64,000 nucleotides of DNA from the NCBI RefSeq assembly GCF_000689395.1, contig NZ_HG966617.1:1301274-1365273 (forward strand), given 5' to 3'. The notes below the pieces were generated by a model. It ran no database searches. It worked only from the letters and a program-made list of their open reading frames with translations, and was not told the DNA's origin. Origin of the DNA: Candidatus Phaeomarinobacter ectocarpi. Lineage in GTDB: Bacteria > Pseudomonadota > Alphaproteobacteria > CGMCC-115125. How positions within the stretch are numbered: position 1 is the first letter of the stretch; every line of letters begins with the position of its first letter. The position numbers and the translations under genes were made by a program. Shown here piece after piece: positions 1 to 64,000 of this stretch.

Positions 1-2366
<2,366 letters not shown>

Positions 2367-2372
2367 TGAAGT

Positions 2373-2921
2373 TTATGGTCGCAGGTTCCAGGGCTCGACC
2401 TGGCCTGCGATCGTAACAGTGTCGTCCGAGGCGAACGCTTGAAGCGCGCCTGCGCAAATTTCCTCATGGGTCAGCCAGCGAGATTGGCCGTCCTCGTGAA
2501 CAAATCCAAGAAGTACCTGCCGGTAACGTATATGCGGCAGGCCCTGCATATGCCGGACTCGAACCTCTCCTAACGCGCTCGGACGGGAGGCTGCAGAGCC
2601 CAGAACCTCAACCAGTGTTCCGTCTGCCGCCATCTGGTGTGCGATATGCGACCGCAGCGGCTCGTCACGCCCATGCATCCAGATCAGTGAGGCCGCAAAG
2701 GGGCCGTGTGCTGCCGCTACTTCATCAAGTGTGGACAGGAAAGCAGGACCGTCCGCCCAGTCGATATCATAGGCTTGGGTCCGACTATGCAGCCCTGCAT
2801 CGTCAAAAGAAAAGCTACTCGCGCGTCTCGACAAAACGACGACATCTCCCGGCGTGTCCTTAGCGATTTGTTGCGCCGCAGATTTCAGCATGCCGGAGGT
2901 GCCGATGAGGAGAAGCGACAT
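2373..2921 (-). CDS. Rossmann-fold SDR-like hypothetical protein
   Basis: A 182-residue protein starting MSLLLIGTSGML, a glycine-rich nucleotide-binding turn, followed by VVVLSRRASSF as a typical second beta strand and basic residues that could prefer NADP. It lacks the usual Tyr-x-x-x-Lys catalytic pair of classical short-chain dehydrogenases, and is shorter than them, so it may bind a dinucleotide without being a standard SDR enzyme. Start ATG 2921 has AAGGA upstream that overlaps the stop codon of the dienelactone hydrolase-like gene (12-base spacer), so the two are almost certainly co-transcribed. The specific role is unknown. Confidence 0.75.
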   Translation of the reverse strand: MSLLLIGTSGMLKSAAQQIAKDTPGDVVVLSRRASSFSFDDAGLHSRTQAYDIDWADGPAFLSTLDEVAAAHGPFAASLIWMHGRDEPLRSHIAHQMAADGTLVEVLGSAASRPSALGEVRVRHMQGLPHIRYRQVLLGFVHEDGQSRWLTHEEICAGALQAFASDDTVTIAGQVEPWNLRP

Positions 2922-2933
2922 GTGCCTGTTTCC

Positions 2934-3857
2934 TTAGAGAAGCGTGCGCGTCATGAAGGCCTTCGCATCCGCAAATGCCTTCTCACGCATTGCCGGGTTG
3001 CCGCCAATATGCGCGCCTCTTTTTGTCATGGTGGCAAATCCTTCAATGCGCGCTTCGCGGCTTGAAACATCCACACCCTTGTCGGTCATCATTCGGCCAT
3101 CTGCTGTGACGGTGATGTTCCGCGTGGGCGGCAGTGCGATAACATCCGGAAGGAATGTCAATTCGTCTGTGCTGTCGAACGAGTGGTAGCTCTCCGGGTA
3201 CAGAATGATTTCAGCATTGCCGCCATGGGCGTTGATATCATCGGTCAATTCAACAGCTGGCGCGGCGGGTGTGTAGTCCTCTGCTTCACCCATCAATGTG
3301 CACATGGGCGCATCGGACCAGCGATTGTCCTCAACTTTGATATGTGTTGCCGGATAGACCGGCATGTGTGCCGCAAAGCGTTGGCCATTCACACTGAGCT
3401 TTTCAGCAATCGGCAGCCAGGCAGCATATGTGGCCATGCCGCCGCCAAGGCTCCAGCCAGCGATACCGACCCGCTTTGAGTCAATCTTTGGGTTGTCGGC
3501 GAGCAAAGCCAGCGCGGCATAAGCATCGCAGATCATCATTGCCATGGTCACGTCGATCTGGGTGGTTGAGACTTCCAGCGTGCCGCGCGCTTCAAATGAG
3601 TGCGGTCGGAAGGTGGCAATCCCCATCTCATGAAACATGTCGGCATAATCCAAATGGTGTGATCGCCACCCGTAAGATCCATGGCACATCACGACACAGG
3701 GGAACGGGCCATCGCCTTTTGGTAATTCCAGGTCACCGAAAATATCCTGGGGTTTTGCGGAGCCATCCAGTATCTGCGTGAATTCAAAGGCGTCGCTGCT
3801 CGTATATGGAATGCGTTCGCCCCGGTCCGTGCGTGGATCGCGTGTGAGTTCAACCAT
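2934..3857 (-). CDS. Dienelactone hydrolase-family alpha/beta hydrolase
   Basis: An alpha/beta-hydrolase of about 307 residues. It shows an oxyanion-side motif VVMCHGSYGW, the nucleophile elbow GIAGWSLGGG (Ser in GxSxG), an Asp-containing region near EAEDYTPAAP, and a catalytic His in LYPESYHSFD. This arrangement fits the dienelactone hydrolase family, which hydrolyses cyclic ester or lactone substrates; the real substrate cannot be read. I prefer ATG 3857 (MVELTRDPRTD) because GGGGGA lies upstream at good spacing; the frame is open to 3929. It is the first gene of a two-gene unit with the SDR-like protein and is divergent from the isomerase at 3975. Confidence 0.85.
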   Translation of the reverse strand: MVELTRDPRTDRGERIPYTSSDAFEFTQILDGSAKPQDIFGDLELPKGDGPFPCVVMCHGSYGWRSHHLDYADMFHEMGIATFRPHSFEARGTLEVSTTQIDVTMAMMICDAYAALALLADNPKIDSKRVGIAGWSLGGGMATYAAWLPIAEKLSVNGQRFAAHMPVYPATHIKVEDNRWSDAPMCTLMGEAEDYTPAAPAVELTDDINAHGGNAEIILYPESYHSFDSTDELTFLPDVIALPPTRNITVTADGRMMTDKGVDVSSREARIEGFATMTKRGAHIGGNPAMREKAFADAKAFMTRTLL

Positions 3858-3974
3858 GGCTTTGTCCCCCAATCGGTCCGCACGGCTGCTTTGCCCTGCC
3901 GACAGTGTTCTTCTGTTGTTGTTGGTCACACAATGGGATGATCAGGCCATGTGCCGCAAGGGAGGGAGAGTGAC

Positions 3975-4598
3975 ATGACTGCTAAACCCGATGGCAAAAC
4001 AGTCGATTTCTATTTCGGGCTTTCCAGCCGCTATTCCTATCTGGCGCATACGCAACTTGACGGCATCGCCGAGAGAACCGGTGCCACATTCGTGTGGAAG
4101 CCGCTTTTCACGCCCGACCTGATGAACAAGCAAGGGCAAAACCCCTTCGCGTCTGCGCCGCCGTCAGGTGCCTATGATGTTGGATATCGTTTGCGCGATG
4201 TGGCGCGGTGGGCAAGGCACTATGGCATTCCGTTCATAGAGATTGATGGGCGTCTGGAAGGTGATCGCCGTCAGTTCTCGTTGGCAGCGGTCGCCGGAGC
4301 CACACTTGGCAAAGCCGAAGCCATGTCGAAGGCTATTTTTGCGGCGATGTTCCAGAGTGAACGCCGATCATTGACCGATATCGAGCTTGTTGAGATCGCT
4401 GTGGCGATGGGGCTGGACGCTAGCACTTTTTCAGATGCCCTCACGTCACCTCAAACCGAAGTCCTGCACACAAGCCACATTGAAAGCGGCATTGCTGCAG
4501 GGGTGTTCGGCGCGCCCACGTTCGTTTGCGAAGGCCATCTGTGGTTTGGCAATGACCGGTTGGTGCTCTTGGAGGAGTGGCTTGCAGCCAACGTCTAG
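3975..4598 (+). CDS. 2-hydroxychromene-2-carboxylate isomerase / DsbA-like thioredoxin-fold protein
   Basis: A 207-residue protein of the DsbA / GST-kappa fold. The start VDFYFGLSSRYSYLA (FxxxxSxYSY) is the glutathione-binding, Ser-containing segment of 2-hydroxychromene-2-carboxylate isomerases, and GVFGAPTFVCEGHLWFGNDRL-type C-terminal sequence (cis-Pro loop then W-FG-DRL) is diagnostic of that family. Family members act in naphthalene or polycyclic aromatic breakdown, but many homologues occur outside such pathways, and no aromatic dioxygenase genes are nearby. ATG 3975 is chosen because GGGAGGGAGAG precedes it. The last four bases overlap the end of the convergent beta-lactamase gene. Confidence 0.85.
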   Translation: MTAKPDGKTVDFYFGLSSRYSYLAHTQLDGIAERTGATFVWKPLFTPDLMNKQGQNPFASAPPSGAYDVGYRLRDVARWARHYGIPFIEIDGRLEGDRRQFSLAAVAGATLGKAEAMSKAIFAAMFQSERRSLTDIELVEIAVAMGLDASTFSDALTSPQTEVLHTSHIESGIAAGVFGAPTFVCEGHLWFGNDRLVLLEEWLAANV

Positions 4599-5443
4599 TT
4601 GGCCGTGCCCAGATAGCGCGGCAAATCTGCAAGTAGGCTGTCGCGGGCACGGATACTTGCGTAGCCTTCGGTGGGGCCGTCGTCACGGATGAGCCTCGCA
4701 AAGACCAAGGGTGTATCCTCAGGCACGTTGTCGCCCTTGGGCCAATCATTCGTCCAGCCAACGAACCAACCGATCTGTCGGTCACGCATGACGGTCCCAT
4801 CGGCATCGCGGGCAAAACCACTCCCCGTCTTGCCTTTGACGGTCTGATCTTCGCCAAAGCCATAAGAGGCAGTAGTCTCAATGGCCAGTTCCTGGGACGC
4901 AACTTTGACAGGCAGCGAACGCATCATGAGTTTGCTGAGAAATGCAATCTGCTCCCGAGGGGAAATGGAGAGCGACGAGCTGAGCCATGCATGGGTAATC
5001 CCATTGTCTTCTCCTGCAGTCCCGCTCATGTCCTGGTTGCCGTATTTGAAGCGTTCCAGATAAGGCGCAATGCCTTCAAGGCCCAATGGGCGGGTCACTT
5101 CCCACGAGTACCAGACGACTGAATCCCGCAACCATGTTCTGGGAGTCGCTGTGGCCTTCCAGGTATCAATCCAGGCGACATGCTTGTCCGGGTCGAAGTC
5201 AACAGAGGGCGTCTCCGATGATGTGAGCGCGCGGGTGTCAAAACCGATGACAGCCAAGGGCAACTTGAACGTGGATGCAGGTGTCGCGCGGCTGTCGCAG
5301 TTACCTTCTTCAACCAGGGTTTCGCCGGTGTCGGATCGGGCAATAAGGGTGCAGGCGGCTTGGATATCGGTTTGGGCAACAGCGGAACCAAGGGGCATGA
5401 CAGCAACCATCAACGCTACAAAAAAGGTGGGACGCGAATACAT
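4595..5443 (-). CDS. Class D (OXA-type) beta-lactamase
   Basis: A 282-residue periplasmic serine beta-lactamase, of normal class D length. A signal peptide is visible (MYSRPTFFVALMVAVMPLG, cleavage after AVA). All class D motifs are present in order: STFK (Ser57 nucleophile, Lys60), SVV at Ser108, YGN at Tyr134 within YGNQDMSG, KTG at Lys205 and the following W-x-x-G (GWFVGW). ISPREQ matches the conserved helix after the SSL segment. Such enzymes hydrolyse penicillins and some cephalosporins or carbapenems; the spectrum cannot be read. Start ATG 5443 is chosen by the signal peptide, though the frame is open to 5671. No mobile element or integron site flanks it, so it looks like a resident gene. 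Confidence 0.92.
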   Translation of the reverse strand: MYSRPTFFVALMVAVMPLGSAVAQTDIQAACTLIARSDTGETLVEEGNCDSRATPASTFKLPLAVIGFDTRALTSSETPSVDFDPDKHVAWIDTWKATATPRTWLRDSVVWYSWEVTRPLGLEGIAPYLERFKYGNQDMSGTAGEDNGITHAWLSSSLSISPREQIAFLSKLMMRSLPVKVASQELAIETTASYGFGEDQTVKGKTGSGFARDADGTVMRDRQIGWFVGWTNDWPKGDNVPEDTPLVFARLIRDDGPTEGYASIRARDSLLADLPRYLGTAN

Positions 5444-5492
5444 GATCAAAAACTCAATACAAATCAGGAAAGGGCGGACGGGGCCGTCTGAT

Positions 5493-5978
5493 TTAGAGAG
5501 TTTTGAACATGATGTGGGCATCAACATGGCCAAGTGTCGGATGCGCAAAGGCGCCGGGGAGCGTTCCCACGATTTCAAAGCCCAATCTCTGCCACAGAGC
5601 GACGGCCCCCGTGTTCGTTGCGACCACAAGATTGAATTGCATTGCGGTGAAGCTCTGGCGACGAGCCTCATCCTGAGAGTGTTCGCACATGGCGGCGGCT
5701 ATACCGCGCCCCCGCGCATCAACTGACGTGACATAGCCGCAGTTGGCCACATGGGACCCGCCGCCCATCTGGTTCGCCTTCATGAAGTAGGTGCCCAGCG
5801 CTGTGCGGTCTTCAAGCGCAACAAATGTGTGTTTGTCCGGTGCTAGCCAGTAGGTGAGGGCATCCTCTCGACTGAGATCTCGGGGCAGGGCATAGGTTTC
5901 GCCTGCCCGGATGACCGGCTCCAGCATGCCCCAGATCGCATCGGAGTCCGCATTGATGGCAGGGCGTATGGTCAGCAT
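5493..5978 (-). CDS. GNAT-family N-acetyltransferase
   Basis: A GCN5-related acetyltransferase of about 161 residues that would transfer an acetyl group from acetyl-CoA to an unknown amine. The acetyl-CoA binding motif appears as VDARGRGIAAAMCEH (R/Q-x-x-G-x-G/A), followed by NTGAVALWQRLGFEIVG, the typical motif B with a conserved GF. The start MLTIRPA at 5978 matches family N-termini; the frame is open to 6164 but that extension overlaps ftsB and has no family support. It follows the beta-lactamase gene on the same strand upstream, with 49 bases between them. No linkage to antibiotic acetylation can be claimed. Confidence 0.85.
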   Translation of the reverse strand: MLTIRPAINADSDAIWGMLEPVIRAGETYALPRDLSREDALTYWLAPDKHTFVALEDRTALGTYFMKANQMGGGSHVANCGYVTSVDARGRGIAAAMCEHSQDEARRQSFTAMQFNLVVATNTGAVALWQRLGFEIVGTLPGAFAHPTLGHVDAHIMFKTL

Positions 5979-6138
5979 GAAAGGATCTCGAGTCTGTGGC
6001 GTGTGTACTCTGTAAAGACCTCTATCACATGGCCTAACTTGCTCATGAAAAGCTGGAATCAAAAATCCAGCGACTCGCTCTAAGTTACTGACTTTTATGG
6101 GGTTGCCATGAGAATCATTTTTGTGATTCCCTAAGTGC

Positions 6139-6501
6139 ATGAAGATGCACAACACGATTCGCACGACACATTACGGCGGACGTTACTCAGCGGAACGTGA
6201 TGGCCTGCGGTCGCGTTTGGGACGGGCAATCGTGCCTGTGGCCTGCCTGTGCATCATGGGTTACTTCGCCTACCACGCAATCCATGGCGACAACGGCCTG
6301 TTGCGGCTCGCTGAGATACGCGAGGTGCGCCAGGAGTTGTCTCAAAAGGTCCTCTCGGCCCAGCAGATCAGACGTGACCTTGAACGCGATGTGGCGCTTT
6401 TGCGTCCAGAAAGCCTGGACCCGGATTTGCTGGATGAGCGCGCCCGAGCGGCCCTCGGTTTTGCGCACCCTGACGAGTTGACGGTTTTTGTTGACGAGTA
6501 G
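6139..6501 (+). CDS. ftsB: Septum formation initiator FtsB/DivIC-like protein
   Basis: A 120-residue single-pass inner-membrane protein. The N-terminal cytoplasmic segment is basic, residues ~30-46 (IVPVACLCIMGYFAYHAI) form the transmembrane helix, and ~55-95 (LAEIREVRQELSQKVLSAQQ) form a coiled coil. The C-terminal LDPDLLDERARAALGF is a signature of the FtsB/DivIC family. In Escherichia coli FtsB, FtsL and FtsQ form a divisome complex. Its position before pdhA and shortly after eno is the usual alphaproteobacterial arrangement, here separated from eno by an accessory block. ATG 6145 is an alternative start. Confidence 0.9.
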   Translation: MKMHNTIRTTHYGGRYSAERDGLRSRLGRAIVPVACLCIMGYFAYHAIHGDNGLLRLAEIREVRQELSQKVLSAQQIRRDLERDVALLRPESLDPDLLDERARAALGFAHPDELTVFVDE

Positions 6502-6690
6502 TCAGTTTTGCCCGTTATCAGGCAGTTCCGACCCGATTACGAATTCGAGCCGGTTCTCACAATTTTGTAACCCGTAGCCCGGTGCATTCGACGCTTTTGT
6601 GCGCATGAGTGCATCGCGAATTAAGCCCTGGCACGGTAGAGTCTGACCAGATCACGTCATTCGCCATAATTTGGCACGAGGGAGTCCTAG

Positions 6691-7800
6691 ATGGCTGCGC
6701 GCAGCACGGCGAAAAAAATCGCCCCGAAGAAAAACGCGTCAAAATCCGTCGCTGAGAAGGAAGGGGAGCGACAGGATATTTCTCAGGGAGAGTGGGACAA
6801 GGTCAAGCGCGCCAAATCAGAGATGTCGAAGGAAGAGACCCTTCAGGCCTACCGCGACATGCTGCTGATCCGCCGTTTTGAAGAACGCGCCGGCCAGATG
6901 TACGGCATGGGTCTTATTGGTGGATTCTGTCACCTCTATATCGGCCAGGAAGCGGTGGTGACCGGTGTCGAACTGGCGTTGAAGGATGGCGACCAGATCA
7001 TCACATCCTACCGCGATCACGGGCACATGCTGGCCAAGAACATGGACCCCAAGGGCGTAATGGCCGAGCTGACCGGCCGCGAGGGCGGCTATTCGCGCGG
7101 CAAGGGCGGCTCTATGCACATGTTCTCCACCGAGAAGGCCTTTTATGGCGGCCACGGCATTGTCGGCGCGCAGGTGCCGATTGGGACCGGGCTTGCCTTC
7201 GCCAATGCCTATCGAGATGACGGCAAGGTGTCCGCGACGTTCTTCGGTGAAGGGGCATCCAACCAGGGGCAGGTCTACGAGGCCTTCAACATGGCCGAGC
7301 TTTGGAAACTGCCGGTGATCTATGTGATTGAAAACAACGGCTACGCCATGGGCACCTCGCTCAAGCGCGCCGCAGCCGAAACCCACCTCCATAAGCGCGG
7401 CCGGTCCTTCAACATTCCCGGTGAAGAAGTGGACGGCATGGACGTAGCGAAGGTGCGCGAGGCTGCATCAAGGGCCGCCCAATGGTGCCGGGAGGGTAAT
7501 GGGCCGGTGATCCTCGAAATGAAGACCTATCGCTATCGCGGCCACTCAATGTCCGACCCGGCGAAGTATCGCTCGAAGGATGAAGTGCAAAAGATGCGCA
7601 CCGACCATGACCCGATTGACCTCGTGCGCAAGCGCATTCTGGACGCAGACTGGGCAAGCGAAGACGACCTCAAGAAGATCGACCGTGAGATCAAGGACAC
7701 TGTCTCAGCCGCTGCTGAGTTTGCGCAGGAAAGCCCGGAACCCGATCCCAAGGAACTGTGGACAGACATCTATGCGCCTCTGGAAGGAGGAGCAAACTGA
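6691..7800 (+). CDS. pdhA: Pyruvate dehydrogenase E1 component, alpha subunit
   Basis: A 369-residue thiamine diphosphate-dependent subunit which, with the beta subunit, decarboxylates pyruvate and passes the acetyl group to E2 lipoate. Residues ~1-40 are a lysine-rich, Ala-rich extension. The core shows [20 protein letters not shown], the GKGGSMHMF loop, and the TPP/Mg motif [14 protein letters not shown]...VIENN. Phosphorylation-loop-like [14 protein letters not shown] is present as in other E1 alpha proteins. The stop TGA shares its A with the ATG of pdhB. A 189-base spacer after ftsB holds the likely promoter, but I cannot point to convincing -35/-10 boxes. Confidence 0.97.
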
Positions 7801-9212
7801 TGCCGACAAACATCACCATGCCCGCCCTGTCGCCCACCATGGAAGAAGGCACCCTGGCCAAATGGCTGGTCAAGGAAGGCGACAGCGTCGAGGCCGGCGA
7901 TGTCATCGCCGAGATCGAAACTGACAAGGCAACCATGGAGGTGGAAGCCGTCGACGAAGGCGTCATCGGCAAGATCGTCGTGGCGGAAGGCACAGAAGAA
8001 GTGCCGGTCAATGATGTGATCGCAGTGTTGCTGGAAGAGGGCGAAGACGAGGGTGACATTGACAGCGCCGCGCCTGCAGACACCAAGAAGGCCGACGCGG
8101 AGCCGTCCAAGCAGTTGGACAGCCGCACTGAGGCAAAATTGGACGCCAAGTCCGACGATGGAGCTGGCGATGATGCCGCCGCGCAGGTGGTTGCCAACTT
8201 AACAGAACCCGAAGTGCCCGACGGTGTCGAACTCAAATCCATTACCGTGCGTGAAGCCTTGCGCGATGCCATGGCTGAAGAGATGCGCGCGGACGACCGC
8301 GTGTTCGTGATGGGTGAGGAAGTGGCCGAGTATCAAGGCGCCTACAAGGTGACCCAGGGGCTGCTGGAAGAATTCGGTGCTCGGCGGGTGATCGATACGC
8401 CGATCACCGAGCACGGCTTTGCAGGGATCGGCGTCGGCGCGGCCTTTGCCGATCTGCGGCCGATCGTTGAATTCATGACCTTCAACTTTGCCATGCAGGC
8501 GATCGACCAAATCATCAACTCCGCCGCCAAGACCCGCTATATGGCTGGGGGGCAAATCGGTTGCCCCATTGTGTTCCGCGGACCCAACGGCGCGGCTGCC
8601 CGCGTTGCCGCCCAGCACAGCCAGGATTACGCGGCCTGGTACGCGCACATTCCCGGCCTGGTGGTCATCGCGCCTTATTCGGCAGCGGACGCCAAGGGCC
8701 TGCTCAAGGCGGCAATCCGCGACCCAAACCCGGTTATCTTCCTTGAAAACGAAGTGATGTATGGCAAGTCCTTCGATGTACCGGACACGGACGACTGGAT
8801 CGTGCCCATCGGCAAGGCGAAAGTGCTGAAGGAGGGGACGGACGTCACCATCGTCTCCCACTCCCACAGCCTGACCTATGTAATGGATGCGCTGCCCGAA
8901 CTTGAAGAGGCAGGCATCAACGCTGAGGTCATTGACCTGCGCACCATCCGCCCGCTGGACAAGCAGGCGGTGATCGACAGCGTGAAAAAAACCAACCGCT
9001 GCGTGACCGTTGAAGAAGGCTGGAGCATCTGCGGCATCGGCTCAGAGATATCCGCGATCCTGATGCAGGACGCGTTTGACTATCTCGATGCACCGGTTAT
9101 GCGAGTGGCCGGTAAGGACGTGCCCATGCCTTATGCCGCCAATCTTGAAAAACTGGCGTTGCCAAGCGCCGCAGAAGTGGTCGAGGCGGTGAAAACCGTC
9201 ACGTACAAGTAA
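7800..9212 (+). CDS. pdhB: Pyruvate dehydrogenase E1 component, beta subunit with N-terminal lipoyl domain
   Basis: A 470-residue beta subunit. Residues 1-80 are a lipoyl domain (lipoylated Lys43 in ETDKAT) joined by an acidic, Ala/Asp-rich linker (~80-155) to the E1-beta core starting near [16 protein letters not shown]. Core motifs include [34 protein letters not shown] and [13 protein letters not shown] lipoyl domain on E1-beta is known in several alphaproteobacteria. ATG 7800 overlaps the pdhA stop (TGATG), implying translational coupling. The lipoyl domain is nearly identical to that of the following E2. Confidence 0.97.
7818..8051 (+). repeat. Lipoyl-domain duplication, copy 1 (in pdhB)
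   Basis: The first copy of a duplicated coding segment; its partner is at 9240-9473, an offset of exactly 1422 bases. Over the first 48 residues, from [16 protein letters not shown] onward, the two translations differ at only two positions (EA against AS). The DNA differs mostly at third codon positions. Similarity falls off over the last ~30 residues. Confidence 0.9.
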
Positions 9213-9221
9213 GAGCGCCCC

Positions 9222-10592
9222 ATGCCCATACCCATTCTCATGCCCGCATTATCGCCCACCATGGAGGAGGGAACCCTCGCCAAATGGCTGGTGAAGGAAG
9301 GGGACAGTGTGGCTTCCGGCGACGTGATCGCCGAAATCGAAACCGACAAGGCGACCATGGAAGTGGAAGCGGTGGACGAGGGGACTCTCGCAAAAATCCT
9401 GATTGATGAAGGCACGGAAGGTGTCGAGATCAACAAGCCGATCGCCGTCATCCTCGAAGAGGGAGAAGACGACAGCGCGCTTGAGGGTTTTGATGCAAGT
9501 GGTGCTGCGCCGTCGGCCCCATCTGCTCAATCCCCCGTGCCACCAACCAGTAAGAGTTCAGAGGATGAGGACGAGAGCGGGGCAGAAGATGAAACCCCGA
9601 CCTCCGAAAGTGGCAAGAATGAAAAGGCAAAGGCATCAGACCCTGCTACACCGCCTGCCCCTGAAAAAGACGGTGAACGCATTTTTGCAAGCCCGCTTGC
9701 GCGCCGCATCGCCGCTGACAAGGGCATCGACCTGTCGGCCATCGAGGGCTCGGGCCCCCATGGCCGTATCATCAAGGCAGACGTTGAAAGCGCGACACCG
9801 GGCATGAAGGCAGCCAAGGAAGACGCGCCGAAGAAGGCCGTGGCTTCGTCCAGGGGCGGCATGGTCGGTTCATTGCCTGACCCGCGTCTCTACTACGAAG
9901 ACGGAAGCTACGAGGAAGTGCCTCTGGATGGCATGCGCAAATCCATTGCCAAGCGTCTGACCCAGTCGAAGCAGGAAATCCCGCACTACTATCTCACCAT
10001 CGATTGTGAGCTGGATGAGCTGCTGCGAGTCCGCAAGGAGCTGAACGCGCGCGGCGAGAAGGACGGCATCAAGGTGTCGGTGAATGACTTCATCATCCGC
10101 GCTTCCGCTCTGGCCCTTATGAAAGTGCCGGACTGCAACGTGTCCTATGCGGGCGATGCGCTGCTGAAGCACAAGCATGCTGATATCGGTGTCGCCGTGG
10201 CGCTCGACGGCGGGCTTATCACTCCGATCGTCAAGGCAGCGGACACCAAGGGGCTGGCGCAGATTTCTGCCGAGGTAAAGGACCTCGCGGCACGTGCGAA
10301 AGACAAGAAGCTCAAGCCCTCTGATTATGAAGGCGGTTCTTTCTCCGTTTCCAATCTAGGCATGTTTGGCATCAAGAATTTCACGGCGGTTATTAACCCG
10401 CCTCAGTCCGCCATCATGGCGGTGGGGGCCGGGGAAGAACGGCCGGTTGTGAAGAACGGTACACTTGGATCCGCTACCATGATGACAGTGACGTTATCGT
10501 GTGATCATCGGGCCATCGACGGTGCGCTGGGCGCGCAGCTTCTGCAGGCTTTCAAGATCCTGATTGAAGACCCGCTGACCATGCTGTTGTAG
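9222..10592 (+). CDS. pdhC: Dihydrolipoamide acetyltransferase (E2) of pyruvate dehydrogenase
   Basis: A 456-residue E2, the structural core of the complex, which transfers acetyl from lipoamide to CoA. Order: lipoyl domain (1-80, Lys43), a charged Pro/Ala/Ser linker (~85-145), a peripheral-subunit-binding domain (~150-185: [16 protein letters not shown] and [13 protein letters not shown]), a second linker, then the catalytic domain from ~225. The active-site motif DHRAIDG is near residue 430 and the protein ends in LTMLL, as usual. ATG 9222 is nine bases after the pdhB stop. Confidence 0.97.
9240..9473 (+). repeat. Lipoyl-domain duplication, copy 2 (in pdhC)
   Basis: Second copy of the segment at 7818-8051. 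Both encode a lipoyl domain with the modified Lys in ETDKAT. The first 48 residues agree at 46 positions. Confidence 0.9.
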
Positions 10593-10603
10593 GAACGAGC
10601 GTT

Positions 10604-10966
10604 GTGAAGACGATTAATATCGCTGACAAACACAAGCTGTTCGACGAAGCCTGGACTCCAAAGATCGTTGGGGACCTTAACGGTTCGCAGGTGAAGCTGG
10701 CGAAATTTCGCGGTGAGTTCGCCTGGCATGCCCACGAAAACGAGGATGAGTTTTTTCTCGTCACCAAAGGTACCATGCGCATGAGACTGCGCGACGGTGA
10801 CCAGATCGTCGGCTCGGGAGAATTCATCATCGTTCCGCGCGGCGTGGAACATTGCCCTGTCGCCGAAAGTGATGAAGTGCATGTGATGATGGTCGAGCCG
10901 GCATCAACGGTGAACACCGGCGATCTAGACGACGCGCGAACACTTACCGACCTCGAACGCATCTGA
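10604..10966 (+). CDS. Cupin-domain protein inside the PDH operon
   Basis: A 120-residue single-domain cupin beginning at GTG 10604. Cupin motif 1 appears as FAWHAHENEDEFFLVTKG (two His and a Glu as metal ligands) and motif 2 as GEFIIVPRGVEHCPVA (third His). Small cupins of this type bind a metal; enzymatic or sensing roles differ among them and cannot be read here. It lies 11 bases after pdhC and 14 bases before lpd, so it must be co-transcribed with the pyruvate dehydrogenase genes. No function in the complex is known to me. Confidence 0.88.
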   Translation: MKTINIADKHKLFDEAWTPKIVGDLNGSQVKLAKFRGEFAWHAHENEDEFFLVTKGTMRMRLRDGDQIVGSGEFIIVPRGVEHCPVAESDEVHVMMVEPASTVNTGDLDDARTLTDLERI

Positions 10967-10980
10967 AGGACCACCCACCC

Positions 10981-12375
10981 ATGGCCTCGTCATATGATCT
11001 CGTTGTCGTCGGCACTGGCCCCGGAGGCTATGTGGCGGCAATTCGTGCTAGTCAACTGGGGATGAAGACGGCTGTTGTCGAGCGGTCTGAGCTGGGCGGC
11101 ATCTGCCTCAACTGGGGCTGTATCCCGACGAAGGCGCTGCTGCGCACATCGGAAATTTACGACCACCTGCAGCATCTCGATGATTTTGGTCTGTCTGCGG
11201 ACAATGTATCGTTCGATATCTCGAAGATCGTAAAACGCTCCCGCAAAGTGGCGGGTCAGCTTTCATCCGGCATCTCGTTCCTGATGAAGAAAAACAAGAT
11301 CGATGTCATCGTCGGAACGGCAAGGCTTGCCGGAAAAGGTAAGCTGAGCGTCGAGAATGATGGCAAAACCCAAGATGTGACAGCCAAGCACATTGTGTTG
11401 GCAACAGGTGCCCGGGCCCGGACCTTGCCGGGTCTCGAGCCTGATGGCGAGACGGTCTGGACCTATCGCGAAGCCATGGTGCCTAAGGAAATGCCGAAGA
11501 AGTTGCTGGTGATCGGCTCTGGCGCCATCGGCATCGAGTTTGCCAGTTTCTATAACACCATGGGTGCAGACGTGACCGTAGTTGAAGTCATGGATCGCAT
11601 TTTGCCTGTTGAAGATGAAGACGTTTCAGCATTTGCGCTCAAGGCCTTCAAGAAGCAGGGCATGAAGCTTGTCACCAGTGCCAAGGTTGCGGCGCTTGAT
11701 GTGAATGGCGGGGCGGCGACCGCCACACTTGAGGTAAAAGGCAAGTCCTCAAAGGAAACCTTCGATAAGGTCATTCTGGCCGTGGGCATTACCGGCAATG
11801 TGGAAGACCTTGGGCTTGAAGATCTAGGTGTAAAAGTGGACCGTGGCCATGTGGTCGTGGACGGCTATGGACGCACAGGGATTGATGGCATTTATGCCAT
11901 TGGCGATCTCACCGGGCCGCCTTGGCTGGCCCACAAGGCTAGTCATGAGGGCATCTCTTGCGTTGAAATGATTGCCGGTCTCAAGGACGTACACCCGTTG
12001 GATACCTCCAACATTCCTGGTTGCACATATTGCCGCCCCCAAGTGGCGTCCGTCGGGATGACCGAAGCCAAGGCCAAGGAAGCAGGCTATGAGGTGCGCG
12101 TCGGGACGTTCCCTTTCCAGGGCAATGGCAAGGCCATCGCTCTTGGGGAGCCTGACGGGTTCATCAAAACGGTTTTCGAGAAGAAGACCGGTGAGCTACT
12201 GGGTGCCCACATGATCGGTCCGGAAGTAACCGAGCTTATTCAGGGATACACTGTGGCTCGCCAGCTTGAAACGACGGAGGCTGAATTGATGCAGGCAGTC
12301 TTCCCGCATCCGACTCTTTCTGAGGCGATGCATGAGAGTGTGCTGGACGCGTTTGGCCGCGTTCTGCACATCTGA
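10981..12375 (+). CDS. lpdA: Dihydrolipoyl dehydrogenase (E3)
   Basis: A 464-residue flavoprotein that reoxidises dihydrolipoamide with NAD. It shows the FAD-binding GTGPGGYVAAIRASQLG, the redox disulfide GGICLNWGCIPTKALL, the NAD-binding GSGAIGIEFASFY, the second FAD motif GIYAIGDLTG, and the C-terminal active-site HPTLSEAMHE. Length is normal. It lies 14 bases after the cupin gene and closes the pdhABC-lpd unit; the cognate lipoyl synthase gene is further downstream, beyond an inserted block. Confidence 0.97.
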   Translation: MASSYDLVVVGTGPGGYVAAIRASQLGMKTAVVERSELGGICLNWGCIPTKALLRTSEIYDHLQHLDDFGLSADNVSFDISKIVKRSRKVAGQLSSGISFLMKKNKIDVIVGTARLAGKGKLSVENDGKTQDVTAKHIVLATGARARTLPGLEPDGETVWTYREAMVPKEMPKKLLVIGSGAIGIEFASFYNTMGADVTVVEVMDRILPVEDEDVSAFALKAFKKQGMKLVTSAKVAALDVNGGAATATLEVKGKSSKETFDKVILAVGITGNVEDLGLEDLGVKVDRGHVVVDGYGRTGIDGIYAIGDLTGPPWLAHKASHEGISCVEMIAGLKDVHPLDTSNIPGCTYCRPQVASVGMTEAKAKEAGYEVRVGTFPFQGNGKAIALGEPDGFIKTVFEKKTGELLGAHMIGPEVTELIQGYTVARQLETTEAELMQAVFPHPTLSEAMHESVLDAFGRVLHI

Positions 12376-12552
12376 TCCGTCAATCTGACAGAACTCATTT
12401 TTCCGCAATTTTCTGTGGTTCTTCTTCCTTATTGACGGGGCGTCATTTTGGCGCACTTACAATTCAGTAAGTGGCAGGGCAGATAGAGCGCCCAAGCATT
12501 AACCCTGTTGGCTGGTGGGTTAAATAGATTTGAAATCAAGGCATTAGTGTAA
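12376..12552. other. Intergenic region with several inverted repeats, between lpd and a PAS gene
   Basis: 177 bases without a gene. I see CCGTCAAT (12377-12384) pairing with ATTGACGG (12431-12438); CACTTAC (12454-12460) with GTAAGTG (12467-12473) around a six-base loop; and TTAACCC (12499-12505) with GGGTTAA (12517-12523) around eleven bases. None is followed by a clear run of T, so they are not typical terminators. They could be leader structure or operators for the PAS_5 gene. Confidence 0.5.
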
Positions 12553-13035
12553 ATGAGTTCCGATACTTCCGTCGCTGACATCAATTGGGGTGTCCACGAG
12601 ATACAATCAGTAGAGCACCCAAAAAACCAGCAACTACTGGCCAGGTATGAAGCCAATCGCCCGGATGGCGGTTTGCCAAACCGTGCGAGCTTTGACCTCG
12701 TTGATCTCAAAGACATCGCGCCGGGATTGTTGATCGTTGAACAAGTACCCGAAGATGAAGGCTTGATCCGCTATCGCCTTATTGGTAGCGAGATTGAAGA
12801 GCGCACCAAGGTGGCATTCACCGGCAAATCTCCGGAAATTTTTGGCCAGGCGATGTCGGAAGACCTGCGGTCGATCTACCGCCGAATTTTCGCAGATCAC
12901 CGCCCCGTAATGTTACGGGGCAATGTGCTTGGTTTGGGGATCGAGCATGTCGACTATGAAATGCTTTTCCTCCCAGTCATGTCGCGCGATGACACACGCG
13001 TCGACGCGATTTGCGGCATGTTCGCGTTCAATTAG
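12553..13035 (+). CDS. PAS_5-domain protein (first of two paralogues)
   Basis: A 160-residue protein made up almost wholly of one PAS-like domain of the alphaproteobacterial PAS_5 (DUF1457) type. Conserved segments are RASFDLVDLKDIAPGLLIVE, IRYRLIGSEIEERTKVAFTG and the closing CGMFAFN. No output domain is visible, so a small sensor or partner protein is the likely role (inference). A paralogue with the same layout lies at 14967-15437, on the other side of terC and a dioxygenase gene. Confidence 0.8.
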   Translation: MSSDTSVADINWGVHEIQSVEHPKNQQLLARYEANRPDGGLPNRASFDLVDLKDIAPGLLIVEQVPEDEGLIRYRLIGSEIEERTKVAFTGKSPEIFGQAMSEDLRSIYRRIFADHRPVMLRGNVLGLGIEHVDYEMLFLPVMSRDDTRVDAICGMFAFN

Positions 13036-13126
13036 GCACATGATCCATAGGGTCTTTGCGGACATCAGTGTGTCCCGCTAGGGTTGCTGCGATTGTTCCT
13101 CGCAACATGATCCGGCGGTCACCCCC

Positions 13127-13858
13127 ATGATAGAACTTCTTGCCTCGCCCGCTGCCTGGGCCAGCCTCGCAACGCTGGCCATACTCGAAATAGTATTGGG
13201 CATCGACAACTTGGTGTTCATTTCAATTTTGGCAGATCGATTGCCCCAGGATCAGCGTCAATTGGCTCGGCGCGTGGGGTTGGGTGCAGCGCTTGGGACA
13301 CGAATATTGTTGCTCTTCTCAATCGTGTGGGTCATGCAACTCACCGAGCCATTGTTCACGGTGCTGGATCATGCCGTATCAATCCGGGATATCATCCTTC
13401 TCGGAGGCGGGGGCTTCCTCATTGCCAAGGGCACCATGGAAATTCACCATGCCGTGGAAGGCGATGGACCTGCTGAAGCCAAAGTAGCGCAAGCGAGTTT
13501 TGCCTATGTCATCACCCAGATTGCCATTCTGGATATTGTGTTTTCGCTCGACAGCGTGATCACGGCTGTTGGTATGGCCAACGACATCGAGATCATGGTT
13601 GCCGCGGTCATGATTGCCATCGGTGTGATGCTCTTTGCAGCTGACGCTGTTGGTGCGTTCGTGTCCCGGCATCCAACAGTGAAGATGCTCGCATTGTCTT
13701 TCTTGTTGCTTATCGGCATGGCGCTGGTCGCGGATGGCTTGCAGTTCCACATTCCCAAGGGATACCTGTATTTCGCCGTCGCTTTCGCAGTTGGCGTTGA
13801 AAGCCTCAATCTGATGCGTGTGGCGCGAAAGAAGAAGCGAGCGGCCGCGGCTGCGTAG
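13127..13858 (+). CDS. TerC-family integral membrane protein
   Basis: A 243-residue membrane protein with about seven helices. The hallmark LEIVLGIDNLVFISILADRLP lies near the N-terminus, matched by a second Asp-containing repeat ILDIVFSLDSVITAVGMAN; the acidic residues in the membrane are thought to handle metal ions. TerC/Alx relatives take part in manganese export or tellurite resistance. I looked for a yybP-ykoY-type leader in the 91 bases upstream and found only a small hairpin (GGACA/TGTCC around 13060-13074), so no riboswitch is called. The C-terminus is a basic KKKRAAAAA tail. Confidence 0.9.
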   Translation: MIELLASPAAWASLATLAILEIVLGIDNLVFISILADRLPQDQRQLARRVGLGAALGTRILLLFSIVWVMQLTEPLFTVLDHAVSIRDIILLGGGGFLIAKGTMEIHHAVEGDGPAEAKVAQASFAYVITQIAILDIVFSLDSVITAVGMANDIEIMVAAVMIAIGVMLFAADAVGAFVSRHPTVKMLALSFLLLIGMALVADGLQFHIPKGYLYFAVAFAVGVESLNLMRVARKKKRAAAAA

Positions 13859-13946
13859 CGGGGGCGGGGCGATTTCAGGTTCTTGAGAATTACGCAAGCC
13901 ACGCTAGTCTTCCCTCTGTGGCCATATGCGTTGGGAGGACGTTTTC

Positions 13947-14894
13947 ATGAGTCTGGGATCATTCACATCAGCCGATTGCCGATTTACCGATAGGGACATC
14001 GCAAATTGGAATCGCGATGGAGCGGTCCTGATCGAGAATTTCTTCACACCTGAAGAGCTTGCGCCGGTCTTGAAAGACTTTGAGGTTCTGTACGGGGACA
14101 AGGCGCCTGGTGCCCAGAGTTCAGCTCGGGACAACAAGAAGAGTGGTTCAATCGGTCAGTTTGAGGTGGAGCAGTTCGCCCATTTCGACGACATGCCGTT
14201 CAACTGCTCGCCTGCTTTGAACCTGCTGGGCATGCATCCTGCCCTTGCTGAACTTGCTCGCGCCGCTTTGCAGGCCGAGGACGTGCATCTTTACCAAAGC
14301 CATAGCTGGGCCAAATTCACCGGCGGTGCTGACTATGATCAGACATTTCACTGTGACTTTAAAAACCACACTTTGATCGCACCATCCGATGACGTGCGGG
14401 AGCGGACGATCAACATCATGATCTACGCCACGGATGTAACCAATGAACACGGTGCAATTCACTACGTGACGCAGCCGGACGGCGACACAGTCATGAACGG
14501 TCGCCGCCCGCAATTCCCCGACGACACCGAGCAGGCAAAGTTGAAGCCATTGGAAAAGTCTGGGGCAGCACCGGCAGGGTCAATCTTCGCCTACGGTATT
14601 GATGTGTTTCATCGCGGTACCAACCTGACATTGCCGGGTGCACGGCGGTACACACTCACAGCAAGCTTTAAACGAGCGGGAAATGAGTTGATTGGCTGGT
14701 CGGCCTGGCCGTACCACTTCATGAAGCCGTGGGAGACCATTTTTGCCCACGCAACACCGGAACAGCTCGCTTTGATTGGCATCCCACTTCCCGGCCATGC
14801 CTACTGGACGCAGCGGACGCTTGCGCGCACCAAGGAGAGGTATCCAGACTGGAACGCAGATCCGTATGCCGGCGCGCTTAGGGCGGCAGAATAG
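13947..14894 (+). CDS. Phytanoyl-CoA dioxygenase (PhyH) family protein
   Basis: A 315-residue Fe(II)/2-oxoglutarate-dependent oxygenase of the PhyH family. The iron ligands can be placed as H-x-D in QTFHCDFKNHT and a distal His in GIDVFHRGTNLT, followed by an Arg (GARRYT) that would bind 2-oxoglutarate. Substrates in this family range from phytanoyl-CoA to ectoine and small metabolites, so the substrate is unknown. ATG 13947 is preferred because GGGAGG at 13933-13938 lies eight bases upstream. It follows terC by 88 bases and is followed by the second PAS_5 gene. Confidence 0.88.
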   Translation: MSLGSFTSADCRFTDRDIANWNRDGAVLIENFFTPEELAPVLKDFEVLYGDKAPGAQSSARDNKKSGSIGQFEVEQFAHFDDMPFNCSPALNLLGMHPALAELARAALQAEDVHLYQSHSWAKFTGGADYDQTFHCDFKNHTLIAPSDDVRERTINIMIYATDVTNEHGAIHYVTQPDGDTVMNGRRPQFPDDTEQAKLKPLEKSGAAPAGSIFAYGIDVFHRGTNLTLPGARRYTLTASFKRAGNELIGWSAWPYHFMKPWETIFAHATPEQLALIGIPLPGHAYWTQRTLARTKERYPDWNADPYAGALRAAE

Positions 14895-14966
14895 ATCTCA
14901 CTCAACCAATAGAACGCATACGGTGCATTTGCCAATTGGTAACCGGAATAGTGCAATAAAATCTGT

Positions 14967-15437
14967 ATGTTGCAGAAAAAGCAGGAAACGCTGGGGTATT
15001 CCTCCGGGCCCGTGGATGCACCGTCTCATGCGAGCAATCAGGCATTGCTTGAATATTGGGAAAACGGGCGATCTGCAGGGGCGCCGCTCATGCGTGCTGA
15101 CTTCGACCCTTTGCATCTACCAAAGCTTTTGCCTGGCATATTTCTGACCGAACCTGCCGGTGAGGATTTTCGTTTTCGGCTGGTCGGGAGCCATGTTGAA
15201 GACCGCATGCAGCGCAAATTGACGGGGAAGACGCTCTCGGAAGTTTTTGGTCCAGAGCTTGGCCGCGAGACTGCCCAGATCTATCGCGGTGTTGCAGGAG
15301 GCTGTACGCCGCTCACGCTGCGGGGTCACTACGTAGGTGACAATCTGGAGCACATCGATTTTGAAGTGCTACATCTGGCAATTCAGTTCGAAGACGGCCA
15401 GCGTGGTGTCATCGGCGGCCAGTTTGCCTTCGACTAG
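14967..15437 (+). CDS. PAS_5-domain protein (second of two paralogues)
   Basis: A 156-residue single-domain PAS_5 (DUF1457) protein. It aligns along its length with the 12553-13035 product: RADFDPLHLPKLLPGIFLTE, FRFRLVGSHVEDRMQRKLTG, TLRGHYVGDNLEHIDFEVL and the ending GGQFAFD match equivalents there. No kinase, cyclase or DNA-binding domain follows. The pair flanks terC and the PhyH gene, so this reads as one inserted or expanded block between lpd and lipA. Function unknown. Confidence 0.8.
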   Translation: MLQKKQETLGYSSGPVDAPSHASNQALLEYWENGRSAGAPLMRADFDPLHLPKLLPGIFLTEPAGEDFRFRLVGSHVEDRMQRKLTGKTLSEVFGPELGRETAQIYRGVAGGCTPLTLRGHYVGDNLEHIDFEVLHLAIQFEDGQRGVIGGQFAFD

Positions 15438-15564
15438 GTTGCCGCAACTGCCTGCGCATATGTGTCACGGCTGGAGCTCCACCGGTGAAATCCACCACCC
15501 AGCTGCTATATGGTAGTCTATCGGTAGCCTGAAAACGCCCAGCGATGGAATCGGCGATACGCCC

Positions 15565-16521
15565 ATGGTCACAGTTCTAAATACGGTTTCTGGTCAGCGC
15601 CCGCGGCACCCTGAAAAGGAAAATCGCCCGGACACACCTATTCTGCGTAAGCCAGAGTGGATTCGTGTGAAGGCGCCAATTTCCAAGGGCTACGCCGCCA
15701 CGCGCAAAATCGTCAAAGAGCATAACCTCACGACCGTATGTGAAGAAGCTGCCTGCCCCAACATCGGTGAATGCTGGGACCAGCGGCACGCCACCATGAT
15801 GATCATGGGCGATACGTGCACGCGGGCATGCGCCTTTTGCAATGTGAAGACCGGGCTCCCTGGGGCACTTGATGAAGATGAACCAATGAATGTTGGTTCG
15901 GCTGTCGCCAAACTCGACCTTGCGCATGTTGTGATAACGAGCGTCGATCGTGATGACCTGGCCGATGGGGGAGCGGATCACTTTTCCAAAGTCATTCGTT
16001 CCATCCGCCAGCAGGCACCCAACACAACAATAGAAATTTTGACGCCTGACTTTCTGCGCAAGGATGGCGCATTGGAGACCGTGATTGAAGCAAGGCCTGA
16101 TGTCTTCAATCACAATCTTGAAACCGTGCCATCGCTTTACCTCAGGGTGCGGCCCGGCGCGCGGTACTACCATTCAATGCGTCTGCTCGAACGGGCCAAA
16201 GAGCTGGACCCGACGGTTTTCACCAAATCCGGCATCATGGTGGGACTGGGCGAAGAGCGCGACGAAGTCTTGCAACTGATGGATGACTTGCGGTCTGCGG
16301 GCGTCGATTTTCTGACCATCGGGCAATACCTGCAGCCAACACGTAAGCATCACCCGGTTGCCCGTTTTGTTACGCCGGATGAATTCGCAGCCTATGAGCG
16401 GGTTGCTCGCGCCAAAGGTTTTCTGCTGGTGTCCGCAACACCACTGACCCGATCAAGCTACCATGCTGACAAAGATTTCGCCGCCCTCAAAGAGGCAAGA
16501 GCGCGTCAGGTGAGTGCCTGA
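15565..16521 (+). CDS. lipA: Lipoyl synthase
   Basis: A 318-residue radical SAM enzyme that inserts two sulfurs into protein-bound octanoyl groups, making the lipoyl cofactor used by the PDH subunits encoded upstream. Two iron-sulfur clusters are visible: the auxiliary cluster [13 protein letters not shown] (C-x4-C-x5-C) and the radical SAM cluster [13 protein letters not shown] (C-x3-C-x2-C). The family-typical RSSYHAD motif, carrying the conserved Ser ligand, is near the C-terminus. The TGA stop overlaps the ATG of the next gene. Confidence 0.98.
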
Positions 16522-17033
16522 TGCCGGTTCATGACGAACAGCGCATTGTGCCGTTTTCGCCCGAACAGATGTTTGCGATGGTCGCGGACGTAGCCCGATA
16601 TCCCGAATTCTTGCCGTGGTGCGCCGGCGCCCGCATCCGTACGCGCGAGCGCATTGATGGCGTGGACCGGATGACTGCTGATCTTATCGTCGCATACAAG
16701 GTTTTTCGCGAGCGCTTCACCAGTCGCGTGACGTTGAATGACGAGGAAGGTTTGATCGAGGTGGAATACCTTGATGGGCCTTTCACTCACCTGATCAACC
16801 GTTGGACATTTAGTCCTTATACAGATGATGTGGTGGCAAACGGAACAAAAGTCGGGTTCTTTGTCGACTTTGCTTTCAAGAGCAAGACACTGCAAAAGAT
16901 CATAGAAAGCCGGTTCGCAGATGCTGTAGTCAAAATGGGCGATGCCTTTGAAGCGCGAGCTCATGACATCTACGCACCAGCTTCAGTTCAGGAAACGCCA
17001 GCTCCTCAACCGGAACCGGTGACAGGCGGCTAG
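16521..17033 (+). CDS. RatA/COQ10-like START-fold protein
   Basis: A 170-residue START/polyketide-cyclase-fold protein of the RatA / COQ10 family. VPFSPEQMFAMVADVARYP, the FLPWCAGARI segment and DFAFKSKTLQKI are typical. COQ10 homologues bind ubiquinone and help respiration; E. coli RatA has been described as affecting ribosome association. Its place after lipA with a TGATG overlap is standard in alphaproteobacteria and implies translational coupling. The last ~18 residues are Pro/Glu-rich and look disordered. Which of the two roles applies is not decided by sequence. Confidence 0.9.
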   Translation: MPVHDEQRIVPFSPEQMFAMVADVARYPEFLPWCAGARIRTRERIDGVDRMTADLIVAYKVFRERFTSRVTLNDEEGLIEVEYLDGPFTHLINRWTFSPYTDDVVANGTKVGFFVDFAFKSKTLQKIIESRFADAVVKMGDAFEARAHDIYAPASVQETPAPQPEPVTGG

Positions 17034-17035
17034 TC

Positions 17036-17533
17036 CTATTCGGCAATGCGTTCCAGAAGCATATTGAGCGCAACTTCCATAGCCTTCATGCGGACTTCGG
17101 TGCGGCCAATGTCTCCAAATCGATGACTGTCATGCATGATGCGTCCATCGCGTCTGGCGCTGGCAAAGTGTACGAGACCCACAGGCTTCATGGGTGTGCC
17201 ACCACCAGGGCCAGCAACACCCGTAATTGAAACCGATACATCTGCCCGAGAGTGAGAAATTGCACCTTCGGCCATTGCTCGAGCGACGGGTTCGCTGACG
17301 GCACCGAAGTCGGCAATCATGTCTCCGGGAACACCAAGCAAACCCCGTTTAGCCTCGTTGGAATAGGTGACAAATCCGGCATCTACCACGGCGGATGACC
17401 CGGCAATATCTGTCAGGCACGCAGCAACCAGACCGCCCGTGCAGGATTCGGCCGTTGCCACCATGAGGTGTTTAGCCTGAGCATCCGACAAAACGAGTTG
17501 CGCCAGTTTGCTGATGGGTCCGGGGAAAATAAT
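17036..17533 (-). CDS. CinA-family nicotinamide-nucleotide amidohydrolase (probable ATT start)
   Basis: A stand-alone CinA C-terminal domain, which in relatives deamidates NMN in pyridine nucleotide recycling. Motifs: [23 protein letters not shown]-type N-terminus, [15 protein letters not shown], and [13 protein letters not shown]-like [12 protein letters not shown]. The first standard start, TTG 17491, would begin only ten codons before ATAESCTGG. In the same frame upstream lies [19 protein letters not shown], which resembles the MFP..I..LA start of family members. The frame is closed just above by the in-frame pgpA stop, and GAGAGGA (17539-17545) sits five bases before ATT 17533. I therefore infer an ATT start at 17533 or 17530. 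Confidence 0.85.
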
Positions 17534-17548
17534 CTTTGTCCTCTCGGC

Positions 17549-18049
17549 TCAAGCGGTAAAGAAAGCAATGCCTGCTATCCAGGCGGCCATGATTGCATAG
17601 ATCGCAGCCACGAGGTCATCAACCATGACACCCATTTCACCTGCCACTCGCTTTTCCAGACCTTTGATCGGCCAGGGCTTCCAGATGTCGAACAATCTGA
17701 AAAAGGCAAATCCGAGCATGTAGAAAATCGGGTTCGGGGGGAGGGCGGCCATCACCAGCCACATGGCGGCGACCTCATCTATCACGACCTCGCTGGGGTC
17801 ATGATTGTCTGAAGCCGCGATGTATTTTTCCGTCGCCCAAAGTCCGATCAGGAATGCAGCAATGGCGGCAATCGACAGAACCACTGGTCCGCCAAGAATG
17901 GCGAAAGGGAGGGCGGCAAACATCGCCGCAAGGGAGCCCCAGGTGCCGGGTGCTGGACGCAGCAACCCGGATCCACCGAATGTAGCGACCACGACGACTG
18001 GGTCGGTAAATCTAAGGCCTTTCGGCAATGGTGTCAGAAACCGGCTCAT
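17549..18049 (-). CDS. pgpA: Phosphatidylglycerophosphatase A
   Basis: A 166-residue membrane enzyme that removes phosphate from phosphatidylglycerophosphate to give phosphatidylglycerol. The N-terminal FGGSGLLRPAPGTWGSL matches the PgpA signature (G-L-x-P-APGTxGS), and DPSEVVIDEVAAMW carries the acidic residues needed for Mg-dependent catalysis, followed by FRLFDIWKPWPI. Three to four hydrophobic helices are visible. Its ATG overlaps the ispDF stop (ATGA), and its stop is six codons above the proposed cinA start, so the three genes form one minus-strand unit. Confidence 0.95.
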   Translation of the reverse strand: MSRFLTPLPKGLRFTDPVVVVATFGGSGLLRPAPGTWGSLAAMFAALPFAILGGPVVLSIAAIAAFLIGLWATEKYIAASDNHDPSEVVIDEVAAMWLVMAALPPNPIFYMLGFAFFRLFDIWKPWPIKGLEKRVAGEMGVMVDDLVAAIYAIMAAWIAGIAFFTA

Positions 18050-19242
18050 AGCTCTGCCGTGAGGGGCAGTCGCACGGTAGCAACGGCTTGTGCTGCTATG
18101 CCTTCGCGCCGTCCGGTAAACCCGAGCGCCTCGGTGGTTGTCGCTTTCACAGATACTCTGTCTTCAGCAATGGAGAGAATTTCAGCAACCCGTTTGCGCA
18201 TTGCTGGACGATGCGGCCCAACCTTGGGGCGCTCGCATATGATGGTGATGTCTGCGCTTGCAATCACACCGCCTCGCTCTGCGACAAGAGACGCAGCATG
18301 CGCCAGAAATTTCCAGGACGCGGCGCCCCTCCACTGTGGATCGCTGGGAGGAAAATGCTCGCCTATATCGCCGGCTCCAATGGAGCCCAAAATGGCATCT
18401 GTAAGAGCGTGAAGGCCGACATCAGCATCCGAGTGACCAACCGTGTCGCAATCGTGGGGTACGGGAATGCCGCACAGCATGATTTCGCTTGCAGTTCCCG
18501 GCGCATCAAACTTGTGCACATCAAAGCCTGAACCCGTTCGAACATCTCCAAGGCGCGCGGCAATCAATCCATCGGCGCGCATCAGGTCGTCCTGTGTGGT
18601 GATTTTCAAATTGTCCTCCGCGCCGTCGACCAGCCCTATGGCCATCTTCGCATGTTCAGCAACCGCAGCATCATCGGTGAGGGCGTCTCCGGCGACAGCG
18701 CGATGAGCCGCCAGAATGTTATTGTATCTGAAGCCCTGTGGTGTCTGCGCGCGGGCGAGGCCGGTTCGGTCGACCGTCTCACCCACCAGTCCATCAGCTA
18801 CACGTTTGAGGGTATCGGTAACGGCGACGCACGGTAGAGCGGCGGCATGTTTATCAAGCGCGTCTATGACCCTGGTTATCAGGCCGGCGCTTGCAAGCGG
18901 CCGGGCGCCATCCTGGATCAGCACCTTGGAGGGCGAAAGAGCCTCGAGTGCCTCCAGTCCAAAGCGAACGGAGTCTTGTCTTTCCGCTCCACCATGTGTG
19001 GGGGGGAGAAGCTTTTCCCCAGCGCCTGATGCCTGTGCCGCTGCGTCATACAACTCCCGATCATCAGGGTGAATGGCGGTTACAACGTGAGTTACATCAG
19101 GATGTTTGAGGAACGCGCGCAGTGTGTGGCTGAGGACCGGAGCGCCGCGCAGCTGGGCATATTGCTTGGGCAGCTCGCCCCCAAATCGGTGGCCACGTCC
19201 GGCAGCAACAATCAGCACGGCGGTGGAAGCAGGTGCGGTCAT
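18046..19242 (-). CDS. ispDF: Bifunctional MEP pathway enzyme IspDF
   Basis: A 398-residue fusion of two non-mevalonate isoprenoid enzymes. Residues ~1-225 are IspD (CTP: MEP cytidylyltransferase: VAAGRGHRFGGELPKQYAQL, then VLIQDGARPL). Residues ~235-398 are IspF (MECDP synthase: GSGFDVHKFD with the Zn ligands, GHSDADVGLHALTDAILG, then EHFPPSDPQW). The fused form is typical of alphaproteobacteria. It is divergent from dusB with a 241-base spacer that must hold both promoters; I could not resolve clear boxes in it. Confidence 0.97.
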   Translation of the reverse strand: MTAPASTAVLIVAAGRGHRFGGELPKQYAQLRGAPVLSHTLRAFLKHPDVTHVVTAIHPDDRELYDAAAQASGAGEKLLPPTHGGAERQDSVRFGLEALEALSPSKVLIQDGARPLASAGLITRVIDALDKHAAALPCVAVTDTLKRVADGLVGETVDRTGLARAQTPQGFRYNNILAAHRAVAGDALTDDAAVAEHAKMAIGLVDGAEDNLKITTQDDLMRADGLIAARLGDVRTGSGFDVHKFDAPGTASEIMLCGIPVPHDCDTVGHSDADVGLHALTDAILGSIGAGDIGEHFPPSDPQWRGAASWKFLAHAASLVAERGGVIASADITIICERPKVGPHRPAMRKRVAEILSIAEDRVSVKATTTEALGFTGRREGIAAQAVATVRLPLTAEL

Positions 19243-19483
19243 GGACTAGAGGCCTTGCGGGCAAACAGACAGGAATCGGCGCATTAACGCCGGAATTGAG
19301 GCTGCAAGCTAGCCGCAGCGAGGCGCCAATGCCAAACATTCCGGCCATTCACATGATTTATCGCAATCGCATTGATTGCCCCAAATCCGGAGATAGCGGC
19401 AATCACCGGCATTTTGCTTCCGGACAGCCCTTGTCGGCACTGGGTGTTGGGTATAGTTTGATCAACAAATAGGCAGTTACCAT

Positions 19484-20572
19484 ATGTGCTCATCTACTAA
19501 GCAACCAGATCGGTCGGGCCCGCAAAAACTGGCGCTTTCAAAGCGTCCGGCACTGCACGTCGTGCGCGGCAAGACGGACATTGCTGTCGATCCCGTTTTC
19601 CTTGCACCGATGTCCGGCATTACTGATCTCCCCTTCCGCCGCACAGTGCGAGGGCTTGGGGCCGGGCTGGTGGTGTCGGAAATGATCGCCTGCGAAGACC
19701 TTGTAAACGAAAAAGAAGAAGTGATGCTTCGCGCACGTCGCGAGGCAGCTGAAGAGCCCATGGCGGTTCAACTGGCCGGACGCGAGCCGCATTGGATGGC
19801 GGAAGCCGCCAAAATTGCGGAAGGGTCAGGGGCTCGCATCATCGACATCAATATGGGCTGTCCCGCCAAGAAAGTTGTTGGCGGCCTGTCCGGCTCGGCC
19901 CTTATGCGCGACCTTGACCATGCTCTCACACTGATTGATGCCACCCTTACGGCAGTGAGTGTCCCGGTAACGCTGAAAATGCGGACCGGCTGGGACATGG
20001 ATTGCCGGAACGCGACAGAACTGGCTGCACGTGCTGAGTCCGCTGGCGTGGCGCTCATTACTGTGCACGGGCGCACACGCAACCAGTTTTACACGGGCCA
20101 TGCAGACTGGGCTTTTGTCCGCGAAGTCAAAAACGCGGTCGATGTTCCCGTCATTGTGAACGGTGATATCTGCACAATTGAAGATGCCCAAAATGCGCTC
20201 TCACAGTCTGGGGCTGACGGCGTGATGGTTGGGCGAGGTGCCCAGGGCGCACCATGGCGGCTTGCACAAATCCAGGCATCACTAGACGGCAGCATCGTCC
20301 CAGATGATCCGGGTACGGATGAGCGACTGGAAATTATTCTCGCACATTATGAAGCCATGCTGGAGCATTACGGTGAGCCACTGGGGGTGCGTTGCGCTCG
20401 CAAGCACCTGGCCTGGTATGTCGAGGATCATGAGCGCTGCAAGGGCATTAGTCTGCGCGCTGCCAAATCAGACATGTGCCGCATGTCGGACCCTTCGGAT
20501 GTCCGAAAAGCACTCACATCGGTTTTCAATGACGACGCGACCGAGATCGCGATGCAAGGGCAAGTCGCATAA
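19484..20572 (+). CDS. dusB: tRNA-dihydrouridine synthase DusB-type
   Basis: A 362-residue FMN-dependent enzyme that reduces uridine to dihydrouridine in the tRNA D-loop. The TIM-barrel start [15 protein letters not shown], the catalytic Cys in [13 protein letters not shown], the [10 protein letters not shown] and [14 protein letters not shown] segments and [15 protein letters not shown] are classic. It lies directly before ntrBC, as the dusB/nifR3 gene does in many alphaproteobacteria. The stop TAA overlaps the ATG of ntrB (TAATG), implying coupling. Confidence 0.96.
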
Positions 20573-21753
20573 TGGCCGGTCAGGCAGCTGAATTTGCATC
20601 ATCTGGATTGGGATTGGACGGAGCAGGTGCATTTGTTCTGGATGCTCTTCCGCACCCGGTTATGAAGGTCGGGCCGGATGGAATGGTGGCCTTTGTGAAT
20701 GCCGTGGGCGAGCAGTTTTTTGCAGCCGGCTCCAACATCATTCTTGGCAATCCGCCAAGTGACCTGGTGGCGTTTGGCAGCCCTTTGGTAGCCCTGATCA
20801 ATCAGGTTCAGGCAACCGGTGCATCCGTGACTGAGTACGGCGTCGGCATCGGTGGGCCCCGCATGGGTGAACGGGATGTTGATATTCAGGTCGCACCCAT
20901 TGTTGAAGAACCTGGGGCGGTTGTTGTGATGCTTCAAGAGCGAACCATTGCCCACAAAATGGACCGGCAACTCACACACAGAGGGGCCGCACGTTCTGTC
21001 ACGGGAATGGCGGCTGTGCTGGCACACGAGATCAAGAACCCGCTTTCGGGCATCCGCGGATCAGCTCAGTTGCTTGAAATGGGAGCGCAGCCAGAGGACA
21101 GGCACCTGACGCGATTGATCACAGAGGAAGTGGACCGAATCTGCAAGCTCGTCGACAGCATGGAGGTGTTTTCCGACAAGCGCCCCTTAGCTGCAGAGCC
21201 TGTGAACATCCACGAGGTCCTGGACCATGTGCGTAGGCTGGCAGGCACAGGCGTTGCCAAAGACATCAAGCTGACTGAGGAATATGACCCTTCACTTCCG
21301 CCGGTTCCCGGCTCGCGCGACCAGCTCGTTCAGGTTTTCCTGAACTTGGTCAAGAATGCAGCGGAAGCTGTTGACCCCGAAGATGGCGAAATTGTTGTCT
21401 CAACGGCGTATCGACCAGGTGTGCGGCTATCTATTCCTGGGAGTAGTGAGCGCGTGAGCCTGCCGCTCGAAGTGTGTGTGCGCGACAACGGTCCCGGTGT
21501 CCCGCCCGATTTACTCCCTCATCTGTTTGACCCATTCGTGACCACAAAGCCCACCGGAACCGGCCTCGGTTTGGCGCTGGTTGCCAAAATTGTGGGCGAC
21601 CATGGCGGCGTCATTGAATGCGACAGCATTCCGCGCCGCACTGTTTTCCGCGTGCTCCTCCCCATCAAGCGCGCAGCTATGAAAGACCCGTCTCTTGGCG
21701 CGAACAGTGATGTTCCCGTTTCGGGCGGCTTAGGAGAATCCGATGCCCAGTGA
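20572..21753 (+). CDS. ntrB: Nitrogen regulation sensor histidine kinase NtrB
   Basis: A 393-residue soluble sensor kinase that phosphorylates or dephosphorylates NtrC according to nitrogen status, under PII control in studied bacteria. An N-terminal PAS domain (~20-130, [19 protein letters not shown]) is followed by the H-box [18 protein letters not shown], the N-box [11 protein letters not shown], the G1 box [11 protein letters not shown] and the G2 box [14 protein letters not shown]. No membrane helix is seen, as expected. The final 11 bases overlap the start of ntrC. Confidence 0.96.
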
Positions 21754-23185
21754 AACGATCCTTATCGCGGATGATGACGGCGCCATCCGCACCGTGCTCA
21801 ATCAGGCGCTCGGCCGTGCGGGGTTCGATGTTCGCTCCACGGGCAATGCCTCGACACTGTGGCGTTGGGTGAACCAGGGCGAGGGCGACCTCATCATCAC
21901 CGATGTCGTGATGCCGGATGAGAATGCATTTGATCTCATTCCCAGGATCAAGAAACTACGACCGGAAATGCCGATCATCGTTATGAGTGCGCAAAACACG
22001 CTCATGACGGCCATCACTGCGGCCGAGCGCGGTGCTTACGAATACCTGCCTAAACCCTTTGATCTGAATGAGCTCACAGGCATCGTGCGCCGGGCGCTTT
22101 CGCAGCCGAAGGCGACGGCGCCCAAGCGCGACACAACCGAAGAAGAAGATCGGATTCCGCTCATCGGTCGTTCCGCCGCCATGCAGGAAATCTATCGGGT
22201 TATGGCGCGGCTTGTAGGCACCGACCTCACCGTCATGATCATCGGTGAAAGCGGGACCGGCAAGGAGCTGGTGGCCAAAGCGCTTCACGATTACGGCAAG
22301 CGTCGCAATGGACCATTTGTGGCTATCAATATGGCGGCGATTCCTCGGGAGTTGATCGAATCCGAACTGTTTGGCCATGAGAAAGGGTCTTTTACCGGCG
22401 CGAGTGGCAAAGGCATTGGCCGCTTTGAGCAGGCGGAAGGCGGCACTCTCTTTCTGGACGAGATTGGTGACATGCCGATGGATGCGCAAACCCGTCTGCT
22501 GCGTGTATTGCAGGAGGGCGAGTACACCACCGTCGGCGGCCGTTCGCCGATCAAGACTGACGTGCGCATCGTCGCGGCAACTAACCGCGATTTGCGGCAG
22601 CTGATAAACCAGGGCCTCTTCCGGGAAGACCTGTTCTATCGGTTGAATGTTGTCCCTATCCGATTGCCGCCACTGCGCGAGCGCTCGGAGGACATTCCCG
22701 ACCTGGTCCGGCACTTCCTTGCTCTCTGCGAAGAAGAGGGCCTGCCATCCAAAAGCATCGATAATTCTGCACTTGATCTGATGCGCAGACATCGCTGGCC
22801 AGGCAATGTGCGTGAACTGGAAAACATGGTTCGCCGTCTTGCTGCGCTCTACACGGAAGACACCATCACGTCAGAGGTCATCCAGACAGAACTGGCAGAG
22901 CCTTCTGTCTCTCATGAGTTGTCTGAAGTGGCTGAGGACGAAAATATGGGGGCCGCAATTGAACGGCATCTGCAGAGGTACTTTTCCGAGCATGGCGAGG
23001 CTCTTCCACCGCCGGGCCTCTACGACCGTATTCTCAAGGAGTTGGAGCGGCCATTGATCTCCATCTCGCTCGGGGCCACACGCGGCAACCAGATAAAGGC
23101 GGCGCATCTACTGGGCCTTAACCGCAACACCCTGCGCAAGAAGATCAGAGATCTCGATATTCAGGTGGTTCGCGGAATTCGCTAA
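21743..23185 (+). CDS. ntrC: Nitrogen regulation response regulator NtrC
   Basis: A 480-residue sigma54-dependent activator. The receiver domain (1-120) has the acidic pocket IADDDG and phospho-acceptor DVVMPD. The AAA+ domain (~145-370) has Walker A GESGTGKE, the sigma54-contact loop as GSFTGA (not the commoner GAFTGA), Walker [14 protein letters not shown], and the R-finger region. The C-terminal FIS-type HTH is [19 protein letters not shown]. It should drive nitrogen-starvation genes. Confidence 0.96.
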
Positions 23186-23295
23186 TTAGAACAGAGCAGT
23201 AAGCACAAGTTCAACCTGTCGCATTCCAGCAACAATGTTGTTGATTTGCACCTGTTGCACGTCCACAATACCAAAGTGTTGCCGAACATCCGCCA

Positions 23296-23308
23296 GTGAC
23301 CGTGTCAC
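23296..23308. promoter_or_regulatory. Small palindrome upstream of ntrY
   Basis: GTGAC and GTCAC flank a three-base centre (CGT), 67 bases before the ntrY start, in the 189-base ntrC-ntrY spacer. The spacer also holds a direct repeat TTGCAC spaced nine bases apart near 23246-23260. Either could be an operator; no regulator can be named. Confidence 0.3.
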
Positions 23309-23374
23309 CTTGGCCTGTTTGGGCATCTCTGACTTTTGTGGAACCCGTAGCGGCAACTGAGGCGAATACGGACA

Positions 23375-25708
23375 ATGGCGTCCACAGGCTCGATGACGCA
23401 GCGCAAAGACAGCTACCGCACCGCGAGAGCGCGTGTGGGGTGGTGGCTCAAGCGCATCCAGTGGCCAACAATACTCGGCATCGGCCTGGCAATTGCTGCG
23501 GTTGTCAGCGGTACGGCCACCTACATCGCCCTCACGGGCGCTACCGATTTTGAGCCCACGCGCCTACAGGCCATCGGCTTGCTTCTTGTCAATCTGGCCA
23601 TTGTCCTCACTCTTTTGGCGCTGATCGCCTACCGCCTTGTGCGTCTTTGGATTGCCCGGCGGGCCGGCAGCGCAGGTGCCCGGCTGCATGTGCGCTTGGT
23701 TGCCATGTTCAGCTTCGTTGCGGTCATGCCCGCGATCATTGTTGCCGTGTTTGCGGCGACAACCTTGGACCGAAGCCTGGATTCCTGGTTCTCGGAGCGG
23801 ACGCGGACGATCATTGCCAATGCATCAACTGTGGCAGAGGCATATCTCAGCGAACATCAGCAAGTCTTGCGCGCCGATGCGCTGGCAATGGCGAATGACG
23901 TTAATCGCAGCGCATCTCTCTACATGTCGAACCGCCAACGTTTTCGTGAAGTGCTGACCACGCAAATAGCTCTGCGATCTCTTTCTGGCGGGTTCATCGC
24001 AAATTCCAATGGTCAGTTGTTGGAATATGCAGAGGGCTCGGCACAGACGCGCATTGCTCCGCCGTCGCCGGAAACACTTAATGAGCTGGGCGAAGGTGAA
24101 GTGCACCTCATTGCCAGCGAGGGCGGTGATCAGGTCCAAGCGTTGGTGCGTCTCTCCAGCTTTGATGACGCGTTTCTTCTGGTTTTCCGCATCGTCGATG
24201 CTCGAGTGATTGATCATCTTGCAAGAACGCGAACCGCCGCAGCGGAGTATGCCAACCTGGAGAGCCGCCGTTATACCGTGCAGCTGACCTTTGCCCTGAT
24301 CTACGTCATCGTGGCACTGCTGGTATTGCTTGCCGCGATCTGGTTGGGCCTGTGGGCCGCCAATCGCATGGTCGCACCCATCGGCGAACTTGTGGGTGCG
24401 GCCGAGCGCGTATCCGATGGCGACCTGACTACTCGGGTTGAGGTAGCCAATGACGCAGATGAAATCACAGCGCTTGGCCGAACATTCAATCGCATGACCG
24501 GGCAGTTGCAAAGTCAGCGCAATGAACTGATGGAAGCAAACCACCAGTTGGACCGACGTCGCCGGTTTACGGAAACGGTTTTGTCCGGCGTGAGTGCGGG
24601 CGTGATCGGGCTTGACGCCAAAGGGCGCATTGACCTCGTTAACCGCAGCTGCCTGAATTTGCTTGGTCGCACGCGTGACGAGCTTGTGGGTCAGCCGCTT
24701 GTGGCGACGATACCCGAAACGGCGATCTATGTTCGACAGGCCATGGCCCGCAACGACAGACCGTCGGAAGGTCAGATTACGTTGGAACAGGAAGACGGCA
24801 GTGAGCGGACGTTGACTGTCCGTGTGGCGTCGGAAAAATCCGGCGACGGATCACATGGCTATGTGGTGACGCTTGATGACATTTCCGAGCTGGTATCTGC
24901 GCAGCGCGCGTCTGCCTGGGCGGACATTGCTCGCCGCATCGCGCATGAAATCAAGAACCCTCTGACACCCATTCAGCTCTCTGCCGAGCGGCTAAAACGT
25001 AAATACGGCAAACACATTGAAAATGATCCCGAAGTGTTTGAGCAATGCACCAACACAATCATCCGCCAGGTCGGTGATCTTGGCCGAATGGTGGATGAGT
25101 TTTCGTCATTCGCGCGTATGCCAACTGCTGTCATGGCGCGGGCTGATATCGGAGAGCTCGCGAGGGAGGCCGTGTTCCTGCAACGTGTGGCCGCACCCCA
25201 TATCGAGTTTGACGTCGAGGGTGCGGAGGCACCTATCTGGGTGGAATGTGATCGTCGCCTGATCGGCCAAGCGCTCACAAATCTGATCAAGAACGCATCT
25301 GAGGCCATTCAATCGCGCCACCAGGCTGAAGGCTCCGAGCCGGAAGCAGGCGAGGACCGTATTGTTGTGTCCCTCGATGACAGCGCCGAGATGATTTCGC
25401 TCAGCGTGGCTGATACCGGCATTGGATTGCCGCGTGGCGAACGCTACCGACTGCTGGAGCCCTATGTAACGCACCGTGACAAAGGTACAGGCCTTGGCCT
25501 CGCGATTGTGAAGAAGATCATGGAAGACCATTCCGGCAACCTGCTGCTGGAAGATGCGCCATGGGTTGCTGACGGTGGTCATGGCGCCAGCATTCGCCTG
25601 CTGCTTCCGCGTACCCAGGCGACCGAGAACGATCAATCTACGAATGAAGTTGAAATCAACGATGATGCAGAAGTCCCATTCGGGCAAAGCGCATCTATGT
25701 CTGATTAA
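23375..25708 (+). CDS. ntrY: Sensor histidine kinase NtrY
   Basis: A 777-residue membrane histidine kinase. Three N-terminal helices (~30-50, ~70-95, ~105-130) precede a periplasmic stretch of about 165 residues and a further helix (FALIYVIVALLVLLAAIW, ~310-330). HAMP (~335-390), PAS (~405-510), the H-box [19 protein letters not shown] and an ATPase domain with TGLGLAIVKKI follow. NtrY in this class senses redox or nitrogen conditions and phosphorylates NtrX. ATG 23375 is taken; ATG 23393 is possible. It has its own 189-base upstream spacer, so it may not depend on the ntrBC promoter. Confidence 0.95.
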   Translation: MASTGSMTQRKDSYRTARARVGWWLKRIQWPTILGIGLAIAAVVSGTATYIALTGATDFEPTRLQAIGLLLVNLAIVLTLLALIAYRLVRLWIARRAGSAGARLHVRLVAMFSFVAVMPAIIVAVFAATTLDRSLDSWFSERTRTIIANASTVAEAYLSEHQQVLRADALAMANDVNRSASLYMSNRQRFREVLTTQIALRSLSGGFIANSNGQLLEYAEGSAQTRIAPPSPETLNELGEGEVHLIASEGGDQVQALVRLSSFDDAFLLVFRIVDARVIDHLARTRTAAAEYANLESRRYTVQLTFALIYVIVALLVLLAAIWLGLWAANRMVAPIGELVGAAERVSDGDLTTRVEVANDADEITALGRTFNRMTGQLQSQRNELMEANHQLDRRRRFTETVLSGVSAGVIGLDAKGRIDLVNRSCLNLLGRTRDELVGQPLVATIPETAIYVRQAMARNDRPSEGQITLEQEDGSERTLTVRVASEKSGDGSHGYVVTLDDISELVSAQRASAWADIARRIAHEIKNPLTPIQLSAERLKRKYGKHIENDPEVFEQCTNTIIRQVGDLGRMVDEFSSFARMPTAVMARADIGELAREAVFLQRVAAPHIEFDVEGAEAPIWVECDRRLIGQALTNLIKNASEAIQSRHQAEGSEPEAGEDRIVVSLDDSAEMISLSVADTGIGLPRGERYRLLEPYVTHRDKGTGLGLAIVKKIMEDHSGNLLLEDAPWVADGGHGASIRLLLPRTQATENDQSTNEVEINDDAEVPFGQSASMSD

Positions 25709-25729
25709 GAGTGTTGGAGAGTTAGACTT

Positions 25730-27124
25730 ATGGCGTCAGATATACTCATTGTTGATGATGAGCTCGACATTCGGGAGCTTATGGCTGGCATCCTGGATGA
25801 TGAAGGCTATGAAACACGCCTTGCAGGCAACAGCGATGAAACGCTGAAGGCAGTTCAGGCCCGTGTGCCGCGCATGGTTCTGCTGGATGTCTGGTTGCAG
25901 GGCAGCCGCATGGACGGCCTGGATTTACTGGATGCCATCAAGGAAAAACACCCGGACCTTCCTGTGGTTGTCATTTCTGGCCACGGCAATGTGGAAACTG
26001 CCGTAACGGCCATCAAGAAGGGTGCCTATGATTACATCGAAAAACCTTTCAAGGCAGATCGTCTTGTCCTGATCGTTCAGCGCGCAATCGAAGCGTCAAA
26101 GCTGAAGCGGGAAAACGAGCAGCTTCGCCAGCGAACCGGTGACGAAGCTGAGCTTGTGGGTGTGTCGTCGGGCGTCAATCAGTTGCGGCAGATGGTGGAT
26201 CGGATTGCGCCGACAAACAGCCGGGTGCTGATCAGTGGGCCATCAGGGTCTGGCAAGGAAGTAGTGGCGCGAATGCTTCATGCCCGCTCGCTTCGTTCGG
26301 GCGGAAGTTTTGTGGCGATCAACGCTGCAACCATGTCTCCGGACCGCATGGAGGAAGAGCTCTTTGGGACGGAAGCCGACGCAGGCCGTGCGGCCAAGGT
26401 TGGCGTGTTTGAGCAGGCTCATAAGGGGACTTTGTTCCTCGATGAAGTCGCCGACATGCCGCTCGAGACCCAGGGTAAAATTCTGCGCGTTCTGGTTGAC
26501 CAGACATTTGAACGTGTCGGAGGCGGTCCGCGCGTGCAGGTTGATGTGCGTGTGGTGTCGTCATCAAGCCGTGACCTGACCACGGAGATTGCTGCCGGGC
26601 GCTTCCGGGAGGATTTGTATCACCGGCTCAATGTTGTGCCGATTTCCGTTCCCGCATTGTCAGAACGCCGGGAGGACATTCCGCTCCTTGCGGAACACTT
26701 CATGGAGCACATCGCCAATTCAACCGGTCTTTCAGTCCGCAAGATTGGTGAAGATGCACTTGCCGCCCTGCAGGCACATGACTGGCCCGGCAATGTGCGC
26801 CAATTACGAAACAACATCGAGCGCCTGCTGATCCTCGCTTCCGGTGAAAAGGAAGGGGCCATCACGGCCGACATGTTGCCGTCTGAAGTTGCCCGAACCA
26901 CACCCCAGGTAGGTGAGGGTGAAGCAGGGCAGAACATAATGGCATTGCCATTGCGCGAAGCACGGGAGAGTTTTGAGCGCCAATATCTGCTTGCACAGAT
27001 CAGGCGTTTTGGGGGCAATATCTCTCGTACGGCTGCCTTTATCGGGATGGAACGCTCAGCGCTTCATCGCAAGTTGAAGTCTTTGGGAGTAACAACTTCA
27101 AACAGGTCCGAACTGAGCGCCTGA
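25730..27124 (+). CDS. ntrX: Response regulator NtrX
   Basis: A 464-residue NtrC-like regulator partnered with NtrY. The receiver (1-120) shows IVDDELDIRE and phospho-acceptor LLDVWLQGSRMDG. The AAA+ region has a Walker A-like GPSGSGKE and a Walker B-like GTLFLDEVADMP, but the GAFTGA loop expected after ELFG is missing; the sequence there reads GTEADAGRAAKVG. Loss of this loop is known for NtrX and suggests action without sigma54. The C-terminal FIS HTH (ISRTAAFIGMERSALHRKL) is intact. Confidence 0.95.
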   Translation: MASDILIVDDELDIRELMAGILDDEGYETRLAGNSDETLKAVQARVPRMVLLDVWLQGSRMDGLDLLDAIKEKHPDLPVVVISGHGNVETAVTAIKKGAYDYIEKPFKADRLVLIVQRAIEASKLKRENEQLRQRTGDEAELVGVSSGVNQLRQMVDRIAPTNSRVLISGPSGSGKEVVARMLHARSLRSGGSFVAINAATMSPDRMEEELFGTEADAGRAAKVGVFEQAHKGTLFLDEVADMPLETQGKILRVLVDQTFERVGGGPRVQVDVRVVSSSSRDLTTEIAAGRFREDLYHRLNVVPISVPALSERREDIPLLAEHFMEHIANSTGLSVRKIGEDALAALQAHDWPGNVRQLRNNIERLLILASGEKEGAITADMLPSEVARTTPQVGEGEAGQNIMALPLREARESFERQYLLAQIRRFGGNISRTAAFIGMERSALHRKLKSLGVTTSNRSELSA

Positions 27125-27181
27125 TACTGCGACACATTTCATCTCAATTCTTCCAGAACGAAGCCGCATAAGGGCTACCCC

Positions 27182-28558
27182 ATGAAAGTTATCGTTTGTG
27201 GCGCAGGGCAGGTTGGTTCCGGCATCGCGCGGCAGCTCTCCAACGAGCATAACGATGTAACCGTCATCGATAATTCGCCGGATCTCATTCAGCAGATGGC
27301 GGACAATCTTGATGTGCGCACTGTGGTTGGATACGCGTCTCATCCTGATGTCCTTGAACGCGCCGGCGCCCGGGAAGCAGACATGGTGATCGCGGTGACG
27401 TTTGCGGATGAGGTCAACATGGTGGCCTGCCAGGTTGCACATTCGATCTTCAATGTTCCCACCAAGATTGCCCGCATCCGCGCCCAGAGTTATCTGCGCC
27501 CCATGTGGCAGGATCTGTTCACGCGCGATCATATGCCCATCGATGTGATCATTTCACCCGAACTTGAGGTCGGCCGTGATGTTATGCGGCGGCTTGAAAT
27601 GCCCGGTGCCTTGGAAGCCATTCCGTTCGGCGATACGCACATCACGTTCCTGGGAATTGCACTGGAAGATGATTGCCCAGTCGTGAATACGCCTCTGCGC
27701 CAGCTCACCGAGCTGTTTCCGGATCTCAATGCTGTGGTCACAGGTATTCAACGCGGCGAGAGGCTTTTCGTGCCGGACTCAGAAGACCAGATGATGGTCG
27801 GCGATGTCGCTTATGTTGTGACCGATACGACCCAAAGCGCACGCGTACTATCGCTCTTTGGTCATGAGGAACAGGCTGCACGCCGTGTTGTGATTGTCGG
27901 CGCCGGCAACATCGGCAGGCATGTGGCGGCTGAGCTTGAAAACTCACACACCAGTGTGAAAGTCAAAATAATTGAAGCTGACAAAGAAAAAGCCGTGCTG
28001 GCCGCTGACGAGCTATCCAGGACCGTCGTGCTGAATGGTGACGCACTTGATGAAGAAGTGTTGCGTGAAGCAGGGGCCAGTCAGGCAGAAACAATCCTGG
28101 CGCTTACCAATGACGATAAGGTCAATATTCTGAGTTGCGTGATGGCCAAGCAACTCGGGTGCGAGCGTTCAGTGTCTCTGATCAACAATCGCGGTTATTC
28201 CGGTTTGATCAATCCCATGGGTGTCGACGCATTCGTCAACCCGCGCGCTACCACTGTCTCAACAGTGCTCCGTCATGTGAGGCGTGGGCGTATCCGCGGC
28301 GTATCTTCTGTACAGGATGGCAAGGCAGAGGTGATTGAAGCCGAGGCTCTTGCGACATCGACACTTGTCGGGCGCCCACTGAGAGATGCAGATTTGCCGT
28401 CAGGCATTCGACTTGGTGCTGTTCTGCGCGGAACAGAAGTCATCGTACCGCGTGGTGACACGGAAATTCAGGCCGGCGACCGCGTCATCATTTTTGCCAT
28501 GGCGGATGAAGTTCGACGCGTGGAACGCATGTTCCGTGTGAGCATTGAGTTCTTCTAG
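27182..28558 (+). CDS. trkA: Trk system potassium uptake protein TrkA
   Basis: A 458-residue peripheral membrane protein with two tandem RCK units: NAD-binding Rossmann folds at ~1-130 (MKVIVCGAGQVGSGIARQL) and ~230-350 (VVIVGAGNIGRHVAAEL), each followed by a TrkA-C domain (~140-225 and ~370-455). It gates the TrkH channel encoded next. ATG 27182 lies 57 bases after ntrX; co-transcription of ntrYX with trkA is common in this class. Confidence 0.96.
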   Translation: MKVIVCGAGQVGSGIARQLSNEHNDVTVIDNSPDLIQQMADNLDVRTVVGYASHPDVLERAGAREADMVIAVTFADEVNMVACQVAHSIFNVPTKIARIRAQSYLRPMWQDLFTRDHMPIDVIISPELEVGRDVMRRLEMPGALEAIPFGDTHITFLGIALEDDCPVVNTPLRQLTELFPDLNAVVTGIQRGERLFVPDSEDQMMVGDVAYVVTDTTQSARVLSLFGHEEQAARRVVIVGAGNIGRHVAAELENSHTSVKVKIIEADKEKAVLAADELSRTVVLNGDALDEEVLREAGASQAETILALTNDDKVNILSCVMAKQLGCERSVSLINNRGYSGLINPMGVDAFVNPRATTVSTVLRHVRRGRIRGVSSVQDGKAEVIEAEALATSTLVGRPLRDADLPSGIRLGAVLRGTEVIVPRGDTEIQAGDRVIIFAMADEVRRVERMFRVSIEFF

Positions 28559-28581
28559 CGCACTCGGCGGAAAGCCTTTTC

Positions 28582-30051
28582 ATGTTTGCCATTATCGGCA
28601 TTGTTCTCGCAGCTTCTCTTTCGGTGATTGCGCTCGCGCATTTGCTGCCGGTGCTTGTTGCAGTATCAACGGGCAACAATGAACAGGCGATTGTATTTGC
28701 CATGACCGGGCTCCTTACGGCGTTTATTGCCGGTGCCCTGGGGTTTGCAACGGGCGGGCAGAAACATCGACCAGTGGTTGCTGAAAGGCTGACCGCGCTT
28801 TCCATTGTCTGGCTGATTGTGCCCGGCTTTGCCGCCATCGCTTTTGTCGGGGTTGACCCAAAGGCGCTTTACGTTGACGCCTATTTTGATGCCGTGTCCG
28901 CATTGACGACGACGGGGTCCGTCTCGCTGATCAATGAGATGTCGTCTGCCCCCGCTGTCATGATTTGGCGCGCGACCCTGCAATGGATCGGCGGGTATGC
29001 AACGCTTCTGATGTCAATGCTCGTGCTTGCGCAGCTTGGTCTTGCGGGATTGTCACTACGCCGGGCCCCCATTCCCCCGGGCGATACGTCTGGACCCTTT
29101 GGGCGCTATTGGCCGGCCATGCTGGCGCTGGGTCTGGTATATGGCAGCGTGACCTTGGCCGGTGTCATTGGTCTGCTGGTGGGCGGCATGGCGTTGGTGC
29201 CTGCCATTGGCCTGGCTTTCTCTGCCGCAGCGACAGGCGGCCTGATGCCCAATGGGGGCACGCTGGTTGCGTCGGTCAGCGTGTTTTCCGGGATTGTTGT
29301 TGCGACGCTATTGTTGCTTGGTGCCACAAACTATCTGCGTCACGCAGGGCTGGTTAGAAGATCACCGCGCACCTATTGGGGTGATCCTGAATTCCGGTAC
29401 ATGGTCCTCGGCATCACCGTTGGCGGTATTGTGCTTGCAGGCCTTGTTGCGATCACGTCGGGAGCAAGTCTTCCGCTGATAAACGCGATCATGTGGGTGC
29501 TGTCTCTACTCTCAACATCAGCATTTGCAGTTGATGAAGCTGGCTTTGGCAGCATCCCGCTTCTCGTTGCTCTCACAGTTGTGTTTGTTGGTGGCAGCAC
29601 AATGTCGACAGCTGGCGGGCTGAAGCTCATGCGCATTGCGATACTGATGAAACAGGGGTCTCGGGAGATTGCCAGACTGTCTCACCCACATGGCATTGTA
29701 CATACTGATTTTGGTGGTCGCTCTTTCACCATGCCCTTGATGCGTGGTGTGTGGACCATGTTTGTGTTGATGCTGGTCTTTGCTTTGCTGGCCGCTCTCG
29801 CCCTGACGGTTCTGGGCGTTCCCTTCGAGCACGCGATCACCGCCTCAATCGGCGCACTCACCAACGCAGGGCCAGTGCTGGGATTTGCCACCGGTGGTGA
29901 CGGTCTTCCTATCGGTATCGGCACTTCAGAGGTCTACGCGTCCATGCCTGCCACAGCAAAGCTGGTATTGAGCCTCGCAATGGTCGCGGGCCGTGTGGAG
30001 CTTCTGGCGTTCGTGGGTGTTGTAACTGCCTTTACAACACAGGACAGCTAG
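28582..30051 (+). CDS. trkH: TrkH-family potassium channel subunit
   Basis: A 489-residue, highly hydrophobic protein of about ten to twelve helices built of four channel-like repeats. The P-loop-like segments can be seen as SALTTTGSVSL, SAAATGGLMP, SLLSTSAFAVD and GALTNAGPVLGF. The first has the Gly of the potassium filter; the third has Ala in place of the usual Gly. It lies 23 bases after trkA, so the pair is one transport unit. Somewhat divergent from E. coli TrkH. Confidence 0.92.
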   Translation: MFAIIGIVLAASLSVIALAHLLPVLVAVSTGNNEQAIVFAMTGLLTAFIAGALGFATGGQKHRPVVAERLTALSIVWLIVPGFAAIAFVGVDPKALYVDAYFDAVSALTTTGSVSLINEMSSAPAVMIWRATLQWIGGYATLLMSMLVLAQLGLAGLSLRRAPIPPGDTSGPFGRYWPAMLALGLVYGSVTLAGVIGLLVGGMALVPAIGLAFSAAATGGLMPNGGTLVASVSVFSGIVVATLLLLGATNYLRHAGLVRRSPRTYWGDPEFRYMVLGITVGGIVLAGLVAITSGASLPLINAIMWVLSLLSTSAFAVDEAGFGSIPLLVALTVVFVGGSTMSTAGGLKLMRIAILMKQGSREIARLSHPHGIVHTDFGGRSFTMPLMRGVWTMFVLMLVFALLAALALTVLGVPFEHAITASIGALTNAGPVLGFATGGDGLPIGIGTSEVYASMPATAKLVLSLAMVAGRVELLAFVGVVTAFTTQDS

Positions 30052-30060
30052 GGCGCATTT

Positions 30061-30954
30061 ATGAGCCGCATTGCCTTTGTCAAAGATGCCCGAAATCCCG
30101 GTTCATACGTGCCGCGCGATAGAGCTGGTGTCTCCATCGAGGACCGCGGATTCCTGTTTTCCGACAGTATTTACGAAGTCTGTGAAGTGCGGGACGGCGG
30201 GCTTGTTGACGAGCAGCGGCACCTCGATCGGTATGTGGCATCACTCAATGCGTTGAGTCTGGCGTCGCCCATGCCTATCCGTAGCCTTCAGCTTGTGTTG
30301 CGCGAAACAATTCGGCGCAATCATGTCCGCAATGGGGTGTTGTATTTTCAGGTAACCCGCGGTGCCGCCAGACGCGACCATGCCTTCCCGGACCCGCCGG
30401 TGCAGGCGACACTCACGGTATTTGTTACACCCGTTAACACGACCGTCCGCGATGCCAGAGCGGCCGCAGGTGTTGAAGTGAAGACGCTGCCGGATGATAG
30501 GTGGACGCGGCGCGACATTAAATCCACCAGCCTGCTGCCAAATGTTCTCGCCAAACAGGCAGCGCGCGAGGCCGGCGCTTACGAGGCTTGGCTGGTGGAC
30601 AAAGCAGGGTTCATTACGGAGGGGTCATCGACGAATGCGTGGATCGTGACGGACACGGGAACAATTGTTACGCGCCCATTGAGTGAGGACATTCTACCGG
30701 GCATCAGTCGCAGCATTGTTCTTGATGCCGCAGCATCGTTACAAATCCCCGTCGAGGAGCGTGTGTTTACCGTTGCTGAGGCAAAGGCAGCAGCAGAAGC
30801 ATTTCTATCCAGCTCCTCAGCTGTCCTTTTTCCTGTTGTGGGTATTGATGGAGTGGCAGTCGGCGGCGGCGAGGCAGGTCCTGTGACACTTCGTCTGCGT
30901 GCATTTTCGCGCGCCATTTCGCAAGTTTCTGGCGCGCAGTTGCCCAGCATTTAG
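30061..30954 (+). CDS. dat: D-amino acid aminotransferase (class IV PLP enzyme)
   Basis: A 297-residue fold-type IV aminotransferase. N-terminal VSIEDRGFLFSDSIYEVCEV, the PLP Lys in IKSTSLLPNVLAKQAARE, and ITEGSSTNAWIV with the phosphate-binding loop fit D-alanine/branched-chain class IV enzymes. D-amino acid transaminases make D-Ala and D-Glu for peptidoglycan; a branched-chain or 4-amino-4-deoxychorismate role is less likely but possible. It starts nine bases after trkH and precedes hfq, a conserved arrangement. Confidence 0.9.
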   Translation: MSRIAFVKDARNPGSYVPRDRAGVSIEDRGFLFSDSIYEVCEVRDGGLVDEQRHLDRYVASLNALSLASPMPIRSLQLVLRETIRRNHVRNGVLYFQVTRGAARRDHAFPDPPVQATLTVFVTPVNTTVRDARAAAGVEVKTLPDDRWTRRDIKSTSLLPNVLAKQAAREAGAYEAWLVDKAGFITEGSSTNAWIVTDTGTIVTRPLSEDILPGISRSIVLDAAASLQIPVEERVFTVAEAKAAAEAFLSSSSAVLFPVVGIDGVAVGGGEAGPVTLRLRAFSRAISQVSGAQLPSI

Positions 30955-31116
30955 GCAAAATGGTCGATTGCCACGAATTTGCCCTTGTTCCGCAAGAAAA
31001 CTGTATCAAATGATTGCTACGTAAAGGCAGAAGTGAGTCTAGGTTCTCTAGAGCGTCGACCTCGACCGTGAGCGCGACGCAAGTGCATACAACAAGAAAA
31101 AAGAAAGGCCAGTCAC

Positions 31117-31368
31117 ATGTCCTCAGACAAACCGCAGAACCTCCAGGACACCTTCCTCAACTACATTCGCAAACAGAAGATGCCGGTCACGGTTTTTCTC
31201 GTGAATGGCGTAAAGTTGCAGGGTGTGGTGACCTGGTTTGACAGCTTCTGTGTGCTGCTCCGCCGAGACGGCCATTCGCAGCTTGTGTACAAACATGCCA
31301 TTTCGACGATTATGCCGTCGGCGCCGGTCCAGCTTTTCGATGATGAAGGTGAGGGATCCGGCGAGTAA
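31117..31368 (+). CDS. hfq: RNA chaperone Hfq
   Basis: An 83-residue Sm-like protein that forms hexamers and aids small RNA-mRNA pairing. The N-terminal [24 protein letters not shown]-type sequence (Sm1, with the Q/D/F of the proximal poly-U site) and [11 protein letters not shown] (Sm2, Y-K-H) are diagnostic. The tail is short and acidic (DDEGEGSGE). The 162-base leader after dat holds its likely promoter. hflX follows 23 bases later, as in most proteobacteria. Confidence 0.98.
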
Positions 31369-31391
31369 ATAGTGCCGGGACCGCCCTTATT

Positions 31392-32813
31392 TTGACGACA
31401 CCGAAAAAGACGAAAAACAAAAAGCATTCGACTGCCGCCTCGAAAGACGTCCACGTGGATATGACGCCGGTGGATGATCGCGTAGCTGCGACAGAAAGCG
31501 GCCGGGCCATTGTGCTTCACCCATGGATCAAGTCCGGTCCGGTGGCCGCCGCTGCTCGCCACACTCAACGTGCTCCTGAAGACCGTCTCGAAGAGGCGGT
31601 AGGTCTTGCTGCCGCAATCCATCTCGACATCTCGCAGGCCATTGTGGTGCCTGTCGCTGATCCCAAGCCCGGCACTTTGTTTGGTCAGGGCAAGGTGGAT
31701 GAGATCAAGCACATGGTCGAGCTGGAAGAGGCGGGGCTTGTCATTATTGATGGCCAGGTCACGCCTATTCAACAGCGTAACCTCGAGCGTGCCTGGAAAG
31801 CCAAAGTGCTGGATCGTACAGGCTTGATCCTTGAGATTTTTGGCGAACGCGCGGCGACCCGAGAAGGCTCTTTGCAAGTCGAACTTGCTCACCTGATGTA
31901 CCAGAAAAGTCGTCTGGTGCGATCATGGACCCACCTTGAACGCCAGCGTGGCGGATTGGGATTTGTGGGCGGTCCCGGCGAAACCCAGATTGAAGCGGAC
32001 AGACGCCATATCCAGGATCGCATCACTAAGCTTGAAAACCAGCTGGAGCGCGTGACCCGTACGCGTGAATTACACCGCAAGACCCGGCGTCGCGTTCCGT
32101 ATCCTGTCGTTGCACTCGTTGGATATACCAATGCTGGCAAATCTACCTTGTTCAATCGGCTGACTGCATCTGGTGTGCTGGCGGAGGACATGTTGTTCGC
32201 GACACTCGACCCGACCATGCGTGCCCTGGATATGCCGGGCGGTCAGCGGGTTATCCTCTCTGACACGGTGGGGTTCATTTCGGACCTGCCGACATCGCTG
32301 GTCGCCGCTTTCCGCGCCACACTTGAAGAAGTGCTGGAAGCAGAGTTGATCCTGCACGTCCGCGATATCTCACACCCGGATACTGCCGCTCAAAGGCAGG
32401 ATGTCCATGAGGTGCTCAGAGAGCTGGGTGTCGATCCGCAGGACACTGAACGGGTGATTGAAGTTGCCAACAAGATTGATCAGCTGGATGGCCCCGGACG
32501 CGCCGTGCTTGCAGATACGATCGAAGGCGATCCAAACCAGATCGCGGTTTCCGCCATAACAGGGGAAGGCATTGATCCCCTCAACGCCCTGATTGAAGCG
32601 CGCGTTACCGCGCATCTAACCGAGATTGACGTCTTACTTGGGCCAGGGGACGCGGCAGCTCGTGCATGGCTGCACGAAAACTGCACCGTTACCGGTGAAG
32701 ATGATCCTGACGACCAAGGGAATGTCCGCATTCTGATCAAGGTCTCATCAGCGGATACAGGCCGGATCAACAAACGCTTTCCCGGCCTGCTTCCTGAGGC
32801 TCTTGGCCTCTAG
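31392..32813 (+). CDS. hflX: Ribosome-associated GTPase HflX
   Basis: A 473-residue GTPase that can split stalled or stress-affected ribosomes. The N-terminal HflX domain has PGTLFGQGKVDEIK; a glycine-rich GGLGFVGGPGETQIE region and helical coil lead into the G domain with G1 GYTNAGKSTLFN, G3 DTVGF, and G4 NKID. The start is TTG 31392; the first ATG at 31461 would drop a basic N-terminal stretch. Convergent with the pectinacetylesterase-like gene, four bases apart. Confidence 0.95.
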   Translation: MTTPKKTKNKKHSTAASKDVHVDMTPVDDRVAATESGRAIVLHPWIKSGPVAAAARHTQRAPEDRLEEAVGLAAAIHLDISQAIVVPVADPKPGTLFGQGKVDEIKHMVELEEAGLVIIDGQVTPIQQRNLERAWKAKVLDRTGLILEIFGERAATREGSLQVELAHLMYQKSRLVRSWTHLERQRGGLGFVGGPGETQIEADRRHIQDRITKLENQLERVTRTRELHRKTRRRVPYPVVALVGYTNAGKSTLFNRLTASGVLAEDMLFATLDPTMRALDMPGGQRVILSDTVGFISDLPTSLVAAFRATLEEVLEAELILHVRDISHPDTAAQRQDVHEVLRELGVDPQDTERVIEVANKIDQLDGPGRAVLADTIEGDPNQIAVSAITGEGIDPLNALIEARVTAHLTEIDVLLGPGDAAARAWLHENCTVTGEDDPDDQGNVRILIKVSSADTGRINKRFPGLLPEALGL

Positions 32814-32816
32814 TTG

Positions 32817-33905
32817 TTACTCGGCAGGTCCACCGCAACCAGCTTCATCTTTCGCGCAGGTGACAGAGGCAACGTCTTGGCCGCTTGCGACATCGCGCAC
32901 CCAATCAACTGCTCGCACACCTTCGGCCTCAAATTCATACATCTCGTCGAAACGCAGAAGCGTGTGGAAAGTGCCCGATGCGGTAAAGCTGCGGAAATTG
33001 CCAATCTCCGAAGCAAGGTCATCCAGGTTCGCCTGAAGCAGCGGATAAACCTCGCTGTCTGATCCAAGCAATGTCAGGAATTGCTTTTGCACAGCGTCAT
33101 AGGCGGTGTTGAACTGACGAAACTTGATCTGCGGAAACTGGCTGGCTGTAGCGACATAAAAGTCATCAAAGCTCGATGTCTCAGCTGACAAGGATCGCAT
33201 GGCAGGCCATTCAGGCAGGTCCGTATAGATGCCCAGTGCCTCATTCAGGTCTTTGTTGCCACTTACCCGATACCCGCCTGCGCCACCTGCAAACTGAATA
33301 ACTTCAGCTTCAGGATATGCTTCCTGCACGATGCCCGCATAGACCGGCGAGGAGACGGCACCTGCTGAGCCGCCGGACACAAAGACTTTTTCGGGTGCCT
33401 GCACATTGTCAAACAACCATCCAAGCGCCGACATGGTATTGGCCTTGCCGCGATGATGGATCGTCACTTCACTGCCGTCAGGCTTGGTATAGGTCTTGTC
33501 ATTGGCACCTAGATGCACGTCGCCAGTGCAGTAGGAAACAAAAACCTGCGTCCATGCGCTGAAAGGATTTTCCGGATTGTCCTGTGCAAAGGCACCGCCA
33601 CGGGTGCGAGGATCATTGTGGGGAAGTTCAGCCATCGGCACATATGTCGTGGGCTCAACGCTGGCGTCACAATTCTGGCCCGACCAGCAGGCACCACCGC
33701 CATTTAGGAACACCATCACGTTCTCACGTGCGCCCGGCTTTACATGAAATGTGTAGGGCGTTCCCATGGCGCACATGGTATTGCCACCCGGCGCAATTGT
33801 GTTCCAGCCGTCGGACATTTCATCTATTGGCGCCAGTGTATCGGCAAGTGCCAATCCACTAACGGTGATTGATGCAATCGCGGCAAAGAGCGCGGTCTTG
33901 AACAT
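32817..33905 (-). CDS. Pectinacetylesterase/Notum-like exported serine hydrolase
   Basis: A 362-residue secreted hydrolase. A signal peptide covers ~1-21 (cleaved after ALA). The oxyanion-side segment VMVFLNGGGACWSGQNC and nucleophile KVFVSGGSAGAVSS (Ser in GGSAGA) match the pectinacetylesterase / Notum family, which removes acetyl or acyl groups from polysaccharides or other molecules. Several Cys could form disulfides. No pectin-degradation genes are nearby, so the substrate is open. It follows mazG on the same strand after 30 bases, which holds a GGAGGAAA-type ribosome site just before the ATG. Confidence 0.88.
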   Translation of the reverse strand: MFKTALFAAIASITVSGLALADTLAPIDEMSDGWNTIAPGGNTMCAMGTPYTFHVKPGARENVMVFLNGGGACWSGQNCDASVEPTTYVPMAELPHNDPRTRGGAFAQDNPENPFSAWTQVFVSYCTGDVHLGANDKTYTKPDGSEVTIHHRGKANTMSALGWLFDNVQAPEKVFVSGGSAGAVSSPVYAGIVQEAYPEAEVIQFAGGAGGYRVSGNKDLNEALGIYTDLPEWPAMRSLSAETSSFDDFYVATASQFPQIKFRQFNTAYDAVQKQFLTLLGSDSEVYPLLQANLDDLASEIGNFRSFTASGTFHTLLRFDEMYEFEAEGVRAVDWVRDVASGQDVASVTCAKDEAGCGGPAE

Positions 33906-33935
33906 GTGCTTTCCTCCAGATGGTTCGTGTGAATT

Positions 33936-34754
33936 CTACTGCCGTTCTTCGTTCTTGGCTTTGGTCCACAGCGAGTCCATTTCTTCCAGCGTCGATTGAT
34001 CCGGCGTTCGCCCGTCTTCCGCCAACCATGCTTCGATCTGCGCAAAGCGCCGCTCAAATTTCGCATTCGTTCCGCTGAGGGCCTGCTCCGGATCAACATC
34101 CAGGTGCCGCGCCAGGTTGGCGTAGACAAAAAGGATGTCTCCCAGCTCATCCATGACCCGTGCGGTGGGCGCACCGTTGTCCACTTCGGCTTTGAGTTCG
34201 GCGGTCTCCTCGGCCAACTTGTCGAGCACCTGCGCTGTCTGAGGCCAGTCAAAGCCGACCCGGGCCGCGCGTTTTTGCAGTTTGACCGCGCGGACGAGGG
34301 CAGGCAGCGCTTTGGGAATCCCGTCCAGTGCACCGGGGACTTTACCGTCAGCCTTTGCCGTACGTTCTTCAGCTTTGATCTTTTCCCAGCTGCCTTTGAC
34401 GGCAACGGGTGTCTTTGCCTCGCCGTCGCCAAAGACATGGGGGTGACGGCGCACCATTTTGGAGGATATGCCCTCCACGACATCTGCGAACTGAAAGCTG
34501 CCTTCGTCTTCTGCAATGCGGGAATGAAACACGACCTGCAACAGCAGATCACCAAGCTCATCTTTTAGGTCTGCGCGGTCGCCTCGTTGGATTGCGTCAG
34601 CCACCTCATAGGCTTCTTCAATCGTATAAGGCGCGATCGTCTCAAATGTCTGCTCCAGATCCCACGGACAGCCACCATCTGGGTCACGCAACTTCGCCAT
34701 AATGGCCAGAAGCGTCTCAATGCGGTGTTTGTCTTTGGGAAGTGTCGCACTCAT
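33936..34754 (-). CDS. mazG: Nucleoside triphosphate pyrophosphohydrolase MazG
   Basis: A 272-residue tandem-domain MazG that hydrolyses NTPs or dNTPs to monophosphates, a house-cleaning activity. The first domain shows GGCPWDLEQTFETIAPYTIEEAYEV and the metal-binding E-x-x-E...DELGDLLLQVVFHSRIAED; the second repeats this as ETAELKAEVD...MDELGDILFVYANLAR. It begins three bases after the MFS gene stop and is probably translated from the same message. Its location after hflX (opposite strand here) is a frequent alphaproteobacterial neighbour. Confidence 0.96.
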   Translation of the reverse strand: MSATLPKDKHRIETLLAIMAKLRDPDGGCPWDLEQTFETIAPYTIEEAYEVADAIQRGDRADLKDELGDLLLQVVFHSRIAEDEGSFQFADVVEGISSKMVRRHPHVFGDGEAKTPVAVKGSWEKIKAEERTAKADGKVPGALDGIPKALPALVRAVKLQKRAARVGFDWPQTAQVLDKLAEETAELKAEVDNGAPTARVMDELGDILFVYANLARHLDVDPEQALSGTNAKFERRFAQIEAWLAEDGRTPDQSTLEEMDSLWTKAKNEERQ

Positions 34755-34757
34755 TGG

Positions 34758-36164
34758 TCAGTCCGGCGTTCGGTCATGCACACCCGTCGCCACAGCGGCG
34801 ACTGCTGCTGCAGCATCGGCAGGGCCTTCATGAGTGTGGTGGCGTTCGGCCAGTTTAGCGCGCAACTCAGCCTGCGCTTCCTTGGTCAACGGATACCGCC
34901 ACATCACAATACCGGCGATGGCCATGAAGAGCGCTGGCAATGAAACGTATAGCGCCAGCAACTGGTTCAGCGTCTCGGGGCTGTTAGCACCGGCTTCAGG
35001 CACAAATCCAATTGCATCCAGCATGACATAGGTGATGCCCACAGCGACAGCGAAACCAATCTTGTTGGTCATCGTCAGCAACGAGTAATAAAGTCCAGTG
35101 CGCTGTTGACCGGAGTCGATCAGATCGCGGTCGCACACATCGGCCATGATGGCGCGTAGCAGAAACGAACCAGCGCCATAGGCGAGGCCATACAGCGTGT
35201 TGCCGAAGAACAGCCACCAGAATTCTTCGCGCGGCATGAACACAATCAAGGGCAATGCTGTTGCGCCATAGAACATCGCAATGGCCAGCGTCTTGTGCTT
35301 GCCCATCTTGTGGGCAATGCGCAGCCAGATCGGTACGCCGACAAACCCGGCGACGAAGTAGACGAGCAACAGCAGGCTTGCTGTTTCTGGGAGTCCCATC
35401 ACGTATGAGGCAAAGAAGATGTAGAGCGAGCCGGTAATACCGGGCGCGATACCCACCAGCAGGTCAGCCAGCAGGACGCGGCGTAGCAGCGTGTTCTTGA
35501 GAATCAGACGTCCCGACTCTTTCCAGTTGATGCTCGCTTGAGGAACGCTTTTGAATTCAGGAACGACCCATACCGCAAGGGCAATGGTGATCGGCAGCAG
35601 GATGATTACAAACCAGCCCATGGCCGCAACGCCATCGGCAAGCCCGGTACTTGCGCCGGTGGTTTGAAGAACCGCAGGAAGCGCCAACACAGTGAATGAC
35701 CCGAAGATGAGAGCGAATTCGCGCCAACCCTGGATTGATGATCGCTCGTCATAGTCCGTCGAGAGTTCTGCACCCCACGACATGTGTGAAATGGTGATGA
35801 GCGTCCAACCGATATAAAGGATCACCATCCAGAACATCAGATAGGCACCGGTGACCGGAGCTGTCGGCATGAACAGCATGTACGACGACAACATGAGAAT
35901 TGGGGCAGAAATCACCAACCAGTGCCGACGGCGTCCCCAGCGGGAGTGGATGCGGTCAGACAGGGTGCCGAGCACCGGGTCGGTGAAAACATCCCAGAAC
36001 CGCGCAACCATGAAGATGACGCCGACGAGTGATAGGGACAGGCCCATGTCTTCGGCATAGAAAGGCGGCAGGTACACAACGATGGGCAGGCCAAGTGCTG
36101 CAATGGGAATGGCAGGAAGTGCAAAGGAGCCCAACTGCCACTTGGAGATACGGCCTTTAGCCAT
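34758..36164 (-). CDS. MFS / glycoside-pentoside-hexuronide-type cation symporter
   Basis: A 468-residue membrane carrier with about twelve helices, of the GPH (MelB-like, MFS_2) group. The N-terminal VARFWDVFTDPVLGTLSDRIHS-like region carries the D...D pair used for cation binding in MelB and is followed by RWGRRR. GPH members move sugars or glycosides with Na or H; the substrate cannot be read. I use ATG 36164 (MAKGRISKWQ) rather than the upstream TTG 36182. The C-terminus is Ala-rich and His-containing, probably a disordered tail. Co-directional with mazG, three bases apart. Confidence 0.88.
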   Translation of the reverse strand: MAKGRISKWQLGSFALPAIPIAALGLPIVVYLPPFYAEDMGLSLSLVGVIFMVARFWDVFTDPVLGTLSDRIHSRWGRRRHWLVISAPILMLSSYMLFMPTAPVTGAYLMFWMVILYIGWTLITISHMSWGAELSTDYDERSSIQGWREFALIFGSFTVLALPAVLQTTGASTGLADGVAAMGWFVIILLPITIALAVWVVPEFKSVPQASINWKESGRLILKNTLLRRVLLADLLVGIAPGITGSLYIFFASYVMGLPETASLLLLVYFVAGFVGVPIWLRIAHKMGKHKTLAIAMFYGATALPLIVFMPREEFWWLFFGNTLYGLAYGAGSFLLRAIMADVCDRDLIDSGQQRTGLYYSLLTMTNKIGFAVAVGITYVMLDAIGFVPEAGANSPETLNQLLALYVSLPALFMAIAGIVMWRYPLTKEAQAELRAKLAERHHTHEGPADAAAAVAAVATGVHDRTPD

Positions 36165-36263
36165 GGAATACGTCACCCACAAATTACTGAATTGCGGGCG
36201 AGCCTAGTGTGGTGAGCGGTGCGATACAATCTTGCGGCGGCCGCAAAAATGGGCTTGGCCAGC

Positions 36264-36614
36264 CTAAAGCTGAATGCCAAACCGGGCCGCCACGACAACC
36301 ACCAGAGAGTAGAGCGCAATCGTCAACAGGACCGACAGTCCCAATGCCGGCCAGAACGCGTATTCCGCGCGGAGCAGGGCAGGCATCACCAGGAAAATCG
36401 GGAGCGATGGCAAAACGTAGTAGAAGGTTGCTTCAAGATGGTTGGCAACCCGCACTGTGTCTCCCGTGTCGTTCCAAAGCCAGATAACGGCGAGGATGGA
36501 AATGAGGGGCAGGGACGCCACCAATGCCCCGAAAGCAGGGCTGCGCTTTGATGTCTCGGCCACGATCATGACAAGCACGCCGGACAAGGCCGCTTTGATA
36601 AGTGTCTGGAGCAT
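36264..36614 (-). CDS. DUF3147-family small membrane protein
   Basis: A 116-residue protein with four predicted helices (~5-20, ~28-48, ~62-80, ~88-112). The sequence KRSPAFGALVASLPLISILAVIWLW is the recognisable DUF3147 core. No function is established for this family. It lies between an SDR gene (24 bases upstream) and the MFS gene. The 99-base spacer downstream contains TTGCGGC and GCCGCAA almost back to back at about 36231-36245, but no T-run follows on either strand. Confidence 0.8.
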   Translation of the reverse strand: MLQTLIKAALSGVLVMIVAETSKRSPAFGALVASLPLISILAVIWLWNDTGDTVRVANHLEATFYYVLPSLPIFLVMPALLRAEYAFWPALGLSVLLTIALYSLVVVVAARFGIQL

Positions 36615-36638
36615 GTCGTTACCTCTGCGATGCAGCGT

Positions 36639-37406
36639 CTAGTAGTGGGTCATGTATCCGCCATCGACCGCCAGAGTGTGGCCTGTGATGTAACTTGCAG
36701 CATCTGAGGCAAGAAACACGGCAGCGCCACCGATTTCCTGCGGCTTGCCCCATCGTCCAAGGGAAGACCGATCTCGCGGCATTTGGGTGATCTCTTCAAC
36801 GTCAACAAGGGGCGCGTTGAACTCCGTCGCAAAAAATCCCGGCGCTATGGCATTCACAGTAATGCCGCTCGGGCCAAGTTCAGCCGCAAGCGCACGGGTG
36901 GCCGCCGCAAGTCCACCTTTCGCCATGCCATAGACCGGATCGCCCTTGAGTGAAATGTGGGCGGCAATCGACGTCACGTTGATGATGCGTCCACTGCCTC
37001 CTGTCTTCATGTGTCGCGCCGCAAGCCGGGAGAGCTCAAACGGTGCAACAAGATCGACATGCAGCAAGTCCTTGATGGCGTCGTGTTCAAACTCAAAAAG
37101 GTCGCGCCGATCCCGCGCAGCTGCGTTGTTCACAAGGATATCGATACGGCCGTGCTCGCTAATGATGCGCTCGATCGATTGTGCCGCAGCGTCTTCGTCC
37201 GCCACATCAAAGGGCAGCGGTGTTGCCTTGAGGCCCTCTTCGGTCAGCGTGTCAGCCGCAAGGCCGACGGTCGCGGCTTCGCGGCCACCGACAAAAACAT
37301 GTGCGCCAGCGACCCCAAGAGCTCGCGCCATTTCAAGGCCAAGGCCGCGCGCGGCACCGGTGACAAGTGCAATGCGGCCTGACAGGTCAAAGGCGTGTGT
37401 GCTCAC
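36639..37406 (-). CDS. Short-chain dehydrogenase/reductase
   Basis: A 255-residue classical SDR. It has the coenzyme motif VTGAARGLGLEMARALG (TGxxxGxG), NNAAARD, a Ser in INVTSIAA and the YGMAKGG catalytic Tyr-x-x-x-Lys. The PGFFATEF and GGAAVFLASDAASYITGHTLAVDGG endings suggest a gluconate 5-dehydrogenase- or FabG-like enzyme acting on a polyol or 3-oxoacyl substrate. Its ATG overlaps the stop of the upstream metallo-hydrolase by four bases, so they form an operon. Confidence 0.92.
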   Translation of the reverse strand: MSTHAFDLSGRIALVTGAARGLGLEMARALGVAGAHVFVGGREAATVGLAADTLTEEGLKATPLPFDVADEDAAAQSIERIISEHGRIDILVNNAAARDRRDLFEFEHDAIKDLLHVDLVAPFELSRLAARHMKTGGSGRIINVTSIAAHISLKGDPVYGMAKGGLAAATRALAAELGPSGITVNAIAPGFFATEFNAPLVDVEEITQMPRDRSSLGRWGKPQEIGGAAVFLASDAASYITGHTLAVDGGYMTHY

Positions 37407-38059
37407 GCCAGCCCCAGGACTTCATCGGAAACATAGGGGTTGGTCTTTTGCTCATACTCAAATGTCGAGAGGGGGCCGTGTCCGGGGACAAAGCCTGTGT
37501 CGCCGCCAAGCGTAAACAGTCGATCACGAATTGAATCGATGAGCTGCTGGTGATTGCCGCGCGGAAAATCCGTGCGTCCGACAGACCCCTGAAAAATGAC
37601 ATCCCCGACCAGCGCGATCCGCGACGGTCCATGGTGAAACACAATGTGGCCGGGCGTGTGGCCGGGGCAGTGGATCACGTCCAGGGTCAGCCCTCCGACG
37701 GTCACCGTGTCTCCATGATCCAGCCAGCGCGTCGGCTCGAACTGATCATAGGTAGGCATGCCGTATTTGGACGCCTGCTCCGGCAGTGTCTCGATCAGGA
37801 AGAGATCATCCTTGTGCGGCCCTTCAATGGGTACACCATGCGTCCTGGCCAGCTCCCCTGCGGCGCCCGCATGGTCCAGATGTCCGTGTGTGAGGAGAAC
37901 CTTTTCAAGTTTGAAGCCGGCTTCATGTATGGCGTCATTCAGGCGACCGATGTCGCCGCCCGGGTCACACACGGCACCGACCATTGTTTCGTCGTCCCAC
38001 AGGAGCGAACAGTTTTGCTGGAGCGGCGTGACAGGCACGATGGCAATTTTGAGAGGCAT
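37403..38059 (-). CDS. MBL-fold metallo-hydrolase, glyoxalase II-like (YcbL type)
   Basis: A 218-residue metallo-beta-lactamase-fold protein. The metal site is LLTHGHLDHAGAAGELAR (H-x-H-x-D-H), then HCPGHTPGHIVF, LVGDVIF and a final His in VPGHGPLSTFEYE. This layout and length match the YcbL / short glyoxalase II group, which hydrolyses thioesters such as S-lactoylglutathione; the physiological substrate is not settled. Short spacing to the upstream SDR gene (26 bases) suggests a three-gene unit 38931 to 36639. Confidence 0.92.
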   Translation of the reverse strand: MPLKIAIVPVTPLQQNCSLLWDDETMVGAVCDPGGDIGRLNDAIHEAGFKLEKVLLTHGHLDHAGAAGELARTHGVPIEGPHKDDLFLIETLPEQASKYGMPTYDQFEPTRWLDHGDTVTVGGLTLDVIHCPGHTPGHIVFHHGPSRIALVGDVIFQGSVGRTDFPRGNHQQLIDSIRDRLFTLGGDTGFVPGHGPLSTFEYEQKTNPYVSDEVLGLA

Positions 38060-38085
38060 GAGGTGAGGTCCGGCTTGTTTCAGGT

Positions 38086-38931
38086 TCAGCTCTTCATAAA
38101 CGCTTCAAACGCATCCGCAAAATCCGGGTGCCAACGGGAGAGGGCGGGTCGGTTCTCAATCAGGTCGCCTGCATTCCATGCGGTGCGCTTTTCATCCATT
38201 GGTCGGTCCACGTCATTGTCCGGGCACAGAATGTAAAAGTCACCGCGGGCAAGGCTATCAAACATGAAATCCGCGACCTGTTCGGACGTCCATGCGCCCG
38301 GTGGCTTTTCAGGGAGGAACCGCTGGATCATCCCCGTATAAGTGAAACCGGGGATCAGCAGGTGGGCGCTGATCTGACACTCATCAAGGTTGCGCAGCTC
38401 ATGAGCCAGGGTCTCGGTGAATGCCTTTACGCCCGCTTTGGACACATTATACGCACTGTTTCCCGGGGGCAGCGTGATGCCCTGCTTGGACCCGGTGTTG
38501 ATAACGATGCCCGGTGCACCGGCTTCAATCATGCCGGGCACGAAGGCCTGCACACCATTGATGATGCCACTGAGATTGATGCCAAGCAGCTGCTGCCACC
38601 CATCACCATTCTCCCAAGGCTTGCCGGGATTGAGACCGGCCCCTGCATTGTTCATCAGAATACTGGCAGGCCCAAGCTCACTCAATATCTTTTCCGCCAG
38701 ACTGTGCATGGCAGACGCATCGCTGACGTCACACTCGAAGGTCAGAACCTTTCCGGGACCTGAAACACTTGTCGCCGCTGTTGCGAGGGCTTCAGGGTCT
38801 CGGTCGACCAAGGCCACGTTGAGCCCGCCGCCCGCCATCTGCTGTGCGCAGGCAAGGCCAATACCATTTGCGCCACCGGTAATGACGGCAGTGTTTCCAG
38901 ACTGAAAGGCGGGGAGAGTGGGTAGGGTCAT
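38086..38931 (-). CDS. Short-chain dehydrogenase/reductase
   Basis: An SDR of about 281 residues. Coenzyme motif AVITGGANGIGLACAQQM, NNAGAGL, catalytic Ser in INTGSKQG (with Ser-containing loop), and YNVSKAG (Tyr-x-x-x-Lys). The lid and C-terminus (HLLIPGFTYTGMIQRFLPEKP) are those of a longer classical SDR with unknown substrate. ATG 38931 (MTLPTLPAFQSG) is preferred; ATG 38973 lies inside the palindrome at 38952-38980, which makes it less likely as start. It heads the probable unit with the MBL and second SDR genes. Confidence 0.88.
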   Translation of the reverse strand: MTLPTLPAFQSGNTAVITGGANGIGLACAQQMAGGGLNVALVDRDPEALATAATSVSGPGKVLTFECDVSDASAMHSLAEKILSELGPASILMNNAGAGLNPGKPWENGDGWQQLLGINLSGIINGVQAFVPGMIEAGAPGIVINTGSKQGITLPPGNSAYNVSKAGVKAFTETLAHELRNLDECQISAHLLIPGFTYTGMIQRFLPEKPPGAWTSEQVADFMFDSLARGDFYILCPDNDVDRPMDEKRTAWNAGDLIENRPALSRWHPDFADAFEAFMKS

Positions 38932-38951
38932 CGGGTATCTCGCAGCAGGAG

Positions 38952-38980
38952 TTAAAAAGCGACCATCGGTCACTTTTTAA
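38952..38980. promoter_or_regulatory. 29-base near-perfect palindrome upstream of SDR gene (operator-like)
   Basis: Arm TTAAAAAGCGACC (38952-38964), centre ATC, arm GGTCACTTTTTAA (38968-38980): twelve of thirteen pairs match. On the minus strand it reads through GTGACCGATGGTC. It lies 21 bases before the ATG at 38931. The symmetry and place suggest a TetR-type operator; a bidirectional terminator for the 39042 gene is the alternative because both flanks are A/T runs. Compare 41786-41819. Confidence 0.5.
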
Positions 38981-39041
38981 CATGACCTGCGTGGGACCAG
39001 ACGACAAGGTATCAGGTGCAGCGGGAAATGATGTTTGCTGC

Positions 39042-39662
39042 CTAGTAGAGATTATCCTTGGCGTCCTGATCCAGAGCCTGGTCAATCAATTCGGCCTCAA
39101 CATCCAACGCCAGCTGGTCCCGCATGATCTGTCCCAGGCTCGGAAAATCCTTGCGTTCAATCTGCGCGTCCGGATCCCACAGGCCAGACCGCTTCACTGC
39201 CTTTGCGCAATGCAGATACGCCTCTTTCACGTCAACCACGAGGACCGACAGAGGAGGGCGCCCATTGGCAAGAAACCGCTCCATCAACGCAGGATCCTTG
39301 CTGATGGAGGCCGTTCCGTTCACCCGCAGCATTTCGTTGACGCCGGGCAGAAAGAACAAAAGCCCGATGGCTGGGTTGTGGGCCACATTGGTCAGTGAAT
39401 CGAGCCGGTTGTTGCCCGGCCGGTCCGGCATGGCCAGGTGCGTCTTGTCCAGCACATGAATAAATCCGGGCTCACCGCCACGGGGGGACACATCTCCCAA
39501 TCCATCCGCACGCGATGTTCCCAAAACGCAAAACGGGGAGAGCTCGATGAAGCGGGCGCAGTGCGCATCGATATGGCGGATGTCTTTTGCCAGCACTGCA
39601 TCGTTAGGGTCGGCGTAGGTGCCGCGAAGATCAGCTTCGGTGGCAAGCGTTGTTTCAATCAT
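39042..39662 (-). CDS. Pyridoxamine 5'-phosphate oxidase-family protein
   Basis: A 206-residue split-barrel flavin-binding-type protein. FCVLGTSRADGLGDVSPRGG, LAMPDRPGNNRLDSLTNV and IGLLFFLPGVNEMLRVNG are typical of the MSMEG_1061-like PPOX subfamily, whose members bind FMN or F420 and act as uncharacterised oxidoreductases. It is not PdxH itself. It stands alone, with 68 bases before the SDR start and 235 bases upstream to the next gene. Confidence 0.88.
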   Translation of the reverse strand: MIETTLATEADLRGTYADPNDAVLAKDIRHIDAHCARFIELSPFCVLGTSRADGLGDVSPRGGEPGFIHVLDKTHLAMPDRPGNNRLDSLTNVAHNPAIGLLFFLPGVNEMLRVNGTASISKDPALMERFLANGRPPLSVLVVDVKEAYLHCAKAVKRSGLWDPDAQIERKDFPSLGQIMRDQLALDVEAELIDQALDQDAKDNLY

Positions 39663-39796
39663 GAAGTGCTTTCAGATTTGAGTATGCAGGATACTGAAAT
39701 GGCTTTGAGCCGCGATGGCGTCACAATAGTTCTTTTGGCTGAACCTGCCAGCCTGTGATGACGCTTCCTGACAGCTGACGTCAGCAGCATTTAACG

Positions 39797-39812
39797 CATA
39801 ATATATATTATG
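39797..39812. promoter_or_regulatory. 16-base perfect AT-rich palindrome
   Basis: CATAATATATATTATG is fully self-complementary and lies in the divergent spacer between the PPOX gene (start 39662) and the DUF1330 gene (start 39898), in an AT-rich patch unusual for this GC-rich window. It could be an operator or part of a promoter for either gene. Confidence 0.4.
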
Positions 39813-39897
39813 GAAAATATTTGATATGGTGAAATCGGCACCAGGTGGCTAGGCTATCCGGGAAAGCCTATTCGAATCTCCAAGGAACACCGCGCAC

Positions 39898-40203
39898 ATG
39901 ACGGTATACGTCTCTGGCCACATTTCCATTCATGATCGCGACGAGTACGCGAAATACGAGGAATCCTTCATGGATGTCTTCCAGCAGTTCAAAGGGTCGC
40001 TTTTGGCTGTGGATGAAAATCCGTCCACCCTTGAAGGCACATGGTCAGCCACACGTTTTGTCTTGCTGAGCTTTCCAACCAAGGACGATGTCATGGCCTG
40101 GTACAACTCGGATGGCTACCAGACCATCGTCAAACACAGGTTTGCAGCCAGCAATATGGACGCCATCATTTCTGTTGGCATGGACGAAGCAGCACCTCAA
40201 TAG
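39898..40203 (+). CDS. DUF1330-family protein
   Basis: A 101-residue ferredoxin-like-fold (dimeric alpha+beta barrel) protein. The start VYVSGHISIHDRDEYAKYEE and the ending R-F-x-A-x-x-N (HRFAASNMDAIIS) follow the DUF1330 pattern. Members are small cytoplasmic proteins of unknown role, related to antibiotic monooxygenase-like folds. A CDGSH protein gene follows after 45 bases on the same strand; co-transcription is likely. Confidence 0.85.
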   Translation: MTVYVSGHISIHDRDEYAKYEESFMDVFQQFKGSLLAVDENPSTLEGTWSATRFVLLSFPTKDDVMAWYNSDGYQTIVKHRFAASNMDAIISVGMDEAAPQ

Positions 40204-40248
40204 CCGCACCCACGCCCCTGCCCAATCCAACCCCAGCGAGGAACCCCA

Positions 40249-40488
40249 ATGTCAGATCCCGTAATTGCCGCCAAAGAGCCCGCCATGGTCGAAGTCAAAG
40301 CCGGTGAGACCTATTGGTGGTGCCGCTGTGGGCGGTCCAAGTCGCAGCCATTTTGTGATGGCAGCCACCAGGGCACGGATTTCGAACCCATGGAGTATAA
40401 GGCTGAGAAGGACCGCACGGTGTTTTTCTGCCAGTGCAAGCACACCAACAAGGCACCTTTGTGTGACGGCCGTCACGGCGCACTCTAG
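40249..40488 (+). CDS. Tandem CDGSH iron-sulfur domain protein
   Basis: A 79-residue protein with two mitoNEET-like cluster motifs: CRCGRSKSQPFCDGSH and CQCKHTNKAPLCDGRH. Each has the C-x-C-x8-C-D-G-x-H ligand pattern (three Cys, one His) that binds a redox-active 2Fe-2S cluster. Bacterial tandem CDGSH proteins are thought to work in electron transfer or iron-sulfur handling. ATG 40249 follows an AGGAA ribosome site. It is convergent with the helical protein gene, three bases apart. Confidence 0.92.
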   Translation: MSDPVIAAKEPAMVEVKAGETYWWCRCGRSKSQPFCDGSHQGTDFEPMEYKAEKDRTVFFCQCKHTNKAPLCDGRHGAL

Positions 40489-40491
40489 GTC

Positions 40492-40872
40492 CTAAACGGC
40501 TTCCGTATATCCGCGTTCAATAACGCGCTCCAGCGCCTCAAAAGCCTCGCGAAGCTCTTCAAAAGCGACGCGATGGCGCTGCAGATCTTCCAGCGCACTG
40601 ACTGACGGCACACCGGATGTCTCCGCCACAGCCAATGCCTTTGCGAGATAGCTTGCCCGCAGTTCAGCGATGCGCACCGCAAGACGCGTTATTGTATCCA
40701 GGTCAATGTGCGGCAGCTTTGCGCTCAGCACTTCCTGGTTGGCTTTCATGATCGTGCGGTCCATGCGATCGCGGAACACGTTCAACGCATGGCGTTTCTC
40801 ACGGTCCAGCTCAGCACTGGTCAGCAGCCTGTCTATCTTCTTGGATTCGATCACACCTGAATAGCGCACCAT
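40492..40872 (-). CDS. Hypothetical all-helical protein
   Basis: I do not recognise a family. The 126-residue product (MVRYSGVIESKKID...) is predicted almost entirely helical, with heptad-like stretches at ~15-45 and ~95-120, no membrane segment and no signal peptide. ATG 40872 has a strong AAGGAGGG eight bases upstream, which argues for real, efficient translation; the frame is open to 40899 but that would start inside the ribosome site. Coding is well supported; function is not known. Confidence 0.75.
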   Translation of the reverse strand: MVRYSGVIESKKIDRLLTSAELDREKRHALNVFRDRMDRTIMKANQEVLSAKLPHIDLDTITRLAVRIAELRASYLAKALAVAETSGVPSVSALEDLQRHRVAFEELREAFEALERVIERGYTEAV

Positions 40873-40983
40873 TGGAGCACCCTCCTTCGAGGACAACACT
40901 TATCCCCAGTTAGCGAGAGTCTCTCACAGGCGCGTTAATAGACTGTTAGGACGGCCAAAAACCTTTCAAAAGCAACGGCTTGC

Positions 40984-41715
40984 CTACATTGATTGCTGTA
41001 GAGGACGAATAAGCATTTCGTTGACCGCGACGTTTTCCGGCTGGCCGATCGCATAGGCAATCGCATCAGCAATGGCTGTGGGATCAAGGAACTCGAAGTC
41101 ATAGGTTCCGCCCATATTGTCCATAACCACCTTGTCGGTGATCGTGCCTGCGAGTTCCGTCGTGACGGCCCCTGGGCAAATGGTGGTCACGCGAATTTTG
41201 CCGGCTGTTTCCTGTCGCAAGCCCTCGGAGATCGCTCGCACGGCAAACTTCGTCCCTGAGTAAACACCGGTTGCCGGGCCGGTCCTGTGGCCGGCAATCG
41301 AGGACACATTGATGATGTGACCAGAACTGCGCCCCAGCATGTGGGTCAGCACCGCATCAATGCCGTAAAGAACACCCTTGATGTTGACGTCCACCATGCG
41401 ATCCCACTCGTCCACTTTGCGCGATGCAAAGAAAGACAGCGGCATGAGCCCGGCATTGTTCACAAGCACATCGATGTGTCCGAATTCCGCAATGGTGGCT
41501 TCACCCAGGTCGAGCATGGATTGGTGATTGCTGACATCGGTGACGTGTGCTTTGGCGTTGGCGCCAATCTCATCCACCAGAGCATCCAGCCGGTCCTGGC
41601 GGCGCGCTGCAAGCATGACTTTCGCGCCACCGGCCGCGAGCGTCCTGGCAACTTGCGCGCCGATACCGCTCGACGCACCCGTGACGATTACAACCTTGCC
41701 TTCAAGTCCACTCAT
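40984..41715 (-). CDS. Short-chain dehydrogenase/reductase
   Basis: A 243-residue classical SDR: VTGASSGIGAQVARTLA, NNAGLMPLSFFASRKVDEWDRM-like NNAG region, Ser in INVSSIAGHR, YSGTKFA for Tyr-x-x-x-Lys and CPGAVTTELAGTITD. This pattern (GHRTGPATGVYSGTKFAVRA) is common in SDRs of the YdfG/clavulanate-dehydrogenase-like group; substrate unknown. Its upstream region holds TGACCGA-type palindromes (41786-41819) resembling that in front of the SDR at 38931. Confidence 0.92.
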   Translation of the reverse strand: MSGLEGKVVIVTGASSGIGAQVARTLAAGGAKVMLAARRQDRLDALVDEIGANAKAHVTDVSNHQSMLDLGEATIAEFGHIDVLVNNAGLMPLSFFASRKVDEWDRMVDVNIKGVLYGIDAVLTHMLGRSSGHIINVSSIAGHRTGPATGVYSGTKFAVRAISEGLRQETAGKIRVTTICPGAVTTELAGTITDKVVMDNMGGTYDFEFLDPTAIADAIAYAIGQPENVAVNEMLIRPLQQSM

Positions 41716-41785
41716 AGCACCCTCCCCTAAACCATTGTTTTGACTCGCCGTCTGCCCGACTCATCGGCCAATCCAGGACGAACAC

Positions 41786-41819
41786 TTCGGTCATCATAGA
41801 TAAATGTGACCGAAAGTCA
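41786..41819. promoter_or_regulatory. Paired TGACCGA inverted repeats upstream of SDR gene (operator-like)
   Basis: TTCGGTCA (41786-41793) and TGACCGAA (41807-41814) are perfect inverted repeats separated by 13 bases, and the second is itself part of TGAC-CGAAA-GTCA (41807-41819). GTGACCGAAAGTC here matches GTGACCGATGGTC in the palindrome at 38952-38980 at 11 of 13 positions. It lies about 70-100 bases before ATG 41715. Confidence 0.5.
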
Positions 41820-41850
41820 TTTCAAGGCGAAACGTAAGGGCTGAACGGGA

Positions 41851-42285
41851 TCAGCTGACGCGCAGCGATCCATCGGCCTCAAGTGGTGAGTGCGGGTTCC
41901 AGGCCACTTCCCAGAAGTGCCCGTCTGGATCTTCAAAATATCCAGAGTGTCCACCCCAGAAAACATCCTCGGCCGGCTTTACCAACCGAGCCCCTGCAGC
42001 CACAGCCTCTGAGAGAACACTAGCGACGTCGTCTTTGGCGCGCACATTGTAGGCTAGAGTAACACCTCCAGCAGTCGCCTTTGGCAGATCCTCACCGATG
42101 TCTTCAGCCAGCTTGTCAGTTGGATACAGCGCGAACACAAACGTGCCCATGGCGTAAAAGGCGATCCCGTCCTGAGAGATGCTGGCTTCTGAAAATCCAA
42201 GCCGCCCGTAAAACGCCCGCGATGTTGCGAGGTCTGAAACGCTCAAGGTGATGATGCTTATGCGCTGGTCCAAAATGTCCTCCAT
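41851..42285 (-). CDS. VOC-superfamily (glyoxalase/bleomycin-resistance-fold) protein
   Basis: A 144-residue vicinal-oxygen-chelate fold protein with the paired beta-alpha-beta-beta-beta units: ISIITLSVSDLATSRAFYGRLGF at the start and WGGHSGYFEDPDGHFWEVAWNPH at the end. The latter carries the usual DPDGxxWE metal-site Glu. Members include glyoxalases, dioxygenases and drug-binding proteins; the substrate cannot be assigned. A 135-base spacer separates it from the downstream SDR gene on the same strand. Confidence 0.88.
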   Translation of the reverse strand: MEDILDQRISIITLSVSDLATSRAFYGRLGFSEASISQDGIAFYAMGTFVFALYPTDKLAEDIGEDLPKATAGGVTLAYNVRAKDDVASVLSEAVAAGARLVKPAEDVFWGGHSGYFEDPDGHFWEVAWNPHSPLEADGSLRVS

Positions 42286-42337
42286 CTAAGAAAGAACATA
42301 ATAGCAACATGCGTGCGAATAGCCAGAAGCAGTGTCG

Positions 42338-42814
42338 CTAGGCGACAGGTTTTTTGGGGCGCTTGAGTTGCATCGTGGCATCCTTGCCTTCGGCAAGCTG
42401 AAAGCCGAACTGCTCGTAAAAGCCGTGCGCGTCTTTAGTGGCCAGCGTCCAATTGTAGACGTTCTCAAACGGCGGATAATCAAGGATGGCCTGCATCAAC
42501 AACTTGCCACAGCCCTGCCCCTTGAATGCGTCGATCACAAAGACATCCGATACCCATGCAAACCGGGTCATGTCCGTCACCAGTCGTGCAAAGCCTATCT
42601 GTCGGTTGCTGGGGACGTGATACAGGCCGAACGGAAACCCGTTGGCAACGCTTTCCATGATGCGCTCCGGCGATACGTCTCCGGCCCAGTAGGTTTCAGA
42701 CAACGTGTTGATGATCACCGCTCGGTCAAGCCGGTTACGGTCTGTCGAGACCTCAAAATCACCTTGCCGGTACACGCCGCCTTTCCAGCCCGCGTGGTTT
42801 GCGACGTCGCTCAC
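42338..42814 (-). CDS. GNAT-family N-acetyltransferase
   Basis: A 158-residue acetyltransferase. FVIDAFKGQGCGKLLMQAIL is the acetyl-CoA motif A (Q-x-x-G-x-G), preceded by FARLVTDMTRFAWVSD and followed by AHGFYEQFGFQ (motif B). This compact form (YWAGDVSPERIMESVANGFPFGLY) is a widespread group with unknown substrate. Its start overlaps the stop of the PhnP-like gene by four bases (ATGA), so it is the last gene of that operon. Confidence 0.9.
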   Translation of the reverse strand: MSDVANHAGWKGGVYRQGDFEVSTDRNRLDRAVIINTLSETYWAGDVSPERIMESVANGFPFGLYHVPSNRQIGFARLVTDMTRFAWVSDVFVIDAFKGQGCGKLLMQAILDYPPFENVYNWTLATKDAHGFYEQFGFQLAEGKDATMQLKRPKKPVA

Positions 42815-43623
42815 AACGGATACTCCAGCACCATGCCGTCATAGGCAGGAATGATCCCCTCAGGCAGTTCCCTGCGAAGCGTCTGATAGTCCAGATCCAC
42901 ATGCATGTTGGTCAACACACCAAGCTCTGGTTTGACGTCAGCAATCCATTCAAGTGTGAGGTCAAGATTGGCATGGGAAGGATGCGGCGCGCGGCGCAGG
43001 GCATCCACAATCCAGCAGTCAATGCCTGCAATCGCATCCCGTGCGCGCTGCGGCACGCCATTGACGTCAGGTGAATAGGCGACGCTTCCCATCTTGAAGC
43101 CCAAAGCCGGGATTGATCCGTGCTCCAGCAGCAGTGGCTCAAACGTCACCGGGCCGCCCTCACCGTCAATCGTTACAGATTCGTACGCGGTCATCTTGTG
43201 GGCATTGAGTATCGGTGGATAGCCGGATCCAGGCGGCGTCTTGAAGCAATAGTCAAAGCGGTTGAGGAGCCACGACTCGGTGGTTTCGTCCATATAGACA
43301 TCTACGCGCGCGCGGTTGTTCATGGCCACCATACGAAGGTCATCGATGCCATGGGCCTGGTCCGCATGTGCATGGGTGTAAAGCACCGCATCAAGACGAC
43401 CTTGATTGGCCATGTTGAGCTGCTCTGCCATGTCCGGAGACGTATCGATCAGGACGTTGGTGGTTGGTCCGCCCGCCTCAGCAGATTTCTGCACCAGGAT
43501 CGAGCAACGCCGACGGCGGTTCTTTGGTTCATCCGGGTCGCAGTCACCCCAGATATTGCCGATGCGCGGCACGCCGCCTGACGAGCCGCAGCCCAGAATT
43601 GTGATTTTGAGATATCCGCTCAT
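42811..43623 (-). CDS. MBL-fold phosphodiesterase, PhnP-like
   Basis: A 270-residue metallo-hydrolase. GCGSSGGVPRIGNIWGDCDP at the start, NVLIDTSPDMAEQLN, YTHAHADQAHGIDDLR (H-x-H-x-D-x-x-H), and HANLDLTLEWI...TNMHVDLDY carry the metal ligands as in PhnP/RNase Z-like phosphodiesterases. E. coli PhnP cleaves cyclic ribose phosphates in phosphonate use, but no phn genes are here; in alphaproteobacteria this gene usually follows tatD, as it does here apart from the inserted sodC. Confidence 0.92.
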   Translation of the reverse strand: MSGYLKITILGCGSSGGVPRIGNIWGDCDPDEPKNRRRRCSILVQKSAEAGGPTTNVLIDTSPDMAEQLNMANQGRLDAVLYTHAHADQAHGIDDLRMVAMNNRARVDVYMDETTESWLLNRFDYCFKTPPGSGYPPILNAHKMTAYESVTIDGEGGPVTFEPLLLEHGSIPALGFKMGSVAYSPDVNGVPQRARDAIAGIDCWIVDALRRAPHPSHANLDLTLEWIADVKPELGVLTNMHVDLDYQTLRRELPEGIIPAYDGMVLEYPL

Positions 43624-43648
43624 GACTCAACGCAGATGATTGGCAGGT

Positions 43649-43682
43649 AAACAAAAACAGCGATGACCGAACAGGTCATCGC
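43649..43682 (-). terminator. Rho-independent terminator of sodC (minus strand)
   Basis: A perfect nine-pair stem, GCGATGACC (43660-43668) with GGTCATCGC (43674-43682), and a five-base loop. Read on the minus strand it is followed by TGTTTTTGTTT. It lies 28 bases after the sodC stop. The stem also contains TGACCGA, so an operator role for the downstream PhnP-like gene is an alternative. Confidence 0.75.
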
Positions 43683-43709
43683 CGTTCAAGTTCAAGGTCA
43701 GTAAGGCTA

Positions 43710-44228
43710 CTACCCGCCGATGACGCCACATGCAACCCGTCCGCCGGCACCGCCGATCGGTTGTGTCATGTGATCATCCTCATTGGCATGGATAACCAGC
43801 GCCGAGCCGTCCTCATCCAGCAGCCCGCGGTCGCCGGTCATGGAGACCAGCGTTGTCAGGAGTTCAGCACTCACGGCGCCGTCATCATCCGCGTGAATGT
43901 TGGGCAGGTCGGCGTTGTCGGGCCCGTTTTCATTCAGCAGTCCGTGCTCTTGGTCATCGAAGTTGATGTGACCTTTGGAGAGCTTGAACGTGCCTACGTC
44001 GGAGCAGTCTCCGACCGAATGCAGATGCATCCCGTGCCAACCCGGCTCCAGCCCGTCTTCTCCAATTTCGATGCGCATAAGAACGCCCGTAGGCGCATCA
44101 TGGAGAGTCGCAGTACCGATGCTTGTGCCCTCGCCACCAATGATGTCGACCTCAAGTGGTTCAGCGAGAGCGGAACTCGCACCTGCAATGAGCCCGGCGC
44201 ATGCGAGCGCTGCAATACAATGTTTCAT
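43710..44228 (-). CDS. sodC: Periplasmic Cu/Zn superoxide dismutase
   Basis: A 172-residue exported enzyme that disproportionates superoxide. A signal peptide covers ~1-21 (cleaved after ALA). The copper ligands are in MHLHSVGDC (H-x-H) and later His residues; zinc ligands lie in HINFDDQEHGLL...NIHADDDG; LVIHANEDDH and GGRVACGVIGG close the site, with Cys in GDC and VAC for the conserved disulfide. ATG 44228 has GAGGGA seven bases upstream; the frame is open to 44288. It sits between tatD and the PhnP-like gene with its own terminator. Confidence 0.96.
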   Translation of the reverse strand: MKHCIAALACAGLIAGASSALAEPLEVDIIGGEGTSIGTATLHDAPTGVLMRIEIGEDGLEPGWHGMHLHSVGDCSDVGTFKLSKGHINFDDQEHGLLNENGPDNADLPNIHADDDGAVSAELLTTLVSMTGDRGLLDEDGSALVIHANEDDHMTQPIGGAGGRVACGVIGG

Positions 44229-44293
44229 GGCGTTTCCCTCGTTTGTTCTTGTGAGGAAGCAAGTGTCACGCTGTTTGTTGCCCGACACCAGTC

Positions 44294-45079
44294 TCAGTTT
44301 GCAACCGGTGGAATCTTCGTGAAGAGCGTATGAAAATTGGCAGTTGTTACCGCAGCAATCTCTTCCGGCGTGACGCCTTTGATTTCAGCCAGTTTTTCCG
44401 CGGTGTGTGCGGTGAAGGCTGGCTCATTGGCTTTACCGCGGTGCGGCACCGGTGCCAGATAAGGAGAGTCGGTTTCCACCAGCAATCGCTCCATCGGGAG
44501 CAATTTCACGGTTTCGCGAATGTCGTCCGCCTTCTTGAAGGTGATGATGCCTGACAATGAGACATAGCCACCAATCGCCACCGCGCGCTGGGCAAGCTCA
44601 GGGCCCGATGAGAAGCAGTGCAGGAGGAATGGGAATGCGCCCTTGGCATGTTCTGTTTCCAGAATGTCCGCCATGTCTTCATCGGCATCGCGCGCGTGGA
44701 TGATCAAGGGGAGCTGTGTTTCGCGCGCAGCTTCAATGTGCGCAAGAAAGCAGGCCTTCTGTTCTTTGCGCGGCGCGTTATCATAAAAATAGTCGAGCCC
44801 GGTCTCGCCGATGCCCACCACGTCCGGCGACTGGGTCGCATCGATGATGCGTTGGGCCGTGACACCGGTCTCGCTATCAGCCTCATGGGGATGAACACCA
44901 ACCGTGCACCACACATTGTCAAACCGCTTGGCAACATCATGCACGCGCTCAAACTCGGACAGCTTGACGCAGATTGTCAGCATTCGGCCTATGCCAGCCT
45001 CCCCTGCTCTGGCAACAACCCCATCCAGGTCCTCAATTAGGCCCGGGTAATCAAGATGGCAGTGACTATCAACGAGCAT
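44294..45079 (-). CDS. TatD-family metal-dependent hydrolase/DNase
   Basis: A 261-residue TIM-barrel hydrolase. The start MLVDSHCHLDYP (H-x-H), GIGETGLDYFYD with a metal Glu, LPLIIHARDADEDM, LLHCFSS and VETDSPYLAPVPHRGK are the family signatures. TatD relatives are 3'-5' DNases or uncharacterised hydrolases. The gene follows metG by three bases, so it is co-transcribed; this metG-tatD order is conserved in bacteria. Confidence 0.95.
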   Translation of the reverse strand: MLVDSHCHLDYPGLIEDLDGVVARAGEAGIGRMLTICVKLSEFERVHDVAKRFDNVWCTVGVHPHEADSETGVTAQRIIDATQSPDVVGIGETGLDYFYDNAPRKEQKACFLAHIEAARETQLPLIIHARDADEDMADILETEHAKGAFPFLLHCFSSGPELAQRAVAIGGYVSLSGIITFKKADDIRETVKLLPMERLLVETDSPYLAPVPHRGKANEPAFTAHTAEKLAEIKGVTPEEIAAVTTANFHTLFTKIPPVAN

Positions 45080-45082
45080 TAC

Positions 45083-46633
45083 TCAGGCCTCCGCTTCCAC
45101 ATAGCGTGGGAACACACCTTCGGGTTTCGGCAAAGCAGTGCCAGAAGCCAAACGACTGTTGGGTCCAAGGGCCGCAAAGTCGCGCTGGTCTTCAGGAACT
45201 ACAATCAGGTCAAGAAGCTTGCCACATGACGTTGGCATGATTGGCGAAGCCAGGATGGCGACCTGCCGGATGATTTCGGCCGTTACGTAGAGCACTGTGC
45301 CCATGCGTTCCGGGGCCGTCTTTTTCAGCGCCCAAGGTTCCTGACCGGCAAAGTAGCGGTTGGCTTCAGCAACGACCTTCCAGACATCGCCCGCATAGGT
45401 GTGAATGGCTTGCTCATCCATTGCCTTGCGCGCAGGCACAAGCAGTGCGTCCACCGCATCAAGCATTGCCTGGTCCTCTTGCGAGAACGCGCCGGGTGCA
45501 GGCACAACGCCATCACAGTTTTTGCCGATCATCGACAGCGAGCGTTGCGCAAGATTGCCCAGATCATTCGCCAGGTCCGCGTTGATGCGATTGACCATGG
45601 CCTCATGACCGTAGCTGCCGTCCTGTCCGTAGGAGACCTCACGACAGAAGAAGTAGCGGAACGGATCAACACCATATTCTTCGATCATCTCGAACGGGTC
45701 CAGCACGTTGCCGAGCGACTTCGACATTTTTTCGCCGCGGTTGTAGAGGAACCCGTGCGCGAAAATGCGTTTGGGCAGCTCAATCTCCGCAGACATCAGG
45801 AAGGCTGGCCAGTAAACCGTGTGGAAGCGCAGAATGTCCTTGCCAATGATATGCAGATCCGCCGGCCAGAACTTCGCAAGCTGGTCTGGATCGGTATCCG
45901 GAAATCCTACTCCCGTGAGGTAGTTCGTGAGCGCATCAATCCACACATACATGACGTGATCGTCATCACCGGGAACCGGTACACCCCAGTTGAGCGTCTT
46001 TCGAGAGACCGACAGATCCTTGAGGCCGCCGTTGACGAACGACATGATCTCATTGCGCCGTGCGTCCGGCTGCACAAAGCCCGGTTGGCTTTCGAAAAGC
46101 GCCATCAGTTTGTCCTGATAGGCGGAGAGCTTGAAGAAATAGCTCTCTTCTTCCATCCATTTCACTTCTGTGCCGGTGGGCGCAAGTTTTTCGCCATTGG
46201 GCCCTTCGGTCAGTTCGGTCTCCGTGTAGAACGCTTCATCGCGTACCGAGTACCAACCTTCATATTTGTCGAGATAGATGTCGCCTTTTGAAACGAGCCG
46301 GTTCCACAATTCCTGCGCGGCCACGGCATGGCGTGGTTCGCGGGTCGAAATGAAATCATTGTTGGAGCAGTTGAGCGCGGGCGGCAATTCCCTGAACTTT
46401 TGCGAGTTGCGGTCGGCAAGGTCATCAACGCTGATACCTTCTTTCTCCGCCGTCTCCACCATCTTCTGACCATGTTCATCCGTACCCGTCAGAAAGAACA
46501 CGTCATAGCCATCAAGCCGCTTGAAGCGTGCAAGGACATCCGTCGTCAGCACCTCATAGGCATGGCCAATATGTGGTGCGCCATTAGGATATGAAATGGC
46601 CGTGGTGATGTAAAAATTCTTATCGCCGGACAT
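45083..46633 (-). CDS. metG: Methionyl-tRNA synthetase
   Basis: A 516-residue class I synthetase that charges tRNA-Met. The HIGH motif reads PHIGHAYEV and the KMSKS motif is [11 protein letters not shown]. The length and the missing C-terminal dimerisation domain fit the short alphaproteobacterial form; I see no four-Cys zinc knuckle in the connective peptide, in line with the zinc-free subgroup. It follows holB after 32 bases. Confidence 0.97.
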
Positions 46634-46665
46634 GGCGGTGGCTTTCAGCTTGTATGAAGCAAGTG

Positions 46666-47787
46666 CTACCCGCGCGCCGCAGTTTCAAGTGCTGCAAACG
46701 TGCCGAGAACCACCTGTTTTCGGTCGAGATTAAGTGCTTCTGCCCTCTCGGCAGTGCGGGCGGTGTTTTCCCATACCTCCACCCACCGATCAAGCGACGC
46801 ACCCGCTGCAAGTCGGTTCATGATGTCAGCTTCACCGGCAATCACCTCGTCAATCATTGCTGGTCCACCGGCGCCTTGCCGAACCAGCCTCACGAGCCAG
46901 TCAGACAACAGCTCGCGGAACATCTCATAGGCCTGGTCGTTGCCCCGTCGCGCCAGCTTTTCAGCCAGGGCATGAACCGCCGGGACATCCGGCTTGGGAA
47001 GGCTTGCAATCACGCCATGCATCTCGCGGTAGAGCTCTATGCCCCCGCCGCCCGCCAGCAGGAGCGCCCGTCCAACGCTGCCTTGCGCCAGCTTGGCCAC
47101 AGCTTCCATATCCCCGTCCGCCATGTGTCCCAGATGTCCATGAACCGCTGACAGCAGCTGATCATGACTGAGCGGCTTCAACGGAAGCGTGCGGCATCGC
47201 GACCTGATGGTTGGCAGCAACCGCCCGGGATGGTTTGCGAGAACCAGAAAAATGGTCTGGGCCGGAGGTTCCTCAAGAACCTTGAGCAACGCATTGGCGG
47301 AACTCGTGTTCATGTCATCGGCACTGTCGACAATACAAATGCGCCAGCCGCCCTCGCCGGCCTTCATGCCGAAAAAGTCATGCGTCCGCCGAACTTCATC
47401 GACAGAAAGCACGGTCATGTATTTCTTGGTCTTGTCGTTCCAGGGCTTGCGCAGCGTCAACACATTGGCATGACCGCGTGACGATACCCTTTTGAAGACT
47501 TCGTCCTCCGGGGGAATGTGCAGCGTCTCAACTCCAGCGGATTCAACAATTCGCGGGTCACCATATTTGAGCAGAAACCGGGCGAACCGATAGGCCAGTG
47601 TTGCCTTGCCAATGCCCGCGGGCCCTGTGATCAGCCATGCATGGTGAAGTCTGCCTGCCATGAAAGCTTCGCGCAGTGCGTCTTCAGCTGGCTGGTGGCC
47701 ATACAGCATCTCTGTGTCTCGAGGATGGGGGAAGCCCTCGAGCCGGTCTGGTTCTGGAACGTCAGAAGGTTCAGGAGAGCGAGCCAT
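46666..47787 (-). CDS. holB: DNA polymerase III delta' subunit
   Basis: A 373-residue clamp-loader subunit. The AAA+ domain shows a Walker [18 protein letters not shown], a degenerate Walker [10 protein letters not shown], and SRC-type [13 protein letters not shown] (sensor/arginine finger region); helical domains follow. It works with gamma/tau and delta to load the beta clamp. Start ATG 47787 shares a base with the tmk stop (TAATG), so it is translationally coupled with tmk, a conserved pair. Confidence 0.95.
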
Positions 47788-48449
47788 TAAGACGTCACCT
47801 CAGCAAACCGCGTGATCACTGCCTGCCAGATTGCCTGGGCCACTTCATCGGGCGATTGTGTTGCGTCGATCACGATGCACCGGTTGGGGGCGTCTTTGGC
47901 AATGTCGAGAAAGGCCTGTCGCAGCGTTTCGTGGAAAGCGATATCAAAACCCTCATAGCGATCTTCGCCCTCATTGATATCTGCCTCACGCGCCCGCGCG
48001 CGGGTAAGACCAACGTCAACGGGCAAATCAAGGATGAGTGTGAGGTCTGGCTGCGTATCGCCAACCACCATCTGTTCAAGGTCAGAGGTGGTCTGGGTGC
48101 CCAGACCAAGAGCATGCCCCTGATAGGCGGTGGTCGAATCTGCAAATCTGTCGCTGATCACCCATTGGCCATTGGCGAGTGACGGGCGGATCAGGCGTTC
48201 GAGATGGTCCACGCGCGCGGCATTGAGAAGGAGTGCTTCGGACAAGGGTGCCCAGCGGTCTGTGCTGCCTCTGACCAGGAGGGATCGTATGTCCTCTGCC
48301 GCAGGAGTGCCGCCTGGTTCACGTGTGGCAATCGCAGCGATTTGATGCGCGGTCAGAGCCTCGATCAACCGTGTGATCTGTGTTGTCTTGCCCGCACCTT
48401 CGCCACCTTCAAAGGTAATGAACCTGCCGCGCTGTGTGTCGGTTGCCAT
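47787..48449 (-). CDS. tmk: Thymidylate kinase
   Basis: A 220-residue kinase converting dTMP to dTDP. P-loop FEGGEGAGKTTQITRLIE, the ATREPGGTPAAEDIR substrate loop (DR[YF]-type later as ISDRFADSTTAYQG) and the LID region TRARAREADINEGEDRYE are all present. Its ATG overlaps the dac stop by one base. It is part of the rlpA-dac-tmk-holB-metG-tatD minus-strand operon. Confidence 0.97.
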   Translation of the reverse strand: MATDTQRGRFITFEGGEGAGKTTQITRLIEALTAHQIAAIATREPGGTPAAEDIRSLLVRGSTDRWAPLSEALLLNAARVDHLERLIRPSLANGQWVISDRFADSTTAYQGHALGLGTQTTSDLEQMVVGDTQPDLTLILDLPVDVGLTRARAREADINEGEDRYEGFDIAFHETLRQAFLDIAKDAPNRCIVIDATQSPDEVAQAIWQAVITRFAEVTS

Positions 48450-49606
48450 CAGCCTGAGATCAGCTGCGCGAGTGCGCTCATGGCTTTGCCGAAGATCCCA
48501 AGTGCCTCAACGGATGTTCCCGCCTGCAAGTCATATGTGCGTGTGGGCAAGCCAGGTCCGGTGATAACGAGTTGTCCAATGACATCGCCCTCGGCGATTG
48601 GCGCGGTCAAAGGACCATCATAGCGGACCTTCGCTTCCATGCCCTTGCGCGCGTCCCGCGACATCGTAAGTGCAACATCCGTTGCAATCACCATGGGGAC
48701 TGTGCGGCTTGACCCTTGCCAGACAGGCGCACGCTCCAGAACCTGGCCCGCTTCCAGCAGGTTGTAGGAGCGGAATTCGCGAAATGCCCAATCCATTAGC
48801 CGCTGTGTTTCATTGGCGCGCTCTTTTTCAGAACTCAGACCGTTGACCACGAGCACAAGCCGGCGTCCGTTACGAACGGCAGATGCAGTAAGCCCGTAGC
48901 CCGATACGGAAGTGTGTCCTGTCTTGAGCCCGTCAGCCCCCATGTTCATGTAAATGAGGGGATTGCGATTGGCTTGCGTAATTCCGTTCCACTCGAAATC
49001 ACGTACGGAATAGATCTCGTAAAACTCAGGATGCGTTTCGATGAGGTAGCGCGCCAGGATTGCGAGTTCGTTGGCGGTCATCAGATGACCCTCGTCCGGC
49101 CAGCCGGTGGAGTTCTTGAAGGTGGAGGTCTCAAGCCCGATTTCTCGGGCCCGCTCCGTCATCCGTTCAGCAAATGTGGCTTCAGAACCGGCCAGTGCTT
49201 CTGCGATCGCGATGCACGCATCATTGCCGGACTGTACGATAACGCCGTAAATGAGGTCGCGAACCGGTACGCGGCTGTTGAGTTCCGCAAACATGGTGGA
49301 TGATCCCGATGCCGCACCACCCTTGCGCCAGGCGTTTTCTGAAATGACAAACTCATCATCCAGCGTCACACGGCCGTCTTTCAGGGCGTCGAACAACATG
49401 ACCATTGTCATGAGTTTCGACATGGAGGCTGGAGCCATCAGCTCGTTGCCCTGCTTCTCGTAGATGATTTCGCCAGTCGCAAAGTCCATCAGCGATACAT
49501 AGGTGGCGGGGGTCTCTATGGCCCGCGCAGGTGCGATGGCGAACGAGGCCGCACCCAGCGCTGCGGCGAGCAGAAAAGCAGGAAATCGAGTAAAGCGGGC
49601 AATCAT
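48449..49606 (-). CDS. D-alanyl-D-alanine carboxypeptidase (PBP5/6 family)
   Basis: A 385-residue periplasmic enzyme that trims the terminal D-Ala from peptidoglycan stem peptides. A signal peptide (MIARFTRFPAFLLAAALG..., cleaved after ARA) is followed by the penicillin-binding motifs SMSK in MAPASMSKLM, SGN in VQSGNDACIA and KTG in DGLKTGHTS, then a PBP5 C-terminal beta domain. ATG 49606 is chosen by the signal peptide; the frame is open to 49690. dacA/dacC cannot be told apart by sequence, so no symbol is given. Confidence 0.95.
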   Translation of the reverse strand: MIARFTRFPAFLLAAALGAASFAIAPARAIETPATYVSLMDFATGEIIYEKQGNELMAPASMSKLMTMVMLFDALKDGRVTLDDEFVISENAWRKGGAASGSSTMFAELNSRVPVRDLIYGVIVQSGNDACIAIAEALAGSEATFAERMTERAREIGLETSTFKNSTGWPDEGHLMTANELAILARYLIETHPEFYEIYSVRDFEWNGITQANRNPLIYMNMGADGLKTGHTSVSGYGLTASAVRNGRRLVLVVNGLSSEKERANETQRLMDWAFREFRSYNLLEAGQVLERAPVWQGSSRTVPMVIATDVALTMSRDARKGMEAKVRYDGPLTAPIAEGDVIGQLVITGPGLPTRTYDLQAGTSVEALGIFGKAMSALAQLISG

Positions 49607-49753
49607 AAAACGCGGGGCTCCATCCAGCTCGAAGGGGGTACGTTTGTACCCTTCAAATAAGGCTGTAACTGGATTACCGCGTATGAGCATCCTGCACCAG
49701 TGGCGTCACCAGTTTTGATGGAAACGTCACCTTTTTGGGTGAGGAATTCGAGC

Positions 49754-50770
49754 CTAGTTTATGACGACGCGGGCCCCGTTCTGCCCACGTGACACAACCG
49801 ATTCGAGCAGCCCATCTGCGCCCTGAGCATTGTTCACGGGTCCCACCCGTACCCGATACCAAGGCGTGCCGTTCACAACAGACTCAGTCACTTCAACCGG
49901 ACCAAGGTCTGAAAGCTGTGATGCAAGGGCATTGGCGTTGCTGGCACTGCGGAACGACCCTGCCTGTACGAAGAAGTTATCAACGACAGGCGCCATAGCG
50001 GTCGTCTGCGCAGCCGGTGCTGAAGGCGCCGCTGCTGCGGGAATGGCCCCGGCGGCGGCAGACGCGCCACCAGCCAGAAGTGACAGGTCTACCGGTGCAT
50101 TTGGCACAGGGGGCAGGCCTGCTGTTGCAATGTCATCGTCATCATCCTGAACGGGCTGCATCTGCGATGCCGCCTGTGCGGCTACGGGAGCCACCGGTGC
50201 GGGCTGTGCATTGACCGTCTGCACGCGGCCCTGCTCACCTGTCCAGCCATCGGCCTTGCCCAGATACTCGACCCGGACTTTCGCTGTGCCCTGCTCTTTG
50301 TAACCCAGCAACTCAGCGCCGCGCATGGACATGTCAATCTCACGGCCACGGGCGAACGGGCCACGGTCATTGATGCGAACGATCAACGAGCGGCCATTTT
50401 CAAGGTTGGTCACGCGCGCCATCACCGGCATGGGGAGAGTCGGATGCGCCGCAGAGACTTGATACATGTCGAAGATTTCGCCATTGGCGGTCATCTTCTT
50501 GTGGAACTGCGGACCATACCAGGAGGCAATGCCCGTCCTGTTATAGCGCTCGTCTTCCTTGGGATAGTACCACTCGCCTGCAATCTGATACGGATTGCCG
50601 ACTTTCCAGTAGCCACCTTCGCCGCTTGGGATCTCGCTGCGGCTGACTTCCTTAACAACAGCGCCTGCCAGCTGCGTTTCCGCACAGCCTGCAAGAACCA
50701 GCATGCCAGTCAGTCCAACAAGCATTGCGCCAATGCGCGGCGTACGTGTTCGTGACATTATCGCGTTCAT
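49754..50770 (-). CDS. rlpA: RlpA-like septal ring lipoprotein with SPOR domain
   Basis: A 338-residue lipoprotein. The lipobox is LVLAGC near residue 25. The double-psi beta-barrel domain (~75-175) contains GIASWYGPQFHKKMTANGE and VRINDRGPFARGREIDMS, including the Asp and His that act in lytic cleavage of denuded glycan. A Pro/Ala-rich linker leads to a C-terminal SPOR domain (NFFVQAGSFRSASNANAL) that targets the division site. ATG 50758 is an alternative start. First gene of the operon that runs to tatD. Confidence 0.93.
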   Translation of the reverse strand: MNAIMSRTRTPRIGAMLVGLTGMLVLAGCAETQLAGAVVKEVSRSEIPSGEGGYWKVGNPYQIAGEWYYPKEDERYNRTGIASWYGPQFHKKMTANGEIFDMYQVSAAHPTLPMPVMARVTNLENGRSLIVRINDRGPFARGREIDMSMRGAELLGYKEQGTAKVRVEYLGKADGWTGEQGRVQTVNAQPAPVAPVAAQAASQMQPVQDDDDDIATAGLPPVPNAPVDLSLLAGGASAAAGAIPAAAAPSAPAAQTTAMAPVVDNFFVQAGSFRSASNANALASQLSDLGPVEVTESVVNGTPWYRVRVGPVNNAQGADGLLESVVSRGQNGARVVIN

Positions 50771-50902
50771 GGCCCCATTATCCCCGTCAATCGTCGAGAC
50801 ACCACAAGCAGGCAGGACCATTGTCTTTGTGGACACCGGCACCACCCGAATTTCAGACAGTTAGAATGCCTGCAATTTGGTAAACGAGGCGTTTACGATT
50901 TC

Positions 50903-52240
50903 ATGACCACCGATCACGCACAAACCGACATCCCCCTGACCCGACAACTAGTGCAGCATGCCCGCGCCAAGGAGGCCACAGCCGATGATCTTGCAATGGC
51001 CGCCCTTTTTGTCCTCGATGCCGTGGCAAATGCTCTTGGCGGCTGCGCCAGCGAACAGGGGCGCAAACTCCTGCGCTGGGCCGGCAATGGCCCCAGCCGA
51101 CCGGGAACGCCTTTTGACACGGGCTCCCATGCACTGCTTATGGGCGCTCTCACCCATATTCTTGAAACCGATGATCTCCACCGCGCGTCGGTCGTGCATC
51201 CCGGGTGCGTGGTCGTGCCTGCTGCTTGGGTCATGGCACTCCGCGAAGGTGCATCCGGGCCTGCATTCTTGCGCAGCGTACTTGAGGGATTTGAGGTCAC
51301 GACCCGTGTCGGCATGGGGGTGGGTCCAGCCCATTACCGTATCTGGCATAACACGGCGACGTGTGGCCCTTACGGGTCTGCCATGGCCGCGGCCACACTC
51401 CTCGGCCTGGATGAAGACCAGACAGTTCACGCGTTGGGCAACGCAGGTAGTCAGTCTTCGGGCTTGTGGGAGTTTCTTGATACAGGCGCCATGACCAAAC
51501 ACTTGCATGCAGGCCATGCAGCGCAGGCCGGCGTGCAGTCAGCAGATTTGGCGGCTCTCGGCTTTACCGGACCACCCAGAATTCTCGAAGGCGAGCGTGG
51601 ATTCTTTGCAGCGACCTGCCCGGACGGAGATGTATCGCAGGTGATGTCTGATCTAGATGGCCCCTGGCAATTGGCCCTTACCTCCATGAAACCATGGCCG
51701 TCCTGCCGCCATACCCACCCGGCGATTGATGCGTCGCTTGAATTGTCCCAGACACTTCAACACGCCAGTGCGGACGAGTTTCACTCCGTAACCGTCGAAA
51801 CCTATCAAGCCGCTCAAGATGTGTGCGATCGACCGCTTGCTGAGAGTGAGTACGAGGCCAAATTCTCGCTGCAGCACTGCATTGCGACCGCTCTGGAGAA
51901 TGGTGAAGTCACCCTTGCGTCATTTGATGACGCGGCCAGGGTCAAGGCGCGGCGGCTGGCGTCGGGCATCACCATCAAGGTGGCCGACCCTTACGCGTCA
52001 GCATACCCCGTTGATTGGGGCAGCGCTGTGGAAGTTGTCATGACAGACGGCAGCACCCATCGTGCCGAACGTGGGTTTGCCAAGGGTGATCCCGAGGCGC
52101 CACTTTTGCCACCGCAGGTCGTTGATAAGTCGCTGGGTCTGATGGAGTTTGGAGGCATCGCAGCGCCAAGGCAGCTTGCTGAGGCCATTCTTGCTCTACC
52201 CATGGCAGAGGCCCTGCCCGATCTGCCGCTCTTTACCTGA
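50903..52240 (+). CDS. MmgE/PrpD-family protein
   Basis: A 445-residue all-alpha/beta two-domain protein of the 2-methylcitrate dehydratase / MmgE family. The conserved ILETDDLHRASVVHPGCVVVPAAW carries the D-D and H residues of the active site, with IWHNTATCGPYGSAMAAA and MKPWPSCRHTHPAIDA as further signatures. PrpD acts in propionate breakdown, but no prp genes are nearby and many homologues act on other hydroxy acids. It is divergent from rlpA with 132 bases between. Confidence 0.9.
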   Translation: MTTDHAQTDIPLTRQLVQHARAKEATADDLAMAALFVLDAVANALGGCASEQGRKLLRWAGNGPSRPGTPFDTGSHALLMGALTHILETDDLHRASVVHPGCVVVPAAWVMALREGASGPAFLRSVLEGFEVTTRVGMGVGPAHYRIWHNTATCGPYGSAMAAATLLGLDEDQTVHALGNAGSQSSGLWEFLDTGAMTKHLHAGHAAQAGVQSADLAALGFTGPPRILEGERGFFAATCPDGDVSQVMSDLDGPWQLALTSMKPWPSCRHTHPAIDASLELSQTLQHASADEFHSVTVETYQAAQDVCDRPLAESEYEAKFSLQHCIATALENGEVTLASFDDAARVKARRLASGITIKVADPYASAYPVDWGSAVEVVMTDGSTHRAERGFAKGDPEAPLLPPQVVDKSLGLMEFGGIAAPRQLAEAILALPMAEALPDLPLFT

Positions 52241-52297
52241 GGCCACACGGCACGCTCAGCATGGCGGCAAGTTTGGTAGTGTCGTGGATAGTCCCGG

Positions 52298-52723
52298 CTA
52301 GTCCTGAAGCATGGGGAAGACGGTGTAGAACGCAATGCCGGCGCCAAGGATGAGGCTCGTCAGCACCAGCCATGGGCCCCAGTATCCGCCGGCACGGGGG
52401 GCAGAGCCCCCCATGGCGACAGATGCTGCCGGAGCAGCGCCCACAGCCTGAGCTGCGGTACCGTTCTTGTTACGCAGAATTTCACGGTTCTTTTCCGTCC
52501 ACTGACGTTGAGCAAAGTCCGCTTTGTTCTGTTCGTGCCACTTGGCTTGCGCGTCGCGACCACCGCCGCCACCGCCTGTGCTGGGTCCACCGTCACCGCC
52601 AGAGCGTTCCATCGCCTTGCGGTCGCGTCGGGCGATCCACATGCTGTCCAGCAAAATCAAGACAAACAGCACGCCGATGATGGATGCCGGTATCCAGGTT
52701 TGCACCAGATCATATTCGAGCAT
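52298..52723 (-). CDS. Hypothetical two-helix membrane protein
   Basis: I recognise no family. The 141-residue product has an N-terminal membrane helix (~10-30, WIPASIIGVLFVLILLDSMW), a charged and glycine-rich middle (~35-110, with a GGGGGGRDAQAKWHEQNKA segment) and a C-terminal helix (~118-138). The middle is probably cytoplasmic and partly disordered. Coding is supported by the intact membrane-linker-membrane layout and codon use like the neighbours. It is convergent with the MmgE/PrpD gene. Confidence 0.6.
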   Translation of the reverse strand: MLEYDLVQTWIPASIIGVLFVLILLDSMWIARRDRKAMERSGGDGGPSTGGGGGGRDAQAKWHEQNKADFAQRQWTEKNREILRNKNGTAAQAVGAAPAASVAMGGSAPRAGGYWGPWLVLTSLILGAGIAFYTVFPMLQD

Positions 52724-53061
52724 TCAAAAACTCCCCTTGTCCCGCGCCTTCTGGCTGCTGGGCCTGTCCGGCCAACAGCCACCATGAGCGGGCTTACTTC
52801 ATGATGTTTTCCGGCCTTAACAGCCGTGTTCACGTGTCCTACCCGATTGAATGCACGGGCACCCCCGGAAAAGCAAGCAATACGGCCCATTGTTGCCTTG
52901 AAAACCGATGAGCGCAAACCAGCGCGTCAAACGGCGTTAACGCGGCTGATTCGCTTGTTCTGATGGCCCCGGGAGCATCGTAAAAACAAAGATTCCTGCC
53001 GATATTGCGAAATTGCCCCGACCCCGCTAAAGCTGTCCCCGCAGGCCAGCGCCTTTTATGC
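52724..53061. other. 338-base gene-free region before tRNA-Ser
   Basis: No credible gene is seen; short open frames here lack family features. A hairpin, TGGCTG (52752-52757) with CAGCCA (52776-52781) and an inner GGCC/GGCC stem, lies just upstream of the hypothetical gene. The last ~60 bases should hold the tRNA promoter; TTGCGA is a possible -35 near 53008, but the matching -10 is poor. Confidence 0.5.
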
Positions 53062-53149
53062 GGAGAGGTGGCAGAGTGGTCGAATGCGGCGGTCTTGAAA
53101 ACCGTTGGGCTTCACGGTCCCGGGGGTTCGAATCCCTCCCTCTCCGCCA
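53062..53149 (+). tRNA. tRNA-Ser (anticodon UGA)
   Basis: An 88-base class II tRNA. Acceptor GGAGAGG pairs with CCTCTCC, then discriminator G and an encoded CCA (53147-53149). The anticodon loop CTTGAAA (53094-53100) gives anticodon TGA at 53096-53098, which reads UCA serine codons. A long variable arm and the GGTTCGAATCC T-loop are present. Confidence 0.97.
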
Positions 53150-53288
53150 TTGGCTCACCCGATGCGACCCCCAATGATGCAAATCTGGCGATTAGGATGC
53201 TGACCCTTGTGGGTGCTGACCGTCTCGCAACGGACAAAGCGCTATGTAATCTCGCCGATGAGGTCGTGCCTTGTTACTGAACATAAAC

Positions 53289-54062
53289 ATGCACCTGGCC
53301 TATGAGCTTTCAGAGGCAACGGACCTGCTTTTGCAGGTCGAAGTCGCTGACGTGGCGGACCAGCAGGTCCTGATGTCGGACATTGATTTCTCGGACCTCT
53401 CTCATTTGGCACGCGTGCCAGCCGAAGAGGGGTTGGGTGACCGCATATGGATCCGCGCAGACGGAGAATTCCGCTGCACCTACAAATCCTCCATACAAGT
53501 CGATCGACCCGTTCTCGATCTGTCTGCACTCAATGCGGTGAAGCCCCATCTTCTGCCCTGGCACACCGTGAGATATTTGATGCCGTCTCGCTACTGCCAG
53601 TCTGATCAATTCAGTTCCTTCACCGATGCACAGTTCGGTCACCTGGATGGCGGTGCCAAGATTGACGCGATGTGTGCCTGGATCCACTCAGCTTTCGAAT
53701 ATGTTCCAGGATCAAGCAATGCCCAGACGACTGCTCGGGATACCTTTGTTCAAAGGCAAGGCATCTGTCGCGATTTCGCCCATGTGTTGATAACGCTTGC
53801 GCGCGCATCTGGAATTCCAGCGCGTTTTGTCAGCGTCTATGCGCCGGGTGTTACTCCTCAGGACTTTCACGCCGTGGCGGAGATCTATCTTGAAGGTACG
53901 TGGCACCTTGTCGATGCGACAGGAATGGCGCCCGCAGACACCATCGCACGGATTGGCGTTGGCCAGGATGCCGCGGACGTCGCCTTTTTGGGCGTATTTG
54001 GGCAAGCAAGGTTCATCGAACAATCCGTTGTCGTCACAAAACCTGAATCAGATTTTCCGTAG
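53289..54062 (+). CDS. Transglutaminase-like cysteine protease-fold protein
   Basis: A 257-residue protein with an N-terminal beta domain (~1-100) and a transglutaminase core. The catalytic Cys is in RQGICRDFAHVLITLARA, the His in DFHAVAEIYLEGTWHLVDAT and the Asp at the end of that segment. Bacterial members are thought to be peptidases or amidohydrolases acting on peptides; several sit beside circularly permuted ATP-grasp or alpha-E genes, but none are here. ATG 53289 (MHLAYELSEA) is preferred to TTG 53271. Confidence 0.9.
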   Translation: MHLAYELSEATDLLLQVEVADVADQQVLMSDIDFSDLSHLARVPAEEGLGDRIWIRADGEFRCTYKSSIQVDRPVLDLSALNAVKPHLLPWHTVRYLMPSRYCQSDQFSSFTDAQFGHLDGGAKIDAMCAWIHSAFEYVPGSSNAQTTARDTFVQRQGICRDFAHVLITLARASGIPARFVSVYAPGVTPQDFHAVAEIYLEGTWHLVDATGMAPADTIARIGVGQDAADVAFLGVFGQARFIEQSVVVTKPESDFP

Positions 54063-54100
54063 TTCAGAAGTCCTGCTGTCCGCTTCTTGTTAGTTGATGT

Positions 54101-54115
54101 ATGCGGATTACGCAT
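54101..54115. promoter_or_regulatory. Palindrome upstream of the RND efflux genes
   Basis: ATGCG (54101-54105) and CGCAT (54111-54115) flank GATTA, 82 bases before the GTG start of the adaptor gene. It could be an operator for a regulator of the pump; the same sequence is not found in front of the TetR gene at 58479. Confidence 0.35.
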
Positions 54116-54196
54116 CTCACTAATTCAGGTATCCAGAGTGACCGGAAACCATTACTTCTGGAGACGGTTGGACTTTATCAGTGTGGAGAGCAGCTT

Positions 54197-55294
54197 GTGT
54201 TCCAAATGACAAATCTCAAGATGTGGAAGCACCGCACCGCCACAGGATGTATCGTGGCACTATGTGTGGGACTTGCATCATGTTCTGACGCACCGGAGGC
54301 CAGTGAAGGCCCGTCGGTCCGTCCAGCCAAGCTCTTTGAAGTGGTTCAGTCTGAGAATACAAGAACGATGAACCTGCCTGCTGTGATCAGCGCACGATCA
54401 ACCGCAGACCTGACATTCGAAGTGAATGGCGTGCTTCAGGAGTTCCCGGTCATTGAGGGGCAGCAAGTCGCTGAGGGTGACTTGATTGGTCAGCTGGAAC
54501 AGCGCGCATTTCAAAACCAGGTTGCGCAGGCGGAGGCGACCTACCGCAATGCGCAATCCCAGTTCAACAGAGCAGCCCAACTCATCAAGAAGGGCACAAT
54601 TGCGCAAAAGACATATGATGAGCGGTTGAAAGATCGCGATGTCGCGCGAACCGCTCTCGACGACGCCCAAAAGCAGCTCGATGACAGCACGCTGCGCGCG
54701 CCCTTCGCTGGCGTGATTGCGACCAAGCATGTTGACCAGTTTCAGACTGTTGGAGCCCAATCGGTAATTGTAACGCTCCAGTCTACCGGTGCAGCTGAAG
54801 CTGTTGTTCAGGTGCCATCGACGCTTGTTGCCAATTCCGGTCAGATCGACGTGGCTGAATCCTACGTGGTTCTGGATGCCGCACCTGACAGAGAAGTGCC
54901 GGCGCAAATCGTATCGACTTCAACCCAGACAGATCCCCGGACACAGACATTTCAGGTTCGTTTTGCTTTCGAGCCGCCTGAGGACCTTGTGATCCTGCCT
55001 GGCATGACCGGCACTCTGAGATCCAAACTGCAGATTGCAAACCGCAATGGCGCAGAGGGGCGCATCACAATCCCGCGCACAGCCGTCCTGGCACAGGGAA
55101 ACGACCTTTTTGCCTGGAAAGTCGATGCTGAGACCATGACCGTGTCACGCACAGCCATCACCATCAGTCAGGAAGGACCTGACGTCGGTGCTGATATTGT
55201 CGTGACTTCGGGTCTTGCCGCTGGCGATACGATTGTGGCGGCCGGTGTTTCATTCCTGACGGAGGGCACGCAAGTCCGCGCCTTCGAACAGTAA
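54197..55294 (+). CDS. RND efflux periplasmic adaptor (HlyD/MFP family) lipoprotein
   Basis: A 365-residue membrane fusion protein linking an RND pump to an outer-membrane channel. A lipobox is visible in LCVGLASCSD. The barrel-sandwich/lipoyl half-motif VEGQQ-like VIEGQQVAEGDLIGQLEQ and its partner STLRAPFAGVIATKHVD flank a helical hairpin (~95-165, AQAEATYRNAQSQFNRAAQL). GTG 54197 is chosen because GGAGAG (54185-54190) lies six bases upstream; ATG 54206 and 54221 are alternatives. The transporter gene follows after 12 bases. Confidence 0.93.
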   Translation: MFQMTNLKMWKHRTATGCIVALCVGLASCSDAPEASEGPSVRPAKLFEVVQSENTRTMNLPAVISARSTADLTFEVNGVLQEFPVIEGQQVAEGDLIGQLEQRAFQNQVAQAEATYRNAQSQFNRAAQLIKKGTIAQKTYDERLKDRDVARTALDDAQKQLDDSTLRAPFAGVIATKHVDQFQTVGAQSVIVTLQSTGAAEAVVQVPSTLVANSGQIDVAESYVVLDAAPDREVPAQIVSTSTQTDPRTQTFQVRFAFEPPEDLVILPGMTGTLRSKLQIANRNGAEGRITIPRTAVLAQGNDLFAWKVDAETMTVSRTAITISQEGPDVGADIVVTSGLAAGDTIVAAGVSFLTEGTQVRAFEQ

Positions 55295-55306
55295 GAGGCC
55301 GGTCAC

Positions 55307-58300
55307 ATGCATCCTGCTGAATTTGCCATCAAGAACCGCCTCATCAGCGTGATCGTTATTCTGATTGCGCTCTTTGGAGGCTGGACCGCCTACGAAAACA
55401 TGCCGCGTTTCGAGGATCCGGAATTCACCATTCGGCAGGCTGTGGTCGTCACGCAATATCCCGGTGCGACGCCGGAAGAAGTTGCAAATGAAGTCACCGA
55501 GCCACTGGAAAGCGCCATTCAGCAATTGCAGGAAGTGGACGAAATCACTTCAGAGTCCAGCTTTGGCGTTTCGCGAATAACCGTTGAGATCAAGTTTGAG
55601 TTTTCCCCCAGCAAAGAAGATCTTCAAATCATCTGGGGCAAACTGCGCAACAAGGTGGATGATGCGACAGGCAGCCTGCCGCCGGGCGCACTAGCGCCGG
55701 TCACCAATGACGACTTCGGCGATGTGTATGGCCTCTACTATTTCGTGACCGGCGAAGGCTATACGGCCAAGGAACTGCATGAGTATGTAAAAGGTCTGCG
55801 GGCGGACCTTTTGGCAGTGGATGATGTCGCAAAGGTTGCGATCACAGGCGTCCAGTCTGAGGCGATCTATGTGGAGATTTCCAGAGATCGGGCTGCAGCT
55901 CTCGGCGTCTCGGTGGATCAGGTCTACAACGACCTTGCCAAGCAGAACTCGGTCGTCCCGGCCGGCAGTGTGCGTGTGGGCGATTTGCGTCTGAATATCC
56001 TGCCCACGGGAGATATCGACTCCGTCGCGGCAATTGAAAACGTCATCGTTTCAACAAGCTCATCCAGCGGCTCTGATACTGCCGGCGTGGTCTACTTGCG
56101 AGACATCGCAACGGTTCGACGTGAACCCAAAGACCCGCAGAAGTTTATCCTGCGCCACAACGGGCAACCTGCTTTGGGACTCGGTATTTCAAACGTGACC
56201 GGTGCCAACGTCGTAAAAATGGCCAAGGGTATTGATGCGGCCTTTGCGGCAGAGGAATCCCGTCGCCCAATCGGCATGGAAATTCATCAGTACTACCACC
56301 AGGGCAATATCGTCGAGAAGGCGGTGCAGGACTTCGTGGTCAATGTGGTCATGGCTCTGGTCATCGTTTTGATCACGCTGCTTATTTTCATGGGCCTCAA
56401 ATCGGCTGTCGTGATCGGCGCGGTCTTGCTACTGACGATCGCTGCCACACTTGGCACCATGTATCTGGTCGATATTCCCATGCACCGGATTTCGCTGGGC
56501 GCACTGATCATTGCGCTGGGCATGCTGGTGGACAACGCCATTGTTGTGACTGAGGGAATCCTTGTCGGCGTCCAGCAAGGGCGCAAGAAACTCGACGTTG
56601 CCAAGGACATTGTGACCCGCACCTGGTGGCCGCTTCTGGGCGGTACCATTGTAGGCATCATTGCCTTTGCCCCCATCGGCTTCGCGCCCGGTAGCACGGC
56701 GGAATATACCGGCCACTTGTTCTGGGTGGTGCTGATCTCCCTGCTCTATAGCTGGGTGTTTGCCATTACCGCAGTACCTTTGCTGGCAGACCTTCTGTTC
56801 GAAGAGAACACAGCTGCGGCCGGACATGCGCCTCCGGAAGGCGCGTTTTCGCTTTACTACAAGAGGTTCATGCGGGGCGTGCTGGCCGCCCGTTGGGGCG
56901 TTATTGGCATAGCCGTTGGCCTGTTCGTTGTGTCCGTTTGGGCATTCCAGTTCACAAAGTCCGGCTTTTTCCCAAGCTCGACTACGCCTCAGCTGGTTGT
57001 TGATTACTGGCTTACCGAGGGCACGGACATTGATCGTACCGATGCTGACATGCGCCAACTGGAACAGGCAGTGGCTCAACTGGACGGTGTTGAGAGCGTC
57101 ACGACATATGTCGGTCAGGGCGGTCTTCGATACATGCTTGTGTATCCGCCAGAGTCCTACAACAGCGCATATGGACAATTACTTGTTCGGGTCTCTGACT
57201 ATTCGCTGATTGATACTCTGATCCCCACCATTCAGTCCTACGTGGACAACAACTATCCCGATGCCCAGGGCAAGGTCTGGCGCTTCAAGCTGGGGCCGGG
57301 CGGAGGGTCTGCCATTCAGGCAGAGTTTTCCGGACCTGATCCTGTTGTGCTGCGCCGTCTGGCAGGTGAGGCCACCGACATATTTGCGCAAGACGGCAAC
57401 CTCATTTCCATAAATGAAGACTGGCGTCAGCCTGTATCTGTCCTCGAACCAATTTACTCTGAAACGAGCGGCCGCCGACTGGGCGTCTCCCGCGAGGACC
57501 TGGCAGCGGCATTGAGGTCAAATTATTCAGGACGCGACATCGGCGTATATCGCGAGGGTGATGAGCTGATCCCTATCATCGCGCGTGCGCCCGAAGCAGA
57601 ACGCACCGGCGTTTCCGGTCTGCCGGGTATTCAGATCCCAAGTGCTACAACCGGCAATACTGTGCCTCTGATCGAAGTCGTCGAAGGTGTGAATTCCACA
57701 TGGCGAGATGCGCAGCTCCGCCGTCTTGATCGTGTATGGACAATCAAGGCACAGGCAGACCCCCTGCCCTCTGAATTGGCGTCGGTCGCCTTCGACCGTA
57801 TCCGCGGACAGGTCGAGGCCATCGCCTTGCCGCCCGGATACACGTTGACGTGGCGGGGTGAGTATGGAGACAGCACGGAAGCCAACGGCAATCTTGCGAC
57901 CACGTTGCCCATCGGCCTTGCGGCAATGGTCCTGACGGTCATCATCCTCTTCAATGCGATCCGCCAGCCGCTCCTGATCTGGCTCGTGGTGCCGTTGTCG
58001 ATTATCGGCGTGGTGATCGGTTTGCTTGTGACCGGTAGCGCCATGGAGTTCATGGCCATCCTCGGTGTGCTGTCCCTGTCAGGACTCCTGATCAAGAATG
58101 CCATTGTGCTCGTGGACCAAATGGACCTGGAAATACGCGAGGGTAAACCCCGGCACGATGCCGTCATCGACAGTGCAGCCAGCCGCGTGAGGCCGGTCAT
58201 GATGGGGTCGATGACGACGGTGCTTGGTGTCCTGCCGCTGTTTATGGACCCGTTCTTTGCGGCAATGGCAGTGGTTCTGGTGTTTGGTCTCAGCTTCGCA

Positions 58301-58381
58301 ACGCTCCTGACGCTCATCGTCGTGCCAGCTCTCTACGCCATCTTCTTTGGCATAACCGATGAAGAGCGCAGTTACGCGTAG
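55307..58381 (+). CDS. RND efflux transporter permease (HAE1/AcrB-like)
   Basis: A 1024-residue proton-driven exporter with twelve helices and two large periplasmic loops (~35-330 and ~550-860). The proton-relay helix 4 reads LIIALGMLVDNAIVV: the first relay Asp is kept, but the second, Asp in AcrB, is Asn. Helix 10 keeps the relay Lys (LSGLLIKNAIVLVDQMD). Substrates of this branch range over drugs, solvents and lipids and cannot be assigned. No outer-membrane channel gene is adjacent, so TolC or a similar protein must be elsewhere. Confidence 0.94.
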   Translation: MHPAEFAIKNRLISVIVILIALFGGWTAYENMPRFEDPEFTIRQAVVVTQYPGATPEEVANEVTEPLESAIQQLQEVDEITSESSFGVSRITVEIKFEFSPSKEDLQIIWGKLRNKVDDATGSLPPGALAPVTNDDFGDVYGLYYFVTGEGYTAKELHEYVKGLRADLLAVDDVAKVAITGVQSEAIYVEISRDRAAALGVSVDQVYNDLAKQNSVVPAGSVRVGDLRLNILPTGDIDSVAAIENVIVSTSSSSGSDTAGVVYLRDIATVRREPKDPQKFILRHNGQPALGLGISNVTGANVVKMAKGIDAAFAAEESRRPIGMEIHQYYHQGNIVEKAVQDFVVNVVMALVIVLITLLIFMGLKSAVVIGAVLLLTIAATLGTMYLVDIPMHRISLGALIIALGMLVDNAIVVTEGILVGVQQGRKKLDVAKDIVTRTWWPLLGGTIVGIIAFAPIGFAPGSTAEYTGHLFWVVLISLLYSWVFAITAVPLLADLLFEENTAAAGHAPPEGAFSLYYKRFMRGVLAARWGVIGIAVGLFVVSVWAFQFTKSGFFPSSTTPQLVVDYWLTEGTDIDRTDADMRQLEQAVAQLDGVESVTTYVGQGGLRYMLVYPPESYNSAYGQLLVRVSDYSLIDTLIPTIQSYVDNNYPDAQGKVWRFKLGPGGGSAIQAEFSGPDPVVLRRLAGEATDIFAQDGNLISINEDWRQPVSVLEPIYSETSGRRLGVSREDLAAALRSNYSGRDIGVYREGDELIPIIARAPEAERTGVSGLPGIQIPSATTGNTVPLIEVVEGVNSTWRDAQLRRLDRVWTIKAQADPLPSELASVAFDRIRGQVEAIALPPGYTLTWRGEYGDSTEANGNLATTLPIGLAAMVLTVIILFNAIRQPLLIWLVVPLSIIGVVIGLLVTGSAMEFMAILGVLSLSGLLIKNAIVLVDQMDLEIREGKPRHDAVIDSAASRVRPVMMGSMTTVLGVLPLFMDPFFAAMAVVLVFGLSFATLLTLIVVPALYAIFFGITDEERSYA

Positions 58382-58478
58382 GCCAAAGCGTTGGGAATGT
58401 ACGCCAGGTATTGACGCGCAATATGCCAATTCCTAGGTTGGTGGCTGACAATTTTGCTGAATAGAGCGGTTCCCACCA

Positions 58479-59111
58479 ATGGCGCCAAAGTCACCCACCA
58501 ACGCTGTGTCCAAATCTACAGAACCCGCCGCCACAGAGATGGGCGCACAAGGTGACGGACGCCGGCAGCGCAGTGAGCGAAGCCGCGCAAAGATTGTAGC
58601 AGCGATGTTCTCAGTCATCCGCGGCGGCGAGATGGATCCGAGCGCCGCAACTCTCGCCGAAGAGGCAAAGGTCGGCATCCGGACTGTCTTCCGGCACTTT
58701 GACGACGTGGACAGCCTCTACCGGGAAATGTCTGCTCAGATGGAAGCAGAGATTCGTCCCATCGTTGCTAAGCCGTTCAGTGCGACTACCTGGCAGGGTC
58801 GCCTGTCGGAGATGATCGACCGGCGTGTAAATGTTTATGAGCGCATCATGCCGATCAAGACATGCGCAGGGCTGCGTCGTTTCAGGTCCGAATACCTGAT
58901 GCAGGACTATCAGCGTTTTCTGACCATGGAGCGCGAAGGCCTTGCCAGCGTTCTCCCAAGCCACATCAAATCCGACAAAACGCTTTTCGCGGCATTGGAG
59001 ATGCTCGTTGGCTTCAACGCCTGGAGGCGGTTGCGGCAGGATCAGCAACTCACGGCCAAGCAGGCTGAAAAGGCAATCCGGTTCAGTGTCGAGAAACTGG
59101 TGGCGGAGTAA
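58479..59111 (+). CDS. TetR-family transcriptional regulator
   Basis: A 210-residue repressor-like protein. The N-terminal ~35 residues are polar and disordered; the HTH lies at ~35-85 (RSRAKIVAAMFSVI...ATLAEEAKVGIRTVFRHFDDVDSLYREM), matching TetR_N. The rest is an all-helical ligand-binding and dimer domain. It follows the RND transporter by 97 bases, so the pump is a natural target. Its stop TAA is directly followed by the ATG of the FGE gene with no spacer. Confidence 0.9.
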   Translation: MAPKSPTNAVSKSTEPAATEMGAQGDGRRQRSERSRAKIVAAMFSVIRGGEMDPSAATLAEEAKVGIRTVFRHFDDVDSLYREMSAQMEAEIRPIVAKPFSATTWQGRLSEMIDRRVNVYERIMPIKTCAGLRRFRSEYLMQDYQRFLTMEREGLASVLPSHIKSDKTLFAALEMLVGFNAWRRLRQDQQLTAKQAEKAIRFSVEKLVAE

Positions 59112-60023
59112 ATGCGTTTCGTCGTCCTCCTGTCGCTGGTTGGTGCGCTTGCAGCGTGTGATGAAGGCACAGCGACGTTATCTGGAGATATCGGCCAGAC
59201 GGCAAACGCGGCCGCATGCGGCCTGACCAAAGACCGCATTGGCAGCTTTGCATCAATTCCGTCCGGCTCATTTGTCAAAGGCAGGGATGCAGTCTACCCG
59301 GAAGAAAAACTGGGTCTTCGTCTGCATGTTGTGGGATTTGATATTCAGACACACGAGGTGACCAACGCGCAGTTTGCAGCATTCGTTGAGGCGACGAATT
59401 ACGAAACCACAGCTGAACGAGACATCGCGGCCGGGCGCACCGGTGCGGGGTCTGCCGTTTTTGAGCGGATTGTGGATGGCACCATGACCGCCAATCCGTG
59501 GAAGTTGATACCCGGCGCAACGTGGCAGAATCCTGATGGGCCGGATTCATCAATAGTAGGTCTGGACAATCACCCCGTCGTTCATGTGTCGCTTGCGGAT
59601 GCACAGGCCTATGCAAAGTGGGCCGGCGCTCGGTTGCCCACAGAAGAAGAGTGGGAGTTTGCCGCGTCTAGCGGCCTGCCCGACCCGAACGTGACGACAT
59701 CGGGCGCGTATGATGAAACCGGCAAGCCGCGCGCCAACACGTGGCAGGGGGTGTTTCCCTTCTTTGACCAGGCCGAGGATGGGTTCTCCGGAGCCTCGCC
59801 GGTTGGCTGCTTCCCAGCTGATCAAAACGGCGTCTACGACATGATCGGCAATGTGTGGGAGCTAACCGATACGCCCTATGCGGACGGAACACAGACCATC
59901 AAAGGCGGGTCTTATCTGTGCGCCGACAATTTCTGCCGTCGCTACCGGCCCGAAGCCCGGCAACCCTCAGAGGTTGATTTTTCCACCAACCACATCGGGT
60001 TCCGGGTCGTTCGGGACGAATAG
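59112..60023 (+). CDS. Formylglycine-generating enzyme-like lipoprotein (sulfatase-modifying)
   Basis: A 303-residue FGE-sulfatase family protein. It has a lipoprotein signal (MRFVVLLSLVGALAAC; lipobox Cys16), so it should be exported and lipid-anchored. The core has THEVTNAQFAAFVEATNY, ARLPTEEEWEFAA and NGVYDMIGNVWELTD. GGSYLCADNFCRRYR contains Cys270 and Cys275, with the same spacing as the catalytic pair of human FGE, so it is probably a true copper-dependent FGE that turns the sulfatase Cys to formylglycine. It is convergent with a sulfatase gene carrying CAPSR, seven bases away. ATG 59112 abuts the TetR stop. Confidence 0.9.
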   Translation: MRFVVLLSLVGALAACDEGTATLSGDIGQTANAAACGLTKDRIGSFASIPSGSFVKGRDAVYPEEKLGLRLHVVGFDIQTHEVTNAQFAAFVEATNYETTAERDIAAGRTGAGSAVFERIVDGTMTANPWKLIPGATWQNPDGPDSSIVGLDNHPVVHVSLADAQAYAKWAGARLPTEEEWEFAASSGLPDPNVTTSGAYDETGKPRANTWQGVFPFFDQAEDGFSGASPVGCFPADQNGVYDMIGNVWELTDTPYADGTQTIKGGSYLCADNFCRRYRPEARQPSEVDFSTNHIGFRVVRDE

Positions 60024-60030
60024 CGTTTCG

Positions 60031-61689
60031 TCAGTTCGGCCAGAAAATCAGTTCGTCACCCTCTTCGTATCTTTCGGCAAGAGTCTTATCGATGGCGATT
60101 GGCAGTTCACCTTGATGGGTATAAAGCGGTGGCCGTGCTGAGGCGCTGTGTGCGTCCAACAGAGCCGTGAGTTCCGCCAGCTTCGCTGAGTTTTGATCCG
60201 CCAGATTGGTCTGCTCAGTTGGGTCTTCGCCAAGATTGAACAGCCATGCTTTGTTTGGCCGCTCGGACAACTGGAGTTTCCAGTCACCCTGCCTGACAAC
60301 GCGATAATGGGCACTTGTCCAGAAGATGGCGTCATGCGGATCTTCAGTGGTTGCACCGGTTGCAAGCGGCAGGAGGTCCTTACCATCCAACTCCACAGTG
60401 TCCGGTACCGAAGCGCCTCCAGCTGCGGCAAGCGTCGGCATAAGGTCAATATGGGCCACCGGGGAGGCTATCTGGGTACCAGCGGCAATTTGATCTGGCC
60501 AGCGCATAAGCATTGGCACACGGATGCCGCCTTCAAAGAGGGTCAGCTTCCAGCCGCGATAAGGGGCGTTGACGTCCGGCAGGCCGATATACCCAGCCCC
60601 TCCATTGTCACTTGAGAAAACAATGATGGTGTTGTCTGCAATACCTTCTTCTTCAAGTGTCTCGATGATGTCGCCCACACTGCGGTCAACCGCTCGCATC
60701 ATGGCAGCATAGACACGCGCCCGGTGAGGTTTGATGTCGCCAACAGCTTCATAGTCTTCGCGGGTTGCCTGCAGCGGTGTGTGAATGCCCCAATGAGCAA
60801 GGTACAAGAAGAATGGATTGTCCTTGTTGGCACGAATGACTTTCTGGGCTTCGTCCGTCCAATAGTCGGTGATGTATCCACCCGGCTCGAACCATTCGCT
60901 GTTGTTGTAGCTGGCCGCGTATTGCATGCGTGCCCAGAGGAACTGATCGATAGGGTCAAAATCCACCTTGGCGTTCACGACGTTCGGGTCGTCCTCCGGC
61001 AGGAACAGCCCGCTTGCCATCAGCAGGCTCTCGTCAAACCCCTGCGCCGTTGCATCGAATTCCTCGCCGCGTCCCAGGTGCCACTTGCCGATGTGTACTG
61101 TGTGGTAGCCGGCATCCTGAAGAACCTCGGCAACCGTCACCTCGGAGCCAGGCAGGCCCTGCTCTTCATAGGAGAGCTGACGTTCGGACGTCTGTGGGGG
61201 CTGATAGAACTCCGGCAGGCCGTTATCCATGCTGGATGCGATCATGCGCACCAGCGGCGCCATGCCTTCTGGTGTTGGGGTGAACTCAAATCCTGTTCGG
61301 GACGGATAGCGCCCTGTCATGATCATCGCACGTGAAGGGGCGCAACTGCCGGTGCCAGCATAGGCCTGAGTGAAGCTTGCACCGTCCGTGGCCAACGAGT
61401 CGATGTGGGGTGTCTTCATACGTCCATCATCCATGCCGCCACCAAATGTCGAGACATCATTGATGCCCATGTCATCGGCTAGAATGAAGATGATATTGGG
61501 GGCACCCTCTTTGGCTTTGGCAGCTCTGGCCGGGTCAGGCGTCTGCCACTCTATAGCCCGGTTCGGGCCAACTTCGGGCAGGCCGCGATTGGCTGCGAGA
61601 TAGAGAACAATGTCCACCCGCATGAGATAGGCAAGGCCACCCAGCAGAACAGCTGCGGCCAAAACCCCAAGAACGATCTTCTTCCCCAT
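60031..61689 (-). CDS. Membrane-anchored sulfatase
   Basis: A 552-residue type I sulfatase. Residues ~4-24 (IVLGVLAAAVLLGGLAYL) are an uncleaved membrane anchor. Metal ligands lie in ILADDMGIND; Cys116 in CAPSR (C-x-P-S-R, then TGRYPSRTG) is the residue to be converted to formylglycine. IGKWHLG, IVFSSDNGG and the late His/Lys residues fit arylsulfatases. Substrate unknown; sulfated polysaccharides or phenolic sulfates are possible. ATG 61689 follows AAGGTGG; GTG 61698 is open but less likely. A clear promoter lies upstream. Confidence 0.94.
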   Translation of the reverse strand: MGKKIVLGVLAAAVLLGGLAYLMRVDIVLYLAANRGLPEVGPNRAIEWQTPDPARAAKAKEGAPNIIFILADDMGINDVSTFGGGMDDGRMKTPHIDSLATDGASFTQAYAGTGSCAPSRAMIMTGRYPSRTGFEFTPTPEGMAPLVRMIASSMDNGLPEFYQPPQTSERQLSYEEQGLPGSEVTVAEVLQDAGYHTVHIGKWHLGRGEEFDATAQGFDESLLMASGLFLPEDDPNVVNAKVDFDPIDQFLWARMQYAASYNNSEWFEPGGYITDYWTDEAQKVIRANKDNPFFLYLAHWGIHTPLQATREDYEAVGDIKPHRARVYAAMMRAVDRSVGDIIETLEEEGIADNTIIVFSSDNGGAGYIGLPDVNAPYRGWKLTLFEGGIRVPMLMRWPDQIAAGTQIASPVAHIDLMPTLAAAGGASVPDTVELDGKDLLPLATGATTEDPHDAIFWTSAHYRVVRQGDWKLQLSERPNKAWLFNLGEDPTEQTNLADQNSAKLAELTALLDAHSASARPPLYTHQGELPIAIDKTLAERYEEGDELIFWPN

Positions 61690-61706
61690 AGGATCCACCT
61701 TTTTAA

Positions 61707-61751
61707 TGGCATTAATTATGCCAATACATTCTCATATGGCTGAATTGTCAA
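61707..61751 (-). promoter_or_regulatory. Sulfatase promoter with overlapping palindromic operator
   Basis: On the minus strand: -35 TTGACA (61746-61751), 17-base spacer, -10 TGTATT (61723-61728), then a perfect inverted repeat TGGCAT / ATGCCA with a five-base centre (61707-61723) where transcription should begin. A repressor bound there would block the promoter. The sulfatase ATG is at 61689. Confidence 0.6.
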
Positions 61752-62058
61752 GTTTCCTGGTCGTTGGCTGTGCCCATACTGGCACCTGCGCATAGGTGGC
61801 ATGCCTTGTAATTGCTCCATTTAGCTGTCATGTCACAGGTCTTGTTGAGCATCCAAGTGATTTGGAACCGACATTGGCGTTCGCGAACGGTACGGGTAGG
61901 ACATTCAAATGTCCGCCGGGTGCCCAAGATGAGGGTCAAACAGACGACCCTCATAGTTGCCTTTTGAGTATCAAAAAGGCCACGCGACACGTTCCCGTGC
62001 CATGACGCTATCTCGGACTATCCGGCTGGCTGCGGGCACTCTTTTTGAAAGTACCTAA
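61752..62058 (+). other. Structured leader region of the DEAD-box helicase gene
   Basis: No gene in 307 bases. It holds a series of inverted repeats: TCCAA/TTGGA (61852-61866), the perfect palindrome CGTTCGCGAACG (61878-61889), GGACATT/AATGTCC (61899-61914), ATGAGGGTC/GACCCTCAT with an eight-base loop (61929-61954), and GCCTTTTGA/TCAAAAAGGC (61959-61980). They lie 79-207 bases before the GTG start. Smaller repeats occur near 61768-61800. A regulated 5' leader or a small RNA would fit. No clear plus-strand promoter was found. Confidence 0.5.
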
Positions 62059-63375
62059 GTGACAGATTTTACATCGCTCGGTCTCGCCGAGCCGATCCTT
62101 CGTGCCATTTCCGACGAAGGCTACACGACCCCTACCCCCATTCAGGCCAAGGTCATCCCATCCATGATGGATGGATCAGACATTCTCGGCATCGCGCAGA
62201 CCGGCACCGGCAAGACCGCTGCGTTCGTTCTGCCCATCCTCCACGCCCTGTGTGGCGATCCGATGCCCGCAAAACACCGCACCTGCAAAGCACTGATCCT
62301 TGCGCCAACGCGCGAGTTGGCAGCACAGATCGGCGACAACATTCGTGCCTATGGCAAGCATTCTCGACCTTCAGTCGCTGTGATTGTCGGTGGCGCAAAA
62401 ATTCCGCCGCAGATCAAAGCTTTGGCAAAGGGCGTAGACATTGTGGTGGCGACGCCTGGCCGTCTTCTTGACCACGTGGCCTCCAAGAACCTTCGCCTCG
62501 ATACGACAACCAAGGTTGTGCTCGACGAAGCGGATCAAATGTTCGACCTGGGCTTCATGCCGCAGATCAAGCGCATCATGGGCTACCTGCCGAAGAAGCG
62601 GCAGACCATGCTGCTGTCAGCCACCATGCCCAAACAGGTCCGTGCGTTGGCGCAGGTGTTTTTGCACAACCCCATCGAAGTGACGGTGACACCCAATTCC
62701 AAGCCGATTGATCGCATTGACCAGAAAGTGGTCATGCTCAAGACGGCGGACAAGCGCGCCGCGCTCGTTGACTATCTGGCAACGCCGGACATGGAACGGG
62801 CCATTGTCTTCACCCGGACAAAGCGTGGCGCGGACAAGGTGTGCAAGCATCTTGAGATGTATGGTTTCGCCTCTGCTGCCATTCACGGCAACAAGAGCCA
62901 GAACCAGCGCGTACGCAGTCTCGATGCATTCCGCAAAGGCAAGGTGAATGTACTGGTTGCAACGGACATTGCCGCCCGCGGCATTGACGTGGATGACGTT
63001 TCGCACGTCGTGAATTTCGAGCTGCCCAACGTGGCTGAGGCCTATGTGCACCGCGTTGGCCGAACGGCCCGTGCCGGCAAGAGCGGACAGGCGATTGCAT
63101 TGTGCGATGGTGCTGAACGCGGTCTTCTGCGTGACATCGAGCGGCTGATCAAGCGCAAGATTGATGTGGTAGATCGCCCCGCAGACAGTGGGCTCAAAGT
63201 TGTGCCGGAAGAAGAACGCCAGGTGCTGCAACAGCCCGAACCTGCTCAGCGTAAACCACGTCGTCGCAAGCCGGTCGGCAAGCGAAATGAAGGTGGCGGC
63301 AAGAACAGTTCCGGTCGTCCGCCACAGCGCAATCGCCGCAACCGCAAGCCATCAGCCAAGGCGAAAGCCGCCTAG
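62059..63375 (+). CDS. DEAD-box RNA helicase
   Basis: A 438-residue ATP-dependent RNA helicase of the RhlE type. Motifs in order: Q motif region TTPTPIQ, I AQTGTGKT, Ia PTRELA, Ib TPGRL, II DEAD-like DEADQ, III SAT, IV IVFTRT, V VATDIAARGID, VI HRVGRTARAG. The C-terminal ~70 residues are basic, Pro/Arg/Lys-rich and disordered, for RNA binding. The start is GTG 62059 with no clear ribosome site, which together with the structured leader suggests regulated translation, for example at low temperature (inference). Confidence 0.95.
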   Translation: MTDFTSLGLAEPILRAISDEGYTTPTPIQAKVIPSMMDGSDILGIAQTGTGKTAAFVLPILHALCGDPMPAKHRTCKALILAPTRELAAQIGDNIRAYGKHSRPSVAVIVGGAKIPPQIKALAKGVDIVVATPGRLLDHVASKNLRLDTTTKVVLDEADQMFDLGFMPQIKRIMGYLPKKRQTMLLSATMPKQVRALAQVFLHNPIEVTVTPNSKPIDRIDQKVVMLKTADKRAALVDYLATPDMERAIVFTRTKRGADKVCKHLEMYGFASAAIHGNKSQNQRVRSLDAFRKGKVNVLVATDIAARGIDVDDVSHVVNFELPNVAEAYVHRVGRTARAGKSGQAIALCDGAERGLLRDIERLIKRKIDVVDRPADSGLKVVPEEERQVLQQPEPAQRKPRRRKPVGKRNEGGGKNSSGRPPQRNRRNRKPSAKAKAA

Positions 63376-63388
63376 CTAGTCTTACAAG

Positions 63389-64000
63389 TTACGCTGCAAC
63401 CATTCGCCGCCGGGTCCCAGGAGCCGGCGGCGTTTCTGCTTGTCCCGCAAAGCACTGGGCAACCGCCATCCACTTTGCCGCAACGTCACCGGTCGTCTTG
63501 ATCTGGGTGTCCGCGATGTTTCGTACCTGTGTAACCACCTGGCAGAACTCGGTTGCCGTCCCCTCCACCATACTGTTTGGATCCGGCTCATTGAATTCGA
63601 GCAGCTCACCGGACGGTAGTGTCAGCTTCACATAAGGCACGTTTTCAGGCACAGGCAACTTGTTGACCATGTGCGTCCACCCAAAGGTGTTCACACCCAG
63701 GACGGCAATGTTCTTGATCCGGTCGGCATTCTTCCGCTCGACCCCAAGGGTGTCATAGACCTCCTGGCCATGTGCCCAGGTTTCCATCAGCCGTGCTGTG
63801 ATGCTGGAGCGGGCGCTCATGCTGGGGCCAGCCCAGACCACGCGTTGTTTGGGATCAGCATCCAGAAAACGATCCGCCACACCTGGATAAAAGTCATGCC
63901 ACCGTTTGACCAGGTCGTGGCCGCTGACGCCTTCGAGCTCAGCATTCTCAAATCCACGCAGGCCACCAGTGGCCACGAATTCCCCTACCCGCTCGAAAAA
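63389..64000 (-). CDS. TIGR03084-like/maleylpyruvate isomerase-fold protein, partial
   Basis: The 3' part of a gene whose 5' end is off the right edge: the frame is open from 63976 to 64000 with no stop, so GTG 63976 is internal. Visible residues include VVWAGPSMSARSSITARLMETWAHGQEV and GWTHMVNKLPVPENVPYVKLTLPSG, which are typical of TIGR03084 proteins (DinB/maleylpyruvate isomerase-type metal-binding four-helix fold; the H in WAHGQ is a metal ligand). Function of this group is uncertain. It is convergent with the helicase gene, 13 bases apart. Confidence 0.8.
   Translation of the reverse strand, partial: FFERVGEFVATGGLRGFENAELEGVSGHDLVKRWHDFYPGVADRFLDADPKQRVVWAGPSMSARSSITARLMETWAHGQEVYDTLGVERKNADRIKNIAVLGVNTFGWTHMVNKLPVPENVPYVKLTLPSGELLEFNEPDPNSMVEGTATEFCQVVTQVRNIADTQIKTTGDVAAKWMAVAQCFAGQAETPPAPGTRRRMVAA

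Follow-up and report, generated by a model that had tools for sequence, protein, structure and literature searches.

We analysed a 64,000-nucleotide stretch of the Candidatus Phaeomarinobacter ectocarpi genome (the window). The palindromic element overlapping the promoter of a sulfatase gene at 61707-61751 is very likely, judging from its sequence, an operator of the autoregulated TetR-family repressor encoded at 58479, which would control the sulfatase together with its maturase and distant genes.

Reading of the minus strand confirmed the arrangement given in a preliminary description of this region, namely TTGACA, a 17-base spacer and TGTATT above a perfect TGGCAT-N5-ATGCCA. The −35 box TTGACA (61746..61751) is separated by 17 nt from the −10 box TGTATT (61723..61728), which matches the consensus in four of six positions and lacks the A at position 2. 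The palindrome TGGCATAATTAATGCCA (TGGCAT-AATTA-ATGCCA, 61723-61707) starts on the last base of the −10 box, and 17 bases separate it from the sulfatase ATG. The predicted 19-bp operator TTGGCATAATTAATGCCAT (61706..61724, minus strand) matches TTGRCAY-N5-RTGYCAA in 13 of 14 positions and overlaps the end of the −10 box and the putative +1, as we infer from the sequence that transcription starts near 61716. The start codon of the sulfatase is best put at ATG 61689, with a likely Shine-Dalgarno sequence AAGGTGG (61695..61701, minus strand) 5 nt upstream; the alternative GTG at 61698 in the list of open reading frames falls within this AAGGTGG. The window, searched on both strands, contains a single combination of TTGACA with at least four of six positions of TATAAT at a distance of 16-18 nt, and this is the sulfatase promoter. 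A stricter promoter scanner did not include the sulfatase promoter in its list.

The exact TGGCAT-N5-ATGCCA is found in the window a single time, at the sulfatase promoter, and with up to two mismatches there are eight matches against 5.8 expected. Perfect 6-bp arms with gaps of 3-8 nt appear about 0.23 times per 100 bp. The window contains 33 of them with a gap of 5 nt; a palindrome of this kind therefore says little on its own, and we dropped it as a proof. Another palindrome, TTAATG-C-CATTAA, overlaps the downstream arm by eye in our genome and in G002; it is broken in G003 and was not preferred.

Sulfatase orthologs are present in three genomes of the same genus, with 80, 79 and 65 % identity. 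The preliminary description would have been contradicted by a palindrome that is not conserved, and the palindrome turned out to be conserved in both same-genus species keeping the locus, G002 and G003. These two keep TTGACA, the −10 box, the AATGTATTGGCATAAT block and the second arm, while most of the promoter spacer differs. The element appears to be real because it is conserved in two species of the genus despite the drifting spacer. In G001 the sulfatase gene is located elsewhere in the genome and has a different palindrome. Its promoter (L081, around 10234) carries the inverted repeat TTGAATTAAT-N7-ATTAATTCAA over TTGACC-N17-AATAAT, and from this sequence the repressor seems to have been swapped.

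The gene proposed to encode the binder of the operator is located at 58479..59111 on the plus strand. Its product reached 16.4 bits with the Pfam TetR_N model, under the cut-off of 24. A profile of nine orthologs retrieved solved TetR regulators with the best E-value of 6.7e-8. The AlphaFold2 model (pLDDT 87) had TetR-type regulators as top matches in Foldseek (best E 7e-4, TM 0.64). By the ortholog profile the product has the N-terminal helix-turn-helix domain of TetR proteins, and its predicted fold is the all-helical one of TetR; these two results identify it as a TetR-family regulator. Upstream of the gene there is a second predicted operator, TTGACGCGCAATATGCCAA (58411..58429, plus strand), with 13 of 14 positions and an exact match to the looser TTGRCRY-N5-RTGYCAA, and it covers the −35 box of TTGACG-N17-TAGGTT. 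The sulfatase promoter and the TetR promoter are the two sites in the window that score at least 13/14. The corresponding site of the TetR gene reads TTGACGTGCATTATGCCAA in G002 and TTGACGTCCGGTATGCCAA in G003, and G001 has a degenerate form of the operator there. The half-sites and their spacing are the same at the sulfatase and TetR promoters in three species.

The FGE (formylglycine-generating enzyme) gene (59112..60023, plus strand) begins at the first base past the TetR stop codon. In phmmer searches against solved structures, its product hit the two best chains, the second of which is named FGE, with E-values of 3e-51 and 4.7e-51. Two conserved cysteines, which we take to be the active-site pair, align with those of the solved FGEs, and by this alignment and its fold family the protein belongs to the FGE family. 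The sulfatase (60031..61689, minus strand) has a hydrophobic N-terminus, a PF00884 domain (E 9.9e-58) and the CAPSR active-site motif at residues 116-120, with C116, P118, S119 and R120 invariant in nine orthologs. With the sulfatase domain and C-x-P-S-R it is, by sequence, a type I sulfatase. The order TetR, FGE and convergent sulfatase was found also in G185 (49, 64 and 66 % identity). The Ca. P. ectocarpi genome paper lists eight formylglycine-dependent sulfatases, and its main text does not contain the term TetR (PMC4110880).

The genes directly upstream of the TetR gene (54101-58381) encode an RND efflux pump and the membrane-fusion protein that partners it, and both remain beside TetR in G001, a genome that lacks FGE and sulfatase at this place. 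We found no operator upstream of the pump genes (upstream of 54101), the best score being just 9/14, and operator control of the pump was rejected on this score.

The 19-bp consensus TTGRCAY-N5-RTGYCAA, scored over 14 positions, was derived from six genomes (G000, G002, G003, G006, G012 and G021). We searched with it within 300 bp upstream of the relatives of the sulfatase. The scan covered 78 of 80 loci, as L175 and L234 with less than 150 bp of upstream sequence were left out, and L160 was taken as the same contig as that of G003, the two being equal in length and identity. Sites of at least 13/14 precede eight of the 78 named relatives and sites of at least 12/14 precede 16, against means of 0.06 (maximum 3) and 0.66 (maximum 11) for 300 permuted palindromes. 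The eight come from our own genus (L160), Hyphomonas beringensis, two Caulobacteraceae bins, an Erythrobacter bin, and Halieaceae, Luminiphilus and Porticoccaceae bins. When spacers of 0-12 nt were tested upstream of the relatives, 5 alone stood out. The remaining 62 of 78 relatives have no site of at least 12/14 within 300 bp; some of these genes may be internal to operons or respond to other regulators. The upstream regions of the TetR subfamily were scanned for the 30 of 40 matches that have loci. Ten have a site of at least 12/14 and six of at least 13/14 (means for the 300 permuted palindromes 0.31, maximum 6, and 0.013, maximum 2, respectively), and in the other 20 no site of at least 12/14 was found upstream.

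The association was inspected also genome-wide in 385 genomes of the class Alphaproteobacteria. The sulfatase (E ≤ 1e-100) is present in 24 of them, the TetR profile (E ≤ 1e-25) matches in 28, and both are found in 19. Genomes with TetR at E ≤ 1e-55 number 18 and contain 45 exact operators, at least one in 15 of them; the remaining 367 contain 74, distributed in 61 genomes. The ten genomes with weaker TetR matches have no exact operator. After exclusion of the genomes from which the motif was formed, nine of twelve have an exact operator (p 2e-5, a value that ignores relatedness), and among those of other genera seven of nine do; this held-out test is not fully blind, as the motif was formalised after some of the later genomes had been seen. 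Judging from the 74 exact sites in genomes without a close TetR, and from G268, which has five exact operators and no close relative of TetR 58479, some occurrences of the pattern are due to chance or belong to other regulators. We set aside a genome-wide excess of loose sites over a backwards control, since the control does not have the same codon content as the pattern.

Further candidate targets were found outside the window. The site TTGGCACAAATAATGCCAA at position 2966469 of the same contig precedes a gene for a 233-aa membrane-anchored protein (contig position 2966554; L150:6555-7256), whose family has no Pfam or NCBIfam match. This family is present in 10 of 372 genomes, every one with a close TetR, and a 14/14 operator lies upstream of nine of the eleven copies, the exceptions being in G349 and G094. 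Among permuted controls one pattern reached nine of eleven at ≥12 matches, and the maximum at ≥13 was three. The site ATGGCATTATGAATGCCAA at contig position 3120464 precedes a gene for a 216-aa protein. Its relative in G003 (68 % identity) likewise has a 14/14 site, and a more distant one (31 %) lies in the sulfatase cluster of G012, between the sulfatase and a glutathione-transferase gene that is itself headed by a 14/14 site. In a metallo-hydrolase family, scanned for 11 of 12 matches with a partial one in G323 left out, three of eleven copies have a site of at least 13 and our own copy has 11/14. Near other sites we noticed glutathione transferases, a DJ-1/PfpI protein, a P450, a thiolase and haloalkane dehalogenases that passed the NCBIfam cut-off. 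In G323 a 13/14 site, a DUF1330-like gene, a haloalkane dehalogenase, a TetR gene and a sulfatase follow in succession.

The 33 perfect 6-5-6 palindromes of the window would fit a palindrome lying by chance next to a chance promoter-like pair. We consider such a coincidence very unlikely, as the palindrome is retained in G002 and G003 against the drifting spacer and its recurrence in front of the sulfatase relatives and the TetR gene exceeds all permuted controls at ≥13/14. It is even harder to believe that the element is a sigma-54 (−24/−12) promoter. In such promoters the GG at −24 and the GC at −12 are invariant, and the sulfatase copy does have GG and GC 12 bases apart (TGGCAT...TGC). However, both are kept in just 7 of the 32 collected sites on either strand, and the sigma-54 reading was rejected because of this. 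Moreover, transcription starting some 12 nt downstream would begin on the Shine-Dalgarno sequence, and TTGACA-N17-TGTATT is conserved upstream.

The operator could be genuine and bound mainly by another regulator, with TetR 58479 controlling itself alone. The sulfatase site differs from the TetR site in its centre and in its position within the promoter, such sites exist in genomes without a close relative of TetR 58479, and further genes of the own genome, e.g. in L150, look TetR-like by eye. On the other hand, the half-sites and spacing are identical at both promoters in three species, the operator and the TetR subfamily co-occur, and our genome has a single match to TetR 58479 at E ≤ 0.001. 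Taken together, we regard control by another regulator as unlikely. The preliminary description, which had pointed to a repressor-type palindrome and to the TetR protein at 58479, gave the sequence correctly and is probably also correct about the regulator. The palindrome is supported by its conservation in the genus and its recurrence before sulfatase relatives elsewhere, and the regulator by the occurrence of this operator across its own −35 box and at the promoters of its orthologs and by the concentration of exact operators in genomes with close TetR relatives.

With TetR 58479 as the repressor, a dimer of the protein would bind TTGRCAY-N5-RTGYCAA. At the sulfatase promoter it would sit on the end of the −10 box and the start site and block RNA polymerase, and at the TetR promoter it would cover its own −35 box, resulting in autoregulation. 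The positions of both operators suit such an occlusion of the polymerase. An inducer, which is probably small, hydrophobic and related to the substrate of the sulfatase, would release the repressor, and the sulfatase and FGE, by which sulfatases are matured, would rise together, the latter via a putative tetR-FGE transcript.

Systems of this kind are known. EdcR of Caenibius tardaugens, a TetR-like repressor that controls estradiol degradation, appears to be a close functional counterpart; according to the published description, a palindrome also overlaps the −10 box of its target promoters and a copy, less conserved, is present at the repressor's own promoter (PMC8700777). Unlike in our case, the operator of EdcR is TnnCnnTACnAnTnGTAnnGnnA, the targets are steroid genes and the effector is known (PMC8700777). 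The predicted fold of 58479 aligns with the solved TetR structures of EthR, KstR, Ms6564 and Rv0078 with TM of 0.50-0.64 by query length and probability 1.00; the sequence identity is 12-19 % and the proteins are likened by the structure match alone. In open-licence papers we found neither a joint TetR control of FGE and sulfatase nor a description of this regulon, and queries with the operator letters returned unrelated papers, which does not establish absence from print.

In a genus associated with brown algae, a sulfatase and its maturase now have a concrete candidate pair of repressor and operator. Since this pair makes the inducer searchable, the search can extend directly to the natural substrate on which this branch of sulfatases acts. 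The recurrence of the operator before related genes in many bacteria points to a shared control circuit, and in other bacteria its signature can be used to predict which genes of unknown function are co-regulated. The genes around the sites include sulfatases with FGE, haloalkane dehalogenases, glutathione transferases, a P450 and several small, uncharacterised membrane-anchored proteins. One may speculate that the operator marks a TetR regulon for the breakdown of sulfated and halogenated hydrophobic natural products, e.g. algal halogenated sulfolipids, common to several families of Alphaproteobacteria and some Gammaproteobacteria, an idea that we hold for rather improbable as it stands. Export of such compounds might be the task of the RND pump encoded next to the repressor.

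On the other side of the promoter, the leader of a DEAD-box helicase gene (62059) extends over about 300 bp on the plus strand (61753-62058). The Rfam scan of this region gave no family above the threshold, and one sub-threshold match to a snoRNA was treated as chance. The leader is largely conserved in G002 and G003, better than the promoter spacer of the sulfatase, and possibly represents a structured regulatory 5′ leader. It contains a terminator-like hairpin at 61929-61954 and a second hairpin (GCCTTTTTGA...AAAAGGC), which by eye is apparently a different one in G003, where pairing is still possible.
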